64,000 nucleotides of DNA from an uncultured Caulobacterales bacterium (GTDB lineage Bacteria > Pseudomonadota > Alphaproteobacteria > Caulobacterales > Maricaulaceae): contig CALFVT010000018.1 in the NCBI GenBank assembly GCA_937928165.1, positions 1 to 64,000 of the forward strand, given 5' to 3'. This document shows positions 1 to 64,000 of the stretch, piece by piece (position 1 is the first letter of the stretch; each line of letters begins with the position of its first letter). The notes under the pieces were generated by a model. It was not told where the DNA came from. It searched no databases and was given only the letters and a program-made list of their open reading frames with translations. The translations under genes were made by a program, and so were the position numbers.

Positions 1-164
1 CAAAAGGGCACCCCGCATTGCGAGCATCGCGATGCCTGTTCTTGGGCTTTGGCGTCAATATAATCCCCGTAAATTTCAAGGAAGTCCTCACGGCGGGTTT
101 CGGCCCCCCGTTTTGCGGGCATGTCCCGCTCAGTCTCGACGAATTTTAACATGTTATCGGCCAT
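1..164 (-). CDS. gltD: Glutamate synthase small (beta) subunit, 5' end only
   Basis: The gene is cut by the left edge; only the first 54 codons are present, reading leftwards from an ATG at 164. The translation starts MADNMLKFVETERDMPAKR and reaches a cysteine cluster CSQCGVPFC, the first part of the N-terminal iron-sulfur domain of the NADPH-dependent glutamate synthase small subunit. That subunit passes electrons from NADPH to the large subunit (GltB), which makes glutamate from glutamine and 2-oxoglutarate. A purine-rich GGGCAAGG lies just upstream of the ATG. gltB would be expected beyond the edge but cannot be seen. Related FAD-dependent oxidoreductases share this N-terminal domain, so the exact family member is very likely but not certain. 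Confidence 0.85.
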   Translation of the reverse strand, partial: MADNMLKFVETERDMPAKRGAETRREDFLEIYGDYIDAKAQEQASRCSQCGVPF

Positions 165-517
165 AGCCTTGCCCTGTGTAGCGTGATCTGCGCAGGCCTT
201 ATGGGTCGTTCAAATAAGATAGGAAAGCGTGAAGCTGATAGATGCGACAATTTGTCATTAAGAGGATAAAAAAGTAAAATGTCTAAAAGATTAGATTGGA
301 TTCTAACGCCTGCCTGTTTCCCGCTATCATCATGCGTAACCGTGATAGGGTGTGCGAAATTATACGGATTTTAAGTTTATTGCGGGTAAATTTGTTCTTT
401 GATCTTATTTCATACTTATGTTTTAGATATTTTATGCCTCTACCTGATTTTTAACTTGTTTCCGCTATAGGGAGCGGTAAAGCGGGTTTTTCGGCCTTTA
501 GTCTTAGTTGCGAATCG
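165..517. other. Intergenic region between divergent gltD and arsH
   Basis: About 350 bases, AT-rich compared with the flanking genes, between the divergent starts of gltD and arsH. It should hold both promoters. I see no open frame with a ribosome binding site, no convincing terminator and no recognised operator. Confidence 0.5.
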
Positions 518-1240
518 ATGATGAAACCAGAAGATTTTGATTTGATACATGTAAATCCGGATGCGCTACAGCGGGTTGACCCGGGCGCTTTGCGGGCCGC
601 AGATGACCCTGGTCATAAGCCGCGTGTGCTCTTGCTCTACGGCTCCATACGGGAGCGGAGTTTCTCCCGCTTTGTCGCGGAGGAAGCCGAGCGCTTACTT
701 CTTTGGCAGGACTGCGAAACGCGACTTTATAATCCGAATGGTCTGCCGCAACCCGACGGGGATGACACTCATCCTAAGGTGAAAGAGCTCAGAGAGGCGG
801 CGCTATGGGCGGAGGCTATGGTTTGGGTCTCCCCAGAGCGCCACGGGGGGATGACGGGGATTATGAAATCGCAAATTGACTGGCTGCCCCTTGCGCCTAT
901 TGGCGGGGTGCGCCCGACGCAGGGTAAGACGTTGGCGGTGATGCAGGTGAGCGGCGGCTCGCAAAGTTTTAATGCAGTGAATCAAATGCGCATTTTAGGG
1001 CGTTGGATGCGGATGATTACCATCCCTAATCAATCGTCGGTGGCCAAGGCGTGGCTTGAATTTGACGATAATGACCGTATGAAACCTTCGCCTTATTATA
1101 ACCGTATTATTGATGTGGTAGAGGAGCTTGTAAAATTTACATGGATGACCCGCGCCCGCAGCCCATATTTGGTTGACCGTTATTCCGAACGGGTGGAAAG
1201 CGTAGAGCAGGTTCATGCGCGCGTATCGAAAGAAACATAA
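518..1240 (+). CDS. arsH: ArsH-type NADPH-dependent FMN reductase
   Basis: A 240-residue flavodoxin-like protein of the NADPH-dependent FMN reductase family, close to ArsH. The phosphate-binding loop [10 protein letters not shown] lies near residues 42-51, followed by the ArsH-type segment [13 protein letters not shown] near residue 105. ArsH proteins are homotetrameric flavoproteins; some oxidise organoarsenicals or reduce quinones and metals, and others have only general redox roles. No arsR, arsB or arsC lies nearby, so an arsenic role is not supported by context. It appears to be first in an operon with uppP (9-base gap) and a serine hydrolase (4-base gap). ATG ATG at the start leaves a choice of two start codons three bases apart. 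Confidence 0.85.
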
Positions 1241-1249
1241 GGCCCGTTT

Positions 1250-2062
1250 ATGTCATGGTTGCAATTATTAATCCTTGCGATTATTCAGGGCCTAACAGAA
1301 TTTCTCCCAGTTTCCAGCTCGGCGCATTTAATCCTGCCCGCCGCGCTTTTACACTGGCCTGACCAAGGCCCGCTGATTGATTTAATGGCGCATTTTGGTT
1401 CGCTATTTGCGGTGATGCTTTATTTTCACCGTGATGTGGCGCGGATTTTAACGGGACTTGGCGACCTGCTACGCCGCCGCCAAAGCCAAGCTGCGCAATT
1501 AGCGGTGCTGTTAATTGTCTCTACGCCGCCGGTTTTAATCCTTGGGCTTTTCCTTAATATGGGTGGGTTTGATATCATGCTTCGGCAGCCCGTGATTATC
1601 GCTTTAGCCTTTATTATCTTTGGCCTGATTTTATGGTGGGCAGATAAAAACGGTGCGCAGAATAAATCTATGGACGCGATGACATGGCGCGGGGCGGCGA
1701 TGATCGGCGCAGCGCAAGCTTTGGCGCTTATTCCCGGTACATCCCGCTCTGGCATTACAATGACAGCGGCGCTTAAATTGGGATTTAACCGCACAGAGGC
1801 CGCGCGGTTTTCTATGCTCATGTCGATGCCCATCATCGGCGTTAGCGGTGTGTTTGCCCTGTATAAATTACACAGCGGCGGTGCGGGGCTTGCTAATCTT
1901 ACGGACGGATTAATCGTGGCAGGGTTTTCTTTCATTGCGGCGTATGCCGCTATCGCCGTATTTATGAAACTTGTTGAACGTATCGGCATGTTCCCCTTTA
2001 TGCTTTACCGTGTGGTTGCCGGTGTAGGTTTATTAGTGGCTATTGCGATGGGCGTGATTTAA
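1250..2062 (+). CDS. uppP: Undecaprenyl-diphosphatase UppP/BacA
   Basis: A 270-residue integral membrane protein that dephosphorylates undecaprenyl pyrophosphate, recycling the lipid carrier used for peptidoglycan and polysaccharide export. Both family signatures are present: GLTEFLPVSSSAH at residues 14-26 (catalytic Glu17 and the Ser-rich loop) and PGTSRSGITM in the second half. Hydrophobic segments cover most of the chain and the length is usual for the family. It follows arsH by 9 bases and precedes a secreted serine hydrolase by 4 bases, so the three are probably co-transcribed, with two of them plausibly serving the cell envelope. UppP is also known to raise bacitracin tolerance. Confidence 0.97.
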   Translation: MSWLQLLILAIIQGLTEFLPVSSSAHLILPAALLHWPDQGPLIDLMAHFGSLFAVMLYFHRDVARILTGLGDLLRRRQSQAAQLAVLLIVSTPPVLILGLFLNMGGFDIMLRQPVIIALAFIIFGLILWWADKNGAQNKSMDAMTWRGAAMIGAAQALALIPGTSRSGITMTAALKLGFNRTEAARFSMLMSMPIIGVSGVFALYKLHSGGAGLANLTDGLIVAGFSFIAAYAAIAVFMKLVERIGMFPFMLYRVVAGVGLLVAIAMGVI

Positions 2063-2066
2063 TTTC

Positions 2067-3206
2067 ATGCGGTTTATATTCGTTATTATTTTCACCTATT
2101 TAATAGCCTCTGCCGCCTTCGCGCAGGGGGTCGATTATGCCGCTCTTGATCGCCGCATTCAGATTATGATGGAAGCCCCAGATATGGTTGGCCTGTCTGT
2201 AGCGGTGATAGAAGGCGAGAAGATCACCTTTGCGAAAGGCTATGGGGAAACCCTCAAAGATAGCGGCGAGACCGTAAATGCGGATACAATCTTCCGCTGG
2301 GCATCTGTCTCCAAAAGCATTGCTGCGAGCCTTATTTATGACCTATCCGAAGAGGGCTACCTGAGCCTTGACGATCCAGCCAGCGAGCATGCCCCGTCCT
2401 TAAAACTCCCGCTGAGCGAGACGCCTGCCCGGGTTAAAGATATTATGACCCACCGCCTTGGCCTGCCGCGTAATGCCTATGATACGCGCATTGAAGATAA
2501 TTGGACCGGCGCCAATGTCCGCAAAAGCCTCGCCGATTTGCCCCGCCAATGCCCGCCCGGGGTTTGTCATAGCTATCAAAACGCGGCCTTTGATGCCTTG
2601 TCTGAAATCGCCGAGGAGATCACAGGCCTACCTTATAAAGCGGTGGTCAATGAACGTATATTTGAGCCCCTGAAAATGGATACGGCCAGCGTAACCCTGG
2701 ACGGCTTAACGCGGTCAAAAAATTGGGCGCGGCCTCACCGTAAAAACGGCACGCCCTATAAAGAAGTGCTCCCGACTTATTACCGCATCCCCGGCGCAGC
2801 GGGGGTTAATTCATCGGTTAAGGATTTAGCCCGCTGGATGTCCGCTCATTTTGACCGTCACGGCTTTATGAGCGATGAGCAGCGCGCAGCGATGCAAAAG
2901 CCTTATGTTAGAACCCCTAAAGAGAAGCGCTTTATTGACCGTTATTATTATGCCCTCGAAGATCCGCATTATGGCTATGGCTGGCGAATTTATGATCATG
3001 CCGGTCGTAAACTTGTTGGGCACCGCGGCGGGGTGGCGGGCTATCGGGCGCTGGCCTTTTTTGACCCTGCCCGCCGCGCCGGTATTGCGGTGATGTGGAA
3101 CACCGCCCACACGAAACCCGTCGGCCTTCAATTAGAATTTCTCGATCAGCTTTACGGGCTAGAGCGTAAAGATTGGCTCCAACTCGGGGAAAAGGATAAG
3201 GGTTAA
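2067..3206 (+). CDS. Secreted beta-lactamase-fold serine hydrolase
   Basis: A 379-residue protein with a signal peptide (cleavage probably after AFA near residue 19) and the three motifs of the class C beta-lactamase/penicillin-binding fold. These are SVSK at residues 80-83 (nucleophile Ser80, Lys83), YQN at 170-172, and HRGG near residue 325 in place of the usual KTG. This fold includes esterases, D-aminopeptidases, PBP4-type proteins and lactamases, so substrate cannot be assigned. It is the last gene of the arsH-uppP operon, and the link to uppP hints at a peptidoglycan or cell-envelope substrate. The export signal places it in the periplasm. Confidence 0.85.
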   Translation: MRFIFVIIFTYLIASAAFAQGVDYAALDRRIQIMMEAPDMVGLSVAVIEGEKITFAKGYGETLKDSGETVNADTIFRWASVSKSIAASLIYDLSEEGYLSLDDPASEHAPSLKLPLSETPARVKDIMTHRLGLPRNAYDTRIEDNWTGANVRKSLADLPRQCPPGVCHSYQNAAFDALSEIAEEITGLPYKAVVNERIFEPLKMDTASVTLDGLTRSKNWARPHRKNGTPYKEVLPTYYRIPGAAGVNSSVKDLARWMSAHFDRHGFMSDEQRAAMQKPYVRTPKEKRFIDRYYYALEDPHYGYGWRIYDHAGRKLVGHRGGVAGYRALAFFDPARRAGIAVMWNTAHTKPVGLQLEFLDQLYGLERKDWLQLGEKDKG

Positions 3207-3245
3207 AGCGCTTAAAACCTGCCTATTTATGCCTCCTTTTGCGGC

Positions 3246-4175
3246 CTAATCAAAGAGCGGCGTTGAGAGATAACGCTCGGCAAAGCTTGGGATAATCGTG
3301 ACAATTCGCTTGCCGCGCATATTCGGCCGTGCGCCGACAATCAGGCTGGCGGCAATGGCCGCGCCGGAGCTTATACCGACGGGAACGCCGTCTTCGGCAG
3401 CCACATGTTTTGCCGTACCAAAGGCGGCATCATTAGAGATTTTCACCACATCATCAATAATGTCCGTATCAAGCACATCAGGGATAAACCCTGCGCCAAT
3501 ACCTTGAATTTTATGAGGCCCTTTTGTGCCGTCTGAAATCATGGGGGAGCCTTCGGGCTCAACGGCAATAATTTGAACATTTGGGTTTTTCTCTTTCAGG
3601 AAGCGCCCAGTTCCCGTGAGCGTGCCGCCGGTCCCGATGCCGGAGATTAAAGCGTCCACTTGGCCGCCGCAATCGGCCCAAATTTCAGGGCCCGTGGTTT
3701 TATAATGTATCGCCGGATTGGCGGGATTAGTAAATTGCCCGGCTGGGACCGCGCCCGGAGTAGCGGCGATAATCTCTTGAGCCTTCGTCATCGCGCCGGG
3801 AATGCCGCCTGCCGCCTCTGTGAGCACAAGCTCCGCCCCTAAAAGTTTCATCATTTTGCGCCGCTCAATCGACATTTGCTCCGGCATAACGAGGATAGCC
3901 TTATAGCCCTTGGCCGCCGCCGCAAAAGCGATCCCAATGCCCGTATTGCCCGATGTGGGCTCAACAATCACGCCGCCGGGTTTAAGCTGGCCAGAGGCCT
4001 CAAGATCTTCGATCATAGCAATGGCAATGCGGTCTTTGACCGAAGCGATGGGATTAAAAAACTCTAGCTTATAACATAAATCCGCCGGTAATCCGTCCGT
4101 AATACGCGGTAAACGCACAAGCGGCGTATGGCCCATTGTCTCAAGAATTGAATCGTAGATTTTACCATGTGCCAT
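3246..4175 (-). CDS. cysK: Cysteine synthase A (O-acetylserine sulfhydrylase)
   Basis: A 309-residue PLP enzyme that makes cysteine from O-acetylserine and sulfide. The PLP lysine is Lys47 in ASVKDR, the substrate-binding loop TSGNTG is at residues 74-79, and the glycine-rich phosphate-binding segment GIGTGGTLTG lies in the second half. The length and motif order are those of CysK rather than of the longer cystathionine beta-synthases. It is convergent with the serine hydrolase operon and appears monocistronic. The start ATG at 4175 is preceded on its strand by AGGAGACAAAC, a good ribosome binding site. CysM is a paralogue that is hard to exclude by eye. Confidence 0.95.
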   Translation of the reverse strand: MAHGKIYDSILETMGHTPLVRLPRITDGLPADLCYKLEFFNPIASVKDRIAIAMIEDLEASGQLKPGGVIVEPTSGNTGIGIAFAAAAKGYKAILVMPEQMSIERRKMMKLLGAELVLTEAAGGIPGAMTKAQEIIAATPGAVPAGQFTNPANPAIHYKTTGPEIWADCGGQVDALISGIGTGGTLTGTGRFLKEKNPNVQIIAVEPEGSPMISDGTKGPHKIQGIGAGFIPDVLDTDIIDDVVKISNDAAFGTAKHVAAEDGVPVGISSGAAIAASLIVGARPNMRGKRIVTIIPSFAERYLSTPLFD

Positions 4176-4332
4176 GTTTGTCTCCTGATGATATATTAGG
4201 TGTTATCTGCACGATTTCAAATGGGAATCAAAGCCAAAATTTGGCTTAGTTTTTACGATAGACTCTTACTTGTCGTGCTGGCTTTATTTTATTACGCCTA
4301 ATGGTATTAAACCCTCTGTTTAAATGGCATAA

Positions 4333-4360
4333 GATTCCCGCATTCGCGGGAATGGACGGG
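4333..4360 (+). repeat. Palindromic repeat, copy A (forward)
   Basis: ATTCCCGC, loop ATTC, GCGGGAAT, then GGACGGG. This is an 8-bp perfect stem. It matches the copies at 59021, 59131 and 61379 in stem, loop position and the GGACGGG/AGACGGG tail. Its tail faces copy B, which lies in the opposite orientation 86 bases away. Confidence 0.85.
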
Positions 4361-4446
4361 GTTTTAGGAATACCGAGGTACAGCTTATTAATCTCAAAGA
4401 ACCTCACTTTTCCATCGTTACATAGCCTATAACCCAACCGTTCTCC

Positions 4447-4472
4447 GTGCATTCGCGCGAAGGCGGGAATCT
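4447..4472 (-). repeat. Palindromic repeat, copy B (reverse, degenerate)
   Basis: Read on the minus strand it is GATTCCCGC, CTTC, GCGCGAAT, GCACGG. This is the same repeat as copy A with one stem mismatch. Copies A and B form an inverted pair. Confidence 0.7.
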
Positions 4473-5036
4473 TTTACCGTCTATCCCGTAGGCCGTGGAT
4501 TAAACCTAAGACAACAAAGCTGTTGGATAATTAATTATTCCGGTCTTTTAATCACACACCGCCCCCTAGACGCCAGCGCCAAAACCCCCACCCCTTTCAA
4601 GGTCAGGTACATGGACGATCACGAAGCGGGAAAACCGCAGGTCACCTAAATATCTATATGTTCGCAGCTTTCCGCTTCGCGATGACACAATTTTGCGCAG
4701 TCCAGGACCGGAATGGATCTATCCGCTACAACCAAAGTACGGCGGTACAGCCAGCAGGCATAACTCCGCTGCGTCTACCGCATGTGCCGTCACCCTTAGA
4801 GCAAACCAATGCGCATTTGCCTGTCCCAAAAGGTGATAGGGTTAAGATAGGGCATAACAGAAGGGTGTGGATTTATCTGGGGTGTTTCGTTTGAGGTTTC
4901 CCTGTTATCATAGGCACCAACTTTACATGGGCGCACATTTCGAAAATAACGTCACCAGATTCCCGCCGGAGTTTACCGCTGTGAAAACAGGGGGGAATGG
5001 ACAGCGTGTTTATTTAGGCGTCATACTATCTTACCC

Positions 5037-5063
5037 GTGCATTCTCGCGGAAGCGGGAATCTC
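5037..5063 (-). repeat. Palindromic repeat, copy C (reverse)
   Basis: On the minus strand it reads GATTCCCGC, TTCC, GCGAGAAT, GCACGGG. It has one stem mismatch and shares the GCACGG tail with copy B, so B and C may be a subfamily. Confidence 0.7.
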
Positions 5064-5359
5064 TTGTTGAAAACGGCAGAGTGGCCTAAACTAAATATAA
5101 TAAGCGGCCCGTGTATTTTCAGATACGATAAATAGCTTTAATAAAGCAGAAGACTCCCGCCCCTTGTTTTCACAAGGATGAACTCTGGCTTAAATCTCTG
5201 ATGCTATTTGTATAATCGATGAGGCGCAGGCGGGTTTAAATAGGCTTTATGTCAATGAAGCTTTAATTTGCTCTTTTTGCCTTGCCCCGCATGACGGCTA
5301 TGCAGGAATTTTCGGATAATTCTGCTTGTAATTAAATCATCTGTGCCGATTATGGGTAT

Positions 5360-6436
5360 ATGGAGTTTTTAGATTTAGCCTTACGCTTTGGTACGATTGT
5401 GCTACTTGCCTTTCTGGTTGTTTTAAACATTAGAGACGGGCGGAACCCTACCCAGCGCCTGATTATCTGCGGCCTTGCGGTTTCAACGGCGGCTTACATC
5501 ATTAGTTTTAGTGCGCAGCCCCTTCATATTTCGCAGCCTTGGCGCCGCGCGGCCCTTTATATTCATACGCCGAATATCGCGCTGGTCTGGCTATTTGGTC
5601 TCGTGTTATTTGACGATCATTTCAAATTTCGCTGGCAGCATGCGGGGGTGTCGGGACTTTACATTATACCTGCGCTTATTATTTGCGCCGCATATCCAGA
5701 AACCTTTTTGGGAGAGGCGGTAATGGGTCAAATTATGATTAGCTTTTATGGGCTTATCCTTATGGGTCATTTGGTTTATAAATTAATTGCCGGTTATGAA
5801 GATGATTTAATTCATAGCCGCCGGCGGGCGCGGCTTTTATTTATTGCGGCTTTAGTCCTCGTCAGTGTGGTCATAAGCTTTGCCGAGATTAATATGCTAC
5901 CTTTGGAAACGCGAGATGTGGAATGGCTTAAAATAAGCGTAATATTCATCATGAGTTTTTGGACCGTATTATGGATGACGCGGCTCGATATTGATCAACT
6001 TTATTTTACCCCAAAAACGCCTATGGATAATTTAATATTGCCGCAGACTACAGCGGCAGCGGCCATATTATCAGAGCCGCGTGATGAAGTCTTAAAGCGC
6101 CGCTTAACGGCACTTATGGATGATGAGCAGGCCTATATTGAGCCGGGGCTGACCATACGAGGGCTGGCGGAAAAGCTTAGCGCGCCGGAGCACCGCTTGC
6201 GTCATGTGATTAATAAAGGGCTGGGTTACCGTAATTTCTCTGCCTTTTTAAATAGTTACCGTATTCAGGCTGTAAAAGTGGCGCTCAAAGACCCAGATAA
6301 GACTCGCCTGCCAATTTTAACCTTGGCGATGGACTATGGCTATAATTCACTTGCGCCGTTTAACCGAGCTTTTCGCGAATCCGAAGGCATGACGCCGAGT
6401 GAATATCGGCAAAGGCCGCATGGTGAAGGCGGGTAA
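5360..6436 (+). CDS. AraC-family regulator with membrane sensor domain
   Basis: A 358-residue protein. Residues 1-215 hold about seven hydrophobic segments, and residues 250-350 form an AraC/XylS DNA-binding domain with two helix-turn-helices. The second contains the family signature LAMDYGYNSLAPFNRAFRE followed by GMTPSEYR. Such fusions of a multi-pass membrane region with an AraC domain are known in alphaproteobacteria, and their ligands are mostly unknown. The gene stands alone, between a gene-free stretch and a small secreted protein, so its targets cannot be guessed from context. The ATG at 5360 has only a weak upstream purine run. An overlapping ATG at 5352 is out of frame. Confidence 0.85.
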   Translation: MEFLDLALRFGTIVLLAFLVVLNIRDGRNPTQRLIICGLAVSTAAYIISFSAQPLHISQPWRRAALYIHTPNIALVWLFGLVLFDDHFKFRWQHAGVSGLYIIPALIICAAYPETFLGEAVMGQIMISFYGLILMGHLVYKLIAGYEDDLIHSRRRARLLFIAALVLVSVVISFAEINMLPLETRDVEWLKISVIFIMSFWTVLWMTRLDIDQLYFTPKTPMDNLILPQTTAAAAILSEPRDEVLKRRLTALMDDEQAYIEPGLTIRGLAEKLSAPEHRLRHVINKGLGYRNFSAFLNSYRIQAVKVALKDPDKTRLPILTLAMDYGYNSLAPFNRAFRESEGMTPSEYRQRPHGEGG

Positions 6437-6629
6437 GGCTGGGCGCTTATCCTTTTCTTTAAGGCCCTGTTTGATTATTGAATGGGGGCTGATTGATTTT
6501 ATGAAAAGCTGTGCGATTACCATAAAATAAGATCATTTTCGCAATCAATAGGATTGAGCGGCTGGATTTATTCATAAGGCGGATATTGCCGCATTTGGAT
6601 AGCGGCCCAAAATTTAATGGAGCGAACCC

Positions 6630-6947
6630 ATGACATTTAAATCTGCTGCAATCTTAGCTTTAACATCAAGCCTAATGGTTATCTCTGCGCCGGCCATGGC
6701 TGGAACTCAATCTGATATTCAAACCTGCCGCGAGGCGGTGAGCGCCCAAGGTAAGATGGATATTTCTGATCACCGGCTTAAATTCATTTCTAAAAAAGGA
6801 AATAAAACGCGGAGCCTGAAACTTAGGGCGATCCCCAAAAAGGGCGGCGAGAGCTTTGTCTTCACCTGCCAGCTCAACCGTAAAGACCTTGTTTTGGCGA
6901 TCAACGGCGCACCGCTTAAAAAGCTTGCGAGCCGCACAACGCCTTAA
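6630..6947 (+). CDS. Small secreted protein of unknown function
   Basis: A 105-residue protein with a clear signal peptide ending in APAMA (about residue 24), leaving a mature chain of about 80 residues that is rich in lysine. The mature part has two cysteines, in the contexts QTCREA and FTCQLN, that could form a disulfide in the periplasm. GGAGCGAACCC upstream of the ATG is a fair ribosome binding site, and a strong terminator follows. I do not recognise the family. Confidence 0.7.
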   Translation: MTFKSAAILALTSSLMVISAPAMAGTQSDIQTCREAVSAQGKMDISDHRLKFISKKGNKTRSLKLRAIPKKGGESFVFTCQLNRKDLVLAINGAPLKKLASRTTP

Positions 6948-6992
6948 TCCCCGCATACGCCCAAATGGGCGAGCCTTTCCCCCGAAGGCATG

Positions 6993-7023
6993 AACCGCTG
7001 CAATGACCTTGCAGCGGTTTTTT
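6993..7023 (+). terminator. Rho-independent terminator
   Basis: An eleven-base stem AACCGCTGCAA / TTGCAGCGGTT with loop TGACC, running into a T tract. It ends the transcript of the small secreted protein. A decayed second copy of the same sequence follows at about 7034-7062. Confidence 0.92.
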
Positions 7024-7157
7024 AAATCGAGGGGCTGCTGCAATGATCTTATAGCGTTTTTTGATGTTCAAAGACATATTGTGCTTTTGCTTGACTCAAA
7101 GGCGGGTCTGCCTATGTTGCGCCGCGCAAATCTAGCCCATGATCTACGGAGTCCATC

Positions 7158-7988
7158 ATGTCTTATTCTGATCTTCAAACCGCGATTGAATCTGCATGGG
7201 AGGGTCGTAGTGAGCTATCGCCAAGCTCCGCCGGTGCAGGCCGCGAGGCGGTTCTTGAAACGATTGCGCTTTTGGATAGCGGCGTTCTTCGTACAGCAGA
7301 GAAAAAGGGCAATAGCGATTGGGAAGCCCGTGAATGGGTAAAAAAAGCCGTGCTACTTGGCTTTCGGATTAAAGGCATGGAGCTCGCTAGCGGCGGGCCG
7401 CAAGCGGGAAATTGGTGGGATAAAGTTGATAGTAAATTTAAAGGTTGGGGCGTAGATGAATTTAGCGCGGCCAGCTTTCGTGCCGTTCCGAACTGTGTTG
7501 TGCGTAAAGGGGCTTATATAGCGCCAGGCGCGGTGCTTATGCCGAGCTTTGTCAATATCGGCGCTTATGTGGATGAAGGCACGATGGTCGATACATGGAC
7601 AACCGTTGGCTCTTGTGCGCAAATTGGTAAAAACTGCCATTTATCCGGCGGTGTGGGGATTGGTGGGGTTTTAGAGCCGCTCCAAGCGACCCCAGTTATT
7701 ATTGAAGATAATTGTTTTATCGGTGCGCGCTCGGAAGTGGCCGAAGGCGTAATTGTCCGCGAAGGCGCAGTTTTATCTATGGGCGTTTTCCTAAGCCAAT
7801 CAACAAAAATATATAACCGCGCCACGGGCGAAATTACCTATGGCGAAATTCCGGCTTATTCCGTGGTCGTCCCCGGCAGCCTACCCAGCAAGGATGGTAG
7901 CCATAGTCTTGCCTGCGCTGTAATTGTTAAAACCGTCGATGCGCAGACGCGCTCTAAAACCAGCGTGAATGAACTCTTGCGTGATTAA
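7158..7988 (+). CDS. dapD: Tetrahydrodipicolinate N-succinyltransferase
   Basis: A 276-residue enzyme of the lysine/meso-diaminopimelate pathway that succinylates tetrahydrodipicolinate using succinyl-CoA. Residues 100-230 are a left-handed beta-helix of hexapeptide repeats (for example [20 protein letters not shown], then [18 protein letters not shown]), typical of the trimeric DapD family. The N-terminal helical domain contains [19 protein letters not shown]. The length is normal. CGGAG lies 5 bases before the ATG at 7158. dapE, the later desuccinylase, lies 1.5 kb downstream on the same strand, but a protease gene sits between them in the opposite orientation. Confidence 0.97.
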
Positions 7989-8002
7989 AAAAGATGGCGT
8001 TA

Positions 8003-9319
8003 TTACCGCTCAATAAAGAGCGGAATTTCAATGCCGTAGCGATAAACAAGCAGCCGTGCGCGGCCCTTTGACTTTTTTACAAGCCGTTTGGTCTCGCTCA
8101 TATCATCGGACGGCTCATTATTGATAGAGCCGATAACATCCCCGATTTCTAGCCCCGCCTCGGCGGCGGGACTACCGGGTTTGACCTCATAAACATAAAC
8201 GCCGCGCACATGGGCGGCTTGATTATCAGCGGGTTTAAGCTCGCGCACTTTCGCGCCAAGCTCATCAAAGCCTTCGATAATCGCCTGCTGGGCGTTTGTG
8301 ACAGTGATAAAGGTTGTTCGGGGCTGTCCATTTTCGCGAACATAGACCAAACGGTGGCGGGTGTCGGCTTCGGCGACCCCGACCCATGCCCGCAGCGCAT
8401 TAGGCGTTTTAACTGTTTTGCCATCAAAATTTATGATGACGTCACCGGTCTGAAGGCCTGCGCGCTCCGTGGCACTGCCTGGGCGAATGCCGGTTACGGT
8501 TGCGCCGTCCCAGTGATTAATTCCAACGCGCTCTGAGTCCTCTTCGCTGACCTTGCCTGCCTCAATACCAATCGTGCCGCGGCGCACTTCGCCATATTCA
8601 ATAAGTTGGTCTGTGACCTGTTTTGCTAGGGCGATGGGTACAGAAAAACCAATGCCGTTATTGCCACCGCTGCGGCTGACGATAGATGTGTTAATCCCAA
8701 TCAGCCGTCCTTGGCTATCAAGAAGCGGCCCGCCGGAATTTCCTGAATTAATGGCCGCGTCCGTTTGAATAAAGTCTTGTAGGCCGTCGCCAGAGCTTGT
8801 CCGCCCAAGGCCGCTCACAACCCCAAAGGATAATGATTGCTCAAGGCCGAGGGGGTAGCCGACCGCAAAGACAACATCCCCGACACGCAGCCGGTCCGAA
8901 TCTGCGGATTGTAAGGCGGGCACTCGCATGTCATCAGCTTGCAGGACAGCGATATCCGTTGCAACATCTATGCCTGTTAATTTGGCCTGAACCACGCGGC
9001 CATCTGGAAGATTAATAATAAAACTCTCGCCGTTATCAACCACATGAGCATTGGTGATAACATGGCCATTTTTTGCATTAATGACGGCCCCAGACCCAAT
9101 CCCCGATAGACGTAAATTATTATCCCCATCACGGTTAAGGGTTCCGATACGGACGATAGACGGCAAGGCCGGCTCTAAATTATCGGCAAAACTTAAAACA
9201 TTTCTAGCGGTATCTTTGGGGAAAGAGGCCTGCTGGGCGGCAACTTTTGTACTAAGCCCGCCGGTTATAATAAGGGCGGCAAGGCTTATGGAAAGATATG
9301 ATGTCAAAATATTGCTCAT
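8003..9319 (-). CDS. DegP/HtrA-type periplasmic serine protease
   Basis: A 438-residue trypsin-like protease followed by two PDZ domains. The catalytic triad is visible as His92 (TNAHVVD), Asp122 (ATDIAVL) and Ser195 (GNSGGP). PDZ1 covers about residues 270-360 and PDZ2 about 365-435. DegP-type proteases degrade or refold damaged envelope proteins. I place the start at the ATG at 9319, with GAGGG upstream and a good signal peptide (cleavage near AAQ). A longer frame opens at 9397 but would put 26 polar residues before the signal. It converges on dapD with a gap of only 14 bases. DegP, DegQ and DegS cannot be told apart by eye. Confidence 0.93.
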   Translation of the reverse strand: MSNILTSYLSISLAALIITGGLSTKVAAQQASFPKDTARNVLSFADNLEPALPSIVRIGTLNRDGDNNLRLSGIGSGAVINAKNGHVITNAHVVDNGESFIINLPDGRVVQAKLTGIDVATDIAVLQADDMRVPALQSADSDRLRVGDVVFAVGYPLGLEQSLSFGVVSGLGRTSSGDGLQDFIQTDAAINSGNSGGPLLDSQGRLIGINTSIVSRSGGNNGIGFSVPIALAKQVTDQLIEYGEVRRGTIGIEAGKVSEEDSERVGINHWDGATVTGIRPGSATERAGLQTGDVIINFDGKTVKTPNALRAWVGVAEADTRHRLVYVRENGQPRTTFITVTNAQQAIIEGFDELGAKVRELKPADNQAAHVRGVYVYEVKPGSPAAEAGLEIGDVIGSINNEPSDDMSETKRLVKKSKGRARLLVYRYGIEIPLFIER

Positions 9320-9464
9320 GGCGCAGCCCTCTTTTTTCTTAAGCGATACAGCTTGGTTCATAGTAAGGCAAGCGCCCAAGCTCTCACATGTTAACACAAA
9401 TAAGCGTCTTTAATGTGAGCCAGATGAATAAGAGCGCCGGGTGTGAATAACATCCCCTCTTGCC

Positions 9465-10664
9465 ATGGAGCCCGTTCCCCGCTTTAAAGCGCCCATGACA
9501 GATATTCCCCTTATTGATCCGGTTGATTATGCCGTCCAGCTTATTCAAAAACCGTCCATTACGCCAGTGGATGCAGGCGCGCTTGATCTTTTACAGGCAA
9601 CGTTACAGGGCATGGGCTTTACCTGCCGCCGTTATGTGTTCGGCGAAGGGGCGCAAGCGGTAAATAATCTTTATGCGCGCCTTGGTACGGCGCGGCCTAA
9701 TTTTTGTTTTGCCGGCCATGTGGATGTGGTGCCGCCGGGGGAGATGGATAAATGGGATGATGACCCCTTTCAGGGCACCCTTAAAGACAATCAATTATGG
9801 GGGCGCGGCGCGGCGGATATGAAAGGCGCGATTGCGGCCTTTATTGCGGGGCTCTCGGCCTATTTAAATAAAAATCCGGTGCCTAAAGGCTCAATTTCTT
9901 TTTTAATTACGGGGGATGAAGAAGGCATAGCGGTGAACGGGACAAAGAAACTCCTCGCGGCCATAACGGATGAAGGCGAGGTAATTGATGATTGTCTTGT
10001 TGGAGAGCCGACCAATCCCGATCATATGGGGGAAATGCTTAAAAACGGGCGGCGCGGGTCTTTAAATGCAGATATCGTGGTGACGGGTCAGCAAGGCCAT
10101 GTGGCTTATCCGCAGCGTGCGCTGAATCCGGCCCCGGTGTTAATTGATATTCTTTCGCAGCTTAAATCACGGCATTTAGATGATGGTAATGAGTTTTTCC
10201 AGCCGTCAAATCTGGAAATCACGACAATGGATATTGGCAACCTAACGGAGAACATGATTCCCGAAAAAGCACAGGCCCGGTTTAATATCCGCTTTAACAC
10301 TCATCATACAGGGGCGGAATTAACGCGCTGGATAGAGGGCCTGATAGAAGCGGCGCGGGCCGAATTTGATGGGCAAATTGAGCTTGTTATTCGGGTCTCC
10401 GGCGAAGCCTTTATGACGGCCCCGTGCAAATTAACCCATGTGATACAAGATGCGGCAGAGGTCGTCTTGGGGCGGCGGCCCATATTATCGACATCCGGCG
10501 GCACGTCCGATGCGCGTTTCATTACGCATTATGCTAATGTTGCCGAGTTTGGCCTTGTTGGCGCGACCATGCACCAAGTGAATGAACGGGTGAATATTGC
10601 CGATATTAACGCACTGAGCGAAATTTACTGCGCCGTGCTAATGGGTTATTTTGGCCAAATTTAA
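9465..10664 (+). CDS. dapE: Succinyl-diaminopimelate desuccinylase
   Basis: A 399-residue M20 metallopeptidase-fold enzyme that hydrolyses N-succinyl-LL-diaminopimelate to LL-diaminopimelate and succinate. Metal-ligand motifs are GHVDVVPPG (His85, Asp87), GRGAADMKGA (Asp118) and GDEEG (Asp151, catalytic Glu152), followed by the dimerisation domain and C-terminal TSGGTSDARF. It works with dapD, two genes upstream. The start is uncertain: ATG at 9465 gives ten extra residues, while ATG at 9495 (MTDIPLID) fits the usual DapE N-terminus. Neither has a strong ribosome binding site. A membrane protein gene follows after 19 bases and is probably co-transcribed. Confidence 0.95.
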   Translation: MEPVPRFKAPMTDIPLIDPVDYAVQLIQKPSITPVDAGALDLLQATLQGMGFTCRRYVFGEGAQAVNNLYARLGTARPNFCFAGHVDVVPPGEMDKWDDDPFQGTLKDNQLWGRGAADMKGAIAAFIAGLSAYLNKNPVPKGSISFLITGDEEGIAVNGTKKLLAAITDEGEVIDDCLVGEPTNPDHMGEMLKNGRRGSLNADIVVTGQQGHVAYPQRALNPAPVLIDILSQLKSRHLDDGNEFFQPSNLEITTMDIGNLTENMIPEKAQARFNIRFNTHHTGAELTRWIEGLIEAARAEFDGQIELVIRVSGEAFMTAPCKLTHVIQDAAEVVLGRRPILSTSGGTSDARFITHYANVAEFGLVGATMHQVNERVNIADINALSEIYCAVLMGYFGQI

Positions 10665-10683
10665 ATCCTAGTGAATCTAAGTT

Positions 10684-11304
10684 ATGATGAATTTAAACCA
10701 TAAAGCTCGCGGCCTGACCGCGCTTTTAGGCCGGGCCCCTGCGGTGGATTTTGATCTTTATTTTGGCCCGCCCCGCCGCGCCTTTAAAATCTCTTGGGCT
10801 GTCGTGGGCGGCTCGCTTTTGTTGTTTTTGATATTCGCCAGTAATTTTGCTGCCCTGCGGCAGCGCGCGGCTGCTCCCCTAGAGGCCGCGCTAGGTAAGA
10901 GCGATGATATAGATGGAGCTGTCCATAGCTTACTTGCGGCTTGGCCGTTTGGAGCAGGCTTTTCACTCTATCTGCTGAGCTTCACGGCGTTTGCTTACGT
11001 CTTAGGCTATGTTTTTCAAAAGCGTGAGTATTTTTATCAATGGGCGGCCTTGCGGCATTGGATGGTATTTCTGGCCCTCATTCCGCTGAGCGTTTTTGCT
11101 GGGCTTGCCCGGTTTGGTATTTTGCCGATTATGCTTGTTAATATAACGGCCTTTATATTTTATGTGGGCTGGTTATTTGCGGATATTCGCCTCGCTGATA
11201 AATTTGGACGCATTGGCGTGATGGGGAGTGTTTTTGCGGCCTGTTTAATTCATGCCCTTGGCTTGTTAATAACATTGGCGCTTGTCGTGCAGCTTTTATT
11301 TTAA
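10684..11304 (+). CDS. Multi-pass membrane protein of unknown function
   Basis: A 206-residue protein with about five transmembrane segments, near residues 35-55, 85-110, 125-145, 148-168 and 180-205. A short N-terminal cytoplasmic part contains FDLYFGPPRRAFK. It starts 19 bases after dapE and probably shares its transcript. It vaguely resembles Yip1-type membrane domains, but I cannot assign a family or function. Confidence 0.75.
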   Translation: MMNLNHKARGLTALLGRAPAVDFDLYFGPPRRAFKISWAVVGGSLLLFLIFASNFAALRQRAAAPLEAALGKSDDIDGAVHSLLAAWPFGAGFSLYLLSFTAFAYVLGYVFQKREYFYQWAALRHWMVFLALIPLSVFAGLARFGILPIMLVNITAFIFYVGWLFADIRLADKFGRIGVMGSVFAACLIHALGLLITLALVVQLLF

Positions 11305-11462
11305 ATATATAGCTGAGTTTTCCCAATTTTATCGGGTATAGCCTAAAGATATAAGATAATTTGCGACGTGGTTACAAATTTGTGAACTCTTGTGTTTCGC
11401 TTTTAAAATATATTAAAGCTAACCAGAATTTATAAATATTAACTATGTGACAGGACAGAGCT

Positions 11463-12386
11463 ATGAAAAATTTTAACACCTTAGCCGCGGCTGCGCTGAC
11501 TGCGGGTCTATTAACTGTATCACCGGCCTTTGCGGGCGGTTCTGGCGGCGGCGGCGGCGGCGGCGCTGCGGCGAGTAATTCTAACCGAAGCGTTTCACAA
11601 CCCGCTTATAACCCCGTTGTAGACTACCAAGCAGGCCTGCAATTCTTACAAGCAGGCGAGTTTAAAAAAGCTGACCGGTCTTTGGGTAAAGTTGTTAAAG
11701 CGACCCGCCGTAATGCCAATGCCAATTATTACATGGGCCTTGCAAAAGCCGGCCAGAACAACCACAAATCATCTGTCCGCTATTTTAAAGCTGCGGCCCG
11801 CTATAATAAAACAATGTATGAAGCCCATGGTAGCCTCGGAGCGGCCTATGCCCATACTGGCAAAACAGAAAAAGCCCAAGACGTGCTTGCAAAGCTTGAC
11901 GGATTTGCAGCAGAATGCGGAACATGTGCGCAATCGGCGCGGATTAAAGCGGCCCAAGACCAAATTAATACAGTCTTAAAAGGCGGCGTGACGCAAACAT
12001 CTTTCTTATCGCCCTATGATGCGGATGTTTTGGAAACGCAATACTTCGCTTCTGTCAGCCTTATTAACAAAGGCGAATATCAAGCAGCTTTTGATGATTT
12101 GGCTTTAACGGCCGCTGCAGCGGGCCCGCATCCTGATATTACAACCTATATGGGCTATTCACAGCGTAAGCTTGGTAATTATGACCTTGCAAAAACATAT
12201 TACGCTATGGCTCTGGATGTAGATCCGAACCATAAAGGTGCCAATGAATATCTCGGTGAGCTTTATGTGGAAACCGGTGATATGGATAAAGCCAAAGTTC
12301 AGCTTGCGAAGCTTGAGAAAATTTGCTCATTTGGCTGTATTGAAGAAAATGAGCTTCGGAGCTGGATCGTTAAGGCGCTCCCATAA
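11463..12386 (+). CDS. Secreted tetratricopeptide-repeat protein
   Basis: A 307-residue exported protein. The signal peptide ends at about residue 24 (SPAFA), directly followed by a glycine run (GGSGGGGGGG) that may be a flexible linker. Two blocks of tetratricopeptide repeats follow, one at about residues 55-145 and one at 190-290, each ending in a similar cysteine pair (CGTC and CSFGC). The block similarity suggests an internal duplication. TPR proteins are periplasmic scaffolds and no partner is evident. AGGACAGAGCT precedes the ATG. It lies 20 bases before a haem lipoprotein gene, so the two may be an operon. Confidence 0.8.
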   Translation: MKNFNTLAAAALTAGLLTVSPAFAGGSGGGGGGGAAASNSNRSVSQPAYNPVVDYQAGLQFLQAGEFKKADRSLGKVVKATRRNANANYYMGLAKAGQNNHKSSVRYFKAAARYNKTMYEAHGSLGAAYAHTGKTEKAQDVLAKLDGFAAECGTCAQSARIKAAQDQINTVLKGGVTQTSFLSPYDADVLETQYFASVSLINKGEYQAAFDDLALTAAAAGPHPDITTYMGYSQRKLGNYDLAKTYYAMALDVDPNHKGANEYLGELYVETGDMDKAKVQLAKLEKICSFGCIEENELRSWIVKALP

Positions 12387-12406
12387 CCTAAACTTACGAG
12401 TTTTTG

Positions 12407-13348
12407 ATGTATAAAATAATTTTAAAGCGCTCATCATGTCTGTTGGGCGCTTTTCTTTTACTCGGGCTATCGGCCTGTAGCGATAATAAGGCGCAATATA
12501 TTGAGGGCGGCGTCCCGGATATAGCCCGCTGGGCGGTGCCTGATAGTGATTTTATCTCGCTATTCTCAGACGAACCAAATGAATGCCTTTCGGATTCCCC
12601 AACTGCAGCGCAGGTCATGGGTCGGCTTGCGTTTCGCTCCCCGTTTTTACTCGGCGGACAGGCGGCGCGGCGCGGGTTAACCTGTCAAGCCTGCCACGGG
12701 CAGGGGGGTGTTAATTCTCACTTTTTCGTTGTGGGCCTATCTGAAACGCCAGGCACAGCCGATGTCACAAGTTTTCATTTCAGCGATGTATTAGGGGATG
12801 AGAGCTTTAACCCCGTTCCAATTCCGTCTTTATCTGATGACGCTGAAGGGGTGGATTTTGATCCCGCCAAGCCCGACCTTGATAAATTCGTCACCCGCTT
12901 GATTACCAAAGAATTTACGGGCCCTGAGCCGTCTCCGCAGGTCAAATCCGCGCTTTTATCTTATCTTCGCGGGCTAAGCGCGCAGTCTTGTGCGGCGCCG
13001 CGCCTGACAGGGGCGGATTTGCTCGCCTATAAAGTTAGGGTGATCGATCAAAGCTTTGCGGTATTAAGCGAAGCGGATATCACCCCCGAGACCTTAAATT
13101 TTATGAGCGCCGCCTTACGCATAGAGCTGGGCCGCTTGCATGACCGCTTTCCGAATGACCCTGCGCTGCAAAGTGAATTGGTCGCAATTAGCACGTCTAT
13201 ACGGGGTATTGATCGGGACGTGTCCGATACGCTTGGGGGGGCACAGGCCCAATGGGCCGCATTAAACCCGCGCCTAACCAAGGCTTATAAGCGCTCTTTA
13301 TTTTACCCTAAAATTATTGTGGAATGGGAAGCCGCCCGGCGCGGATAA
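12407..13348 (+). CDS. Cytochrome c-like lipoprotein
   Basis: A 313-residue lipoprotein. The lipobox LGLSAC puts the acylated cysteine at residue 24, and a single haem-binding CQACH lies at residues 93-97, near the N-terminal side as in di-haem peroxidase-like and MauG-like proteins. No second CxxCH is present. The rest is mostly helical and unrecognised. It is probably a membrane-tethered periplasmic electron carrier or a structural relative. The ATG at 12407 follows a TTG in the same frame; ATG is the better choice. The gap from the TPR gene is 20 bases, so co-transcription is likely. Confidence 0.75.
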   Translation: MYKIILKRSSCLLGAFLLLGLSACSDNKAQYIEGGVPDIARWAVPDSDFISLFSDEPNECLSDSPTAAQVMGRLAFRSPFLLGGQAARRGLTCQACHGQGGVNSHFFVVGLSETPGTADVTSFHFSDVLGDESFNPVPIPSLSDDAEGVDFDPAKPDLDKFVTRLITKEFTGPEPSPQVKSALLSYLRGLSAQSCAAPRLTGADLLAYKVRVIDQSFAVLSEADITPETLNFMSAALRIELGRLHDRFPNDPALQSELVAISTSIRGIDRDVSDTLGGAQAQWAALNPRLTKAYKRSLFYPKIIVEWEAARRG

Positions 13349-13406
13349 GGGCTATTTTAGGTTCGTGGGTTTAGGCGGCTTTGGTTAAGCTGGGGGCTTA
13401 GAGTCT

Positions 13407-14564
13407 TCATCCCAAATTATCAGGTACGGGTTTACCGCGAATAATTCGCCATATTCGCCGCAGATTTCTGCGGATGAAATGAAAGGGAGAGCTCGCAATT
13501 TTCATTAACCGCCGAATACGCCGCCAGCGTTTACGGGCGGTGGGTTCATATTCCGGGGTTAGATAGTCAAAGAACTTCTTCGTCACCGCATCCCAGCTAT
13601 AGTTTTGGGCATGACGGGCGGCGGCCTTACGCTCGCATTGAAGCGCGCCGAGGCAGGCGGTTTTTAAATCTTCATCTAATACGCCCCCGCCGCTGCCCGG
13701 CACAATATCAATTGGGCCTGTCACGGGATAGGCAGCCACGGGGGTGCCGGTGGCCATAGCTTCTATGATGACGAGGCCGAACGTATCAGTTTTGCTCGGA
13801 AAGACAAAAACATCGGCATCAGCAAAATAGCGGGCGAGCTCTTCACCGAATTTTGACCCCATAAAATGGGCCTCCGGATATTTCTTTTTAAGCTGTTCTT
13901 CTTGGGGGCCGTGGCCGACGACGACTTTAGAGCCCGGGAGGTCAAGAGAGAGAAAAGCTTCGATATTTTTCTCAACGGCAATACGGCCGACATTAATAAA
14001 AATGGGCCGCGCCAGCCCTTTATAAACATCCTCCGGCGCGGCGCGGCGCTTGGGGTTGAAAGTCGCAAGGTCAACGCCGCGGGCCCAAGGGGCGAGGTTC
14101 TTAAAACCCTTACTATCTAAAAACTCGACCATTGACGGGGTGGTGACCATGACCCGCCCGCCGCTATTGTGGAAATCTCTAACAAACTTATAGGGCCAAG
14201 CGAGGGGAATAAAGGGAAAGCGGGCTTTGATATATTCGGGAAACTTCGTGTGATAGCTTGTGGTAAACGCGGCCCCCCATTTCAGGCATACCGCCCGCGC
14301 CGCTTGGCCCAAAGGCCCCTCAGTGGCAATATGAATAGCCTCAGGCGCAAAGCGCACAATCCGCCGCTCCACGTCACGGCGGGCAAAGGGGGCTAGGCGT
14401 ATATCCGGATAGGTAGGTAAGGGCATTGTCCAATAGCCGTCTGAGGGGGCGATGACTTCAACATCATGCCCCATGGCCCGCAAGCTTTCGACGGTTTTGG
14501 ATAAGGTCCGTACAACGCCGTTCATTTGCGGCTCCCACGCATCTGTGACGAGGAGAATTTTCAT
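13407..14564 (-). CDS. GT4-family glycosyltransferase
   Basis: A 385-residue GT-B glycosyltransferase. The N-terminal domain begins MKILLVTDAWEPQMNGVVRT, the family pattern in which the loop before NGV binds the acceptor or donor phosphate. The C-terminal domain carries DTFGLVIIEAMATGTPV, the nucleotide-sugar ribose/phosphate Glu motif. This subfamily includes GDP-mannose-dependent alpha-mannosyltransferases and sulfoquinovosyl-diacylglycerol synthase-type enzymes that glycosylate lipids. A very basic C-terminal tail (about residues 340-380, rich in Arg) could bind membranes. The gene is monocistronic and its substrate cannot be fixed from sequence alone. Confidence 0.85.
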   Translation of the reverse strand: MKILLVTDAWEPQMNGVVRTLSKTVESLRAMGHDVEVIAPSDGYWTMPLPTYPDIRLAPFARRDVERRIVRFAPEAIHIATEGPLGQAARAVCLKWGAAFTTSYHTKFPEYIKARFPFIPLAWPYKFVRDFHNSGGRVMVTTPSMVEFLDSKGFKNLAPWARGVDLATFNPKRRAAPEDVYKGLARPIFINVGRIAVEKNIEAFLSLDLPGSKVVVGHGPQEEQLKKKYPEAHFMGSKFGEELARYFADADVFVFPSKTDTFGLVIIEAMATGTPVAAYPVTGPIDIVPGSGGGVLDEDLKTACLGALQCERKAAARHAQNYSWDAVTKKFFDYLTPEYEPTARKRWRRIRRLMKIASSPFHFIRRNLRRIWRIIRGKPVPDNLG

Positions 14565-14892
14565 GTTGTTAAAACCTTCACCTAATGGTTTTTATTTGCG
14601 TAGGCTCTATGGCATGGTTAGCCAGCTTTGGCGACTCCGTATCCTATCTTATGCTGGGGGACTTTTATAGCTGAAAACATAATGAAGCCGTTCGAATTAT
14701 GATGAAAACGCAGGCGCGGTTATTTTTGCCTATTTACTCACAGATAATAAAGAGGCCCGTAAGCTTACCCCCAGTTTTATGGCGCCGCACTTCCTGTTCC
14801 GCCTTTGTTCTGAGTGCTTTTTCAACTATCAGAAATCACGCGGCAGTCTCGTTTCGGGGCCGTCATATAATTTATTAATTTAGAACAAGAGC

Positions 14893-14908
14893 TTAAGTGT
14901 CTGTTAAC
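14893..14908 (+). promoter_or_regulatory. Candidate CtrA box upstream of nrdA
   Basis: TTAA, seven bases (GTGTCTG), TTAAC: a perfect match to the Caulobacter CtrA consensus TTAA-N7-TTAAC. It lies about 220 bases before nrdA and about 50 bases before the NrdR-like box. Confidence 0.6.
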
Positions 14909-14956
14909 AAAAAATTTCCATTTTTGAGACACAAGGGATTGACGAAAGAGTGCAAA

Positions 14957-14978
14957 TCACCACTATATATAGTGGTGA
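14957..14978. promoter_or_regulatory. NrdR-like operator of nrdA
   Basis: A perfect 22-base palindrome with core ACTATATATAGT, close to the NrdR box consensus (acaCwAtATaTwGtgt). A possible -35 (TTGACG, 14939-14944) places the -10 inside the palindrome, so a bound repressor would block transcription. NrdR represses ribonucleotide reductase genes when dATP is high. Confidence 0.75.
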
Positions 14979-15059
14979 GGCAGTCGCCTCACTCTTTCTT
15001 TTGTTAAAAGAGTCCTCGGAACATGTGGTTTTCGGGTTGGGGCTCTTTTGACCGAAAAC
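14975..15059 (+). promoter_or_regulatory. Foldable nrdA leader with competing hairpins
   Basis: Three inverted repeats follow the NrdR-like box: GTGAGGC/GCCTCAC (14975-14992); AAAAGAGTCC (15006-15015) with GGGCTCTTTT (15040-15049); and GTTTTCGG (15028-15035) with CCGAAAAC (15052-15059). The last two overlap and cannot form together, as in attenuators. I recognise no known riboswitch. Confidence 0.45.
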
Positions 15060-15128
15060 GAGTTAAATTGGCGGCAAATAGGCAATAAACACAATGCTGC
15101 GGCATAGGGGTTCAACGGGAAGAACAGA

Positions 15129-17045
15129 ATGACAGATGACACAGTGAGCGAGGCTTTAGAAACGGCTGCCTATGATGACGCTATTGATAATTATGATGAT
15201 AATTCAGCGTCCCCCCGCGCCGGCAAGCCCCAAGGCCCGGCCCTTCGCAGCGCTCTTGCGGGGACTGTGCGCCAAAACCGTTCACGCGATGCGCTTTTAA
15301 CGGATTTTGGCAAAAAGACACTTGTTGACCGTTATCTTCTGCCGGAAGAAAGCTATCAAGACATGTTTGCCCGGGTTTCCGAAGCCTATGCCGATGACGC
15401 CGATCATGCCCAGCGTCTTTATGATTATATGAGCCAGCTTTGGTTTATGCCGGCGACGCCTGTTTTATCCAATGGCGGCGCGGAGCGCGGTTTACCGATT
15501 TCATGTTTCCTGAACTCTGTTGATGACAGCCTTGATTCCATTGTTGATGTTTGGAATGAAAATGTCTGGCTGGCCTCAAATGGTGGGGGCATTGGGACTT
15601 ATTGGGGCAATGTACGCTCTATTGGGGAGAAGATCGGAAAAGCCGGTAAGACCTCCGGTATTATTCCGTTTATCCGCGTTATGGACAGCCTCACCCTCGC
15701 GATTTCTCAAGGCAGCCTGCGCCGAGGCTCTGCGGCGGTTTATTTGGATGTTTATCATCCAGAAATTGAAGAATTTTTAGAAATCCGCAAGCCGAGTGGT
15801 GATTTTAACCGCAAATCCTTAAATCTACATCACGGCCTGAATATCACAGATGACTTTATGTTGGCCGTGCAAATGGGATCGGAATTTCCGCTGAAATCTC
15901 CAAAGACCGGTGAGGTTATCAAAACAATTAATGCCCGCGAATTATGGCAGAAAATCTTAGAGATGCGTATCCAGACCGGAGAGCCCTATATGATCTTCTC
16001 TGATACGGTGAATAAGGCTTTGGCCCAACACCAAAAAGACCAAGGTCTTCGGGTCCGCCAATCTAACCTCTGTGCAGAGATTATGTTGCCGACGGGCATT
16101 GATAAAAATGGCCGTCAACGCACCGCCGTTTGCTGCCTATCGTCTTTGAACGCAGAGAAATGGGATGAATGGAAAGATCATGACGGCTTTGTCGAAGATA
16201 TCATGCGCTTTCTTGATAATGTGCTGCAAGATTTTATCGATCGGGCCCCGTCTGAAATGGATGATGCGAAATATTCTGCCCGCCGAGAACGTTCTGTCGG
16301 CCTTGGGTTGATGGGGTTTCATTCCATGCTTCAAGCCAGAGATATTCCGTTTGAAAGCGCTATGGCGAAATCTTTCAATAATAAGATGTTCAAACATATT
16401 CGCAGCGAAGCCAATAAAGCCTCTAAGGCCTTGGCCGCAGAACGCGGTGCCTGCCCAGATGCCAAAGACGCCGGCGTCGATGAACGGTTTTCTCATAAAA
16501 TGGCCGTCGCGCCGACTGCGTCAATTTCGATTATTTGCGGCGGGACCTCTGCGGGGATTGAGCCCGTGCCGGCCAATATTTACACCCATAAGACGCTGTC
16601 CGGCTCGTTTACGGTGAAGAATAGTCACCTCGAGGCCTTACTGGAGCGCAAGGGACTGAACACGGCGGGTATTTGGGCGGATATTTTAGAACATGAAGGC
16701 TCTGTGCAGCATATGGCGCAATTAAGCGATCATGAGAAAGAAGTCTTCCGCACGGCCTTTGAAATTGACCAACGCTGGGTGATTGAACATGCCGCAGACC
16801 GTGCGCCGCATATTTGCCAGGCGCAAAGCCTGAACCTGTTTATTCCGGGAGATGTGAATAAATGGGATCTTCATATGCTACATTGGCAGGCATGGGAAAA
16901 AGGTGTGAAGTCACTTTATTATTGCCGCTCTAAATCTGTGCAGCGCGCCGGCTTTGCGGGTTCTGATGAGCCTAAAACTGACATGGAAAAATCAATGGAG
17001 GCCGCTGCACCCGTTGACTATGATGAATGTTTAGCTTGCCAATAA
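15129..17045 (+). CDS. nrdA: Class I ribonucleotide reductase large subunit
   Basis: A 638-residue alpha subunit that reduces ribonucleoside diphosphates to deoxyribonucleotides. Active-site cysteines are Cys126 (LPISCFLNS), the radical cysteine Cys315 (SNLCAEIMLPT) and Cys335/336 (AVCCLSSLNA). The C-terminal redox pair is in CLACQ at the end (Cys634, Cys637). Compared with the E. coli protein (761 residues) the N-terminal ATP-cone is missing, and residues 1-40 are short and acidic. The usual dATP switch may therefore be absent. nrdB is encoded 1.9 kb downstream as a separate unit. Upstream signals suggest control by NrdR and perhaps CtrA. Confidence 0.96.
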   Translation: MTDDTVSEALETAAYDDAIDNYDDNSASPRAGKPQGPALRSALAGTVRQNRSRDALLTDFGKKTLVDRYLLPEESYQDMFARVSEAYADDADHAQRLYDYMSQLWFMPATPVLSNGGAERGLPISCFLNSVDDSLDSIVDVWNENVWLASNGGGIGTYWGNVRSIGEKIGKAGKTSGIIPFIRVMDSLTLAISQGSLRRGSAAVYLDVYHPEIEEFLEIRKPSGDFNRKSLNLHHGLNITDDFMLAVQMGSEFPLKSPKTGEVIKTINARELWQKILEMRIQTGEPYMIFSDTVNKALAQHQKDQGLRVRQSNLCAEIMLPTGIDKNGRQRTAVCCLSSLNAEKWDEWKDHDGFVEDIMRFLDNVLQDFIDRAPSEMDDAKYSARRERSVGLGLMGFHSMLQARDIPFESAMAKSFNNKMFKHIRSEANKASKALAAERGACPDAKDAGVDERFSHKMAVAPTASISIICGGTSAGIEPVPANIYTHKTLSGSFTVKNSHLEALLERKGLNTAGIWADILEHEGSVQHMAQLSDHEKEVFRTAFEIDQRWVIEHAADRAPHICQAQSLNLFIPGDVNKWDLHMLHWQAWEKGVKSLYYCRSKSVQRAGFAGSDEPKTDMEKSMEAAAPVDYDECLACQ

Positions 17046-17110
17046 AGACATTTTCGGCTTTAATCATGGAGCAAGGGGAGGACACCTGAATTTTTTCAGG
17101 GTTCATAAGG

Positions 17111-17138
17111 CCCGCTGGTTACGTCCAGCGGGTTTTTT
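17111..17138 (+). terminator. nrdA terminator
   Basis: Stem CCCGCTGG / CCAGCGGG with loop TTACGT, followed by six T. It lies 65 bases after the nrdA stop. Confidence 0.92.
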
Positions 17139-17379
17139 CATATCTGTTTGATGTCGGCTCCTTTTCTAGGGTTTTCAATCACATCTGTGATATGTGTTGC
17201 GGATATATTGGGGCTATCTTGGAGATATTTAGCTCTAAATGTGGTTTTATCATCACATAACCCCGTAAAACCGCATAGAAAGATGACCATTTAGTAAATA
17301 TTAATGTCTACTCTGGTAATTGACTAAAAAAAGACATATTTTGCCTTTAAGGCGTATTCAAACGTAAAAAAGAGGATAA
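17139..17379. other. Intergenic region nrdA - outer membrane protein
   Basis: AT-rich and without an open frame. It probably contains the promoter of the next gene. I see no recognised operator. AGAGGA lies 4 bases before the next ATG. Confidence 0.4.
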
Positions 17380-18168
17380 ATGAGCAGATTCCGCTCATAT
17401 AAGGGGATAACCACTGTTTGGCGGCCTATATGGGCGGCGGGTTTGACGCTGTCTTTTTCTCTTCATGTTGTGCCTTTTGCGGGGGCTCAGTCCAAACTCA
17501 CCGATATTATGCCAAAGGATTCGATTCCGCTACAACTGCAAACAGCTCCGGCTGTGCAGCTTGATTTGGGCCGGTTTAACGAATCTCCTTATTTATCATT
17601 GAGTTCCACCCTCGATCAGGCCTTAGTCCCACTGCCGCCGCAAATATTATCCGGCGCCGATATTACCCGTGATTTTAACGCGGTAAGATGCCTCGCGGGG
17701 CAGGCTTTATGCGGCCCGCAAACTGATAATGTAGCGTTAAATTTAACCAAAGCGATTAATGCAGATCGCCCGGGCGGTATTGATCTTCAGCTTATTCCGC
17801 GTGCGGCCCTTAATTTTGGTGATGAGCATTCGAGCGCCCTTGTCGGCGCGGTTGTGAAAATCGGCCAAGACCTCCGAGATCTTGACCCAAATGATAAAAC
17901 CAGTTGGTATTTATTTGCCGGCGCGGATGCGGAAGCTTTAACTTATTCTTCGAATGGTAATTCTCAGGTGACACGGGGGCAGTTTAACCTTCAAGATAAA
18001 ATAATTGTTGGTGACGCTCAGGCTGGTTTTGGCTATAAAATTGGGGATGCAGATATTTCGCTCGCCTATATCCGCCGCGATGTGAGCTCCTATGGCCGAG
18101 GTGTGGGTGAAAGTTCCGTGTCTTACACAGAAGACGCTGCGGCGATCTCACTGACATGGCGGCGATAA
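17380..18168 (+). CDS. Exported protein, probable outer-membrane beta-barrel
   Basis: A 262-residue protein with a signal peptide (cleavage near AGAQ, residue 37). The second half alternates polar and hydrophobic residues in strands, for example YLFAGADAEALTYS, QAGFGYKIGDADISLAYIRR and AAAISLTWRR at the very end, as in outer-membrane barrels with a terminal aromatic/hydrophobic strand. Two cysteines (CLAGQALC) lie around residue 107. It faintly resembles lipid A-modifying barrel families in its last strands, but I cannot see catalytic motifs. It sits between nrdA and nrdB without an obvious link to either. Confidence 0.6.
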   Translation: MSRFRSYKGITTVWRPIWAAGLTLSFSLHVVPFAGAQSKLTDIMPKDSIPLQLQTAPAVQLDLGRFNESPYLSLSSTLDQALVPLPPQILSGADITRDFNAVRCLAGQALCGPQTDNVALNLTKAINADRPGGIDLQLIPRAALNFGDEHSSALVGAVVKIGQDLRDLDPNDKTSWYLFAGADAEALTYSSNGNSQVTRGQFNLQDKIIVGDAQAGFGYKIGDADISLAYIRRDVSSYGRGVGESSVSYTEDAAAISLTWRR

Positions 18169-18269
18169 AGCGGCCTGATATATTTTTGCCATCTTCACGA
18201 AAACGTATTTTGTAAATATCTATAAAATTGATATGTTCACGGTCATTCTTAACCGTAAAGGACATTTCC

Positions 18270-18641
18270 ATGATTGGATATACAACAGTTGGCGTTAAAG
18301 ACTTAGAAAAAGCCAAAACATTTTATACAGAGCTTTTTGCAGACCAAGGCGCAAAAGTGCAGGTGGATGTTGGCCGCCTTGCGATGATTGGTAAATCTAT
18401 AAAAGAGCCAATGATCGCTGTTTGCGAGCCTTATAATGAGCAAGACCCGCATCCGGGTAACGGCGTTATGGTCGCGTTTCCTGGTGGCTCAAAAGAAGGC
18501 GCGGCGGCGCTTTATCATAAAGCGATCGAGCTTGGGGCGAGCTGCGACGGGGAGCCGGGGCAGCGGGTGCCCGATATGTTCTACGGCGCTTATGTTAAAG
18601 ACCCGGACGGTAATAAGCTTTGCTTTTTCGATTTTAGCTAA
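18270..18641 (+). CDS. Glyoxalase/VOC superfamily protein
   Basis: A 123-residue single-domain protein of the vicinal oxygen chelate fold: the beta-alpha-beta-beta-beta module starts IGYTTVGVKDLEKAKTFYTELF and ends YVKDPDGNKLCFFDF. The DPDGN turn and final strand are typical of glyoxalase I, dioxygenase and antibiotic-resistance proteins of this fold. The metal ligands and substrate are not evident. I chose the ATG at 18270, with GTAAAGGAC upstream. An in-frame TTG lies at 18228. It is followed by its own terminator. Confidence 0.85.
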   Translation: MIGYTTVGVKDLEKAKTFYTELFADQGAKVQVDVGRLAMIGKSIKEPMIAVCEPYNEQDPHPGNGVMVAFPGGSKEGAAALYHKAIELGASCDGEPGQRVPDMFYGAYVKDPDGNKLCFFDFS

Positions 18642-18662
18642 GCCAAATTTTAATTAGTGTTT

Positions 18663-18688
18663 AAAGGCCCCGTTTAAGGGCCTTTTTT
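18663..18688 (+). terminator. Terminator after VOC protein gene
   Basis: Stem AAAGGCCC / GGGCCTTT with loop CGTTTAA and a T tract. Confidence 0.9.
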
Positions 18689-18778
18689 GCGCTGTTTCTT
18701 TGAATAAATGCGGCGCTATGGGCGGAAAATGTTTTGATAATAACGCGCCCGCATATCCATAATGATGATGGGCCGTAC

Positions 18779-18879
18779 ATATCCACAGAGAAAATTTGTC
18801 GCAGGTATAAAAAATACTTGAAAGCGCGCCCGAATACTACATATGGTGTGCGAGCAGAAGGATGGCCATATATATGGTC
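18779..18879 (+). promoter_or_regulatory. nrdB promoter region with NrdR-like and DnaA-like boxes
   Basis: Two NrdR-like boxes: ACTACATATGGTGT (18836-18849) and a palindrome CCATATATATGG (18866-18877), centres 29 bases apart, roughly three helical turns. A candidate -35 TTGAAA is at 18818. ATATCCACA at 18779-18787 differs from the DnaA box TTATCCACA at one base. The paired boxes and the match to the nrdA palindrome support joint control by NrdR; the DnaA box is weaker. Confidence 0.6.
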
Positions 18880-18931
18880 TTATTCGCGGGTTTCGCGCGG
18901 TAAATAATAGCTCTTAGATAGGGGTTGGGAT

Positions 18932-19975
18932 ATGGGTAAAGCGAAAAATATTATCAAGAGCAAAAGCGGGCTGTTAATGCCGTCTCATAGCTATAAACCC
19001 TTTCGCTATCCGTGGGCTTATGAGTTTTGGCGTACCCAGCAACAAGTTCACTGGATGCCCGAAGAAGTGCCTCTGGGTGAAGACCTTAAAGACTGGGCGA
19101 ATAATCTTACGGCGGCCGAGAAAAACCTATTAACGCAGATTTTCCGTTTCTTCACACAATCCGATGTGGAAGTCGGCGGAAATTATATGGAAAATTACAT
19201 GCCGCTGTTTAAGCCGGTTGAGATTCGTATGATGCTCGCAGCATTTTCAAATATGGAAACTATTCATATTGCCGCTTATGCCTTGCTACTTGAAACCATT
19301 GGCATGCCGGATAGTGAGTTTTCGGCCTTTATGGAATATGAGGAAATGTCGGCTAAACATGACTATCTTGGGCAGTTTGGGGTTGAAACAGAGAGTGATA
19401 TCCTCACCTCTATGGCGGTCTTTGGCGGCTTTACCGAAGGGCTGCAACTCTTTGCCAGTTTTGCCATGCTGATGAATTTCCCGCGCCTGAATAAAATGAA
19501 GGGCATGGGGCAAATTGTATCTTGGTCTGTCCGTGATGAAAGCCTTCATTGCGAGGGCATGATCAAAATGTTCCACACATTTGCCGCAGAAACTGGGGCG
19601 CTGACCCAATCTGTGAAAGATAATATCATGGATTGTTGCCAAACTGTTGTGAAGCTTGAGGATAAATTTATCGATCTAGCCTTTGAAATGGGCCCTGTCG
19701 AAGGTATGACGGCGGAAGATATTAAGCAATATATCCGCTATATTGCTGATTGGCGTTTAGGGCAGCTTAAATTGCCGAAGATTTACGGCGTTAAAGAGCA
19801 TCCAATTCCATGGCTGTCTGAAATTTTGAACGGCGTTGAACATGCGAACTTCTTTGAAGCCCGGGCGACAGAATACTCCAAAGGCGCAACCCATGGGGAT
19901 TGGCACGGGGATGACGGCGTGTGGTCACAATTTGAAAACCTAACAGCGCGGCGAAGCGCTATGGCTGCTGAATAG
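18932..19975 (+). CDS. nrdB: Class I ribonucleotide reductase small subunit
   Basis: A 347-residue R2 subunit carrying the di-iron centre and tyrosyl radical. Visible ligands are Asp78 (QSDVEV), Glu109 and His112 (METIHIAAY), Glu169 (FTEGLQ), and Glu203 and His206 (RDESLH). The radical tyrosine is Tyr116, four residues after His112 as in E. coli, which supports a class Ia/Ib radical rather than the tyrosine-free class Ic. No N-terminal ATP-cone is fused here, so neither subunit in this window has one. nrdB has its own promoter region and a strong terminator. Confidence 0.96.
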   Translation: MGKAKNIIKSKSGLLMPSHSYKPFRYPWAYEFWRTQQQVHWMPEEVPLGEDLKDWANNLTAAEKNLLTQIFRFFTQSDVEVGGNYMENYMPLFKPVEIRMMLAAFSNMETIHIAAYALLLETIGMPDSEFSAFMEYEEMSAKHDYLGQFGVETESDILTSMAVFGGFTEGLQLFASFAMLMNFPRLNKMKGMGQIVSWSVRDESLHCEGMIKMFHTFAAETGALTQSVKDNIMDCCQTVVKLEDKFIDLAFEMGPVEGMTAEDIKQYIRYIADWRLGQLKLPKIYGVKEHPIPWLSEILNGVEHANFFEARATEYSKGATHGDWHGDDGVWSQFENLTARRSAMAAE

Positions 19976-20000
19976 GCCGTAAAATATATCGCAGTCACAA

Positions 20001-20024
20001 GGCGGGTAAAACCCGCCTATTTTT
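20001..20024 (+). terminator. nrdB terminator
   Basis: Stem GGCGGGT / ACCCGCC with loop AAA, followed by TATTTTT. It lies 25 bases after the nrdB stop. Confidence 0.92.
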
Positions 20025-20113
20025 ATACTGCTTTATAACCGTTTTATGCCGATTTATTATGTGCCATGTATTGCCCCCTTGCGCGGCGGCGAATAAAGCC
20101 ATAGCAAACCCAT

Positions 20114-20893
20114 ATGAGCCGTATTCTCCCTTTTCAAACTGTTTATAATTTTCGTGATTTTGGCCAATATCCGGGCTATGACGGCCAGCTAATTTTGGGC
20201 GGAAGGCTTTTCCGCTCGGCTCATCTTCATCATATGTCCGGCCCCGATATAGCGCGGTTCGAAGATTTAAGAATCGGCGTGATTATTGATATGCGTTATG
20301 AGGCTGAGCGGAAAAAACAGCCTAATCAACTCCCTGCCGATCATAAATCTACCACTTTAGCTTATAGCCCTGGCGCGAATAAAGACCCGCTAGCGATAGC
20401 GCCGCATGAGGCTTTTATGGCCCATGATTTAAAACAGGCGGAGGATGCGCGTTTTTATATGATGAACTCTTACAAAGAGCGGCCTTTGGATATTGGCTTT
20501 CAAAGCCTTGCGCGGGCGAGCCTTAAACATATGGCTAAGACCGGTGATAATATCTTAATCCACTGCGCCGCCGGTAAAGATAGAACCGGAACCTTGGCAG
20601 CGCTTATATTGCATATGCTTGGCGCGGAGCGGGAGGTTATCTTAGAGGATTATATGCTCACCATGACGGCCGTTGATTTGCCCACTTTACTTGAAATGGC
20701 GAGCGTAAAACTATCTGAAAAACATGGCCGCCGCTTTAATCCCGATATGCTAGCCCCGCTTTTTGGCGTGTCTGAAGATTACCTACAGCAGTCTTTTATA
20801 ACGATGGGGGATATTGACCATTATATCGAAGCGGTTTTAAGGATAACGCCCAAAGAAAAGGCCGCGATAGCGGCCTATTATCGTCAAGATTAA
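20114..20893 (+). CDS. Tyrosine/dual-specificity protein phosphatase
   Basis: A 259-residue protein of the bacterial tyrosine phosphatase family related to Y_phosphatase3. It opens with VYNFRDFGQYPGYDG, the family's N-terminal FRDxGG-like segment, and carries the P-loop HCAAGKDRTG with nucleophile Cys151 and Arg157. The lysine in AGKDR also occurs in lipid phosphatases of this fold, so the substrate may be a phosphoprotein or a phosphoinositide-like lipid. There is no signal peptide, so it should be cytoplasmic. It stands alone between nrdB and the Tad pilus island. Confidence 0.88.
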   Translation: MSRILPFQTVYNFRDFGQYPGYDGQLILGGRLFRSAHLHHMSGPDIARFEDLRIGVIIDMRYEAERKKQPNQLPADHKSTTLAYSPGANKDPLAIAPHEAFMAHDLKQAEDARFYMMNSYKERPLDIGFQSLARASLKHMAKTGDNILIHCAAGKDRTGTLAALILHMLGAEREVILEDYMLTMTAVDLPTLLEMASVKLSEKHGRRFNPDMLAPLFGVSEDYLQQSFITMGDIDHYIEAVLRITPKEKAAIAAYYRQD

Positions 20894-20953
20894 AAAAGGC
20901 TTAAATGCTTCCGCCCTCCTGACCTGCTCCCTTTAAACGCCTCCATTCATAAT

Positions 20954-21168
20954 TAGAGTTTTTCGGTTATTTTCCGGCTGGAAGGGACTATAATGAGATA
21001 AGACCGCATAGTTCAATCGGGAATAAATCCCCGATAATGCTCATAAATCACCCTGACGAACCCAGCCCGTCAAAGGTGATCCCGCCGGAAAACTCTACAT
21101 CTGGATGGTAGGAAATATGGGGCAAGTTCAAACAATCAAAAGACTCTACCAGAAAATGGTAGGAGGTT
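20954..21168. other. Strongly foldable intergenic segment
   Basis: Nested inverted repeats fill the gap between the phosphatase and the minor pilin gene. An outer stem TTTTCCGGC (20970-20978) / GCCGGAAAA (21084-21092) is extended by TAGAG/CTCTA. Inside are ATGAG/CTCAT, GCAT/ATGC, ATCGGG/CCCGAT (21016-21035), and ATCACC/GGTGAT (21047-21080) enclosing GACG/CGTC. Two similar small hairpins follow at 21093-21112 and 21143-21164, both with CTCTAC and ATGGTAGGA. No reading frame explains it. It could be a non-coding RNA or a 3' processing element. Confidence 0.45.
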
Positions 21169-21178
21169 GGGGTGCAGA

Positions 21179-21883
21179 TCACTGCGTTTCTGGATATTGG
21201 CCAATAGATGTGCAGCTAAAAGCCCGTCTATCATCAGGTGTGCAGTCTAATATGGCACGTTCTTGCCCTGTTGATGTGGTGACAATTAGGGCGGAGCCTT
21301 GGTTTTCTCGTGGATTTAATGTTTTCCGGTCAAGTAATGTTACCGTTTGCACAAAACGTGATGATATGCTGGGCTCATAAAGATAAGCAACTTGCGCAAC
21401 AACAAAACCATTACCCGCACTTAGGGATGAAAGCTGTGATTGAAAATCAGAAAGGGCAAGGTCCGGTGCAATATTATTGGCGCGGCTGCCTTCATAGCTG
21501 GCCTGGCCAACAATGCGCCGCGTATTGGCCGTCGCGCCCGTTTGCTCGACGCTATAGACATCAATGGAAAGGTTCTCAATATCGAAATTAGGGTAATCTA
21601 AAACGGCTGTAGAAGCGGTCATAATATTGGCTAAATTGACCTCATCCAAACTCTCTTCAAAGGTGGAGAATGATGCGGCAATTTCTGATGAGTTATTAAT
21701 GGTTCCATTAACTGTAAAGGCAATGGAGACTTCATAAAGGCCGATATAAAGAAAAATTAGAACAGGCGCGACAAAAACAAATTCGACCGCAGCGGACCCC
21801 TCATTAGATCGGCGGAGTTGCTTGTGAACGCGCCGAGTTTTGACAAGAGTAGTTTGAAAGATATGTTGGAATTTTGAAAACAT
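21179..21883 (-). CDS. TadE/TadF-like minor pilin (pseudopilin)
   Basis: A 234-residue protein. After a basic N-terminus, residues 30-60 hold the TadE-type signal: NEGSAAVEFVFVAPVLIFLYIGLYEV, with the conserved Glu five residues into the hydrophobic segment. The rest is a periplasmic domain with two cysteines near the C-terminus. Such minor pilins are processed by the prepilin peptidase and help to assemble Tad pili. I place the start at ATG 21883, 4 bases after the stop of the upstream minor pilin gene. A longer frame from 21967 would overlap that gene by 80 bases. Confidence 0.85.
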   Translation of the reverse strand: MFSKFQHIFQTTLVKTRRVHKQLRRSNEGSAAVEFVFVAPVLIFLYIGLYEVSIAFTVNGTINNSSEIAASFSTFEESLDEVNLANIMTASTAVLDYPNFDIENLSIDVYSVEQTGATANTRRIVGQASYEGSRANNIAPDLALSDFQSQLSSLSAGNGFVVAQVAYLYEPSISSRFVQTVTLLDRKTLNPRENQGSALIVTTSTGQERAILDCTPDDRRAFSCTSIGQYPETQ

Positions 21884-21887
21884 GATA

Positions 21888-22472
21888 TTAACTACACTGA
21901 ACGTCTGGAAATGGCTCTGTTCGTATCGCCTGGGTGACAGATAAAATACGTTTATTATTGAGGCCAAAATTTGATAAACGGGTTAGAGTGCCTGGTAAGA
22001 TGAGATCATGTTGGTAAATGGCTTTAACAAGTAAGATTTCATCGCCCAAAATACCAGAGTCAAGAACATCACCCCCGGGGACATCAATCGTTTCATTATC
22101 TTCATCTACATCGATATTGGATGTTTGGAATAAGTCTAAAACTGCGCCGTTAAATTGATTAGACCCCACGCGGGTAACGGTTAAATTTAGATTGTTAAAA
22201 CAGTTAGATGTATTGAGTGTATTACAAACATCTTGTTTTAATTCATCAATATCGCCGCAAATTGCACTTTGTGAACCGACACGAAGTGACCGGGTACTTG
22301 TAACAAGGCTATGGTTTAGAGATGTTGTTGTAAAAAAAACGATCGCGAGTTCTAAAATACCAAAGATTAAAACCATAAAGGGCAGGGCGAGAATACTAAA
22401 TTCAATCGCCGTTGCACCGGTTTCATCTCGGCGTAATTTTCTAAGGCTAAACTTCAACCTATGCATTAACAT
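21888..22472 (-). CDS. TadE-like minor pilin (pseudopilin)
   Basis: A 194-residue protein with a short basic N-terminus, then DETGATAIEFSILALPFMVLIFG, the TadE processing site and transmembrane helix. The periplasmic part has four cysteines. GGGAG lies 7 bases before the ATG. It forms a two-gene unit with the next minor pilin (4-base gap). A perfect CtrA box lies 70 bases upstream at 22544. The pair is divergent from pilA and the cpa genes but belongs functionally to that pilus. Confidence 0.88.
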   Translation of the reverse strand: MLMHRLKFSLRKLRRDETGATAIEFSILALPFMVLIFGILELAIVFFTTTSLNHSLVTSTRSLRVGSQSAICGDIDELKQDVCNTLNTSNCFNNLNLTVTRVGSNQFNGAVLDLFQTSNIDVDEDNETIDVPGGDVLDSGILGDEILLVKAIYQHDLILPGTLTRLSNFGLNNKRILSVTQAIRTEPFPDVQCS

Positions 22473-22543
22473 TTTAGTCTCCCACGTTATTACTCACCTT
22501 AAACCATAGAGGTAAAAGGTTAAATAATAACATGGTTTTATAG

Positions 22544-22558
22544 TTAATAAGTCGTTAA
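22544..22558 (-). promoter_or_regulatory. Candidate CtrA box upstream of the minor pilins
   Basis: TTAA, seven bases (TAAGTCG), TTAA, with a flanking C on both strands; a perfect match to the CtrA consensus. It lies 72-86 bases upstream of the first minor pilin ATG, which suits a promoter position, and just downstream of the secretin N-domain gene. Confidence 0.6.
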
Positions 22559-22588
22559 CTCGGCTTTAAGTGACTGATCTTAATAAAC

Positions 22589-23206
22589 TTATTGGTTTGG
22601 AGCTGCCGCGGATATTGCTTCGCCGCCGCCGCCGCCGCCGCTTGCTGCTGGGCTTGGAACGCCGAGCGCGAGGGTATTATCAATTTGCCCGCCGCCTGCT
22701 GGTGAATTTCGGCCAATAAAGCCGGGCGAGTCGCCTAAAATCGGTGCAGCGGCACAATAGGGGGTACAGTTGAAAGTTTCTCGGTCTGTACTGCCGTAAA
22801 AAACGCGCACACCATTTCGCGGCGTTGTGTTATTTACTTGAATATTGGCGTCGACTAAGGTGCCTCCATTGACGTCTAATATGGAAATATTCGTCTCACC
22901 ATAACTCCGTCCAATGACAAAGATGGTATCGGAGGAATGAATAGAAACATCTGCAATACTCGGATTGCCAATTAAAACGGCTGAGGCGGCTCTGGGCAGG
23001 CGTAAAATTTCGGTCTTGTTCAGGCCCACACTATAAGTATTATTAAATGGGGTTATGGCGGGCGTCGTAATGGGCGCATGGGCCGTGTGATAATTTCCGC
23101 TTAGATCATCCTCCGCATTAGCTAGGGGAGAGAAATGTGCAAAATTTAAGACTGTAACGACGGATATAACAGACTTTAAAGAGGTCAGCGATGTTATTTT
23201 GAGCAT
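22589..23206 (-). CDS. Stand-alone pilus secretin N-terminal domain protein
   Basis: A 205-residue exported protein. The signal peptide ends near PLANA (residue 31). Residues 55-125 are a pilus-assembly N-terminal domain: GLNKTEILRLPRAASAVLIG, then PSIADVSIHSSDTIFVIGRS and GETNISILDVNGG. The same pattern occurs at the N-terminus of CpaC in this window. The secretin channel domain is absent. The C-terminus is low-complexity (ASGGGGGGEA). It may be a plug or assembly partner of the Tad secretin. Its gene is divergent from pilA across a 300-base regulatory gap. Confidence 0.82.
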   Translation of the reverse strand: MLKITSLTSLKSVISVVTVLNFAHFSPLANAEDDLSGNYHTAHAPITTPAITPFNNTYSVGLNKTEILRLPRAASAVLIGNPSIADVSIHSSDTIFVIGRSYGETNISILDVNGGTLVDANIQVNNTTPRNGVRVFYGSTDRETFNCTPYCAAAPILGDSPGFIGRNSPAGGGQIDNTLALGVPSPAASGGGGGGEAISAAAPNQ

Positions 23207-23510
23207 AAAATGTCTCCTGTGCCTGAATTTCGCCCCAATTAGGCGCTATTTTCTAAGCCATATCTAATTATAGTGAATGAAGCGTTTACAGCGTGAAACT
23301 TTTTTTTAAGAATATTTTTTTTGTGCCTATTTTGGCGGTTATAAGTTATGACATTATATATAGGCGTGATTTTACTCTAAATTTTACGATATTTTTACTA
23401 TAAGTTTTAAGCGCTTAGTAAAACATCTCCCTTATACACAACATCAACAGGGACGTCCCTGATACGGAACATTCAGTTCCGATTAAATTAAGCATACGTG
23501 GGAGTAAGTT
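23207..23510. promoter_or_regulatory. Bidirectional pilA upstream region with palindromes
   Basis: Very AT-rich. A near-match CtrA box TTAA-GCGCTTA-GTAA lies at 23407-23421. Between it and the pilA start are two palindromes in tandem: CAGGGACGTCCCTG (perfect, 23448-23461) and CGGAAC-ATTCA-GTTCCG (23465-23481). GGGAG before the ATG is the ribosome binding site. The palindromes could bind a regulator or fold in the leader RNA. Confidence 0.55.
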
Positions 23511-23702
23511 ATGCAAAATCTAGTAACACGCTTTATTAAAGACGAATCTGGTGCAACAGCTATTGAGTACGGTCTTATCGCCGCTCTTATCTCTGTCGCT
23601 CTAATTGCCGGTGCATCTGCTATTGGTAATGGCGTTGGCAATAAGTTCAACGAAGTTGGTAATGCATTGAATGATGCAAATACAAACGCCACAACACCTT
23701 AA
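23511..23702 (+). CDS. pilA: Flp/PilA major pilin
   Basis: A 63-residue Flp-family prepilin. The short leader MQNLVTRFIKDESG is followed by ATAIEYGLIAALISVALIAG, with Glu at position +5 and Tyr at +6 of the expected mature pilin, exactly the Flp processing pattern. The mature protein is about 49 residues. It is cleaved by CpaA, encoded next, and polymerised by CpaF/TadBC. High-level expression is expected: a strong ribosome binding site precedes the gene and a strong terminator follows it, separating the pilin transcript from cpaA. Confidence 0.96.
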   Translation: MQNLVTRFIKDESGATAIEYGLIAALISVALIAGASAIGNGVGNKFNEVGNALNDANTNATTP

Positions 23703-23723
23703 TTTATTTTAAGCTATAGTTTT

Positions 23724-23754
23724 AAAGCTGCCCTTTATGGGCAGCTTTTTTTTT
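23724..23754 (+). terminator. pilA terminator
   Basis: Stem AAAGCTGCCC / GGGCAGCTTT with loop TTTAT, followed by a long T tract. It probably lets pilin mRNA exceed that of the downstream assembly genes. Confidence 0.94.
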
Positions 23755-23844
23755 GCCTTCAAGCCTGATTTATCAAAGGGCTGGAAACCGACTGTTAACT
23801 CTAATCCTTTAACATAGGTAAGAATTTAGAGTTTGGAGTCTTTC

Positions 23845-24351
23845 ATGTCCTTCGCCATTATCTTTTTTATACTCTTTGCCATATGCCAGATCATGGCAGC
23901 GGTAAATGATGCGCTGACCATGAAAATCCCCAATATGATTAGCCTTGCGCTTTTGGCGGGCTTTGTCTGTATTATGCCATTTGCATGGACGGATTTTGCA
24001 ACATTTGGCGAGCATATGCTTGTTGGCCTCGGCGTTTTTGCTGTGGCCTTTGGCATGTTTGCGGCGGGTTGGCTCGGGGGCGGCGATGCAAAGCTCCTCG
24101 CCGCGACGTCCTTTTGGTGGCAATTTACTGATTTATTACCTTATGTTTTCGTGACTGCAATGGCGGGGGGCGCGCTGGCTATATTTTTGATGATTGGCCG
24201 CCGTTATATTCCGGTTGGGGTTTTAACTTCGCCGTGGCTTTACCGTATGTTCAGGGATGAAACAAAAATGCCTTACGGCATTGCCCTGGCGATTGGCGCC
24301 TTAGTGACATTGCCAAAAAGTCAGCTCTATTTGGCGCTAATGGGGGTTTAA
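23845..24351 (+). CDS. cpaA: Prepilin peptidase CpaA/TadV
   Basis: A 168-residue membrane aspartyl protease of the A24 family that removes prepilin leaders. The two catalytic aspartates are in NDALTMKIPN (about Asp22) and in GGGDAK (about Asp77). It lacks the N-terminal methylase domain, as Tad-type peptidases do. About five or six transmembrane segments are present. I prefer the ATG at 23845, with GGAG 6 bases upstream; a TTG lies in frame at 23833. It should process PilA and the two TadE-like proteins. Confidence 0.93.
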   Translation: MSFAIIFFILFAICQIMAAVNDALTMKIPNMISLALLAGFVCIMPFAWTDFATFGEHMLVGLGVFAVAFGMFAAGWLGGGDAKLLAATSFWWQFTDLLPYVFVTAMAGGALAIFLMIGRRYIPVGVLTSPWLYRMFRDETKMPYGIALAIGALVTLPKSQLYLALMGV

Positions 24352-24488
24352 TCTTCGTGAATGTTAATAAAGTTAAGATAAAACGCAAAAGTTTTGAAGA
24401 TGTTAACCTTTTTTTGGTCTGGTCTTTTTATAAAATTAACCATGTTCATAAATCTATGAGTGAATGATGTGGGTTGTTGGGAGTTATC

Positions 24489-25325
24489 ATGGACGTTAGA
24501 CGAATCGTAATCATCGTAGGTATGCTTGGGTTAGCAGCCGTCCTATTTCTATATATTAGAGGCCTTGGTACGCCGGTACAACAGGTTCAGCCCGTTGTCG
24601 CAGCCCCTGTCGTTGAACAGGTGGAATATAAAGATGTGCTTGTCGCGAAACAAGATGTTGTCTTTGGGAGCCGCCTAACAGCGCTTGATCTTGAGTGGAT
24701 CCAATGGCCCGCCGAATCCGTTACAGAGGCCTTTATTACAAGTGATTCGCGTCCTGGCGCGGTTGAAGAGCTAACGGGCACCGTCGCTCAGGCCCCTATT
24801 TTTATCGGCGAGCCTATTCAAACGCGCAAATTAATCAATACAGGCGACCGCAGCGTTATGTCCGCTCTTTTGGCACCGGGCATGCGGGCCGTCACAACAC
24901 GGATTTCTGTCGCCTCAGCCGCCGGCGGTTTTATTAAGCCCGGTGACCGGGTTGATATTATTCTAACGCGCCAACTGCAAGACCTTGGCGGGAATGATGG
25001 TCGCCGCCAGAACTATAGTGTGTCTGATACGATCTTTGAGAATGTCCGCGTTATGGCTATTGACCAAAATTTTCAGGTCGGGGCAGAAGGCCAAGCTACC
25101 GTTGTTGGCTCAACAGCGACCTTTGAACTGGCGCAGGAAGATTCTGAATATCTACAAGAGGCCGTGTCACAAGGAGATATTACGCTGACATTGCGGAGCT
25201 TACATAATTCAAGTGGTCAAGTTATACGCCGCGCCGAAGGCGCAAAACGCGATAATGCCGGCTCTTCAACCATTGCGGTCTACCGGGCTGGCCAAGCGCA
25301 GCAAGTCGGATTGAGAGGGCAGTAA
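24489..25325 (+). CDS. cpaB: Pilus assembly protein CpaB/RcpC
   Basis: A 278-residue protein with one N-terminal membrane anchor (residues 4-22), followed by an SAF/antifreeze-like domain beginning DVLVAKQDVVFGSRLTALD and a RcpC-type region with GMRAVTTRISVASAAGGFIKPGDRVDIIL. CpaB is a periplasmic partner of the Tad secretin. The start is the ATG at 24489, with GGGAG upstream; a TTG at 24474 is in frame. It starts the run cpaB-cpaC-cpaD, where gaps are 2-20 bases. Confidence 0.93.
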   Translation: MDVRRIVIIVGMLGLAAVLFLYIRGLGTPVQQVQPVVAAPVVEQVEYKDVLVAKQDVVFGSRLTALDLEWIQWPAESVTEAFITSDSRPGAVEELTGTVAQAPIFIGEPIQTRKLINTGDRSVMSALLAPGMRAVTTRISVASAAGGFIKPGDRVDIILTRQLQDLGGNDGRRQNYSVSDTIFENVRVMAIDQNFQVGAEGQATVVGSTATFELAQEDSEYLQEAVSQGDITLTLRSLHNSSGQVIRRAEGAKRDNAGSSTIAVYRAGQAQQVGLRGQ

Positions 25326-25327
25326 AC

Positions 25328-26803
25328 ATGAAATCTTTTCATCATACATTTAAAACTTGCCTTATTCTCTCGGTTTCGGGCCTGATAAGCTTTGTTAGCG
25401 CCGAGGCAGGGACGCGGTCATATTCGTCTGTTACGGCAAATAGTTATAATGGTTCGACGACGCAAATTACAGCACCGGGAGAAGGCAACGCAGAGCGTGA
25501 TGTGACCATAGCCTTTAATAAGTCAACATATATCGATCTTCCTAATGATATTATGGACGTTATTATTGCCAATAGAGATATTGCCGAGCCGCTTATTCAT
25601 ACCTCCCGCCGTGTTGTTATGTTTGGACGTAGCCCCGGCCAAACCAATGCACGGTTTATGGATCATGACGGGAATGAAATGCTGTCTCTTAATATTCGTG
25701 TTGAACGCGATATTACAGGGCTTAAAACCCTCCTTAATGATCACGGCGGCTCTGATGATGTTCAGGTCAAAGCAGTAAATAATAATCTTTTACTGACCGG
25801 GAATGTCCCCAATGCCGTTAGCGCGTCTCGGATTGAACGTCTGGCCGCTTTATGGCTTGATGAAACGACAACTGGGGATGCGGGCGAGATTGTCAATCTC
25901 ATGAATATTACGGCGAGAGATCAAGTTATGCTCAAAGTCCGTATTGTTGAAATGCAGCGCTCTGTCACCAAGCAATTAGGTATAAATCTGGCTGTTGCTG
26001 GCGAAATTGGTGATGCGACGGTTTCTCTTATGAGTAATAATGCTTTGGTCTCCGGCGCGGGTTTTGACGGCGGATTTGAGTGGAATAACTCCGGCGGCGG
26101 CTCTATCCAGCAATTAACGGCGGGCTTACAAGCGCTTGAGCAAGTGGGCCTTGTCCGCACAGTCGCAGAGCCGACATTAACATCCGTGTCCGGCGAATCG
26201 GCAAGCTTCCAATCTGGCGGTGAATTTGCCGTCTTATCCGGTGCCGGCACGGTTGATCCAACCACGGGTGTGATTACAAATACGTTTGAATTCAAAGAGT
26301 TTGGTGTCTCTGTCGGCTTTACGCCGGTTGTTTTGGATGAAGGCCGTATATCGCTTAATTTGGAAACAGGCATATCAGAATTAACAACTGTAGGCTCTAT
26401 TGAAACGGCTTCGGGGAGTATTCCCGGCCTAAGAACCCGCCGCGCCAATTCCGTTGTCGAAGTCCCAGCGGGCTCCAGTATTGTCATCGCAGGGCTTATT
26501 CAAGAAGAAGCGCGAACCGCAGCGAATGGTACGCCGGGCGCGAAAGATATCCCCGGACTCGGTGCATTATTTAGAAACCGGGATGAAGTTAACACGCAAA
26601 CAGAGCTTGTGATTATTGCTACGCCATATTTGGTAGACGGGACGCACCCAGATAATCTACAAACGCCAACGGATGGGTTTACGCCCGCAAGTGATGCGGA
26701 GCAAATTTTCCTAGGCCGCCTCAACAAAGCCAATAAACGCGGTGATAAAGCGCAGCCTTTGACGCCGACCCGTCCGGGTACATTTGGCTATGTGGTCGAT
26801 TAA
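25328..26803 (+). CDS. cpaC: Tad pilus secretin CpaC/RcpA
   Basis: A 491-residue outer-membrane secretin. A signal peptide ends near SAEAG (residue 28). A pilus N-terminal domain covers about residues 55-125, then a BON-like domain (LLLTGNVPNAVSASRIERL) and the secretin domain (about 200-440) with VEVPAGSSIVIAGLIQEEAR and DIPGLGALFRNRD near its end. Multimers form the channel for the pilus. It starts 2 bases after the cpaB stop, indicating translational coupling. Confidence 0.95.
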   Translation: MKSFHHTFKTCLILSVSGLISFVSAEAGTRSYSSVTANSYNGSTTQITAPGEGNAERDVTIAFNKSTYIDLPNDIMDVIIANRDIAEPLIHTSRRVVMFGRSPGQTNARFMDHDGNEMLSLNIRVERDITGLKTLLNDHGGSDDVQVKAVNNNLLLTGNVPNAVSASRIERLAALWLDETTTGDAGEIVNLMNITARDQVMLKVRIVEMQRSVTKQLGINLAVAGEIGDATVSLMSNNALVSGAGFDGGFEWNNSGGGSIQQLTAGLQALEQVGLVRTVAEPTLTSVSGESASFQSGGEFAVLSGAGTVDPTTGVITNTFEFKEFGVSVGFTPVVLDEGRISLNLETGISELTTVGSIETASGSIPGLRTRRANSVVEVPAGSSIVIAGLIQEEARTAANGTPGAKDIPGLGALFRNRDEVNTQTELVIIATPYLVDGTHPDNLQTPTDGFTPASDAEQIFLGRLNKANKRGDKAQPLTPTRPGTFGYVVD

Positions 26804-26816
26804 AAAGGGTGATAAG

Positions 26817-27500
26817 ATGATAACACAAAAATATAAAAAATCACTGCTTTTAAAGCTCATGGCCGCTGCCTCTGTGGCGATTATGACGACGGCTTGCTCA
26901 GCTTATACGCCGTCTCGCGGGAATGTTTTTGAAGAAAATAAATTTCAGATATCTGAGCGTATTGAACGCTTAGAACTCTATCCGCAGGCAAATGGATTAC
27001 AGCTTAATCCGCGTGATATGGAGGCGGTTCACAGGTTTTTACGCGATTTTGGCCAAAATGGCGATGGTCAAATTTTTATGAATATTCCCGTTAATCAATC
27101 CCGTAACCCGGGCGCGCAGCAAGCCCAAACGATTATAAAATCAGCCCTTGCGCAATCTGGGTTTGGCCAAGCCAATATTCAAACGGGCCAATATCAAGCA
27201 GGGACTAATATTCAAGCGCCGATTGTTGTATCTTATCGTAAGTTTTCGACATTAATTCCGCGCTGTAATATTATGTCTGATCTACGCTTAAATTCTAATA
27301 ATCAATATTATGATGGGTTCGGATGTGCTCATTTTGCTAATCAGGCCGCTATGATTGGTGATCACCGCCAACTTTTACGGCCATATGATCTTAGCCCCGC
27401 AGACCCTGCGCGCCGCTCAGCCGTCTATCAATCTTATATTGATGGTGAAGACCCATCATCAGCAAATGGATCGCGTCAAGCGATTACCTTTGGGAATTAG
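26817..27500 (+). CDS. cpaD: Pilus assembly lipoprotein CpaD
   Basis: A 227-residue CpaD-family lipoprotein. The lipobox ends with Cys27 (IMTTAC). The CpaD domain includes VSYRKFSTLIPRC and FGCAHFANQAAMIGDHRQLL near the C-terminus. CpaD is thought to support secretin assembly at the outer membrane. The best start is ATG 26817, with AAAGGG upstream. An in-frame TTG at 26784 lies inside cpaC and would spoil the signal peptide. Confidence 0.92.
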   Translation: MITQKYKKSLLLKLMAAASVAIMTTACSAYTPSRGNVFEENKFQISERIERLELYPQANGLQLNPRDMEAVHRFLRDFGQNGDGQIFMNIPVNQSRNPGAQQAQTIIKSALAQSGFGQANIQTGQYQAGTNIQAPIVVSYRKFSTLIPRCNIMSDLRLNSNNQYYDGFGCAHFANQAAMIGDHRQLLRPYDLSPADPARRSAVYQSYIDGEDPSSANGSRQAITFGN

Positions 27501-27518
27501 AGGAACGGAAACTAGACA

Positions 27519-29147
27519 ATGACAGTGACCAAACACTCCCACGCCCCTTCGCCCACACCTGCTGGTTATGCGGCCCCGCGGCCCGCACCTGCACCGCGCC
27601 CTGTACCCGCCCCGCGGCCCATGCCGAGTGCCCCGCCCGTTCAGCCTATGGCTGCGCCGCAAATGGCCCCGCAACAAATGCCTTATCCAATGGTTCCTCC
27701 GCAAAACACAACTTATCCGGCTGTCCCGCCGCAAGGTGTAACTTATCCCGCTGTTCCGCCGCAAATGGCGCCGCCTCCCGCGGCAATGCCTGGCGCTCAG
27801 GGTCATATGCTTATGCCAATGGGCGCGCCGCAAGCGCATGCTCCTATGGCTGCGCCGTTAAACCCTGTTATGGATGAGCCGCGTGAAGATGGGGATAAAA
27901 TGATCCCTGCTATCTCAATTAATGTGTTTTGTGAGCGTAAAGAAACGGGCTCTGTCGTTAATACAGCAACCCATGATTGGCGGATGAAACGCGCCAATGT
28001 AGATATTTTCATGGGGGGGTTAACGGCTGCGATTGATTATTATCACGGCGAAAATACGCCGAACCTTGTCATGATTGAAACAGGCTTAACCGGGAAAGAA
28101 CTCTTTACACAGCTTGAGCAATTAGCCTCAGTTTGTGATGAAGGCACGCAAGTTGTTGTGATTGGCGCGGCGAATGATATTCGCCTTTTCCGTCAGCTGA
28201 TGGATAAAGGGGTCAGTGATTACCTTGTCCCGCCGTTCCACCCGATGACAATTATCCGCTCAATTAGTGATTTATATTTGTCCGAAGATGAGCCGTTTAT
28301 TGGCCGGTCTGTGGCCGTTTACGGCGCAAAAGGCGGAGTTGGTGCGTCTACGATCTCCCATAACCTTGCTTGGATATTGGCCGAGAATATGGGATATGAA
28401 ACGGCTCTAATTGACCTTGATGAAACATGGGGTACAACTGGTATTGATTTTGCTTATGATGCGGCGCAAGGGCTTGAAGAAGCGCTTTCGCAATCTGACC
28501 GTCTGGACGCGGCCTTGATCGATAAAATCATGGTGCGTCATACGAAAAAGCTTTCTATCTTGCCAACGGCAGCCTCATTAGGGAACGGCAGTGCATTTCA
28601 TGATCCTATTGGCTTTGAAAAAGTCATTGATAGTGTGCGGGCCATTAGCCCGTTCAGCCTATTTGATGTTCCGCATATATGGTCTGATTGGGCCAGTACA
28701 ACATTAACGGCGGCCGATGAAATCGTTATTGTTGTGACGCCGGACCTAGCCTGTCTTCGTAATGCTAAAAATTTAATTGATTTCCTCAAGGCTAAGCGGC
28801 CAAATGACCCTGATCCCTTGGTTGTTTTGAACCAAATGGGCCGGTCTAAATTAGAAATTCCGCTAAAGGATTTTGGTGCGGCTATTGGGGTTGAACCTTG
28901 TGTGTCTTTGGCCTTTGATCCGGATACTTTTACCGAAGCCTCTAATGATGGGAAAATGTTAACGGATTTAAAATCTGCGGCGGCTCATGTGTCTGGACTG
29001 AATTACTTGGCAACACGTTTGCGTACGGGGCAATTCCCAGAGATGACGCCAGGTAAAAAGGGACGCAAATTTAAACAAAAAGACGGCTCAGCGGGATCTA
29101 ACTCCGGTATGATGGACTCTGTTTTTTCAAAATTAAAAAAGAAGTAA
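27519..29147 (+). CDS. cpaE: CpaE: MinD-like pilus localisation ATPase
   Basis: A 542-residue protein. Residues 1-115 are a proline/alanine/glutamine-rich disordered segment with a repeated YPAVPPQ-type unit. Residues 125-245 resemble a receiver-like domain without obvious phospho-acceptor machinery (VVVIGAANDIRLFRQLMDKG). Residues 260-510 are a MinD/ParA ATPase with deviant Walker A KGGVGAST and an ALIDLDETWG segment. In Caulobacter CpaE directs the pilus secretin to the pole. The long Pro-rich N-terminus is unusual in length and may mediate polar interactions. ATG 27519 has AGGAACGG upstream. Confidence 0.92.
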   Translation: MTVTKHSHAPSPTPAGYAAPRPAPAPRPVPAPRPMPSAPPVQPMAAPQMAPQQMPYPMVPPQNTTYPAVPPQGVTYPAVPPQMAPPPAAMPGAQGHMLMPMGAPQAHAPMAAPLNPVMDEPREDGDKMIPAISINVFCERKETGSVVNTATHDWRMKRANVDIFMGGLTAAIDYYHGENTPNLVMIETGLTGKELFTQLEQLASVCDEGTQVVVIGAANDIRLFRQLMDKGVSDYLVPPFHPMTIIRSISDLYLSEDEPFIGRSVAVYGAKGGVGASTISHNLAWILAENMGYETALIDLDETWGTTGIDFAYDAAQGLEEALSQSDRLDAALIDKIMVRHTKKLSILPTAASLGNGSAFHDPIGFEKVIDSVRAISPFSLFDVPHIWSDWASTTLTAADEIVIVVTPDLACLRNAKNLIDFLKAKRPNDPDPLVVLNQMGRSKLEIPLKDFGAAIGVEPCVSLAFDPDTFTEASNDGKMLTDLKSAAAHVSGLNYLATRLRTGQFPEMTPGKKGRKFKQKDGSAGSNSGMMDSVFSKLKKK

Positions 29148-29153
29148 TCGCAT

Positions 29154-30566
29154 ATGTTCGGTAAACGATCTGCATCTAGTGCTGCTACAGCGGCTCCGGC
29201 TCCTGCCCCCAAAGCGGATGCGCCTAAAACAACGGCGAATACGGCGGCACCTATTGCACCCGTTAAAGAGGCTCCGGCACAATCCAAAGAACGCTCGGAA
29301 GATTATTACGATACAAAATCTAGCATATTCAACGCACTTTTTGAAACCATTGATGTTTCTGCTCTAGCGGGTATGCGTCCAGAAAAAGCGCGGGACGAAA
29401 TTCGGCAGATTGTTGATGAGATTATTACTATTCGTAATGTTCGGTTATCAGTTGCGGAGCAAAACCAATTAATTAGTGAAATCTGTGATGATATCTTAGG
29501 ATATGGCCCCCTCGAGCCACTATTGGCCCGGGATGATATCGCTGATATCATGGTCAATGGCGCAAAACATGTGTTTATCGAAACAGAAGGCAAGATGGAG
29601 AAAACGAATATTCGTTTTCGTGATAATGCCCAATTAATGAACATCTGTCAGCGGATTGTCTCCCAAGTGGGCCGCCGCGTTGATGAAGCCAGCCCGATTT
29701 GTGATGCGCGTCTTTTGGACGGCTCTCGGGTGAACGTTATTGCCCCGCCGCTGTCGATTGACGGCCCGGCTTTGACGATTCGGAAATTTAAAAAAGATAA
29801 ATTAACCCTGAATGATTTGGTTGGATTTAAATCAATCTCGCCAGCGGGGGCGAAGGTGCTGCAAATTATCGGCGCCTGTCAATGTAATATTGTGATCTCT
29901 GGCGGTACGGGTTCGGGTAAGACAACCCTGCTGAATTGTTTAACCGGATTTATCCACCCAGATGAGCGGATTATTACCTGTGAAGATGCGGCGGAATTAC
30001 AGCTCCAGCAGCCGCATGTAGTGCGCCTTGAAACGCGCCCGCCCAATCTTGAGGGTAAAGGTAAAATTACCATGTCCGATTTGGTGAAAAACTGTCTGCG
30101 GATGCGCCCGGAACGGATTATCGTGGGTGAGGTGCGGGGCCCTGAAGCTTTTGACCTCCTACAGGCCATGAACACGGGCCATGATGGCTCAATGGGAACG
30201 CTCCATGCCAATTCACCGCGCGAAGCTTTATCGCGGCTTGAATCGATGATTACGATGGGCGGATTTTCCCTGCCGGCGAAGACAATTCGCGAAATGATTG
30301 TTGGCTCAGTTGACATTGTTGTGCAGGCGACGCGACTACGTGACGGCTCTCGGCGGATTACCCATATTACAGAAGTAATCGGTATGGAGGGGGATGTTAT
30401 CGTGACCCAAGATTTGCTGCTCTATGAAATGGACGGTGAAGATGCGAATGGTAAAATTATTGGTGAGCATAAATCCACCGGTATTGCCCGCCCAGCCTTT
30501 TGGGATCGTGCCCGTTATTTCAATTTAGAACGTCAATTAGCCGAAGCGCTGGATGAAGCGGGCTAG
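29154..30566 (+). CDS. cpaF: Tad pilus secretion ATPase CpaF/TadA
   Basis: A 470-residue type II/IV secretion ATPase that powers pilus extension and retraction. An Ala/Pro-rich N-terminus (residues 1-45) is followed by the N-domain and the ATPase core with Walker A GGTGSGKTT (about residues 246-254), the Asp box CEDAAELQLQQPHVVRLETR, Walker B RIIVGEVRGPEAFD and the His box NTGHDGSMGTLHANS. It starts 6 bases after cpaE. Confidence 0.97.
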   Translation: MFGKRSASSAATAAPAPAPKADAPKTTANTAAPIAPVKEAPAQSKERSEDYYDTKSSIFNALFETIDVSALAGMRPEKARDEIRQIVDEIITIRNVRLSVAEQNQLISEICDDILGYGPLEPLLARDDIADIMVNGAKHVFIETEGKMEKTNIRFRDNAQLMNICQRIVSQVGRRVDEASPICDARLLDGSRVNVIAPPLSIDGPALTIRKFKKDKLTLNDLVGFKSISPAGAKVLQIIGACQCNIVISGGTGSGKTTLLNCLTGFIHPDERIITCEDAAELQLQQPHVVRLETRPPNLEGKGKITMSDLVKNCLRMRPERIIVGEVRGPEAFDLLQAMNTGHDGSMGTLHANSPREALSRLESMITMGGFSLPAKTIREMIVGSVDIVVQATRLRDGSRRITHITEVIGMEGDVIVTQDLLLYEMDGEDANGKIIGEHKSTGIARPAFWDRARYFNLERQLAEALDEAG

Positions 30567-30571
30567 ATATT

Positions 30572-31573
30572 ATGGATCAGAACACTCTCCTTGCGATTCT
30601 TGCTGCGAGCCTCGTTTTAGGGGTCGGGTTTATGCTTTTAAGCGGCGGCTCTACTTCAGGCTCAAAACGTGCACAAGCGATTGGGGCTGGGCATAATACG
30701 GGTAAGGCGAAAGAGTCTAATCTCTTAAGCCGCTTGGTCAAAAGTGATAGTGATAATAATTCCCGCCGTAAGCAGATTGAAGAATCGCTTAACCGGTTAG
30801 AGGATAAGAAAAAAACGGCGAAAAAACGAAGAATGTCAATGGAAATGCGGCTTATCCAAGCGGATTGGTCCATTGATGTTAAATTATTTACGATCATAAG
30901 CCTTGTTGTCGGCGCTGTGATGGGGCTTGGGGTGTTTGTCTTTACCAATAAACCTGAATTTGCCTTAGGGGCTGTTTTTGCGGGCGGCTTCGGCTTGCCG
31001 CGCTGGATTTTATCCATGGCAATTAAGAAACGCCAAAAAGCCTTTGTCGCAAATTTCGCTGATGCGATGGACATTATTGTTCGCGGTATTCGTACGGGCT
31101 TGCCGCTTGGGGATTGTCTTAAAATTATTGCCCATGAATCCCCGGCGCCTGTTTCAACGGAATTTCTACGGGTTGTCGAGGCGGAGAACCTTGGGGTGCC
31201 CGTTGATGTTTGCCTGACCCAAATGTCAGAGCGTATGCCCGTCTCAGAGGTCAATTTTTTTGCAACGGTTTTAAGTATTCAGCGCCAAACCGGTGGTAAT
31301 CTCGGGGAATCTTTACAAAACTTATCTAATGTACTTCGGGGCCGTAAATTACTCGCCGAAAAGATCAAAGCCCTATCTGCCGAAGCGCGGATGTCGGCGA
31401 TTATTATTGGGGCTTTGCCGATTGCTGTGGGGGCTTTGGTAACCGTGCTTGCACCAGATTACATGCATGACCTTTACAGCACATCGACGGGGCAGCGCAA
31501 TATGATGATTGGCGCCGGCATGATGGTTTTGGGGACGGCCATGATGAAGAAAATGATCGCGTTTAAATATTAA
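30572..31573 (+). CDS. tadB: Tad pilus inner-membrane protein TadB
   Basis: A 333-residue type II secretion F-domain protein. One N-terminal membrane segment, a basic linker (NRLEDKKKTAKKRRM), then paired membrane segments and the cytoplasmic F domain with ADAMDIIVRGIRTGLPLGDCL and TGGNLGESLQNLS, and a C-terminal membrane helix. TadB and TadC form the inner-membrane platform driven by CpaF. It starts 5 bases after the cpaF stop. Confidence 0.95.
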   Translation: MDQNTLLAILAASLVLGVGFMLLSGGSTSGSKRAQAIGAGHNTGKAKESNLLSRLVKSDSDNNSRRKQIEESLNRLEDKKKTAKKRRMSMEMRLIQADWSIDVKLFTIISLVVGAVMGLGVFVFTNKPEFALGAVFAGGFGLPRWILSMAIKKRQKAFVANFADAMDIIVRGIRTGLPLGDCLKIIAHESPAPVSTEFLRVVEAENLGVPVDVCLTQMSERMPVSEVNFFATVLSIQRQTGGNLGESLQNLSNVLRGRKLLAEKIKALSAEARMSAIIIGALPIAVGALVTVLAPDYMHDLYSTSTGQRNMMIGAGMMVLGTAMMKKMIAFKY

Positions 31574-31581
31574 GGTGATGT

Positions 31582-32544
31582 ATGAGTCCTGAAACCTTAG
31601 CTTTATATCAAAATGCAATTTCCGGTGTGATTTCTCTTCTCGTCGTCGGGACGCTCTATACATTGCTACAGCCGCTCTTAGGGGGCGATAAGCTTAAAAA
31701 ACGTATGGCATCCGTTGCCGCGACTCGTGAGACTTTGCGCCAAGCTCATTTATCGAGCTTGCAAGAGCCTCAACAAGGCCTACGCCAAGAAACAAAAGGC
31801 TTTGTCCGCAATCTTGTGGATCAGCTAAGCCTTGAGAAGTTATTGGCGGCAACAGACCTTAAAGATAAACTCGCCCAAGCGGGGCTTCGCGGGGAACGCC
31901 CTGTTTATATTTTCTATTTTGCGCGCTTGTTTTTACCGATTGCTTTGGGCATTTGCGGCGTAGTCTTATTTATGATTATGAATATCAAAGACTGGCAATT
32001 AATGCAAAGGGTGGCTGCCACAATGGGCATGGTCACTTTTGGATATTACTTTCCGGCGATATGGGTGAAAAATAAAGCCACCAAGCGGGCGGCGGCTATT
32101 TTGCCGGTTTTCCCTGATGCACTCGATTTGCTGCTAATTTGTGTTGAGTCCGGCATGTCGATTGAAATGGCCTTTAATAAAGTGGCCGAAGAAATGGCAG
32201 AGAACTCCGTTGAGTTGGCCGAGGAAATGTCCCTGACAACGGCAGAATTATCTTTTATGCAAAACCGCCGCCAAGCCTATGAAAACTTGGCGCGGCGGAA
32301 TAATCACCCGGGGATTCGCGGCGTCGCCACGGCTCTTGTGCAGTCAGAGCGCTATGGTACGCCTTTGGGCTCAACCCTGCGGACAATGGCGAATGAAAAC
32401 CGGCAGCTTCGGGTATTGGCGGCGGAGAAAAAAGCGGCGGCCTTGCCGGCGAAACTGACGGTGCCAATGATTTTATTCTTCTTGCCGGTCTTGTTTATTG
32501 TCATTCTAACCCCGGCAGGTATGCGTCTTGGACAAGCTCTGTAA
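31582..32544 (+). CDS. tadC: Tad pilus inner-membrane protein TadC
   Basis: A 320-residue F-domain membrane protein, paralogous to TadB. It has an N-terminal membrane segment, two central segments, a cytoplasmic loop with FPDALDLLLICVESGMSIEM and YGTPLGSTLRTMANENR, and a final membrane helix. AAGGTGATGT precedes the ATG at 31582. It is the last gene of the cpa operon, followed by a terminator and a convergent TadD-like gene. Confidence 0.94.
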   Translation: MSPETLALYQNAISGVISLLVVGTLYTLLQPLLGGDKLKKRMASVAATRETLRQAHLSSLQEPQQGLRQETKGFVRNLVDQLSLEKLLAATDLKDKLAQAGLRGERPVYIFYFARLFLPIALGICGVVLFMIMNIKDWQLMQRVAATMGMVTFGYYFPAIWVKNKATKRAAAILPVFPDALDLLLICVESGMSIEMAFNKVAEEMAENSVELAEEMSLTTAELSFMQNRRQAYENLARRNNHPGIRGVATALVQSERYGTPLGSTLRTMANENRQLRVLAAEKKAAALPAKLTVPMILFFLPVLFIVILTPAGMRLGQAL

Positions 32545-32621
32545 AATTCACAGTTAAAGCTACAGGCTTAATAATTGTCTGCCTGTTTGATAAACCGCCG
32601 AGCCTTAGCTTTATATAATAA

Positions 32622-32653
32622 AAACCCCGGAACGCCGTAAAGCGCCGGGGTTT
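32622..32653. terminator. Terminator after tadC
   Basis: Stem AAACCCCGG / CCGGGGTTT with an inner CGC/GCG pair. The T tract is short, so efficiency is uncertain. It lies between convergent genes and could serve either strand. Confidence 0.7.
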
Positions 32654-32764
32654 AATGTTATGGGGTTGGCGGTGGTTCGTTCGACATGATCTGCTTTTAT
32701 GTCTGTAGCCTGACTAATATGGCTCGCTATTTATCACGGTTTATAAAATGTCTTTTATTTTTTA

Positions 32765-34324
32765 TTAACCGCGGCGGCGGGCGGGACGCCGTCTTTGTGC
32801 CTGACCCTGCGCCTGACCCTGCGCCTGATTTTGCGGATTATAATAAGGCTGCGCAGGGGACTGCGGGGGATATTGCGAACTATATTGCGGGGACGGATAG
32901 CCGCCTCTTATCTGCGGGGCTTGGCCGCGCGGCTGCGGTTGACCTTGCGGCCCGGCTTGCCCTTGAGGCTCTGAGTATCCTTGCGGGCTAGCATATCCTT
33001 GCGGGCCAGCATATCCTTGCGGCCCTGTATATCCTTGCGGCGGGTAATTTTGCCCCGCAGCGGCCTGCTGACTTTGATAGCCCTGATTAGGGTAAGCTTG
33101 AGTTTGGTGCGGTTGAGCGCGTCTTTGCGCATGTTGTGGTGGCGGATAAGCGCCGGCTTGCTGCGGTGCAGGCGGACGATAACCGCGCGGCGCTCGGCGC
33201 GGCGGGGTTTTCAATTTTACATTATCGGCAATCCTCGCCAAGACATCGCGGTTGGTTGCAACCGGGCCGCCCTTTGTGTCTGATGCGCCGCCCAAATTTG
33301 CTGCGGCCTGATTATACTGAAGTCCCTTTGGCTGAATTGAAGGTTGCGCCTCGGCGAGATGTGAGCCTTGCGGCAGTGATGTTTGCGGTGATGCACCTTG
33401 ACGTAAATTTTGGGCATAGGCTTGCGGGTTAGCCTGAGGCGCCGCCGGCGCCTGTGGCCCAGCAGCATAGGCGCCATATTGACGCGGCGCTCTTGGGTTA
33501 TGAGGCAAGGCTGCGGGCTCGGCTTGATATTGTGGCCGCGCGGGATTCGGCGGATAACCCCGTCCAGACGCGGGGGCTGCGGGGGTTTGATAGCTTTGCC
33601 GCAAGCCGGACGGATTTTGCGCCGATGGGGCTGGGCCGGCCTCGGCGACAAGATTTTCTACAAGCTCAAGATTTGCAAATACACTATCGGATGCATCCGG
33701 GTGTTGGGAGGCACGGGTTAGCCATGTCTTGGCCGTATGAGGGTCCCCGGACAGAGCAAAATTAAGCCCCATATTAGCCATGATATTTGGATCATTTGGG
33801 GTAATGTTTAAAGCGCGCTCATAAAATGGGCGGGCCTGTGCATATTTTTCCATTTGGTCTAATGCGACCCCTTTTAAAGACCAAAGCCGACCATAAGCCG
33901 GCGTTTCCTTAAGAGAACTATCGATCACTCGAAGGGCAGGGCGAGGTTTTTGATCGGCCAAAAGCGCGGCGGCATATTCGGCATTTAAATAAGGATTACG
34001 TGGATATATGGCACGGGTGGTTTGAGTGACCTCGACGGCGCGGTTTGGATTACCAAGCTTGCGAAGCACCGCCGCAAACTTAATCGCTGCTTCAAGATCG
34101 GTCGGATTTAAATTATACTCATGAGACCAAAAGGCGGCTTGGGCTAGGATTTCTTGGGTTTCAATATTATCACGAAGCTCGCGTGGGGCGGGTTGGTAAT
34201 TTGAACTATCAAGCTCGGAACGGGTTTGCTTCTCGGCTGGGGTTAAATCTGGTGCAGGGGTCAAACAACCAGTTAAAAGCAGTGATGAAGCCGTGAGGGC
34301 AAGTCCAAGTTTTTTATATGTCAC
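32765..34324 (-). CDS. tadD: TadD-like TPR lipoprotein with long Pro/Gln-rich tail
   Basis: A 519-residue lipoprotein. The GTG start at 34324 has AAAGGAG 8 bases upstream; the lipobox LLLTGC puts the acylated Cys at residue 20. Residues 50-215 are TPR repeats like TadD, which anchors pilus assembly factors. Residues 225-519 are low-complexity, rich in Pro, Gln, Ala, Tyr and Gly. They include a repeated QGYxGPQ-type unit around residues 440-480, and the protein ends in a basic RRRPARRRG. The tail is much longer than in known TadD proteins. It is convergent with the cpa operon. Confidence 0.85.
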   Translation of the reverse strand: MTYKKLGLALTASSLLLTGCLTPAPDLTPAEKQTRSELDSSNYQPAPRELRDNIETQEILAQAAFWSHEYNLNPTDLEAAIKFAAVLRKLGNPNRAVEVTQTTRAIYPRNPYLNAEYAAALLADQKPRPALRVIDSSLKETPAYGRLWSLKGVALDQMEKYAQARPFYERALNITPNDPNIMANMGLNFALSGDPHTAKTWLTRASQHPDASDSVFANLELVENLVAEAGPAPSAQNPSGLRQSYQTPAAPASGRGYPPNPARPQYQAEPAALPHNPRAPRQYGAYAAGPQAPAAPQANPQAYAQNLRQGASPQTSLPQGSHLAEAQPSIQPKGLQYNQAAANLGGASDTKGGPVATNRDVLARIADNVKLKTPPRRAPRGYRPPAPQQAGAYPPPQHAQRRAQPHQTQAYPNQGYQSQQAAAGQNYPPQGYTGPQGYAGPQGYASPQGYSEPQGQAGPQGQPQPRGQAPQIRGGYPSPQYSSQYPPQSPAQPYYNPQNQAQGQAQGQAQRRRPARRRG

Positions 34325-34498
34325 GCGCGAGGCTCCTTTAAGACTTACACAGCCAAATGGCTAAGAATCACCCAAATATGGGGAGATTTCGTTAATAAGT
34401 GTAAATAGATAGAGTTAACGATTTATTAGCCGTTTCCCCTTTTCGTAAATTGCGATAGAGTTTTGTCAGTTCATAATTATCCAAAGGATGATAGACAC
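34325..34498. promoter_or_regulatory. Divergent promoter region tadD - aminopeptidase
   Basis: Holds both promoters. A near-match CtrA box, TTAA-CGATTTA-TTAG, is at 34415-34429 (one mismatch). A TTAA also occurs at 34392. If CtrA acts here, tadD would join the pilus regulon. Confidence 0.4.
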
Positions 34499-35905
34499 AT
34501 GCCTGTATTTATTCGCGATGATGATAGCGGCGCTCAACATGCTCTGCCGATTTATATTTGCCGCCCCGATGAGTGGGAAGATATCGCCGCCAAGCTCTCG
34601 CCCATGCAGCGTAATTTTGCTCAGGCCCGCAATTTTACAGGCGAAGCGGGGCAGCGAGTCCGCTTGCCAGGGCCAAGCGGAGAGATCGAATCTGTTCTCT
34701 TTGGCGCAGGGCCCAAAACATCTGATGATATAGGCCCTATACGTGCGGGGCATTTGCCCGCCTTCTTGCCGAAAGGGGTTTATTATTTTGCTCACTTGCC
34801 CAGTGATTGGTCGGCGCGCCTCGCGGCAACGGGCTGGGGTATGGGCGCTTATAAGTTTGACCGTTATTTGCCCGAAAAGGCTGAGTTTCCAACGCTGCGC
34901 CTTAGCTCTGAAGCTTATCCGCGCGAGACCGAAGCCTTAACGGCGGGGATACATTTAGGGCGCGACCTTATCAATACGCCCGCCGGGGATATGGGGCCAG
35001 AGGCGCTCCATCAGGCGGCAAAGGATCTGGCTGCGGACTACGGCGCAAGCGTGAAGGCGGTGATTGGTGATCATCTTTTGGCCCAGAATTTGCCGATGAT
35101 ACATGCGGTAGGGCGCGCCGCCCATGAAGCGCCGCGCCTTGTGGAATTTGAATGGGGCAATCCCGATCACCCGCGCCTAGCCGTTGTCGGTAAAGGCATT
35201 ACATTTGATACGGGCGGGCTAAATATTAAAAGCGCCAGCGGGGCGCGGATTATGAAAAAAGATATGGGCGGGGCGGCCCATGCGCTCGCGCTGGCGAAGA
35301 TGATTATGGCGAATAACCTGCCCGTGCGGCTTCATTTATTAATCGCCATTGCGGAAAATGCAATTTCTGCTGGGGCTTACCGTCCTGGGGATATTTTATC
35401 GTCCCGCGCGGGGTTGAATGTTGAAATTGATAATACGGATGCGGAAGGACGGCTTGTGCTGGGTGATGCACTTACCAAGGCGTCAGAAGATGATCCGGCC
35501 TTAATTATTAATTTTGCCACGCTGACCGGCGCGGCGCGGGTGGCCTTAGGGCCAGAGCTGCCGCCGTTTTTTTGTAACCGTAAAAACCCCGTCCAAGATG
35601 TGCTGTCTCAAGCGGAGGCCGAACATGATCCTATGTGGCATATGCCCTTGTGGCGGCCTTATTATTCACTGCTCCATTCCCCTTTGGCGGATATGAAAAA
35701 TGCAGGCGGGAGCTTCGCGGGCTCTGTGACAGCCGGACTATTTTTACAAAAATTTGTGGCTGATAAGCCTTGGATGCATTTTGACGTTTATGGATGGTGG
35801 CCAAGCTCTGCGCCGGGACATCCGAAGGGCGGGGAAATTTTTGCGTTGCGGGCGTTATATTTCTGGCTCAAAGCAGGGGGGCTTCACACGGACCTATCGG
35901 CTTAA
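34499..35905 (+). CDS. M17 leucyl aminopeptidase family protein
   Basis: A 468-residue cytosolic metallo-aminopeptidase. The M17 core shows GKGITFDTGGLNIK, KKDMGGAAHALAL and the signature NTDAEGRLVLGDAL, which bind two metals and bicarbonate. The enzymes remove N-terminal residues, often recycle dipeptides, and some bind DNA. The chain is somewhat shorter at the N-terminus than PepA. The true start is the ATG at 34499, with AAAGGATG upstream; the longer frame begins at a TTG. The gene is divergent from tadD. Confidence 0.92.
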   Translation: MPVFIRDDDSGAQHALPIYICRPDEWEDIAAKLSPMQRNFAQARNFTGEAGQRVRLPGPSGEIESVLFGAGPKTSDDIGPIRAGHLPAFLPKGVYYFAHLPSDWSARLAATGWGMGAYKFDRYLPEKAEFPTLRLSSEAYPRETEALTAGIHLGRDLINTPAGDMGPEALHQAAKDLAADYGASVKAVIGDHLLAQNLPMIHAVGRAAHEAPRLVEFEWGNPDHPRLAVVGKGITFDTGGLNIKSASGARIMKKDMGGAAHALALAKMIMANNLPVRLHLLIAIAENAISAGAYRPGDILSSRAGLNVEIDNTDAEGRLVLGDALTKASEDDPALIINFATLTGAARVALGPELPPFFCNRKNPVQDVLSQAEAEHDPMWHMPLWRPYYSLLHSPLADMKNAGGSFAGSVTAGLFLQKFVADKPWMHFDVYGWWPSSAPGHPKGGEIFALRALYFWLKAGGLHTDLSA

Positions 35906-35923
35906 CGGCCATATGATTTATGG

Positions 35924-35938
35924 TTAATAAAAGGTTAA
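35924..35938 (+). promoter_or_regulatory. Candidate CtrA box upstream of marR-NlpC/P60 operon
   Basis: TTAA, seven bases (TAAAAGG), TTAA; a perfect spacing match. It lies 130 bases before the MarR start. See also the GANTC cluster at 36010-36038. Confidence 0.5.
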
Positions 35939-36009
35939 GAAAATTTTGAGTCTTTTTAAAGGCTTAGCCCTTATGGGCTGAATTTGGCCTTTTTGGGTGC
36001 TTGACCAAG

Positions 36010-36038
36010 GAATCCCGAATATGCGAATCCTTGATTCG
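36010..36038. promoter_or_regulatory. GANTC cluster and dyad before marR gene
   Basis: Three GANTC (CcrM methylation) sites lie within 28 bases: GAATC at 36010, GAATC at 36025 and GATTC at 36033. The last two form the inverted repeat CGAATC-CTT-GATTCG, which might also be an operator for the MarR protein. Clustered GANTC sites often mark GcrA/CcrM-controlled promoters in this group. Confidence 0.5.
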
Positions 36039-36067
36039 TAGAGATTAAGTTCGGGGAAATCAGCATA

Positions 36068-36481
36068 ATGAAACCAGCCCACGCCGCCTATAGCCGGTTA
36101 GATGCATTATATTTATGGCAAGCTGCCACTATGGCGATGGTGCGGGCAGATGGGCCTGATTTTTCGGCGCGGCAAATGGCGATTTTAACGGCGGTTTATC
36201 TGGATGATTACCCCCATACGGTGCGCTCTTTAGCGAAATCCTTAGGGGTGACCAAAGCGGTGATAACCCGCGCGCTTGATACGTTAACTCGCTACCGCAT
36301 GATAAAACGCTGTGCGGACCCCCGTGATAAGCGCTCAATTACCGTGGGACGCACAGCGCTCGGCTCACGTTATTTAGCGGGCTTTGCGGACCAAATTTGC
36401 TCCCACATGCCGCAGCCTCGGCCCACGCAATCTGCTGCGCGCCCATCGCGGGTTGTAGTGCCTCTCACCCCGCGGCGATAA
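36068..36481 (+). CDS. MarR-family transcriptional regulator
   Basis: A 137-residue winged-helix protein. The recognition region reads VRSLAKSLGVTKAVITRALDTL and the wing CADPRDKRSITVGRT, both typical of MarR. The C-terminal 30 residues (Pro/Arg/Ser-rich) replace the usual dimerisation helix, so the protein is short and slightly atypical. Its stop codon overlaps the start of the NlpC/P60 gene (TAATG), implying translational coupling. Confidence 0.85.
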   Translation: MKPAHAAYSRLDALYLWQAATMAMVRADGPDFSARQMAILTAVYLDDYPHTVRSLAKSLGVTKAVITRALDTLTRYRMIKRCADPRDKRSITVGRTALGSRYLAGFADQICSHMPQPRPTQSAARPSRVVVPLTPRR

Positions 36482-37281
36482 TGCAGGTCTTACGCTGTAC
36501 GAAAGGACGAACCCCTGTCTATATTGCGCCGAAACGCAGCGCCGAATTAGAAACAGAATTAATTTTTGGGCAATGTTTCCGCCCTCTGCGTATTTTGCGC
36601 GGCTATGTTGAAGGGGAAGTTGTCCCGTTGCTCCCGCAAGACGGCTACCCGAACGACAGCTTTACTCAAGGTGAGGGAGAGCCAATGTCTCGCGGCTTTG
36701 TGCGGGAAAAAGATATTGCAGTAAACCTACAGCCAGCCAGTCATAAAATCACAGCCTTGCAAGCGTCTGTTTTTACAAAAGCGAATATAAAATCACAGAT
36801 AAAAATGCGGCTGCCATTTGGGGCGCGCCTGTCTGTTTTGACGAACAAAGATAGCTTTGTTAAAATTGCGCGGGGGCAATATATTCACAGCCGCCATATT
36901 GCGCCAATCAATGATTATGTTGATGATTTCACCGCTGCGGCTGAGCGGCATATGGGGCTACCTTATATATGGGGCGGGGTCAGCTCTGATGGGCTGGATT
37001 GTTCAGGTCTTGTGCAGAGCGCCCTTTGGGCGGCGGGGCGGGCGTGTCCGCGCAATTCCGGTGACCAGGAAAAATATCTAGGCCGCGCCCTTGATAGACA
37101 TGCCCCTTTACAGCGGGGGGACCTTATATTTTGGCCGGGCCATGTCGGAATTATGCAAGACGCTGCGCGGCTGCTCCACGCCAATGCGTTTCATATGTGC
37201 ACCGCCTCTGAGCCTTTATCGCAAGCGGCCGCGCGTATTAAAAAATCTGATGGGCCAATAAGATCAATAAAACGCCTATAG
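36481..37281 (+). CDS. NlpC/P60 family peptidoglycan endopeptidase
   Basis: A 266-residue protein with an SH3-like N-terminal region (about residues 15-140) and an NlpC/P60 catalytic domain. The catalytic Cys174 lies in DGLDCSGLVQSAL, with His221 in WPGHVGIM and a further His after DAARLLHAN. These enzymes cut peptides of peptidoglycan. No signal peptide is visible, so it may act on recycled muropeptides in the cytoplasm; related alphaproteobacterial C40 peptidases also lack one. The ATG overlaps the marR stop. A frame reaching to TTG 36397 is less likely. Confidence 0.88.
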   Translation: MQVLRCTKGRTPVYIAPKRSAELETELIFGQCFRPLRILRGYVEGEVVPLLPQDGYPNDSFTQGEGEPMSRGFVREKDIAVNLQPASHKITALQASVFTKANIKSQIKMRLPFGARLSVLTNKDSFVKIARGQYIHSRHIAPINDYVDDFTAAAERHMGLPYIWGGVSSDGLDCSGLVQSALWAAGRACPRNSGDQEKYLGRALDRHAPLQRGDLIFWPGHVGIMQDAARLLHANAFHMCTASEPLSQAAARIKKSDGPIRSIKRL

Positions 37282-37305
37282 CCAGCCTTAATATATAAGC
37301 CGGGC

Positions 37306-37854
37306 TTATTCGGCTGCGGCGGCCTCGGGCGCAGGCAGGGGCGAGGCAGATTGTGAATTAAGATAAGCAATAACCGCCGCCCGGTCAGCGGGTTTTTTAA
37401 GGCCAACAAAATTCATATTCGTGCCTTTAAGATATTTGCTCGGTTTTGCCAAAAACCCGTCGAGGGTTTCATAATCCCAGGTATAACCCGATGATTTTAG
37501 GGCGCCCGAATAGCCAAACCCAGCTTTGGCTCCTGCGGCCGTGCCGACAACATTCCAAAGATTAGGGCCAGTGCCGTTAGCGCCGCCATCATTGGCATTA
37601 TGGCAAGATGCACATTTTTTGAAAACTTTCTTACCCTTAGCAATATCCATCGCCGCAACCCAATCGGCTTGGGGGAACGGAAGCGGCTTGTCCGCCGTGC
37701 CCGCCGCTGCGGCCTCCGGGATCGCAAGGGCATAGGCCGGTTTCGCTGGAGCCTCTGTGTGTATGACAAGATGTGATGCTTCTTTTAAGAGCATATAGCC
37801 CAAAGCCGTGGCGAGGACGGCTGCTGCAATTTTATTAAAGCCGAGGTCACTCAT
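37306..37854 (-). CDS. Membrane-anchored class I cytochrome c
   Basis: A 182-residue protein with an N-terminal membrane anchor (about residues 8-24), an Ala/Pro-rich linker and a cytochrome c domain. Haem is bound at CASCH (residues 81-85) and the axial Met lies in KGTNMNFVGL. The pattern matches CycM/cytochrome c552-type carriers that link the bc1 complex with terminal oxidases in alphaproteobacteria. The tail is Pro/Ala-rich. It converges on the NlpC gene. Confidence 0.9.
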   Translation of the reverse strand: MSDLGFNKIAAAVLATALGYMLLKEASHLVIHTEAPAKPAYALAIPEAAAAGTADKPLPFPQADWVAAMDIAKGKKVFKKCASCHNANDGGANGTGPNLWNVVGTAAGAKAGFGYSGALKSSGYTWDYETLDGFLAKPSKYLKGTNMNFVGLKKPADRAAVIAYLNSQSASPLPAPEAAAAE

Positions 37855-37996
37855 GATGAAATCTCACTTCGTATAATAATGACTGTCAATTTTTCGCCCT
37901 TTTATAAGAGTCTACGGATTTTGCAAATGGTAAAACCACGGGGTTTTCGTTAAATACTTGCGGCGAAGCGCCGCAAAGGGTTAAGCGGGGTGTGTG

Positions 37997-38728
37997 ATGA
38001 CAGATAACAGTAAAATATTAACAATTATCCCGGCGCGTATGACCGCCTCGCGCCTTCCCGGTAAGCCTTTGGCGAATATGATGGGCACGCCCATGATTGT
38101 GCGGGTTTGGCAGCAAGCGGTGAAGGCGGATTTAGGCCCTGTGCTTGTGGCCTGCGCGCAGGCGGAGATTGCGGCGGCCGTGGATAAAGCTGGCGGCCTC
38201 GCGGTTTTAACACATCCTGACCTGCCCTCCGGCTCTGACCGGGTTCGACAAGCCGCAGAAATTTATGATCTAGAGGGGCAATATGATATTATTTTAAACC
38301 TACAAGGGGATATGCCCCTGATTGATCCGGCGGCTTTGCAGGCAACTGTGAAAATTTTACACGATTACCCGCAGGCCGATATTGCCACCGCTGCCACCGC
38401 CACAGATGATGCGGCGCAAGTGAATAACCCCAATATTGTCAAAGCGGTCTTAGGCAAGGACGGCCGCGCATTATATTTTAGCCGCGCCGCAATTCCCCAC
38501 GGAGCAGAGACAGTTTATCACCATGCTGGGCTTTATGCTTACCGCCGTGCGGCGTTGATGCGGTTTTGTAGCCTGCCGCCGTCTATATTAGAACTAACAG
38601 AGGGGCTTGAGCAGCTCCGCGCCCTCGAAGACGGGATGATGATTTACTGCGCAGAGCTTGATAATGCGCCGGCGGGAATTGATACGGCTGAAGATCTTGC
38701 GGCGGCAAATGTGATTTTGTCCGGCTAG
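37997..38728 (+). CDS. kdsB: CMP-Kdo synthetase
   Basis: A 243-residue 3-deoxy-manno-octulosonate cytidylyltransferase, which activates Kdo with CTP for lipid A core synthesis. The N-terminal nucleotide motif IPARMTASRLPGKPLANMMG, then GSDRVRQAA, LQGDMPLI and the C-terminal EDLAAANVIL are present. The ATG at 37997 follows an in-frame GTG; both lie behind GCGGGGTG. The gene is monocistronic. Confidence 0.95.
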   Translation: MTDNSKILTIIPARMTASRLPGKPLANMMGTPMIVRVWQQAVKADLGPVLVACAQAEIAAAVDKAGGLAVLTHPDLPSGSDRVRQAAEIYDLEGQYDIILNLQGDMPLIDPAALQATVKILHDYPQADIATAATATDDAAQVNNPNIVKAVLGKDGRALYFSRAAIPHGAETVYHHAGLYAYRRAALMRFCSLPPSILELTEGLEQLRALEDGMMIYCAELDNAPAGIDTAEDLAAANVILSG

Positions 38729-38847
38729 GGGAGTGTGCTAATGACTTTATCACGGCCATTTGAATAGCCGTCATGAGATATTATGGATGCGCCTGCCTAT
38801 ATAGGGTGCGAGACAGCATAAGCTAGATATTAAAAAGGGTAAATATC

Positions 38848-39315
38848 ATGGGTATAAAATCATTCATCATGGCCGGCCTTGCAGCGGGAATTGTCACCAT
38901 TGCGGCCCCTGTGCCCGTGGCTTATGGGGCTGATAAAGCGCCAGTTTATACCTCATGGAAAAATAATGTCGCCGTCGGCGGTTATGACGCCGTTAGTTTT
39001 TTTAAAAATAAACCCTTAGAAGGCAATTCTGATTTTTCCTATGCATATAAAGGGGCGGAGTGGCATTTTTCATCTGAAGCTAACCGCGATCTATTTAAGG
39101 CTAATCCTGAAGCTTTTGCGCCGCAATATGGCGGTTATTGTGCATGGGCCGTTGCGGGCGGTAAACTGGCGAAAGGCTCACCGAAACATTGGACGATTGA
39201 GGATGGCCGGCTATATCTAAATTATAACGGCAAGGTCAAGGAACGTTGGCTGGCGGATAAAGCTGCGCGTATTGCTCAGGCTGATAAAATCTGGCCGGGC
39301 ATTTTAAAAGACTAG
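38848..39315 (+). CDS. Secreted YHS-domain protein
   Basis: A 155-residue exported protein. The signal peptide ends near AYGA (residue 28). The YHS domain runs from VAVGGYDAVSFF through AYKGAEWHFSSEANRDLF to YGGYCAWAVAGG, with one conserved Cys. YHS domains occur in metal-transport proteins and may bind copper or heavy metals, but this short version is uncharacterised. A DoxX-like membrane protein gene follows after 65 bases. Confidence 0.85.
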   Translation: MGIKSFIMAGLAAGIVTIAAPVPVAYGADKAPVYTSWKNNVAVGGYDAVSFFKNKPLEGNSDFSYAYKGAEWHFSSEANRDLFKANPEAFAPQYGGYCAWAVAGGKLAKGSPKHWTIEDGRLYLNYNGKVKERWLADKAARIAQADKIWPGILKD

Positions 39316-39380
39316 GAAATATAGGCCAAATACGGGGCCTTGTGTTATCACATAATTATTATAGAAAAGAGGGGGCCGTT

Positions 39381-39869
39381 ATGGCAAATTTAAAGACAAT
39401 TTTACCGGCAATTTTATCTGTATTTTGCAGCGTCATTTTTATTGATTCTTTGCGGTTTAAATTTACAAATCATCCCAACACCCAAGAGATTTTTGGCAGG
39501 CTTAATGAGTGGGCCGGCAGTCTTGGCGCGCCGGGCATATTTGGCCAAACTGGATTATTCTCACAATATCTTATTGGCGGCGCGGAGCTTTTGGCTTCGG
39601 CTTGCCTGTTAATGGGCTTGCTCCCGCGCTTTCGCCGCCTTCAAGGTTTTGGCGCCTTGCTCGGCCTTGCGGTGATGTCCGGGGCGATAACCTTTCATTT
39701 ATTTACCCCCCTTGGAATTGACCCAACCGGTGATGGCCCGGGCTTATTTATTATGGCCTGCTGCGTGTGGTTGGCCTGTGCCAGTCTGATTATATTGCGC
39801 CGAGGGGAGTTAACATATGGGCTTGGACGTATCGCCTCAGCCCTGCTCGGCGAGCCAGTAACGAAGTAG
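39381..39869 (+). CDS. DoxX-like membrane protein
   Basis: A 162-residue protein with four transmembrane segments (about residues 8-25, 65-85, 92-110 and 118-140) and a short soluble loop. The arrangement, and the LIGGAELLASACLLMGLLPR segment, resemble the DoxX/DoxD family. Start at ATG 39381, with GAGGGGG upstream; a GTG at 39342 is in frame. Its last 33 bases overlap the convergent nudC. Confidence 0.6.
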   Translation: MANLKTILPAILSVFCSVIFIDSLRFKFTNHPNTQEIFGRLNEWAGSLGAPGIFGQTGLFSQYLIGGAELLASACLLMGLLPRFRRLQGFGALLGLAVMSGAITFHLFTPLGIDPTGDGPGLFIMACCVWLACASLIILRRGELTYGLGRIASALLGEPVTK

Positions 39870-40745
39870 GTGATACGCAATCGTATAGCGCGGCGGGCGG
39901 GTAAAGGCCTGTGACGTTTTATTAAATACATCTCTGACAGTTGATTTAGAGACCCATTTTGCCGCCCGCAGCTCTTCCTTGTTCAAGCTGATATCCATAG
40001 CGTGGGCCTCGGCGGTAAAGCCAAGCATAAGCTGGCTTGGATAGGGCCAAGGCTGGGTGAAGATATAGCGCGGGTTTGTTACGTCAACGCCGGTTTCTTC
40101 TTTAACTTCGCGGATGACCGCTTCTTCGGGGGTTTCGCCGGGGGAGATAAACCCGGCAAGGGCGGAAAATGCACCCTCTGGAAATTTATGACCAGCCCCT
40201 AAAAGGCATTGATCCCCATGTAGCACAAGCATAATAACCACTGGATTGACGCGCGGGTAATGTTCTGTGCTGCATGAGGGGCATTTGCGGATAAGTCCTG
40301 CAAGTTCTGGATGGCTTTTATTGCCGCATTTGGCACAAAAATTATGATCAAAATGCCAATCAAGGAATGACTTTGCTCGCCCTAAAACGGCAAGGTCTGC
40401 CGGATTAAGCTGAGAGCCGACCCTGCGCAGTTCTTGGAAATCATCCGTCTTAACAAGGGTGGATGGCCCCTCCGCCAAATGAAAGGCAAATAAGGGCTGA
40501 CCGTCTTCAAGGCCTAGAAAGACCGGGCCGGGGTCATAGATATTTTGTCCGATTAGCTTTTTGGGGTGAACCCGAAACGGGGTGAGCTGCGGCGTTAAAG
40601 CGGGCCGCCCATTTTGAAAGATAATCGCCCGTGCCTTGGGGTTATCTAAATGTTTTTTGATCTCATCTCGAGAGCGGTTTAGCTCCATGAAATCTAGCTG
40701 GGGACTTGCGCCCGCATAGGGCATGGGAGTGGGATTATAGCTCAT
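39837..40745 (-). CDS. nudC: NADH pyrophosphatase / NAD-capped RNA hydrolase
   Basis: A 302-residue NudC-type Nudix hydrolase. A four-cysteine zinc ribbon (CAKC and CPSC, about residues 139-160) precedes the Nudix box GETPEEAVIREVKEETGVDV (about residues 205-225), followed by the NudC tail with PWPYPSQLMLGF (the SQPWPFPxS motif). It hydrolyses NAD(H) and removes NAD caps from RNA. The convergent DoxX-like gene overlaps its 3' end. A 12-base tandem repeat lies 40 bases upstream of the start. Confidence 0.94.
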   Translation of the reverse strand: MSYNPTPMPYAGASPQLDFMELNRSRDEIKKHLDNPKARAIIFQNGRPALTPQLTPFRVHPKKLIGQNIYDPGPVFLGLEDGQPLFAFHLAEGPSTLVKTDDFQELRRVGSQLNPADLAVLGRAKSFLDWHFDHNFCAKCGNKSHPELAGLIRKCPSCSTEHYPRVNPVVIMLVLHGDQCLLGAGHKFPEGAFSALAGFISPGETPEEAVIREVKEETGVDVTNPRYIFTQPWPYPSQLMLGFTAEAHAMDISLNKEELRAAKWVSKSTVRDVFNKTSQAFTRPPRYTIAYHLLRYWLAEQG

Positions 40746-40784
40746 GGCTCAATGTCCTACGCCAAAACCCCGTGAACTCAAGAC

Positions 40785-40820
40785 TTAATTTATGGCTTAA
40801 TTTATTGGTTAACTCATTTC
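40785..40820. repeat. 12-base tandem repeat upstream of nudC
   Basis: TTAATTTATGGC, TTAATTTATTGG, TTAACTCATTTC: two good copies and a weak third. Each begins with TTAA at exact 12-base intervals. It lies 40-75 bases before nudC, in promoter position. Confidence 0.55.
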
Positions 40821-40930
40821 GGGACATATGGCCGAATACCCGGTTAAATGCCCAAAAGAAAACCTCGGCTTGATGGGGCCAAGGTTAATGTCGCCTGAAA
40901 GATATGGCTCAAATCTTTGGTTTTAAAGGC

Positions 40931-41623
40931 TTATGCCTTTGGTTTGGGCCCAGGCCGTTTCGCAGATGTGCCGTCCTTTTTAAGGCGCCCGCTGTCTGTT
41001 GATGTTTTGGGTGTTGATGTTTTTGGAGTTGTCTTTTTAGCGGGCGCTTTTTTAGCCGCAGGTTTTGCAGGTTTCACGGGCTTGGGCTCAGGCTCAATGG
41101 TGATATCCTCACCGGATGTGCTGCGTTTAACGCTGGCGGCGGCGCTTTTGGCTTTAGCTTTAACTGATTCTGATGTCTTTGACGCGGCTTGTGCCGTTTT
41201 CTCGCCAAGGTCATCAGCGGCGTCTTTGGTTTTATCGAGGGCCGATTTTGTTTTCTCTGTCGCCGTTTTCGCCGCTTCTCGGGCTTTGACCGCCGCAGTT
41301 TCTGCCGCGCGGCGAGCTTCCTCTACAAGGTCAACATCCGCGGTTTCGCCCTTGCCGCCATCGGGGGATAAATTATCATTAATTCGAAACAAGGCAATCG
41401 CTGCTTCGCAGAGCAGGCGCAAGCTTATGATGGATAAAAGCAAAAAGACGAAAAACCCGATAAATCGTAGGAGTCCGGCGAGCGGCCCGAGCCATATGGT
41501 GTCAAAAATCGTTGCGCCAAAGGTGAGGAAAATTGCAATTAAAGCGAGCCAGTAAAAAGCTCTTACAAGTTTCTCTTTCATAAGTTTGTCAAAAGAGAGA
41601 AAGAAATTAAATATATTGGTCAT
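40931..41623 (-). CDS. DUF4282 membrane protein with Ala/Lys-rich tail
   Basis: A 230-residue protein. Residues 1-85 match a DUF4282 domain: FLSFDKLMKEKLVRAFYWLAL, two membrane helices, then LLCEAAIALFRINDNL. Residues 105-230 are an Ala/Lys/Thr/Pro-rich tail with repeated AxxAA heptad-like steps (for example AAETAAVKAREAAKTATEKT) and end PKPKA, resembling histone H1-like or AlgP-type tails. It may bind nucleic acid or the cell wall. The start is ATG 41623, with GGAG upstream; a longer frame starts at 41686. Confidence 0.75.
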   Translation of the reverse strand: MTNIFNFFLSFDKLMKEKLVRAFYWLALIAIFLTFGATIFDTIWLGPLAGLLRFIGFFVFLLLSIISLRLLCEAAIALFRINDNLSPDGGKGETADVDLVEEARRAAETAAVKAREAAKTATEKTKSALDKTKDAADDLGEKTAQAASKTSESVKAKAKSAAASVKRSTSGEDITIEPEPKPVKPAKPAAKKAPAKKTTPKTSTPKTSTDSGRLKKDGTSAKRPGPKPKA

Positions 41624-41714
41624 GGCAAAACTCCGGCAGTTCACTTCATTTAACTGCGCTGATGTGAAAATAGCAAGCGCCTTCACATATTAAGGTTAAA
41701 AGCTTGCGGCGTGA

Positions 41715-43145
41715 TTAATGCGGCGCGGTTTGTGATAAGGTCGCTGTGGTTCCTGATGCGGCAAGGCTAGATGTATTGGGCGGCGATGTTTGGGTTAAAA
41801 CTGGCGCGGCGGCGCGCTGCTTGTCAATTTTGGCTTGCAGCCCTTTAAAGGCGGGAAATTGTGATTTTGCCAAGGGCTTGCCAGAGAGCTGCGAGAGACG
41901 GCGCGGGTTAATCGCGCGGCCATTATGGTGGACTTCGTAATGTAAATGCGGCCCTGTCGAGCGGCCTGTTGTGCCGACATAGCCGATGACTTGATCTTGT
42001 TTGACCCTTGCGCCGGCTTTAACGCCGCGGGCAAATTTCGATAAATGGGCATAGGCGGTTTTGTAACCATCTGTATGGCGAATGCGAATATAATTTCCAA
42101 AACTGCCGAAACGATTGGCGCGCTCGACGGTGCCGGAGCCTGCCGCTAAAATTGGTGTGCCGCGCGGGGCGGCAAAATCAACCCCTTTATGGGTGCGTAC
42201 ATAGCCTAAGATGGGGTGTTTACGTTTGCCAAATCGCCCTGAAAGCCGCGCGCCGTTAACCGGGGTTGCTCTTAATTTACGTTTTGCGGTTTTGCCCTCT
42301 GCATCATAAAAATTTTCATGGCCTTTTTTATCTTCAAAGAGATAATAGCTGGATGTTTTTCCGCGCGGACTAAAGCTTGTAAAAAGTAAGTCTCCGGCTT
42401 TGATGATGTCGCCGTGATGATTACGGGCCACCTCGAAGAACATTTCAAATTCGTCGCCGGGCTGAATATCGCGCTGGAAATCAACGGAATATTCGTAAAT
42501 ATTAGCAAATTGCTGAATGACTTTATCCGGCGCGCCAAGGCGGACCGCGTCAAGGTAAAGGCTATTTTCAATTGTAGATTTGACGGTAACCCGGTCAAAT
42601 TTAAACTCTGCCGTAATTTCGCGCACGTTAAAGGCGTCAGAGCTTGTGCGCTCAACAAAAATTGTGCGGTCAATATTGGGCTTATAGACCACATCATTGA
42701 TCTGTGCGTCTTTATATACAAAGTTAAAACTATGGCCAACTCTGACGTGTCGCGGATCATAAATTTTTGAAAACTCTTGGGTGATTTTATAGGCGTCCCC
42801 GGGGCTGACTCCGTGCTTTTGCAAAAGCGGGCCAAGGGAGTCTCCTGATTTGACATCCACCCGGCGCGCTGTGAACCGCTCGGTGCTGCCATCTTCGAGA
42901 TAGGCATGATCATGGCTGAGATTGATTTTGGGGGTGGCCGCCACAAGCTCGGCTGTTTCAGATGGCGCATCTTGGAGCTTCGGCGCGCCATCAGGCCGCA
43001 GCATGATAGCCAAAAGCGCAGCGGCGCAAATGACGCCTAAAAATCCAAAGCGGCGTGATTGTAAAACCTGCGTATTTGGCATGGCGAGTAAAGACTTAAG
43101 GCGAAGGAGAAGGGCGGCCTTAGCTGTGTCAATATCAGGTTTCAT
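41715..43145 (-). CDS. M23 peptidoglycan DD-endopeptidase (MepM-like)
   Basis: A 476-residue protein with one membrane anchor (about residues 34-50), a LysM/OapA-like domain with VKSGDSLGPLLQKHGVS (about 97-113) and an M23 zinc metallopeptidase domain near residues 295-400. Ligands lie in GYVRTHKGVDFAAPRGTPI and HLHYEV. Such enzymes cut D-Ala-mDAP cross-links for cell-wall growth or division. The C-terminus is a Ser/Thr/Ala-rich tail. It is divergent from ydbH across 170 bases. Confidence 0.93.
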   Translation of the reverse strand: MKPDIDTAKAALLLRLKSLLAMPNTQVLQSRRFGFLGVICAAALLAIMLRPDGAPKLQDAPSETAELVAATPKINLSHDHAYLEDGSTERFTARRVDVKSGDSLGPLLQKHGVSPGDAYKITQEFSKIYDPRHVRVGHSFNFVYKDAQINDVVYKPNIDRTIFVERTSSDAFNVREITAEFKFDRVTVKSTIENSLYLDAVRLGAPDKVIQQFANIYEYSVDFQRDIQPGDEFEMFFEVARNHHGDIIKAGDLLFTSFSPRGKTSSYYLFEDKKGHENFYDAEGKTAKRKLRATPVNGARLSGRFGKRKHPILGYVRTHKGVDFAAPRGTPILAAGSGTVERANRFGSFGNYIRIRHTDGYKTAYAHLSKFARGVKAGARVKQDQVIGYVGTTGRSTGPHLHYEVHHNGRAINPRRLSQLSGKPLAKSQFPAFKGLQAKIDKQRAAAPVLTQTSPPNTSSLAASGTTATLSQTAPH

Positions 43146-43240
43146 ATATCTTTTATTTCTTTTTTGGCGTAATACTCTCTTGGGCGAAACATGGCTAAGA
43201 CTTCGTTAATATGACAAAATATTGGCCCGTTTATATCCCG

Positions 43241-43291
43241 ATGTTAAAGGTTCCTATGTTATGTTAAGGATCCCATGTTAAGGGTAAAGCC
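43241..43291 (+). repeat. ATGTTAAGG direct repeats before ydbH
   Basis: Three near-repeats: ATGTTAAAGGTTCC (43241), ATGTTAAGGATCCC (43261) and ATGTTAAGGGTAAAGCC (43275). They lie 30-80 bases before the ydbH start. The TTAA cores recall CtrA half-sites, but spacing is 20 and 14. Confidence 0.5.
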
Positions 43292-43317
43292 TATGATGGC
43301 GATAGGTGCAAATTAAA

Positions 43318-46300
43318 ATGTTGAAATCCGCACCAAAACCGCAATTTAATTTGGCGGAAGCCCCAACGAGACCGCGATCTTTGTGGCGGAGGTTTTTTCT
43401 ATTCACGCTTTGGGGGGGCTGGCTACTGTTATTAGCGGCCGCAATGCTCCTCGCCTATGGCTGGACGCAGCGATATTCTCTCATGGAACGCGGGGCGCAA
43501 TATGTTCTGGCCAGTAACGGTATTGACGCGGATTTGACCTTTATGAGTGCGGGAAAATTTGGCCTACGCCTTAAAGATGTGACCTTGCGTGATAGCCATA
43601 ACCAAAATGTGTTTTTTACGGCTGAGAGGATTGAGGCGCGCTATGATTGGCGAGAGGCGCTGGACGGCCATATAGATTATGTAAAATTTACGCAGCCCCA
43701 TATCACCCTAGAGCTTGACGCGGCGGGGAAGCCTATTGGTGGCTGGCGCCCGCCCAGCCGGGGTGAAGAGCGCGAGGAGCTTCGGTTTCCTAAAGACGGA
43801 TTTCATATTGAAAACGGGGTGGTGAATTTAACAACGCCTTACGGGCAAGCTGCGCCGCAAATTCAGGCCAGCGTCTTTGATATGACGCGGTTTCATGCGG
43901 ATGTGACGCTTCCGCCGACGGATATATCTTATCAGGGGGCCCGCGTTCAAATCTCTGGCCCGGCGAGTGTAGAAGCGAATGGGGCGGGTTATGATAGTCT
44001 ATTTGATCTTCGGCTTTTAGGATTAAACGCTCCGTCTATCTCGGCGGATGACGGCAGGCTGAAGGGGCAGGTTAATTTGGTGAAGCAGGGTGAGAGCTGG
44101 CATGTAAGCGGCCCGGCTGATATTGATCTGTCCAAAGTTCAAAATAAGGCCGTCTCGGCGGCGCGGCTGATGATATCGGGCCGTCATAATATGGCCGTGC
44201 CCGTGACTCCGAAAGACGGCGCGCAGGATAAAGGCGGCGTGACTTATAACGGCGAGGCCGATATGACGGCGGTGGATATGTCCGTAAGTGATGCTGACCT
44301 TGCCGCGCAGCTTGCGGCGCGCATAAGCTTATCGGGTGTATTAGAAAAATCGCCAATATTGCGCGAATTTGCCCCGCAACTTGAACAGCAAGTGAGCCGC
44401 CGATTAAGCGGGCAAGATGTGACGGCTTCATTATCTTTAAACTATGACGGCGAAGGCGGGCATATCACCGCCCGCGCGCCGGTGCAGCTTATCAAAAATA
44501 AGCAATCATGGACTCTAAGTCCCGTAGGGGATACCCCGCTTTTACGGATTGAAACCGTTGAAGGGCCAGTGCAGCCTGCCTATAAAGCGGCGGCGAAGTT
44601 TCATTTTACAAAACCGGGTCGTCTACCGTTACGGCTCACTAACGGGGCGGCGGATTTTAAATTTGGCCCCTCCGGATTGGGCGAAAACCTCAGCTTTACA
44701 GGAGAACTCGCCTTACCTGCGCCGTGGGCCGCGGGCGAGGTAAGCGGCGGAACGGCCCTATTGGCACCGAAAACTCAAATCAGGCTAACACGCAGCGGCG
44801 GCGTTACGGATTTCACGGCGGACACGCAATTTGTCATCTCGGGTGCTGTGCCAGGGGGCCATGTTACTAATGCAAGCGGTGAGGGCCAGCTCGGGGTGAG
44901 CACGCAAAACGGGCAAAGCCATATCCGCTATCGTCCGCGCGGGGGGGTGAAATTTGCGCGTATGGATTTAAACTCCGGCTGGATTTTGGAAGATGTGGAT
45001 GTCCGCCTCACTGAACCTTTTAATATGCGCGGCGCAGCAGCAAAGCGGGTGATTGACCTGGCGGCGGCAGACGTGCGTGCGCGGGTTCATGACGGCGCAG
45101 AGCGGGACTTTCAGCTTACTTTAGGCGAAGCATCAGGCCGCGGAGAACTTGTGGTCAGTGATGACGGCTTGTCGCAAATTTGGGATATGCGCTTAACGGG
45201 TGCGCAAATAAGGTCTGAAAATTTTCCTATCAGTGAGACCGATGTAAAAAGCCCTTTTGCGCAGGTGCAAGTGAAAATAACGCCAAATACGCCGCCGGAA
45301 TTTGATGTTCGCAGCGCCAAGACGCGGATAAGCTCCGCCCTTGTTTCGGCGGCACAAATTGCCGTTGGCGCTAAGGGGACGGCGGATAATTTGGCGGTTG
45401 ATTATGACGCGGCGCTATTTGTGTTTCGCGATCCGGCTTTGCCGGAAATACCTATGGCGGGGCAAACGCGCTTTGTGAGCGGGCGCTGGACGGGGGAGTC
45501 GATTGCCCGCTTGCCCGAAGATCCGGACACGCCGATTGATATTGCCTTTTCGTTCGAAGACGGTATTGGCAGCGCGGATATTAATATTGCGGCCTTGCAA
45601 TTTGATCCCAAAAGATTACAGCCGCAAAACCTTGTTGCGGCCCTACGCGGTAAAATCGGGAATGTGAAAGGTGCCGTTTCAACATCTATAAAGCTTGGCT
45701 TTGGGGAAGGGCGTCCGCTGACCTCATCGGGGCAGGCGGTGATAGATAATCTGAACTTCGGCACCCTGCCGGGGCCCATTCAGGGGCTCCACGCCTCGCT
45801 GGACTTTACGTCTATGTTTCCCCTTGAAACCTCTGGGCGGCAAACCGTACAGCTAGATTCTTTTGATCCGGGCTTTCCGCTTAAAGACGGGGAGATCGAG
45901 TTCGAGCTTTTGCCCGGCGCGATGAAAATCTACCGCGCAGAATGGCCAAGCTCCGGGGGACGTATTTACATTGAGCCGCTAACTTGGAGTTTCACGGCCA
46001 ATGAGAATAAAGCCGTGCTCGTGCTTGAGGCGATTCCGATACAAAGCCTGATAAAGCGGGAAGATACATCTAAATTTGAAATGACCGGCGCAATTTCTGG
46101 CCGCCTGCCGATTACAGTGAGCGGTGTGAAAGTGGCCGTTGAAGGCGGCAAAGTGAGCGTGCCGGGGGGCGGGGTGATTAAGCTAAATACACCGGAAACT
46201 GATATTGCAGGGGCGCAGAACCAAGGGGTTGGCACGGCGTTTGATGCCCTAAAAAACTTTCAATATCAATCCCTTGAGGCTGATATTAACGGCCCGCTTG

Positions 46301-46482
46301 ACGGGCTTGTGCGTTTGCAGGCGATCTTCATCGGTTATAATGAAGATGTCTATAATCGCCAACCTTTTGAATTTGACCTCGACCTTGAGGGGGAGTTGTT
46401 TAACCTTATTCGGGAGCTTAATCCAGAAACTCAAAGACGCCGCGCGGTGAGCGGGCGATTAAGCCGCCAAAGTCAACCATAA
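43318..46482 (+). CDS. ydbH: YdbH-like AsmA-family protein
   Basis: A 1054-residue protein with a cytoplasmic basic N-terminus, one membrane anchor (about residues 30-52) and a very long periplasmic region rich in beta strands. The final domain (about 960-1050) ends DLDLEGELFNLIRELNPETQ. The size, anchor and the two small genes downstream match YdbH-YnbE-YdbL, which carries phospholipids between the membranes in E. coli. The ATG at 43318 is preceded by AGGTG; a GTG in frame lies at 43306. Confidence 0.88.
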   Translation: MLKSAPKPQFNLAEAPTRPRSLWRRFFLFTLWGGWLLLLAAAMLLAYGWTQRYSLMERGAQYVLASNGIDADLTFMSAGKFGLRLKDVTLRDSHNQNVFFTAERIEARYDWREALDGHIDYVKFTQPHITLELDAAGKPIGGWRPPSRGEEREELRFPKDGFHIENGVVNLTTPYGQAAPQIQASVFDMTRFHADVTLPPTDISYQGARVQISGPASVEANGAGYDSLFDLRLLGLNAPSISADDGRLKGQVNLVKQGESWHVSGPADIDLSKVQNKAVSAARLMISGRHNMAVPVTPKDGAQDKGGVTYNGEADMTAVDMSVSDADLAAQLAARISLSGVLEKSPILREFAPQLEQQVSRRLSGQDVTASLSLNYDGEGGHITARAPVQLIKNKQSWTLSPVGDTPLLRIETVEGPVQPAYKAAAKFHFTKPGRLPLRLTNGAADFKFGPSGLGENLSFTGELALPAPWAAGEVSGGTALLAPKTQIRLTRSGGVTDFTADTQFVISGAVPGGHVTNASGEGQLGVSTQNGQSHIRYRPRGGVKFARMDLNSGWILEDVDVRLTEPFNMRGAAAKRVIDLAAADVRARVHDGAERDFQLTLGEASGRGELVVSDDGLSQIWDMRLTGAQIRSENFPISETDVKSPFAQVQVKITPNTPPEFDVRSAKTRISSALVSAAQIAVGAKGTADNLAVDYDAALFVFRDPALPEIPMAGQTRFVSGRWTGESIARLPEDPDTPIDIAFSFEDGIGSADINIAALQFDPKRLQPQNLVAALRGKIGNVKGAVSTSIKLGFGEGRPLTSSGQAVIDNLNFGTLPGPIQGLHASLDFTSMFPLETSGRQTVQLDSFDPGFPLKDGEIEFELLPGAMKIYRAEWPSSGGRIYIEPLTWSFTANENKAVLVLEAIPIQSLIKREDTSKFEMTGAISGRLPITVSGVKVAVEGGKVSVPGGGVIKLNTPETDIAGAQNQGVGTAFDALKNFQYQSLEADINGPLDGLVRLQAIFIGYNEDVYNRQPFEFDLDLEGELFNLIRELNPETQRRRAVSGRLSRQSQP

Positions 46483-46604
46483 GCCTGTGATAAGATATGC
46501 TTAAACAATAGACGCGGGCCGTAAACATGCTTATATGAAAGCTGTCGCAGGGCTAAATGAATTATTCAGGCCGCGTTAATCGGTTTTGACCTAGGGGTAT
46601 ATAT

Positions 46605-46802
46605 ATGAAACACATATTCCATATCGGCCTTATGGCAGGGATTATGACTACGGGTATATCAGCCTGTACCATTACCCATAAAATTGAGCCCGCCGCAGAG
46701 CCTATTCGTATCGACCTGAATGTAAAAATTGATCAAGAAGTCCGTGTGCGTTTGGACAGAGAAGTGGAAGACTTGATCGCAGATAACCCCGACCTATTTT
46801 AG
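46605..46802 (+). CDS. ynbE: YnbE-like lipoprotein
   Basis: A 65-residue lipoprotein with lipobox GISAC (acylated Cys21), followed by a short periplasmic peptide EPIRIDLNVKIDQEVRVRLD that augments YdbH's beta structure in the E. coli model. The length and sequence pattern (IRIDLNVKI) are typical. It lies 122 bases after ydbH and 11 before ydbL. Confidence 0.93.
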   Translation: MKHIFHIGLMAGIMTTGISACTITHKIEPAAEPIRIDLNVKIDQEVRVRLDREVEDLIADNPDLF

Positions 46803-46813
46803 GCAGTAGACAG

Positions 46814-47215
46814 ATGATGACATTTTTTAAATCTAAGACTATTTTAAAACTTACGCTTAGTGCAGTGCTCAGTTTTGGCGGCGGCATCACGGCCCTCGGC
46901 GTCTTATCGGCCCCAACGGCGCAGGCGCAAATACAAAGCTCTAAAGCGGTGGTGAATAAGGCTTTGGCCCAAGGCCTCATCGGAGAGACTGTGTCGGGCT
47001 ATCTTGCACCTGTTCAAGGGGCAGTCGTGAGCCAAGGTGTTAGAAACGCGATGAATGAGATTAATATTGGCCGTAAATCCGTCTACACACGTTTGGCGCG
47101 CGAGCAAAACCTCTCTGTTGAAGTGGTCGCCGCCCTCACAGGGGAGAAGCAAATTGCCAAAGCCCCTGCGGGCCAGAAAGTGCTCGACCGTTCAGGGACC
47201 TGGCGGACAAAATAA
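46814..47215 (+). CDS. ydbL: YdbL-like DUF1318 protein
   Basis: A 133-residue exported protein. The signal peptide ends near TAQAQ (residue 39). The DUF1318 domain includes ALAQGLIGETVSGYLAPV, NIGRKSVYTRLAREQN and the C-terminal GQKVLDRSGTW. YdbL is the periplasmic chaperone-like partner of YdbH/YnbE. The first of two adjacent ATGs is used. Confidence 0.92.
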   Translation: MMTFFKSKTILKLTLSAVLSFGGGITALGVLSAPTAQAQIQSSKAVVNKALAQGLIGETVSGYLAPVQGAVVSQGVRNAMNEINIGRKSVYTRLAREQNLSVEVVAALTGEKQIAKAPAGQKVLDRSGTWRTK

Positions 47216-47314
47216 ATCTGTACAACGGGTAATAACAGCGGCTTTTCATTTTTAGATTGAGGCCGCTTGTCTCTTCCCTTAGGCTGAAAGCTCATTCAAT
47301 TTGCGAGTCGAATC

Positions 47315-47974
47315 ATGAGCCAAACACCTCCGCCAAAACTGACGCCTTCGGGTCTATCATCTTTGATGTGCGCGCGTATTTGCCATGACCTTCTAAGCCC
47401 CGTTTCGGCGCTGGGCACGGCGATTGAAGTGCTTAGTGATGAAGATAATCCCGAAATGCATGATGAAGCGATTGCGCTTATCAAGCGCTCTGCAGGCCAG
47501 ACATCGGGTAAACTACAATTCTTGCGGCTTGCTTTTGGCGCCGGCGGTTCCGCCAGTGGCCGGATTGGATTTGATTTTCTTAAAACTTTGATTAACGGTC
47601 AATATGGCGGCGGAAAACATCAATTTACTTGGACGATTAAAACTGATGATATTGATAAGCTTCATGGCCGTATCTTGTTGAATGCGGTTATGATTGCGGT
47701 GACGTCGATACCGCGCGGCGGGGTTGTGGCGATTAAGGCCGAAGACAAGTCAGGCGCGACAATATTAACCCTTGAGGCTACTGGCGAAAAAGCGCGTATT
47801 TCCGATATGGTGAAAACCACACTCGGGGGCCGTATGCCTGAAGACGGCTTTGATGGGCGCTCGATACAGCCCTTTTTCACCGCCATGCTCGTGCGCGAAG
47901 CTAAAGCGAAGCTTGAAATGCTGCTTCGCGGTGACACGGCCAGCTATGTAATTTTTATCCCGCCTAAAATTTAA
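47315..47974 (+). CDS. chpT: Histidine phosphotransferase ChpT
   Basis: A 219-residue ChpT. The phospho-accepting His24 lies in CARICHDLLSPVSAL, in a two-helix DHp-like domain; the second half is a degenerate ATPase-like fold. ChpT relays phosphate from CckA to CtrA and CpdR and so controls the cell cycle. In this window it lies 3 kb from ctrA with the CheA-like/CheY/CheR operon in between, a tighter clustering than in Caulobacter, where they are far apart. Confidence 0.93.
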   Translation: MSQTPPPKLTPSGLSSLMCARICHDLLSPVSALGTAIEVLSDEDNPEMHDEAIALIKRSAGQTSGKLQFLRLAFGAGGSASGRIGFDFLKTLINGQYGGGKHQFTWTIKTDDIDKLHGRILLNAVMIAVTSIPRGGVVAIKAEDKSGATILTLEATGEKARISDMVKTTLGGRMPEDGFDGRSIQPFFTAMLVREAKAKLEMLLRGDTASYVIFIPPKI

Positions 47975-48227
47975 CCGTTATAAGGTTTAAAGCTCTGCCG
48001 TTAATATTTGCATAAACGATCTCATGTCTTCGGGCCGCTTGTCGCCTCCGGGAATATTAAAGAATTATGTAGGCAATATTGCGGGAGTATCCGCAAGACT
48101 TAGTATAATAAATATAAAATAATTCTCTGATTTTTATCACCTTTTAACGAATTTCGCGCACATTCGGCCTAAATAATAGGAGTGTGTCTGTTGCTGTAGC
48201 GGTAGGCGCGCGTATTGCGAGGGCGAT
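47975..48227. other. Intergenic region chpT - CheA-like gene
   Basis: 250 bases, AT-rich and without a terminator or recognised operator. A GCGAGGGCG ribosome binding site precedes the next ATG. Confidence 0.4.
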
Positions 48228-49430
48228 ATGGGTGATAATTTAAAAGCGGCGTCCAGGTTTGTTTATCAATCTATAAGTTCGCTTGATCATATCACAAGCT
48301 CTGGCCCGCTCTCCCAAGACAGCGTTCTTGATAAGCTGTCAGACCTACAGCGCGGCGCAAAAGCCATGCGCGCGCGGGCGATCTACCGCGCCGCGCAATC
48401 CGCCGTTGATATGGTTCACAAAGGACAGGCGGAAGATAAAGTTCATTCAGAGCTGCATATTGTGCGCGCCCTCGTGGTACAATATCAACACGGCCTACAA
48501 GAAATTTTAGGCGCGGAGGATGACTTAAGGGCTGAAATGGTACCGCCGCCGCAAGATGCGCAAGCTATTCAGGCTGAGACCATTAATGCCGGAGCGTCCG
48601 CGCCTATGCTCGCCTGCGCTGCAAAGCCGAGTTTACTTGACGATATGATGATGCCTTTGGATGAGGCAAACGAGACCGATGAGGCTGGGGTAGCCCAAAC
48701 TATAGATGATAAAACTGCGGTAGATACAACTGTAGAAGATGGGATCAAGGCGAGCGAAAATACAGATATTTACGGTGATGAGCTATCACAAAATATAATG
48801 CCGCTTGTGCAGTTTGCCCCAGAAGCAAAGCAGCGCGATGCCCTTCGCCGTTTGTCGGTTCTGCACAGTGATTTCACAGGACACAGCCAAAGAGTGGCGC
48901 GCCATGAACGGTTAGATATGAGCGCAAAACCGGCCTTAAGGCGGGCTGCAAAGCCTATGCAAATGATATCATTTGAAAGCTTTATGCCAGAGTTAACCAA
49001 TATTGTGCTGACAACAGCGCGTCATTTAGAAAAAACGGTTAGTATTTCCTACTCCGCTCTTGGGGTCGATCTTAATGTAGATTTAGCCAATAAACTCCGT
49101 CTGGCTTTGAGTGATTTAAGTGTTTTACTCGTGACCCAGTCTTTAGAGGCCCCGCAGGTTCGGCGCAGACGCGGGGAGAGCGGAGCCGGACATATTTCGA
49201 TTATGGCGAGTGTCAAGTTAGGTGAGTTAAGTCTCAATATCGAATCAACGGGCCGCGATATCACGGCGCAAGACTTAGAGACGGCAAGCTGGAAACAGCT
49301 TGAAGCTCTTGGGGCCATATTGAAAATTAGCCGCGATGATAATCGGCTTTGTTTGGGTATTAACGGATTACACGTCAAAGCATTACCGCAAAAACCGGCG
49401 CAAATGCCTATGCTGGAACATGCCTCATGA
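48228..49430 (+). CDS. Degenerate CheA-like protein
   Basis: A 400-residue protein. Residues 1-105 are a helical bundle that may be an Hpt relict: DLQRGAKAMRARAIYRAA sits where CheA has its phospho-histidine helix, but the H-x-x-K-G motif is absent. Residues 110-200 are acidic linker. Residues 255-385 resemble the CheA ATPase domain: QSLEAPQVRRRRGESGAGHISI matches CheA's ExxExRxxxGK segment, but the N box (HGIE-type) and the DDGRG box (here ESTGRDIT) have lost their catalytic residues. It overlaps a CheY gene by four bases (ATGA), with cheR next. Confidence 0.55.
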   Translation: MGDNLKAASRFVYQSISSLDHITSSGPLSQDSVLDKLSDLQRGAKAMRARAIYRAAQSAVDMVHKGQAEDKVHSELHIVRALVVQYQHGLQEILGAEDDLRAEMVPPPQDAQAIQAETINAGASAPMLACAAKPSLLDDMMMPLDEANETDEAGVAQTIDDKTAVDTTVEDGIKASENTDIYGDELSQNIMPLVQFAPEAKQRDALRRLSVLHSDFTGHSQRVARHERLDMSAKPALRRAAKPMQMISFESFMPELTNIVLTTARHLEKTVSISYSALGVDLNVDLANKLRLALSDLSVLLVTQSLEAPQVRRRRGESGAGHISIMASVKLGELSLNIESTGRDITAQDLETASWKQLEALGAILKISRDDNRLCLGINGLHVKALPQKPAQMPMLEHAS

Positions 49431-49798
49431 GCCGAAGCTGCCTCATCGTTGATGATAGCCGCATGGTTCGCCGCGTTGCAGGGCGGATTATACGCGAGCT
49501 TGATTTTGACCTTGCAGAAGCGGAAAATGGCCAAGAAGCAATGGATCAATGCCGCATGAAAATGCCTGATGCGATCTTGCTTGATTGGAAAATGCCCGTG
49601 ATGGACGGCCTATCCTTTTTAAAACGCCTGCGTAAAGAACCCGGCGGAGATCAGCCCGTAATTGTGTTTTGCACCGCTGAACGGGATGTTTATAAGATTG
49701 CCGAAGCGCTTGATGCCGGCGCGAATGAATATGTCATGAAGCCCTTTGATTCGGATGTTATTCAGAGCAAGTTTTTTGAAGCTGGGTTGCTTGGATAA
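49427..49798 (+). CDS. CheY-like single-domain response regulator
   Basis: A 123-residue receiver domain. The acid pocket is Asp9/Asp10, phospho-acceptor Asp53 (ILLDWKMPVMDG), the switch Thr83 in FCTAERD and Lys104 in YVMKPFD. No output domain. It overlaps the CheA-like gene upstream and cheR downstream (TAATG), a tightly coupled operon. It may receive phosphate from ChpT or from an unlinked kinase, since the neighbouring CheA-like protein looks inactive. Confidence 0.93.
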   Translation: MSRSCLIVDDSRMVRRVAGRIIRELDFDLAEAENGQEAMDQCRMKMPDAILLDWKMPVMDGLSFLKRLRKEPGGDQPVIVFCTAERDVYKIAEALDAGANEYVMKPFDSDVIQSKFFEAGLLG

Positions 49799-50778
49799 TG
49801 AGTGCTGTTCTGTCCATGCCAGACGGGTATTACAAGGCCCTAAAGCGCTTGGCATCAGAAGTCGCAGGGGTTGCCCTTGAAGATGATTATAAATTTACCA
49901 TTGAAACCCGCCTATCTGTTTTGGCTCGAATGGAAGGTTATCCCAGCTTAATCGAGATGGTGCAGTCCATGTTTAAGTCTGGGGATTCGCGTTTGGCGAT
50001 AAAAATAGTTGCCTCTATGCTCGTGCGTGATACGCATTTTTTCCGAGATAAGCAGAGTCTTTTGGGCTTGCCGGATTTTATTCTTCCCAAGCTACATGCT
50101 ATATATGGGCCGCGCCCAATAAAGGTTTTGATTGTCGGCTGTAATAGTGGCCAAGAGGCTTATTCTGCGGCGATTTTGGCAGATAAACTTAAGCAAGATG
50201 AGTTGCCAGATTTAAATGTTGAATTTACAGCGATTGATTACCCCTCTCAGGCGTTAGAACAGGCTAAAGCCGGGCGGTTTACCCATTTTGATGTGCAACG
50301 CGGTTTAGCTGTACGTGATATGCTGTCCTATTTTACCAAGCTGGGTGAAGATTGGGTGATGAACGAATCTATTCGAAATATGATTACATTTCGCGAAACC
50401 CATTTATTGCGCCTACCCAATGATTTGGGACAATATCATGTTATTATCTGCCGCGATGTGCTCTCACGCTTTCAAGCTAAAGTCAGAATTGCCTTTACCC
50501 GTAAGATTGCGGCCCATGTTAAAAGCCAAGGCTATTTGCTTATTGGCAGTGATGAAGATTTGCCGAAAACAGTTCACCCGTGGATTGCGCCGGGCGGGCC
50601 AGATTTCGTATATCAACGGGCGAAAACGGAAGAGGAACTTCGCGCCGAAGAAGCTGCAGCTCGGGCTGCGCGTAAGCTCTTACATCCAGACCCTAAACGC
50701 TTTTTTGAAGATAAAGAGGCGGTTATGGAGGTCATGGCTGAGGGGGCAAGTGGTGAGATGGAGTGCCGCAGCGCTTAG
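49798..50778 (+). CDS. cheR: CheR-type protein-glutamate methyltransferase
   Basis: A 326-residue SAM-dependent methyltransferase of the CheR type. An N-terminal helical domain (ALKRLASEVAGVALEDDYKFTI) precedes the SAM-binding fold with LIVGCNSGQEAYSAAIL and HVIICRDVLSRF in place of the usual NVLIYF. The nearby FRDKQSLLGL matches CheR's SxFFRD element. The C-terminus is extended and acidic. No chemoreceptor, CheW or CheB is present here, so this may not be a classical chemotaxis protein. Confidence 0.88.
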   Translation: MSAVLSMPDGYYKALKRLASEVAGVALEDDYKFTIETRLSVLARMEGYPSLIEMVQSMFKSGDSRLAIKIVASMLVRDTHFFRDKQSLLGLPDFILPKLHAIYGPRPIKVLIVGCNSGQEAYSAAILADKLKQDELPDLNVEFTAIDYPSQALEQAKAGRFTHFDVQRGLAVRDMLSYFTKLGEDWVMNESIRNMITFRETHLLRLPNDLGQYHVIICRDVLSRFQAKVRIAFTRKIAAHVKSQGYLLIGSDEDLPKTVHPWIAPGGPDFVYQRAKTEEELRAEEAAARAARKLLHPDPKRFFEDKEAVMEVMAEGASGEMECRSA

Positions 50779-50847
50779 GCCGCCATACCCCTATTTATAG
50801 CCAGCCGCCATATAAGTCAGGTTCGCTGTCTATTTTTCATTTGCCTA

Positions 50848-50873
50848 TAAAAAACCCGCCATAAAGACGGGCC
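50848..50873 (-). terminator. ctrA terminator
   Basis: On the minus strand: CCCGTC, loop TTTATG, GGCGGG (one G-U pair), followed by six T. It ends the ctrA transcript. Confidence 0.8.
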
Positions 50874-50895
50874 TATTTAAATATGTGCGCTAGGA

Positions 50896-51591
50896 TTACG
50901 CGCTAAGACGGTCCCGAGATGGGTCGCGAAGCACATAGCCGCGTCCCCATACGGTTTCAATGAAATGCTCGCCGCCGGTTGCAAGGGCCAGTTTTTTGCG
51001 CAGCTTGCAAATAAACACGTCGATAATTTTAAGCTCAGGCTCGTCAAGGCCGCCGTAAAGGTGGTTCAGAAACATTTCTTTGGTTAAGGTTGTGCCCTTA
51101 CGCAAGGATAAGAGCTCCAGCATTTGATATTCTTTACCTGTGAGGTGAACCCGGTGATCGCCCACTTCAACGGTCTTGGCGTCAAGATTAACGCGGATTT
51201 CACCGGTTGAAATAACATTTTGTGAATGACCCTTAGAACGGCGCACAACGGCGTGGATACGGGCGATAAGCTCATCTTTGTGGAATGGCTTGGTCATATA
51301 TTCATCAGCGCCGGTTCCGAGGCCGCGCACTTTCGTTTCAATATCATTTGTACCTGATAGAATAAAGATAGGTGTGTTGACCTTCGCATTACGAAGCGTC
51401 TTAAGGACTTCAAACCCCGGCATGTCAGGCAGGTTTAAGTCTAGCAAGATAACGTCATAGTCATAGAGCTTGCCGAGATCGACCCCTTCTTCTCCAAGGT
51501 CAGTTGTGTAAATGTTAAACCCTTCGGTTTTTAACATAAGTTCGATGCCTTGTGCCGTAGCACTATCATCTTCAATTAAAAGTACCCGCAT
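50896..51591 (-). CDS. ctrA: Cell-cycle response regulator CtrA
   Basis: A 231-residue OmpR-family regulator, the same length as Caulobacter CtrA. The receiver domain (phospho-acceptor Asp51 in [13 protein letters not shown]) is joined to a winged-helix domain with [20 protein letters not shown] and [14 protein letters not shown], the CtrA recognition helix. It ends RDRLSA; in Caulobacter a C-terminal AA serves in ClpXP proteolysis, and here it is SA. CtrA is the master regulator of the alphaproteobacterial cell cycle, controlling replication, pili, flagella and DNA methylation. It is divergent from fliJ. Confidence 0.97.
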
Positions 51592-51842
51592 ATTTATGCC
51601 TCCCGAAGCGAATCATTACAGATCAGTCACCGATTATGGTTAACGCATCCATAGCCTTACGTGAATCCCGTAAACTAATAGTTAACGCCCCTTAAACTTT
51701 ATAAAATATGTGTAATTTGTTTCGGTTCCGAATTTTTCTTTCAAAAATTTACCGAAATTAAAGCAAGTTCGCGTAGAACCGTCCCATAAACCAAAACGCA
51801 CCAGAAAACTGGGCAATATAAATATTGGTGAAGGTGAGTGTT
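51592..51842. promoter_or_regulatory. ctrA-fliJ divergent regulatory region
   Basis: Two GANTC sites at 51610-51614 and 51663-51667, and CtrA half-sites: TTAAC at 51640 and TTAA-CGCCCC-TTAA at 51682-51695 (spacer six rather than seven). In Caulobacter the ctrA P1 promoter is controlled by CcrM methylation at GANTC and by CtrA itself, so the same circuit may exist here. Confidence 0.6.
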
Positions 51843-52214
51843 ATGAGAAAGTCAATGGACAGGAGTGTCCAGCAAACGCGCTTTGCGATTGCGGAACTTC
51901 AAAAACGTATCGAAGTCTTAGAAGCCACTCGGGGCGACCTTGAACGGCAAATTCGTAAACTAACAGATTCGGTTCCGGAAGATAAAATTTCCGCGGAAAC
52001 ACAAAAAGAGGGATATGTGGCATATGGCTCATATGCCCAATCTGTGATTACGCGCAAAGAAAATCTTCGAGGATCTTTAAATGATATAAATATGCAGCAT
52101 GGTGAACTTGCTAAAGACCTTCAGGTGGCCCTTGATGCCCTTGATAGTTTTGAGCGTGTTCGGGCCCGCCAAATGGCGGCGCAAGCTGAAAAACGGCTCG
52201 CACGGCGCGGATAG
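51843..52214 (+). CDS. fliJ: FliJ-like flagellar export protein
   Basis: A 123-residue, almost wholly coiled-coil protein. It resembles alphaproteobacterial FliJ proteins, which are often encoded next to ctrA and act with the export ATPase FliI. FliJ is poorly conserved, so the call rests on size, coiled coil and context. I use the ATG at 51843, with AAGGTGAG upstream; TTG and GTG lie in frame at 51825 and 51828. No other flagellar gene is visible. Confidence 0.65.
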   Translation: MRKSMDRSVQQTRFAIAELQKRIEVLEATRGDLERQIRKLTDSVPEDKISAETQKEGYVAYGSYAQSVITRKENLRGSLNDINMQHGELAKDLQVALDALDSFERVRARQMAAQAEKRLARRG

Positions 52215-52278
52215 GTCTTAAGACCTAATGCTATGAGCGTTTTACCCACATAAGAGCGGGGCGTTATTATGTGGATAT

Positions 52279-52306
52279 AGCCGGGCTATTACTAGCCCGG
52301 CTTTTG
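52279..52306 (+). terminator. fliJ terminator
   Basis: Nine-base stem AGCCGGGCT / AGCCCGGCT with loop ATTACT, then TTTTG. It separates fliJ from the convergent anti-sigma gene. Confidence 0.9.
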
Positions 52307-52329
52307 TTATGCGCGGATATTATGTTCCG

Positions 52330-52830
52330 TTATAGATTCAGATCTGTTGTTTCGCTCGTTTCCACCCATAGAAAGATATCGGCCAGTCCGAGGTCATTAG
52401 CAATCTCGCGGGCGTGATCACTTTCAAGCTCTGCGGTCAAAAGGGCTGTATCTGAGCTCTCATTTTGAAAATAAGGCACTGCAAAGCCTATCATAAAAGC
52501 CGCAATAATAAGGGCCGCTATACGGCTTAAACCCAAACGGGGCCCAGCCTGCCTATAAGGTTTAGGGGCTAAGACCTGTGCTATCCTTGCTTTATTTTGC
52601 GGAGTTTGCACAGCGATTTGCATAATCCGCTCTGTGATAGCAGCGTCTAAAGGCGCAGCTTTATAGCTTAATAGAGCCGCGTCGATTTGAGCCGCATGTT
52701 TGACGGCGCTATTAAAACTGGGGTTAGATTTTGCATATTGCGCCAAGTCGTGATTTGGCCAAAGACTAAAATCAGCCCCATAAGTCTCAAGGGCTGTGAT
52801 GACGTCGTCTTTTGAAAAAGGGCCGGTCAT
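52330..52830 (-). CDS. Putative membrane anti-sigma factor
   Basis: A 166-residue protein with a cytoplasmic N-terminal region (residues 1-100), one membrane helix (about 103-120) and a short periplasmic C-terminus. Its start overlaps the end of the ECF sigma gene by 4 bases, the usual arrangement for a sigma factor and its regulator. No zinc-binding HxxxCxxC motif is seen, so it is not a ZAS-type anti-sigma factor. Role inferred from context. Confidence 0.65.
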   Translation of the reverse strand: MTGPFSKDDVITALETYGADFSLWPNHDLAQYAKSNPSFNSAVKHAAQIDAALLSYKAAPLDAAITERIMQIAVQTPQNKARIAQVLAPKPYRQAGPRLGLSRIAALIIAAFMIGFAVPYFQNESSDTALLTAELESDHAREIANDLGLADIFLWVETSETTDLNL

Positions 52831-53411
52831 GAAATTGTCTCCAGATTGATTAAAAGGGATTTAAGGCGTGTTCGCGCCCGCCGTAAAAGCGATTCAAATG
52901 CGCTCGGGTTCATATCAAGGCTTTTAGCCGCCTGCTTCAGGCTGTAGTGCTGAAAATAAAAGAGGCTGAGTGCAGCGCGTTGGCGCGGCGGCAGTTTTGC
53001 CATAGCTGTTTTCATGCCAGCCTGCATGTCTTTATGGGCGAGTGCGTCTAAGGGAGTCGGCCCTGTATCGATGATATCGGGCATTTCCCCGGGCAAGCTT
53101 TCTTTATGTTTGCGAAGCATATCTAGGCAGCGGTGGGTTGTGACGCGGTAAAGATAGGCCCGAACCGTGCCGCGCTCTACACGCCAATTTGGCGCTATTT
53201 TCCAAAGCTGAAGAAAGGCCATTTGTACCGCGTCTTCGGCGGCCATATTATCTTGTAATATAATAAAAGCCGCCCGGTGGAGCGCTGTCATATGTAAATC
53301 CATCAGCGCGCGTAACGCATTCGCTTCACCGGCGCTAAGCTGTTTCATTAACCCTTCATCAGGGTCATTCATTCTTGGTGCGCGGTGCGTATTAATACGG
53401 GTGTCGGTCAC
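52827..53411 (-). CDS. ECF-family RNA polymerase sigma factor
   Basis: A 194-residue sigma-70 family protein. Region 2 is at about residues 35-105 (AAEDAVQMAFLQLWK, then VRAYLYRVTTHRCLDMLRK) and region 4 at about 130-185 (LPPRQRAALSLFYFQHYSLKQAAKSL). It starts with GTG at 53411; an ATG at 53372 (MNDPDEGLMK) is equally possible and neither has a strong ribosome binding site. It overlaps the anti-sigma gene. An EF-hand protein gene lies upstream on the same strand, 45 bases away. Confidence 0.9.
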   Translation of the reverse strand: MTDTRINTHRAPRMNDPDEGLMKQLSAGEANALRALMDLHMTALHRAAFIILQDNMAAEDAVQMAFLQLWKIAPNWRVERGTVRAYLYRVTTHRCLDMLRKHKESLPGEMPDIIDTGPTPLDALAHKDMQAGMKTAMAKLPPRQRAALSLFYFQHYSLKQAAKSLDMNPSAFESLLRRARTRLKSLLINLETIS

Positions 53412-53456
53412 ATTTTAAACGGTAAGACAGGGCGCAGCCTATAGCCCAAAGTATTT

Positions 53457-54116
53457 TTAACCACGCCTTTTCCTGGATTTACGGCGCTTGCGCCGCTTTT
53501 TACCTTCACCTTGACTTAAGACCCCGTCTTGATCGGCATCAAGAAAGGTGAACATACGTTCGGCTGCAGCCATATGCTCATCGCGGCTGATAAATCCATC
53601 TTGATTTGCATCAAGAGCCGCTCTCTTTTTCTTTTTAATCGCGCCGCGTTCGGCTCTACGTGCGGCTTTATCTGCCTTACGCTTATCTTTAATGGCCGCG
53701 CGTTCTTGCGCGTCAATTTGGCCATCCTTATTAATATCAATGAGGTCCTTAATTTTACTGCGAGCTTGTTTTTGTCTTTCAACGCGAAGATTTTGAACCT
53801 TGATGAATTCCTCTTTAGAGATAACGCCATCATTATTTAAATCAGCTTTAGTAAACCGCTTGTCTTGGCGGTTTTTGCGCCGGTTTTGCTTTTGGGCCGC
53901 GCGCTCATCTGCCGATAAAAAATTATCGCGGTCAATGTCGGCGGCGTCAAACCGCGCGGTAGCGCCGGCTAAAAACTCATCTTTTGACAGAACTTGATCG
54001 CCGTTAATGTCAAGGCTTTGAGGGCCTGTTTCATCTGCAAGCGCTATGCCGCATGTAAGACTCGTCGCAAGTGCCAAAAGCGTTAGCCGTTTCGCCGTTT
54101 CTTTATAAAAAGACAT
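53457..54116 (-). CDS. Secreted EF-hand calcium-binding protein
   Basis: A 219-residue exported protein. The signal peptide ends near ALADE (residue 28). Six EF-hand loops are visible, for example DINGDQVLSKDE, DIDRDNFLSADE, DLNNDGVISKEE, DINKDGQIDAQE, DANQDGFISRDE and DADQDGVLSQGE. Lys/Arg-rich linkers separate them, and the C-terminus is very basic (KKRRKRRKSRKRRG). It likely binds several calcium ions in the periplasm. Its position upstream of the sigma/anti-sigma pair suggests calcium or envelope stress sensing. Confidence 0.9.
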   Translation of the reverse strand: MSFYKETAKRLTLLALATSLTCGIALADETGPQSLDINGDQVLSKDEFLAGATARFDAADIDRDNFLSADERAAQKQNRRKNRQDKRFTKADLNNDGVISKEEFIKVQNLRVERQKQARSKIKDLIDINKDGQIDAQERAAIKDKRKADKAARRAERGAIKKKKRAALDANQDGFISRDEHMAAAERMFTFLDADQDGVLSQGEGKKRRKRRKSRKRRG

Positions 54117-54205
54117 GATGTTTCCTTTGCTATTATATAACTATAACGCAGAGCGGAGGAAAATCCGTCGGTTTTTTTAAATTTTAAACATATGGGGTAT
54201 AAATT

Positions 54206-54892
54206 TTAGGCCACTTGGCTGGATGCGGTTGATTTTCGCATAGCTTGTAAAAGCCAATGAGCCATGCCGGGATGGTTCATATGTCCCATATAATCCGGCG
54301 CAGCGCCGAGAAAGCTTCGTACGGTTTCTCTTAAAAGTTCTGCCGTTTCTACCGCTTCATCATGGGGTCCGGCGGCAACGAAAAGCGGGTCAAATTGGGG
54401 ATCACGTTGGCGTATAGCCTCAAGCATCCAAAAGGCGCGCATAAATTGCGCATCACTGGCATCAAATAAAATCATTGCCATATCTGCGGCGCTGGCGAGG
54501 TTAATATGGGCGGGTGTACAGCCGGGCGGCGCAGCGATAAACACCCAGTCATAATCTAAAGATAAAGCGCTGAGGCTGCCCAGAGCCCGTGACCAGTCAA
54601 TATCTCCAAGAGCCATAGCAGTAAAATGCTCATTAGAAGTAATATATTGCGCGTCGCGAAGCTGAGCTGTGCCGGCTAAAACATCCGTAAATGTTTTAAG
54701 ATATATAATACCCGCATGTTTCATCATCTCGCCGTTTTGGGCATCAATGAGCAAAACCGTTTCACCGCGTGATGCGGCCGCCTTGGCCAAAGATAGCGTC
54801 AAGCGGTTTTCATCTAATCCGTCATTGGCCGTGAACACCGGTATTAACCGCCCGGCGGGTTCATAGTCTGATATGTCTAAAATTCGCTCCAT
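54206..54892 (-). CDS. MinD/FlhG-like protein without a P-loop
   Basis: A 228-residue MinD/ParA-fold protein. The start IPVFTANDGLDENRLTLSL sits where the Walker A motif (KGGxGKT) should be, but no lysine/glycine loop is present. The next parts, RGETVLLIDAQNG and DYDWVFIAAPPGCTP, match the switch I and Walker B positions. It is likely inactive as an ATPase and may act as a pseudo-enzyme in flagellar or cell-pole placement; it is flanked by sciP and the sigma locus. The gene is monocistronic. Confidence 0.55.
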   Translation of the reverse strand: MERILDISDYEPAGRLIPVFTANDGLDENRLTLSLAKAAASRGETVLLIDAQNGEMMKHAGIIYLKTFTDVLAGTAQLRDAQYITSNEHFTAMALGDIDWSRALGSLSALSLDYDWVFIAAPPGCTPAHINLASAADMAMILFDASDAQFMRAFWMLEAIRQRDPQFDPLFVAAGPHDEAVETAELLRETVRSFLGAAPDYMGHMNHPGMAHWLLQAMRKSTASSQVA

Positions 54893-55031
54893 TTGAAACG
54901 CCCTCTTTATTCAAGACAGACTATATCAAAGGGGATTAAAAGCGCGGTGAAAGAACATCACCAATAATCGGTTAATTTTTATATTAATGAGGCCGGTCAA
55001 TCATATCCATGACGCACCGTAATAAAGGCAA

Positions 55032-55060
55032 TAAAAAACCGGGCGCATGGGCCCGGTTTT
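55032..55060 (-). terminator. sciP terminator
   Basis: Ten-base stem AAAACCGGGC / GCCCGGTTTT around GCATGG, with a T run on the minus strand. It ends the sciP transcript. Confidence 0.9.
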
Positions 55061-55086
55061 ATGATCATCTGAGGAGAGAGATCACA

Positions 55087-55359
55087 TTATCTGTAATGCT
55101 GTATCCGCGTTGTCCGCAGACCTGCGATACCATTGGATTCAATAGATCGCTGCCATGATAGAAATTCTTCGCTCGATAAGCCGTAACGCTCACAGGCGGC
55201 GTCGAGGGTGAGGAGCCCGCCGCGCACAGCCGCGACCACTTCGGCTTTACGGCGAATGACCCAGCGAACTGTATTTGGTTTTGGGAGATCAGCCAGAGTG
55301 AGGGGGGTTCCCTCTGGCCCAATCACTACATGTTCTCTTTTGATTTTCCGCTCCGACAT
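55087..55359 (-). CDS. sciP: CtrA inhibitory protein SciP
   Basis: A 90-residue DUF1153 protein. The helix-turn-helix region with RWVIRRKAEVVAAVRGGLLTL and ACERYGLSSEEFLSWQ matches Caulobacter SciP, which binds CtrA and blocks its contact with RNA polymerase. The length is the same. AAAGGG lies upstream of the ATG. It is 3.5 kb from ctrA here, whereas they are distant in Caulobacter. Confidence 0.95.
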   Translation of the reverse strand: MSERKIKREHVVIGPEGTPLTLADLPKPNTVRWVIRRKAEVVAAVRGGLLTLDAACERYGLSSEEFLSWQRSIESNGIAGLRTTRIQHYR

Positions 55360-55674
55360 TTAATGCGCCCTTTAAGTTGTTTGTTGAAGATGAATATAGG
55401 ATAAATGTCTTAAAAAAACCTTTCTGGCTGTGTAAAAAACGTAATAAAAACATATGTTTACGAAGGTTAACAGGAGAGCGGTTATTGTTAACAAGTCCTA
55501 ACGAAATTTCTAAGGTCTTGATTCTATATAATTAATTGCGGCGCGGTTTTACGAATCTGTCCCATTATGGATTAAATTTTAATCGTAATTTGCGCTGATT
55601 TGAGCCATTGTTTAATTATTATGACTGTTTATAGGCATTGGAATCATGTTTATTATCCATGAAAGGTAAAATTT
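55360..55674. promoter_or_regulatory. sciP-mnmA divergent region with TTAAC half-sites
   Basis: AT-rich. Two TTAAC half-sites at 55467-55471 and 55488-55492 are 21 bases apart, two helical turns, as seen at some CtrA targets. GATTC at 55520 and GAATC at 55553 are GANTC sites. SciP is a known CtrA target. No other gene here. Confidence 0.45.
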
Positions 55675-56838
55675 CTGCCAGAAACTGCTAATATAAATAA
55701 AGCGAAAGTTAATTCTTTAGGCTTTGCCAAAGCGCCAAGCGACACCCGCGTGGTTGTCGCTATGTCCGGCGGGGTGGATAGTTCTGTCTGCGCGGCTATG
55801 CTGGCGCGGGAGGGTTATGACGTGATCGGCGTGACCTTACAACTCTATGACCATGGGGCGGCGGTGAAGAAAGAAAAAGCCTGCTGCGCGGGGCAGGACA
55901 TCTATGATGCGCGGCGCGTGGCCGAAATGATGGATTTCCCCCATTATGTGCTCGATTATGAAAGCAATTTCAATGATGGGGTGATGCAGGATTTTGCGGA
56001 TACTTATCTTAAGGGCGCAACGCCTATTCCTTGTGTGCGCTGTAATCAAACAGTGAAGTTTCGTGACCTCTTAAAAGTCGCCAAAGACCTTGGCGCGGAT
56101 TGCATGGCGACAGGCCATTACATTAAGCGCGTCATGGGCCCAGATGGAGCCGAGCTACACCGCGCTCATGATTTTGGGAAAGACCAAAGCTATTTTCTCT
56201 TTGCCACCACCAAAGCGCAGCTTGATTTTCTGCGCTTTCCTTTGGGCGGGATGGAGAAATCTAAAACCCGCCGCCTCGCGGTAGAGCTTGGGCTTAATGT
56301 GGCCACCAAGCCCGATAGCCAAGACATTTGTTTCGTGCCAGAGGGGCGCTACACGGACGTAATTGAAAAACTTCGGCCCGATGCGGGGCGGGGCGGGGAT
56401 ATTATCCATATGGATGGGCGCGTGCTTGGGCGGCACCGGGGCGTGATGTATTATACGGTCGGGCAGCGGCGCGGCCTTGGGCTAGAGCATGGCTCTGGGC
56501 AAGATCCGCTTTTTGTGGTGCGGCTCGACGCGGATAAAGGCCATGTAATTGTCGGGCCGAAAACGGCGCTGGAACGAAGCAAGATCTGGCTCGGTGAGGT
56601 TAACTGGCTCGGCCGCGGAGAATTTGGCCCGCATTTGGCCGGGATGGAGATCGCGGTGAAGCTGCGCTCTATGCGCCCGCCTGCGCCCGCCCGCTTTGTT
56701 CTTGAAGACGGCATAATGATTGTTCAGCTTGAACGGGCTGAATTTGGCATTTCCCCCGGTCAAGCCTGCGTGTTTTATGAACGCAGAGAAGATGCCGCCC
56801 GCACCCTCGGCGGAGGCTGGATCGAAAAAACGGAGTAA
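55675..56838 (+). CDS. mnmA: tRNA 2-thiouridylase MnmA, probable CTG start
   Basis: A 387-residue enzyme that makes 2-thiouridine at tRNA position 34. PP-loop [11 protein letters not shown], the [11 protein letters not shown] cysteine and the CFVPEGRY cysteine are present. The conserved N-terminal stretch NSLGFAK lies upstream of the first ATG or GTG (GTG at 55750). Reading back in frame, no ATG, GTG or TTG precedes the stop at 55660; a CTG at 55675 has AAAGG 8 bases upstream and includes NSLGFAK, so I use it. An out-of-frame ATG at 55659 opens only a 10-codon frame, so a one-base error is the alternative. Confidence 0.85.
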
Positions 56839-56841
56839 ATT

Positions 56842-57027
56842 ATGCAAAATCTATATATCTTTATCTCCATTATAGGCGCTGTTGTCATAATTTGGTGGTT
56901 GCTGCGAGATATGAAACGGCAGCGCGAGTGGCGCGAGGCGAAAGAGCTTAAAATTGCGCAAACCAAACGCCGCATTGCGGATAAAAAAAAGCAAGCGGCA
57001 CAGGCGAGCAGGGCGGAAGAAGAATAA
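56842..57027 (+). CDS. Small single-pass membrane protein
   Basis: A 61-residue protein. One membrane segment (about residues 4-20), then a basic, helical, probably coiled-coil tail with alternating Lys/Arg/Glu. It starts 3 bases after the mnmA stop, so it is likely co-transcribed. The family is unknown. Confidence 0.6.
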   Translation: MQNLYIFISIIGAVVIIWWLLRDMKRQREWREAKELKIAQTKRRIADKKKQAAQASRAEEE

Positions 57028-57178
57028 AGGGCTGTGGCCAATACCAATAGGCGTGTGATTTTATTTACACTAAGCCCTTGTTTATTATCAGTCATGCAAA
57101 CTAAGCTTTCGCATCGCCTATGAGGGGCGAGCGGCCACTTAAAACCGGTTGAGTCAAAACTATTTCGGAGGTACTCCC

Positions 57179-57385
57179 ATGGCGATTATGAAATCAGTCC
57201 AAATTATGTCAGAAAGCCCAAAGTCATTTGAGCAAGCGATTAAAAATGGCGTTACCCGTATGAGCAAAACCGTCAAAGGCATTAAGTCTATTTATGTCAA
57301 TGACCAATCGGCTACGGTTGATGATAACGGTGATGTCGCTATGTTCCGCGTGAACATGCAAGTCACCTTTCAAGTTAAAGACTAG
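57179..57385 (+). CDS. Dodecin flavoprotein
   Basis: A 68-residue dodecin: VQIMSESPKSFEQAIKNGVTR, KTVKGIKSIYVNDQSATVDD and the final strand FRVNMQVTFQVKD. Dodecins form 12-mers that store flavins (or CoA and FMN). The ATG at 57179 has GGAGG 7 bases upstream. A TTG-started frame from 57149 is longer. It is followed by a terminator. Confidence 0.94.
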   Translation: MAIMKSVQIMSESPKSFEQAIKNGVTRMSKTVKGIKSIYVNDQSATVDDNGDVAMFRVNMQVTFQVKD

Positions 57386-57430
57386 TCGCCGCACTTTTCT
57401 CTCATGATTGAGGGGTTTATTGTGAAATGC

Positions 57431-57457
57431 GCCTGCCTCCTTCGGGAGGCGGGTTTT
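57431..57457 (+). terminator. Terminator after dodecin
   Basis: Stem CCTGCCTCC / GGGAGGCGGG with loop TTC and a T-rich tail. Confidence 0.85.
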
Positions 57458-57546
57458 ATTTTGCCACAAAGCCCTATATTGACGTCTTGTTATTCCAAAG
57501 CGGGCCCACCATATCAGGGCTGTTAAATTTAAAAAGCGAGGCTGTT

Positions 57547-58728
57547 ATGTCGTCTGAATCTGTTGTTATCGTGGGTATGGCCCGCACCCCTATGGGCGCG
57601 TTTCAAGGGGCGTTATCAAATGTCACCGCTCCGCAGCTCGGCTCCGCCGCGATCAAAGCGGCCATGCGCGAAGCCGGTGTTGACGGCGACTTGGTTGAAC
57701 AAGCGGTGATGGGCTGCGTGCTTCCGGCAGGCCAAGGCCAAGCCCCCGCCCGCCAAGCGGCGCTGGGCGCAGATTTACCCCTATCCTGTGAGGCGACGAC
57801 GATTAATAAAATGTGCGGCTCCGGCATGCAGGCGGCGATTATGGCCCATGACGCCATCAAAGCTGGCTCGGTTAAAACCGCTATTGCCGGCGGTATGGAG
57901 AGCATGACCAATGCGCCCTATTTGCTCCCTAAAGCGCGGGGCGGTATGCGCATGGGCAATCAAGAAATCGTCGATAGCATGATGTTTGACGGCCTGACCG
58001 ACGCTTATAAAGGCGGCGCAATGGGCGTGTTTGCCGATATGATTGCGGCGGAATATCAGCTTACCCGCGAAGCCCAAGATGCCTATGCTATTGAATCCGT
58101 CGCTCGCGCCAAAGCCGCCCAAGACAGCGGCGCTTTTGACCGCGAAGTCACCTCCGTGACTGTAAAAGGGCGCAAAGCCGACACTATTGTTACCCAAGAC
58201 GAAGGCCCGCAAAATGCGCGGCCTGAAAAAATCCCTAATCTTCGCCCGGTCTTTACAAAGGACGGCACAGTCACGGCAGCCAATGCCAGCTCGATTAATG
58301 ACGGCGCAGCGGCCCTTGTGATGATGGACGCAAGCGCGGCCAAAGCGGGCGGTCATAAAGTGCTTGCGCGGATTATCTCTCACGCCGCCCATGCTCACGC
58401 GCCGGATTATTTCACCACCGCGCCGGTCAACGCCATAAAAAAGGCGCTAGATAAAGCGGGATGGCAGGCGTCTGATGTCGATTTATGGGAAATCAATGAA
58501 GCCTTTGCCGTTGTGCCAATGATCGCCATGCAAGAGCTTGGCCTTGACCATGATAAAGTCAATGTCAACGGCGGCGGCTGTGTGCTCGGTCATCCCATCG
58601 GCGCATCCGGCGCGCGGATTATCGTGACCCTGATTGCGGCCATGGAAGCCCGCGGCGTCAAAAAAGGCGTCGCTAGCCTATGTATCGGCGGCGGCGAAGC
58701 CACGGCGGTCTGTATCGAGCGGGATTAA
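57547..58728 (+). CDS. Acetyl-CoA acetyltransferase (thiolase)
   Basis: A 393-residue thiolase that joins two acetyl-CoA into acetoacetyl-CoA or cleaves 3-ketoacyl-CoA. The nucleophile is Cys90 ([11 protein letters not shown]). The C-terminal catalytic motifs are [16 protein letters not shown] (His) and CIGGGEA (Cys). Short-chain PhaA/AtoB type is likely, but a fatty acid thiolase cannot be excluded. I use ATG 57547, with GCGAGG upstream; a longer frame begins at 57427. Confidence 0.95.
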
Positions 58729-59020
58729 GCAAAGCTTCTCATCGTTATTGTTGGTTTCATGCCGGCAATCCATAACTTGCTCTATTTTCTGAAATGGGTG
58801 ACCGCAACAAGGGGGGTCATGACGGGTTAGGAGCGAGAGGGCCAATGGAAGACAGATGAGGGAGCTGTGGCATGGGGACATTTTACGCTTACTCCAACCC
58901 GCCTACCCCGATAAAAATCGAGGTCTCTTTCGTTTATACGCGTGCCATGATTCAGAACAATGTCATTCCGGGGCGCTTAATATGTGATGAGTGAGTGAAC
59001 CCGAGATCTTGAGTAGTTTA

Positions 59021-59047
59021 GATTCCCGCTTTCGCGGGAATGGACGG
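59021..59047 (+). repeat. Palindromic repeat, copy D (forward)
   Basis: ATTCCCGC, TTTC, GCGGGAAT, GGACGG. An eight-base perfect stem; nearly identical to copy A at 4333. It forms an inverted pair with copy E. Confidence 0.9.
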
Positions 59048-59080
59048 AATTTGATGTCATTTGTTGTTTTAACTATACAT

Positions 59081-59110
59081 CCCGTTCATTCCCGCGCATG
59101 CGGGAATCTA
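59081..59110 (-). repeat. Palindromic repeat, copy E (reverse)
   Basis: On the minus strand: GATTCCCGC, ATGC, GCGGGAAT, GAACGGG. It lies 40 bases after copy D in the opposite orientation. Confidence 0.9.
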
Positions 59111-59130
59111 GGTCTGTGGATTAGATCAAG

Positions 59131-59162
59131 AGATTCCGGCTTTCGCCGGAATAGACGGGGGA
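59131..59162 (+). repeat. Palindromic repeat, copy F (forward)
   Basis: ATTCCGGC, TTTC, GCCGGAAT, AGACGGGG. The stem changes CCC/GGG to CCG/CGG with compensating bases, which suggests selection for the hairpin. Copy G at 61379 has the same stem. Confidence 0.9.
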
Positions 59163-59330
59163 AGTATGGATATACCCTTAAGATATACCTTTGGGTCAGG
59201 CCCAAGGGTGACGACAAAACTCCAAGATAAATCCACGCCCTAAAACCTTATGATAATATACCCTTGTTCTGTCATACGGACGGTGATGTGCACGTTAACT
59301 TCATTATGACGGAATGATTGGTGCAGATAG

Positions 59331-59652
59331 CACATGGAGTGCCCACAATCGATACGGTGTATCGATTGTAACGACAGGCCGAAGCCGCAAGGCTGAGGTT
59401 GGCACAAACGTCCCATGTGTCCTGCCGGACGCCCTGTAATGCGCTTTTAAGTAAGCGTGTAAGGTGAGAGCTGTGATGGTTTAGACCTAACGACTGTCTG
59501 GGGCCTTTGAAAAAACCGATCATGCGGTGCGCGTAACGCCCGCAATCCTTCACCCCAAGAACATATCTGGGACGGATTGCAGTGGAGCGCCGCAGATGTA
59601 AATCTGCGGATAGTTCTTTGGCGTTATGGCGGCGGCCAGCAAAGTGCTTGGC
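59331..59652 (+). ncRNA. Candidate structured RNA
   Basis: Domain 1: CACATGG (59331-59337) with CCATGTG (59413-59419); GTGCC (59339-59343) with GGCAC (59401-59405); an 11-bp hairpin ACAATCGATAC/GTATCGATTGT (59345-59369); AGCC-GCAA-GGCT (59383-59394). Domain 2: TAACGCC (59534-59540) with GGCGTTA (59620-59626), enclosing GCAATCC/GGATTGC (59542-59580) and CCGCAGAT-GTAA-ATCTGCGG (59590-59609). The loop of the first inner hairpin (AGAAC, 59558-59562) can pair with GTTCT (59613-59617), a possible pseudoknot. GCAA and GTAA are GNRA loops only on the plus strand. I recognise no known RNA family. Confidence 0.5.
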
Positions 59653-59878
59653 TGTGTTGACTGTGTAAAATAAAGATATTCGGTAACCATCATGGTCAAC
59701 CGCCGCATATGTCCAAACTGCGCCCACGGGGCGGCGGTGAATTTTCGCGTGGCGGTTCGTTTATTTGCGCTCTGTCTTCATGGGGGTTATGCGGCCAATA
59801 AGCGCAGAGCGGTGGTTTGCTTGCGGGGCTAATCTGAACTAGGGTTGCGGCGATATTATTATCATAGGGAGAGATTAT

Positions 59879-60265
59879 ATGACGCAAGAACTTATGATGG
59901 TGGTCTATGCGGCCATAATTTTATTTTTAATGATCGGCATGCAGGGCGGTGTTGGGCTTTTAAACAATGGCCTTATTTGGGGCGGCGGTGCGCGGGATGT
60001 TCCGGGGAAAGAGACGGTCTTATATGGGCGGGCGACCCGGGCGATTAAAAATCATATCGAAGCTCTCTTTATGTTTGTGCCTGTTGTGCTGGCTTTGCAA
60101 ATCGCGGGACTAAGCAATGAAGCAACGGCGTTATGGACGCAGGTTTTTGTTGGGGCGCGGGCGGCCTATGCGGTGTTTTATTGGCTCGGGACGCCGTGGG
60201 TGCGAACCTTTGTTTGGTTCATCGGCGTGTTTGCGACCCTTATGCTGTTTATTCAGGCGTTTTAA
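59879..60265 (+). CDS. MAPEG-family membrane protein
   Basis: A 128-residue protein with four transmembrane segments (about residues 5-25, 60-80, 88-105 and 108-126). The central KNHIEALFMFVPVVLALQIAG segment, with its conserved NHxE, matches the MAPEG family (membrane-associated proteins in eicosanoid and glutathione metabolism). In bacteria they may be glutathione S-transferases or peroxidases. AGGGAGAG precedes the ATG at 59879. It overlaps the convergent truA end by 4 bases. Confidence 0.85.
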   Translation: MTQELMMVVYAAIILFLMIGMQGGVGLLNNGLIWGGGARDVPGKETVLYGRATRAIKNHIEALFMFVPVVLALQIAGLSNEATALWTQVFVGARAAYAVFYWLGTPWVRTFVWFIGVFATLMLFIQAF

Positions 60266-61017
60266 CTCGCAGCCTTTTGAGGGTAAATCACTTCGAGTAA
60301 ATAAAGGCCCTCGGCGGGGGCCACGGGGCCGCAGGCTGTGCGGTCGCGGGCGGCGAGGGCGGTTTTAATCTGGCTCTCCTCCCAATAGCCGCGCCCCACT
60401 TCGGCAAGGCTGCCCGTGATGCTGCGGACTTGGCGGTGAAGGAATGAACGGGCGCGGACAAAGATGTGAACTTCCGTGTCGACCCGCTCCACGGTGATCT
60501 CGTCAATACTGCGCAGAGGACTTTTGGCTTGGCAATTTGTGTCGCGAAAGGTGGAGTAATCATGCTCACCGATTAAGGCTTGGGCGGCGCGGTGCATAGC
60601 GGGAACGTCAAGCGCAACAGGGATGCGCCAGACCCGCCTGCGGTCAAGGGCAAGGCGGGGGCGGCGGTCAAGAATGCGGTAGATATATTGCCGCTCTATG
60701 GCGTCAAAACGGGCATGAAATTCATCATCCACTCGGGCGGAATCAAGAATGGAAATCGGATGCTCTCCAAGATGGTAATTCACCGCATCGCGGACTTTAT
60801 CCGCCCGCAGATCTTTGGTCAAATCAACATGGGCCACTTGGCCAAGGGCGTGAACTCCTGCGTCCGTTCGTCCTGCGCCCTGCACGGTGACGGGCGCACC
60901 ATCGAGTTTTTCAATCGCGTCTTGCAGCGCACCCTGAACGCTCGGCCCATGCTTTTGCACCTGCCAGCCCATAAACGGCGCGCCGTCATATTCAATAGTG
61001 AGTTTATAACGGGGCAT
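60262..61017 (-). CDS. truA: tRNA pseudouridine synthase A
   Basis: A 251-residue enzyme that makes pseudouridine at tRNA positions 38-40. The N-terminal MPRYKLTIEYDGAPFMGWQ and the catalytic Asp in GRTDAGVHALGQ are typical. The start is the ATG at 61017, with ACGGAG upstream; a longer frame starts at 61059. The usual neighbour fmt lies 740 bases away, with the GIY-YIG cassette between. Confidence 0.96.
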   Translation of the reverse strand: MPRYKLTIEYDGAPFMGWQVQKHGPSVQGALQDAIEKLDGAPVTVQGAGRTDAGVHALGQVAHVDLTKDLRADKVRDAVNYHLGEHPISILDSARVDDEFHARFDAIERQYIYRILDRRPRLALDRRRVWRIPVALDVPAMHRAAQALIGEHDYSTFRDTNCQAKSPLRSIDEITVERVDTEVHIFVRARSFLHRQVRSITGSLAEVGRGYWEESQIKTALAARDRTACGPVAPAEGLYLLEVIYPQKAAS

Positions 61018-61087
61018 GGGTTCTCCGTATATTCGAGTCATGTTGGGAGCGCTTGCCATAAAGCAGCCAGAGGCATTATCAAGATAT

Positions 61088-61378
61088 ATGTTTTTCGTTT
61101 ATATTATCACGAACAAAGTTCAAGGCACGCTTTATGTCGGTCACACAGATGATTTAGTGCGGCGCATGTGGGAACATAAAAATAAGGTACGAGATGGATT
61201 TTCTGCCAAATATAACTTGGACAAGTTGGTTTGGTTTGAACAGTTTGACCGCTGCGAATATGCCCTTGATACAGAACGCCGAATGAAAGAGTGGAAACGG
61301 GAATGGAAGATTGAAAAGATTATGGCGCTTAATCCTGATTGGAATGATTTAACCGAGAGTCTGTCAATTATACGGTAG
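61088..61378 (+). CDS. GIY-YIG nuclease domain protein
   Basis: A 96-residue protein with a single GIY-YIG domain (UPF0213 type). FFVYIITNKVQGTLYVGHTDDLVRRMWEHK contains the YIG-equivalent YVG and the catalytic Arg, and a Glu lies in DTERRMKEWKR. Such proteins are small endonucleases or repair-type nucleases of unclear role. The stop lies 2 bases before palindromic repeat G. The gene lies between truA and fmt, in the opposite orientation to both. The start ATG has a weak GAGG upstream. Confidence 0.88.
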   Translation: MFFVYIITNKVQGTLYVGHTDDLVRRMWEHKNKVRDGFSAKYNLDKLVWFEQFDRCEYALDTERRMKEWKREWKIEKIMALNPDWNDLTESLSIIR

Positions 61379-61409
61379 AGATTCCGGCTTTCGCCGGAAT
61401 AGTCGGGTA
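61379..61409 (+). repeat. Palindromic repeat, copy G (forward)
   Basis: ATTCCGGC, TTTC, GCCGGAAT, AGTCGGG, with the same stem as copy F. It starts 2 bases after the stop codon of the GIY-YIG gene. Confidence 0.92.
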
Positions 61410-61472
61410 GGGGATTATAGTTGATTATAAAATGTAAAGCATCATAGTGAATTTATTTATGAAGGGTAATTT

Positions 61473-61670
61473 ATGGCTGTCATTATTCAGTTCAAACATG
61501 AAGAGCAATCACGATCATCACGCCACCCCACTGAGGTTATATGTAAGTATTTTATATTAGAACGTGACGGTAATAAAATTATACAGTTGAATACCTATGG
61601 TTCTACTGAAAGGGAAATTCCTGATAAAGTAAGTCAAACTTTACAGCTTGATAGTTCGGCGGCAAAGTAA
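61473..61670 (+). CDS. Small protein of unknown function
   Basis: A 65-residue protein. The segment IIQLNTYGSTEREIPDKVSQ, ending TLQLDSSAAK, matches a small conserved protein family I recall by this QLDTYGSxxREIPGKxSQxLQ pattern but cannot name. AAGGGTAATTT precedes the ATG. It lies between palindromic repeats G and H, which face each other, so the 375-base unit may be mobile or formerly mobile. Confidence 0.7.
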   Translation: MAVIIQFKHEEQSRSSRHPTEVICKYFILERDGNKIIQLNTYGSTEREIPDKVSQTLQLDSSAAK

Positions 61671-61721
61671 CTATGGAAAATAATTGGAAAAGAGTTTAAT
61701 TTAAATTAAGATATTCAGTAT

Positions 61722-61752
61722 CCGCCCGTCCCGGCGAAAGCCGGGATCTCTT
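61722..61752 (-). repeat. Palindromic repeat, copy H (reverse)
   Basis: On the minus strand: ATCCCGGC, TTTC, GCCGGGA, CGGGCGG. It ends just before the fmt stop codon and forms an inverted pair with copy G. Confidence 0.88.
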
Positions 61753-61759
61753 GAGAGTA

Positions 61760-62683
61760 TTAACCCACAACACTACTGGCTTTTATTTTTGCTCCCCGCA
61801 AAAACTCCTCCGCGCTCATGATGGTTTTTCCAGCGGGCTGTATGTCTAAAAGGCGGAGGGCTCCTTCGCCGCACGCGATGAGTAAGCTGTCGTCTAAAAC
61901 CGTTCCGGGGGCGGCTCCGGATGCTTTGGCTTCAACGCGGCACATATGAATTTTGACGCGTCGCCCGCCAATCTCGCACCATGCGCCGGGGAAGGGGGCG
62001 AGGCCGCGAATATGGTAATCGAGCTGCGCGGCGGGGCGCGCCCAATCTATGCGGGCCTCGGCTTTGTTAATTTTATGGGCATAGCTCGGCGCCCCAGTTT
62101 GGGGCGTCGCGGTAAGCCCGCCGCGAGATAAGGCGGCCAAGACGGGCGGCCAAAGCTGCGCCCCTTGCTGGGAGAGGCGGTCATGCAGACTGGCGGCGGT
62201 GTCATGAAGGTGGATAGGCTGTGTGGCGCTCATAACGATGTCGCCTGTATCAAGGCCGCGTTCCATTTGCTGAATTTGCACGCCGGTTTCCGCATCCCCC
62301 GCCATAATGGCGCGCTGGATGGGGGCTGCGCCGCGCCAACGGGGCAGTAGCGAGGCGTGAAGGTTAAGGCAGCCATGTTGGGGGGCCGTCAGGGCACGTT
62401 GGGGTAGGATTTGGCCATAAGCTACAACACAGGCAATGTCTGCGTCCAAAGCGGCAAGCCCGTCAATCACAGCGGGCTTGCGAAAGCTTTCCGGGGTTTC
62501 AACACTCAGGCCCATAGCCTGTGCGAAGTCGTGAACGGCGGATTTTTGCACGGCTTTCCCGCGCCCAGCGCGGCGGGGCGGCTGGGTGTAAACCCGCAGC
62601 ACTTCATGGCCTGCAGACAGAATTTCGGACAGGGACGGCACGGCAAAATTTGGCGTGCCCATGAAAACAATTTTTAAACTCAT
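61760..62683 (-). CDS. fmt: Methionyl-tRNA formyltransferase
   Basis: A 307-residue enzyme that formylates initiator Met-tRNA with 10-formyl-THF. IVFMGTPNFAVPSLSEIL, the catalytic HASLLPRWRGAAPIQRAI and the C-terminal domain are present. The ATG at 62683 (MSLKIVFMGTP) is used; a longer frame starts at 62785. In many proteobacteria it lies in a def-fmt-truA cluster; here truA is close but separated by the cassette, and no def is visible. Confidence 0.96.
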   Translation of the reverse strand: MSLKIVFMGTPNFAVPSLSEILSAGHEVLRVYTQPPRRAGRGKAVQKSAVHDFAQAMGLSVETPESFRKPAVIDGLAALDADIACVVAYGQILPQRALTAPQHGCLNLHASLLPRWRGAAPIQRAIMAGDAETGVQIQQMERGLDTGDIVMSATQPIHLHDTAASLHDRLSQQGAQLWPPVLAALSRGGLTATPQTGAPSYAHKINKAEARIDWARPAAQLDYHIRGLAPFPGAWCEIGGRRVKIHMCRVEAKASGAAPGTVLDDSLLIACGEGALRLLDIQPAGKTIMSAEEFLRGAKIKASSVVG

Positions 62684-62800
62684 GGGCTGCTTTAACGCGC
62701 TTAGCGGGCGCGGTCTAGGCGTTTTCATCGCTCGGGGACCTGTTGATTGATAAAGGGTCTTCGGCTCCCCATATGTAAAGGCCAAGAGGAGAGATATGAC

Positions 62801-63019
62801 ATGAAATGTATCATTCGAACGATGAACCCCGTGACCCTGAGCTTCGCGCAGGCTGTGCTGAAGGACGGGGAGATTGAAAGCTTTTTATTTGATATGAATA
62901 GCTCGGTGCTCGACGGCTCAACGATCACCATTCGCCGCCGCCTCATGGTCATTGATGAGGACGAAGCGGATGCGCGGGAGCTATTGACGGCGGCGGGGCT
63001 TGGGGATGAACTCTCCTAA
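62801..63019 (+). CDS. DUF2007 small protein
   Basis: A 72-residue protein with a DUF2007 domain: MKCIIRTMNPVTLSFAQAVL, then GEIESFLFDMNSSVLDGS and RRRLMVIDEDEADAREL. The role is unknown; it may be a signalling or regulatory protein. GAGGAGA precedes the ATG at 62801. It is divergent from fmt. Confidence 0.88.
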   Translation: MKCIIRTMNPVTLSFAQAVLKDGEIESFLFDMNSSVLDGSTITIRRRLMVIDEDEADARELLTAAGLGDELS

Positions 63020-63088
63020 GCAGTAGAAAGGGCATTTTAAATTCACCCTTGACCCGCATGGCCTCAAAGCTTACCAAAATGTTATTAC

Positions 63089-63203
63089 CGCGAAGGGAAG
63101 CGTTGATGCTGCGTTAGGGACGGAGCACTACGGCCAACTTCATTCTCGCGAGGGGAAGCGTGCCATAGGCCGTTAAAGGCCTATCCCGCACGGCCAACTT
63201 CAT
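63089..63203 (+). repeat. 60-base imperfect tandem repeat in hppA leader
   Basis: Two units. CGCGAAGGGAAGCGT (63089) and CGCGAGGGGAAGCGT (63147) begin them, and ACGGCCAACTTCAT ends them at 63130 and 63190, exactly 60 bases apart. The second unit also holds ATAGGCC/GGCCTAT (63165-63184). It lies 45-160 bases before hppA and may be a regulatory RNA element. Confidence 0.6.
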
Positions 63204-63246
63204 AACACAGAGCCGAACAACTCGGCCATTTATGGGGAGAGCATTT

Positions 63247-64000
63247 ATGACTCTTTATTTAATTATTGCAGCGGGCGTACTCGCTGTTCTTTACGGGATT
63301 TGGGCCCGTGCAAGTTTGATGAAAGCATCAACGGGTAATGAGCGCATGAACGAAATTGCCGGCGCGATCCAAGAAGGGGCGAAGGCCTATTTGAATAAGC
63401 AATATAAAACCATTGCTATCGTCGGCGTTGTCGTCACAATTTTGCTAGCGATTTTATTTCAAAACGCCATTGCGCCGATTGGCTTTATTATAGGTGCGGT
63501 TTTATCAGGCATTGCCGGCTATGTCGGCATGCTTGTCTCGGTACAGGCCAATGTGCGCACGACTGAGGCCTCTCGCCAAAGCTTGGGCGCAGGTCTTAAT
63601 ATCGCCTTTAAAGCCGGCGCGATTACGGGCATGCTCGTCGCGGGCCTCGCGCTATTAGGCCTTGCGGTTTATTATTTCCTCCTCACTGGGGCGATGGGCG
63701 CGGATGAGCGCGGCGTGATTGACGGGCTTGTGTCTTTATCACTCGGCGCGTCATTAATTTCAGTCTTTGCTCGGCTCGGCGGCGGTATTTTCACCAAAGG
63801 TGCAGATGTCGGTGGCGATCTTGTTGGTAAGGTCGAAGCGGGTATTCCCGAAGATGATCCCCGTAACCCCGCAACCATTGCCGATAATGTGGGCGATAAT
63901 GTCGGTGACTGCGCCGGTATGGCCGCTGACTTATTTGAGACTTATGTGGTGACCATTGCGGCGACCATGGTTTTAGGCTCTATTTTATTCGGCACTGTCG
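63247..64000 (+). CDS. hppA: Membrane-bound proton-pumping pyrophosphatase, 5' part
   Basis: The gene is cut by the right edge; 251 codons are present. The N-terminal membrane segments include [20 protein letters not shown]. The key acidic loop [15 protein letters not shown], followed by [21 protein letters not shown], is the diphosphate-binding region of the H+-PPase family. It couples PPi hydrolysis to proton transport. GGGGAGAGC precedes the ATG. Confidence 0.97.

Follow-up and report, generated by a model that had tools for sequence, protein, structure and literature searches.

Phage satellites such as the PICIs and SaPIs redirect packaging with a small terminase (TerS) of their own, and in phi29 an RNA of the DNA-packaging motor, the pRNA, multimerises through its loops. 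With these systems we compare a structured RNA present twice in a 64,000-nucleotide stretch of DNA (the window) from an uncultured Caulobacterales bacterium of the family Maricaulaceae, a member of an RNA family in which a small ORF, here called the adaptor, stands downstream of some copies. As in the satellites, a small protein encoded by the element carries a TerS-like C-terminus that, to judge from its sequence, would recruit the large terminase (TerL) of a helper, and the distribution is patchy and host-matched. Unlike the satellites, the helper here would be a gene transfer agent (GTA) rather than a phage, and no integrase or other satellite genes accompany the element; its core is a structured RNA of 200-500 nt, its protein keeps only the tail of TerS, and its copies, from 10 to at least 34 per genome, are dispersed. 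A PICI-like integrase, att site or discrete island was absent at the copies examined, where the unit consists of the RNA and an optional small ORF between housekeeping genes. The likeness to phi29 pRNA lies in the proposal that the RNA acts with a packaging motor and multimerises through loops; the two are not homologous, phi29 is not a GTA, and for the present RNA a part in the motor is only proposed.

GTA small terminases are reported to have no specific DNA-binding domain, hence the random packaging of host DNA (PMC6854486, PMC11841831), and the TerS of RcGTA needs its C-terminal helix to bind TerL (PMC6854486). The adaptor resembles the GTA TerS (g1 of RcGTA and its relatives) in the C-terminal TerL-interaction segment, where the match is best within the same genome. 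It differs from TerS in having a short basic region, sometimes with CPxCG, instead of the N-terminal and coiled-coil part, and in the position of its gene, which lies behind the RNA element, whereas true TerS genes lie immediately upstream of terL. A limited look at the GTA literature found no mention of selfish elements that exploit GTAs.

Among other RNAs, OLE, ROOL and GOLLD (PMC12286853) have in common with the present family a large, intricate, conserved fold and a symmetric loop that changes yet stays palindromic; in OLE, the change of L9.3 from GGCC to GAUC or AGCU is regarded as support for a symmetric kissing loop (PMC12286853). The present RNA has no sequence or Rfam match to these families, is shorter, occurs in other hosts and at much higher copy number, and is linked to ORFs with a TerS tail. 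It is like the mobile/repeat sequence candidates (MRSC) of a 50-genome ncRNA survey (PMC11109978) in occurring in several copies per genome with inconsistent orientation to its neighbours, and unlike it in having a defined fold and a GTA link and no association with a transposase or integrase; Caulobacter and related names are absent from the main text of that survey.

Results

The initial annotation of the window had proposed a possible new structured RNA at 59331-59652, in a region that no open frame seemed to explain and where no known RNA was visible. The hairpins that it listed are present, examination of the ORFs bore out the lack of a coding explanation, and an Rfam check of the region gave no match. 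Homologues also exist in which the stems change with compensation, the observation that the annotation had itself named as supporting its proposal. Its limits, however, were wrong. The RNA, referred to as copy 1, is larger than first described and runs on the + strand from near 59266, behind a promoter, through a GUCC ending at 59714 to the end of a terminator-like hairpin at 59745. This full extent, from the likely 5' end to the terminator-like end, was judged from homologues, using an alignment of 16 sister copies, a covariance-model match of 128.4 bits and covariation.

Direct reading of the sequence places the promoter-like element at 59231-59259 (+), with ATCCAC at 59231-59236, a 17-nt spacer and TAATAT at 59254-59259, and the arrangement ATCCAC-N17-TATNNT also stands 5' of every sister copy in the same genome and of copies in G007, a genome of another genus. 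In the own-genome and G007 copies the -35 element, ATCCAC(G), has exact 17-nt spacing and an A-rich stretch upstream, and is unlike any standard alphaproteobacterial -35; in part of these copies it reads TTATCCACG, which is close to a DnaA box. The terminator-like hairpin, also read directly from the sequence, occupies 59718-59745 (+) together with the TTTT that follows it, and a variable hairpin with a T-run after GTCC recurs in most sister copies of the genome. REP-like palindromes (ATTCCCGC..GCGGGAAT), often in pairs, lie at 59020-59160, 4330-4480 and 5035-5062 of the window; they are frequent across the genome and flank most RNA copies.

The alignment of the 16 sister copies describes a single RNA family, in which conserved blocks are combined with peripheral stems that can be exchanged. 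Its architecture consists of P1 enclosing P2 (loop GUAACG) and P3 (with P3a, P3b with a GNRA loop, and P3c), a 3' domain, and a closing pairing of GGAC with GUCC; minimal copies lack P3a and P3b. In copy 1, where all features are on the + strand, the 5' hairpin P1a (59271-59310) pairs 59271-59276 with 59305-59310 and bears the apical palindrome GTGCAC at 59288-59293; by inspection of the copy alignment, its stem has a different sequence between subfamilies with the pairing kept. The initial annotation had suggested a pseudoknot between AGAAC (59558-59562) and GTTCT (59613-59617), but this pairing contains a mismatch in the sister copy L012, and the AGAAC loop is absent from L014. The conserved long-range pairing is instead that of GGAC (59278-59281), as 5' strand, with GTCC (59711-59714), the conserved 3' end of the structured core; it is helix 1 of the cross-genus alignment, with 91.4% of cells paired.

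The core (59316-59521) is formed by P1 (59316-59321 with 59516-59521) around P2 and P3, and the P1 helix shows two-sided changes at 7 of 7 pairs in the 20-copy alignment (A2). In P2 (59323-59425), GCAG (59323-59326) pairs with CTGC (59422-59425), and pair 13/124 of A2 occurs as GC, CG, AU and UA. In copy 1 an insertion enlarges P2, and within it lie the 11-bp hairpin (59346-59368) and the GCAA hairpin (59384-59393) emphasised earlier; both exist, but among the 16 aligned sister copies the insertion is common only to copy 1 and L013, and it lies outside the conserved core. P3 (59426-59509; helices 5-8 of the 20-copy alignment) comprises P3a (59440-59459), P3b (59463-59472), whose loop GAGA (59466-59469) is the conserved GNRA loop and had not been listed before, and P3c (59475-59498), with the conserved loop TAGACC.AA (UAGACC.AA in the RNA). 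A long-range pairing of GATGG with CCATC was rejected, since GATGG is nearly invariant while its supposed partner varies; the P3c hairpin, which covaries, was preferred. The 3' domain (59522-59714), closed by ATGCGG (59522-59527) with CCGCAT (59703-59708), contains a CAAAGTG hairpin (59637-59654) and, within 59658-59698, a large conserved loop, GTAAAA...AAGATATTCGGTAACC. Across 58 distinct cross-genus sequences, 97.7% of cells in the homologous closing helix (helix 4) are paired.

The + strand of the copy 1 region has a folding energy of -143.1 kcal/mol, compared with -117.6 +/- 5.35 kcal/mol for dinucleotide shuffles (z -4.8), and folds better than 100 of 100 of them; the minus strand folds less well (-116.6 kcal/mol, z -3.8). 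RNAalifold on nine diverse copies gave 46 pairs, 26 of them with compensatory changes. When 20 distinct copies were aligned, 96.9% of cells were paired and changes on both sides were seen at 32 of the 46 pairs and in 180 cells, as against 32-43% of cells paired in a control in which one strand was slid by 1-3 columns. The cross-genus alignment (model R3) shows compensatory change at 19 of 30 pairs, and in its 58 distinct sequences 90% of cells pair versus 38-42% when slid. Paired cells include 199 G-U combinations versus 5 A-C, which indicates that the + strand is the RNA strand and that the fold has been selected as RNA. We regard the RNA family to which 59266-59745 belongs as almost certainly real.

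A second copy in the window, missed by the initial annotation, lies on the minus strand at 4579-4872. It is of the minimal form with a terminator-like end, and scores 29.8 bits with R1, the first covariance model, which revealed it, 63.8 bits with R3 (over 4612-4828) and 190.9 bits with R2, a model built partly from this copy itself. Its promoter reads ATCCAC (4872-4867), N17, TATCTT (4849-4844), a 10-nt palindrome AATGCGCATT lies at 4817-4808, and the 3' GTCC is found near 4614, all on the minus strand. In the genome as a whole, a search with the copy 1 region found 18 places, mostly partial and with recurrent break points, and models R1 and R2 identified 20 full-type and 8 minimal copies, in partly overlapping lists that amount to at least 25 loci.

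R1 had no matches in 98 genomes of the same family and 298 of the order, and the closest named relative of the window, a Caulobacterales metagenome bin, was without an R1 match. Weak R2 matches in five relatives became the basis of R3; the own-type models R1 and R2 missed most homologues, which R3 alone revealed. Of 99 same-family genomes, representing 19 genera, R3 identified 23, from 6 genera, as carriers of the RNA, with up to at least 34 copies per genome; the counts are lower limits, since only 34 candidates were scored, and the covariance-model E-values are rough after a shortened calibration. In genus g8 the RNA is present in six genomes and absent from three.

Rfam 15 gave no match for the copy 1 region, its sister copies or the homologues, even at relaxed E-values. 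RNase P, tmRNA, 6S, SRP and HEARO were rejected as identities for lack of an Rfam match, introns likewise gave no Rfam match, and matches to plant microRNAs were spurious products of the REP palindromes. Exact-pattern scans of genome and viral contig collections with motifs from the own genome found nothing. Other pattern matches in viral contigs were chance ones in which the forced loop alone matched, and phage and plasmid collections gave no match at either the DNA or the protein level. By these comparisons the RNA family is new, uncatalogued and without an Rfam entry. Relatives such as L150, L161, L162 and L104 have a conserved 3' extension after GUCC, made up of a hairpin C(U)GYC..CGAUGGGC(A/U)G and then.AGC..AUGACGC; in many relatives this segment separates the RNA core from the ORF, and it may belong to the RNA or serve to control the ORF.

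The apical loop of the 5' hairpin occurs as many different palindromes: GUGCAC, CGUACG, CGCGCG, AAUGCGCAUU, AACUAGUU, GACGUC, ACGCGU, CGAUCG, GUCGAC and UGAUCA. A palindrome of at least 6 nt was found in 18 of 26 distinct apical loops, whereas among 5000 shuffles the number of such loops averaged 4.7 and never exceeded 12; the loop windows of this test were set by eye, and the loops come from related sequences. That the loop is palindromic in so many sequence versions suggests RNA dimers, with the apical loop as the putative contact.

Unrelated housekeeping genes flank the RNA copies, which point either way and frequently lie at a contig end. Several pairs of near-identical copies are 90-100% alike in the RNA and unrelated in the DNA outside it, and in some of them the shared sequence starts near the likely transcription start and stops at GUCC. 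The G007 copy L156 has an RNA body like that of three others (97-99%) and a promoter that keeps the motif alone; this recent body behind an old, diverged promoter points to replacement of an older copy via gene conversion. At the typA locus the RNA occurs in one of nine congeners, where the upstream gene differs too, so that there is no clean empty site, and at hslU the RNA lies upstream, in orthologous position, in at least two genomes (G036 and G121). As patterns of sequence, typA and hslU support gain and loss of RNA copies, a transposition mechanism not being proven.

Upstream of typA, an RNA copy is present in two genera (L062 in the own genome, L161 in G036) and absent in eight congeners of G036. 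L062 also has an unusual structure at 4500-5300 (own genome, C5), where a full RNA copy is followed by a duplicated 3' end of ccrM and then by a second RNA 3' domain, in an order permuted relative to the ccrM locus (L064). This arrangement suggests, from its sequence, recombination between RNA copies with flanking DNA carried along.

Behind some RNA copies, in six genera, lies a small ORF starting MPR or MSR. It belongs to no family in Pfam, PHROGs, NCBIfam or PADLOC; one PHROG match, to a 'transposase', was weak (1.3e-4, 33 residues). Paralogues within one genome differ mostly by synonymous changes (for example, 24 versus 4 in 68 codons), an excess that marks the ORF as a selected protein. 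When a profile of five RNA-linked ORFs (A8) was searched against the same 99 genomes, members of the ORF family turned up in 15 of the 23 genomes with the RNA and in 0 of the 76 without it. A8 matches in RNA-negative genomes (G015, G027, G030) were all GTA TerS, and even with TerS matches counted in, the two-by-two association of A8 matches with RNA presence has a p of 1.5e-12. An RNA precedes 21 of 26 such ORFs on the same strand, at a distance of 90-440 nt; of the remaining five, three start within 250 nt of a contig end.

Most RNA copies are without the ORF, and some RNA-bearing genomes (G010, G062 and G108, of genus g11) show no ORF of the adaptor family. Neither window copy carries it. 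The own genome has one ORF-bearing copy, at C2:74378, with its adaptor at C2:74649, and the window copies are tied to the GTA only through the RNA family and this copy. The N-terminus of the adaptor, which replaces the rest of TerS, is short and basic, with CPxCG in several copies. CPxCGR or CxCG occurs near the N-terminus in L241, L244, L245, L232, L221, L148 and L150, from three genera, and may be a zinc knuckle; two ORFs of this type stand in tandem in G017 (C3) and G093 (C179). The ORFs of genus g2 (L110, L117) and some of those of genus g8 (L118, L141, L146, L160, L163) have MPR and an amphipathic N-terminal helix, and C-termini that differ from the TerS tail.

A8 also matched, in many genomes, proteins of a different kind, about 110 residues long and encoded directly upstream of a large terminase. 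In the own genome the GTA core cluster comprises TerS, TerL, portal, protease, capsid, tail tube, DUF2460, Gp84, NlpC/P60 and GTA_TIM/Rcc01698, with TerL matching PF03237 and PF17289 and GTA_TIM matching at 1e-135. Its position upstream of TerL in a complete GTA cluster identifies the 110-residue protein as the GTA small terminase. The adaptor and TerS share Y.DLPPPSPEDR..F..RL..L, which is the C-terminal end of TerS, and an HMM of TerS tails, run over 13,879 ORFs at the loci examined, matched only TerS and the RNA-linked ORF family.

When 12 RNA-linked ORFs were compared with 15 TerS proteins, 8 matched the TerS of their own genome best (label-permutation p 5e-5). The tail in G078 agrees with its own TerS at 94% in protein and 75% in DNA, with 17 synonymous versus 2 nonsynonymous codon changes, and that in G117 at 86% and 71%. 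Likeness in protein and not in DNA looks like an interface held to the host TerL, not a recent gene copy. The RNA family is, in the sequences compared, linked to TerS-tail ORFs in GTA-bearing genomes, and we consider a functional link of the family to the GTA likely.

Discussion

We propose, with a probability of about one half, that the RNA and the adaptor form a satellite-like element that uses GTA packaging. The adaptor would retain a host-matched tail that recruits TerL, and its N-terminus would bind the structured RNA, or DNA at RNA loci; the GTA motor would thus be brought to the element, which would become enriched in GTA particles. Delivery, then homologous recombination, would spread and homogenise the copies. 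Copies lacking the ORF, both window copies included, would be non-autonomous members served in trans, and the RNA would be able to form dimers through its palindromic apical loop. A mobile or selfish element is plausible in view of the many copies, their patchiness within genera, the near-identical copies with unrelated flanks and the TerS-tail ORF. Nevertheless, the near-identical copies are explained by ordinary gene conversion as well, a family of host genes passed on vertically would also account for the common promoter motif and for the RNA 5' of typA in two genera, and typA did not provide a clean empty insertion site. If true, this would be the first element known to us that exploits or directs a GTA, and who packages what into GTAs, and whether GTAs can be parasitised, would become directly testable.

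The RNA and adaptor could instead be genes of the host whose role is to restrain or steer GTA packaging; they might, for instance, occupy TerL to block altruistic lysis, or guide packaging towards selected loci. The host-specific tail match and the purifying selection on the ORF would suit such a regulator, and the promoter motif common across genera and the orthologous positions at hslU look like those of maintained genes. However, 10 to at least 34 copies, patchiness within genera, decayed fragments (such as C20:30386) and clustering at contig ends look like proliferation, and we think it unlikely that the pair serves the host in this way.

A further proposal, which we hold to be doubtful, makes the RNA the specificity part of the GTA packaging complex. 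It would dimerise or oligomerise via its palindromic loop, be held by the adaptor and dock on TerL, so that an RNA-protein small terminase subunit selects the loci or the RNA entering GTAs. Were this so, a domesticated virus would have a satellite based on RNA.

Alternatively, the RNA may be an ordinary new multi-copy regulatory or structural ncRNA family unrelated to GTAs, with the TerS-tail ORFs as passengers. Most copies are indeed without the ORF, promoter and terminator-like signals make every copy a stand-alone RNA gene, and the complex conserved core resembles that of other large bacterial ncRNAs. What makes this reading improbable is the confinement of the ORF family to RNA-bearing genomes, almost always right after the RNA, with the association given above (p 1.5e-12, TerS matches counted in). 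Independent of any GTA link, the present sequences add a large, highly covarying, multi-copy bacterial RNA family absent from Rfam, with evidence for a dimer contact.

The initial annotation had also raised a guide-type RNA of a lost mobile element, and more broadly the RNA might be the remaining part of a retroelement or RNA-guided mobile element (a retron, group I/II intron or HEARO/omega-RNA-like element) whose protein was lost. Dispersed near-identical copies, some pairs of which are bounded by the likely transcription start and GUCC, would be expected of such an element, yet we judge it very unlikely. The 22 loci and the window had no Rfam match to such families, including HEARO (RF02033) and introns; no RT, IscB or TnpB-like gene was found at the copies examined and no HNH/RuvC nuclease ORF at the flanks examined; no variable guide segment was seen; and the old promoter and recent body of L156 fit gene conversion. 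An artefact of chance hairpins or of a DNA-level palindromic repeat (REP/BIME, MITE), which the REP-like ATTCCCGC repeats around the region and the breaking of the assembly at copies might have suggested, is refuted in practice by the covariation, the 199 G-U versus 5 A-C combinations and a + strand that folds far better than the minus strand.

A GTA TerS-TerL pair is also carried by L253 (IMG/VR UViG_3300002059_000053), a contig filed as viral, which is probably not a virus but a piece of a bacterial GTA.
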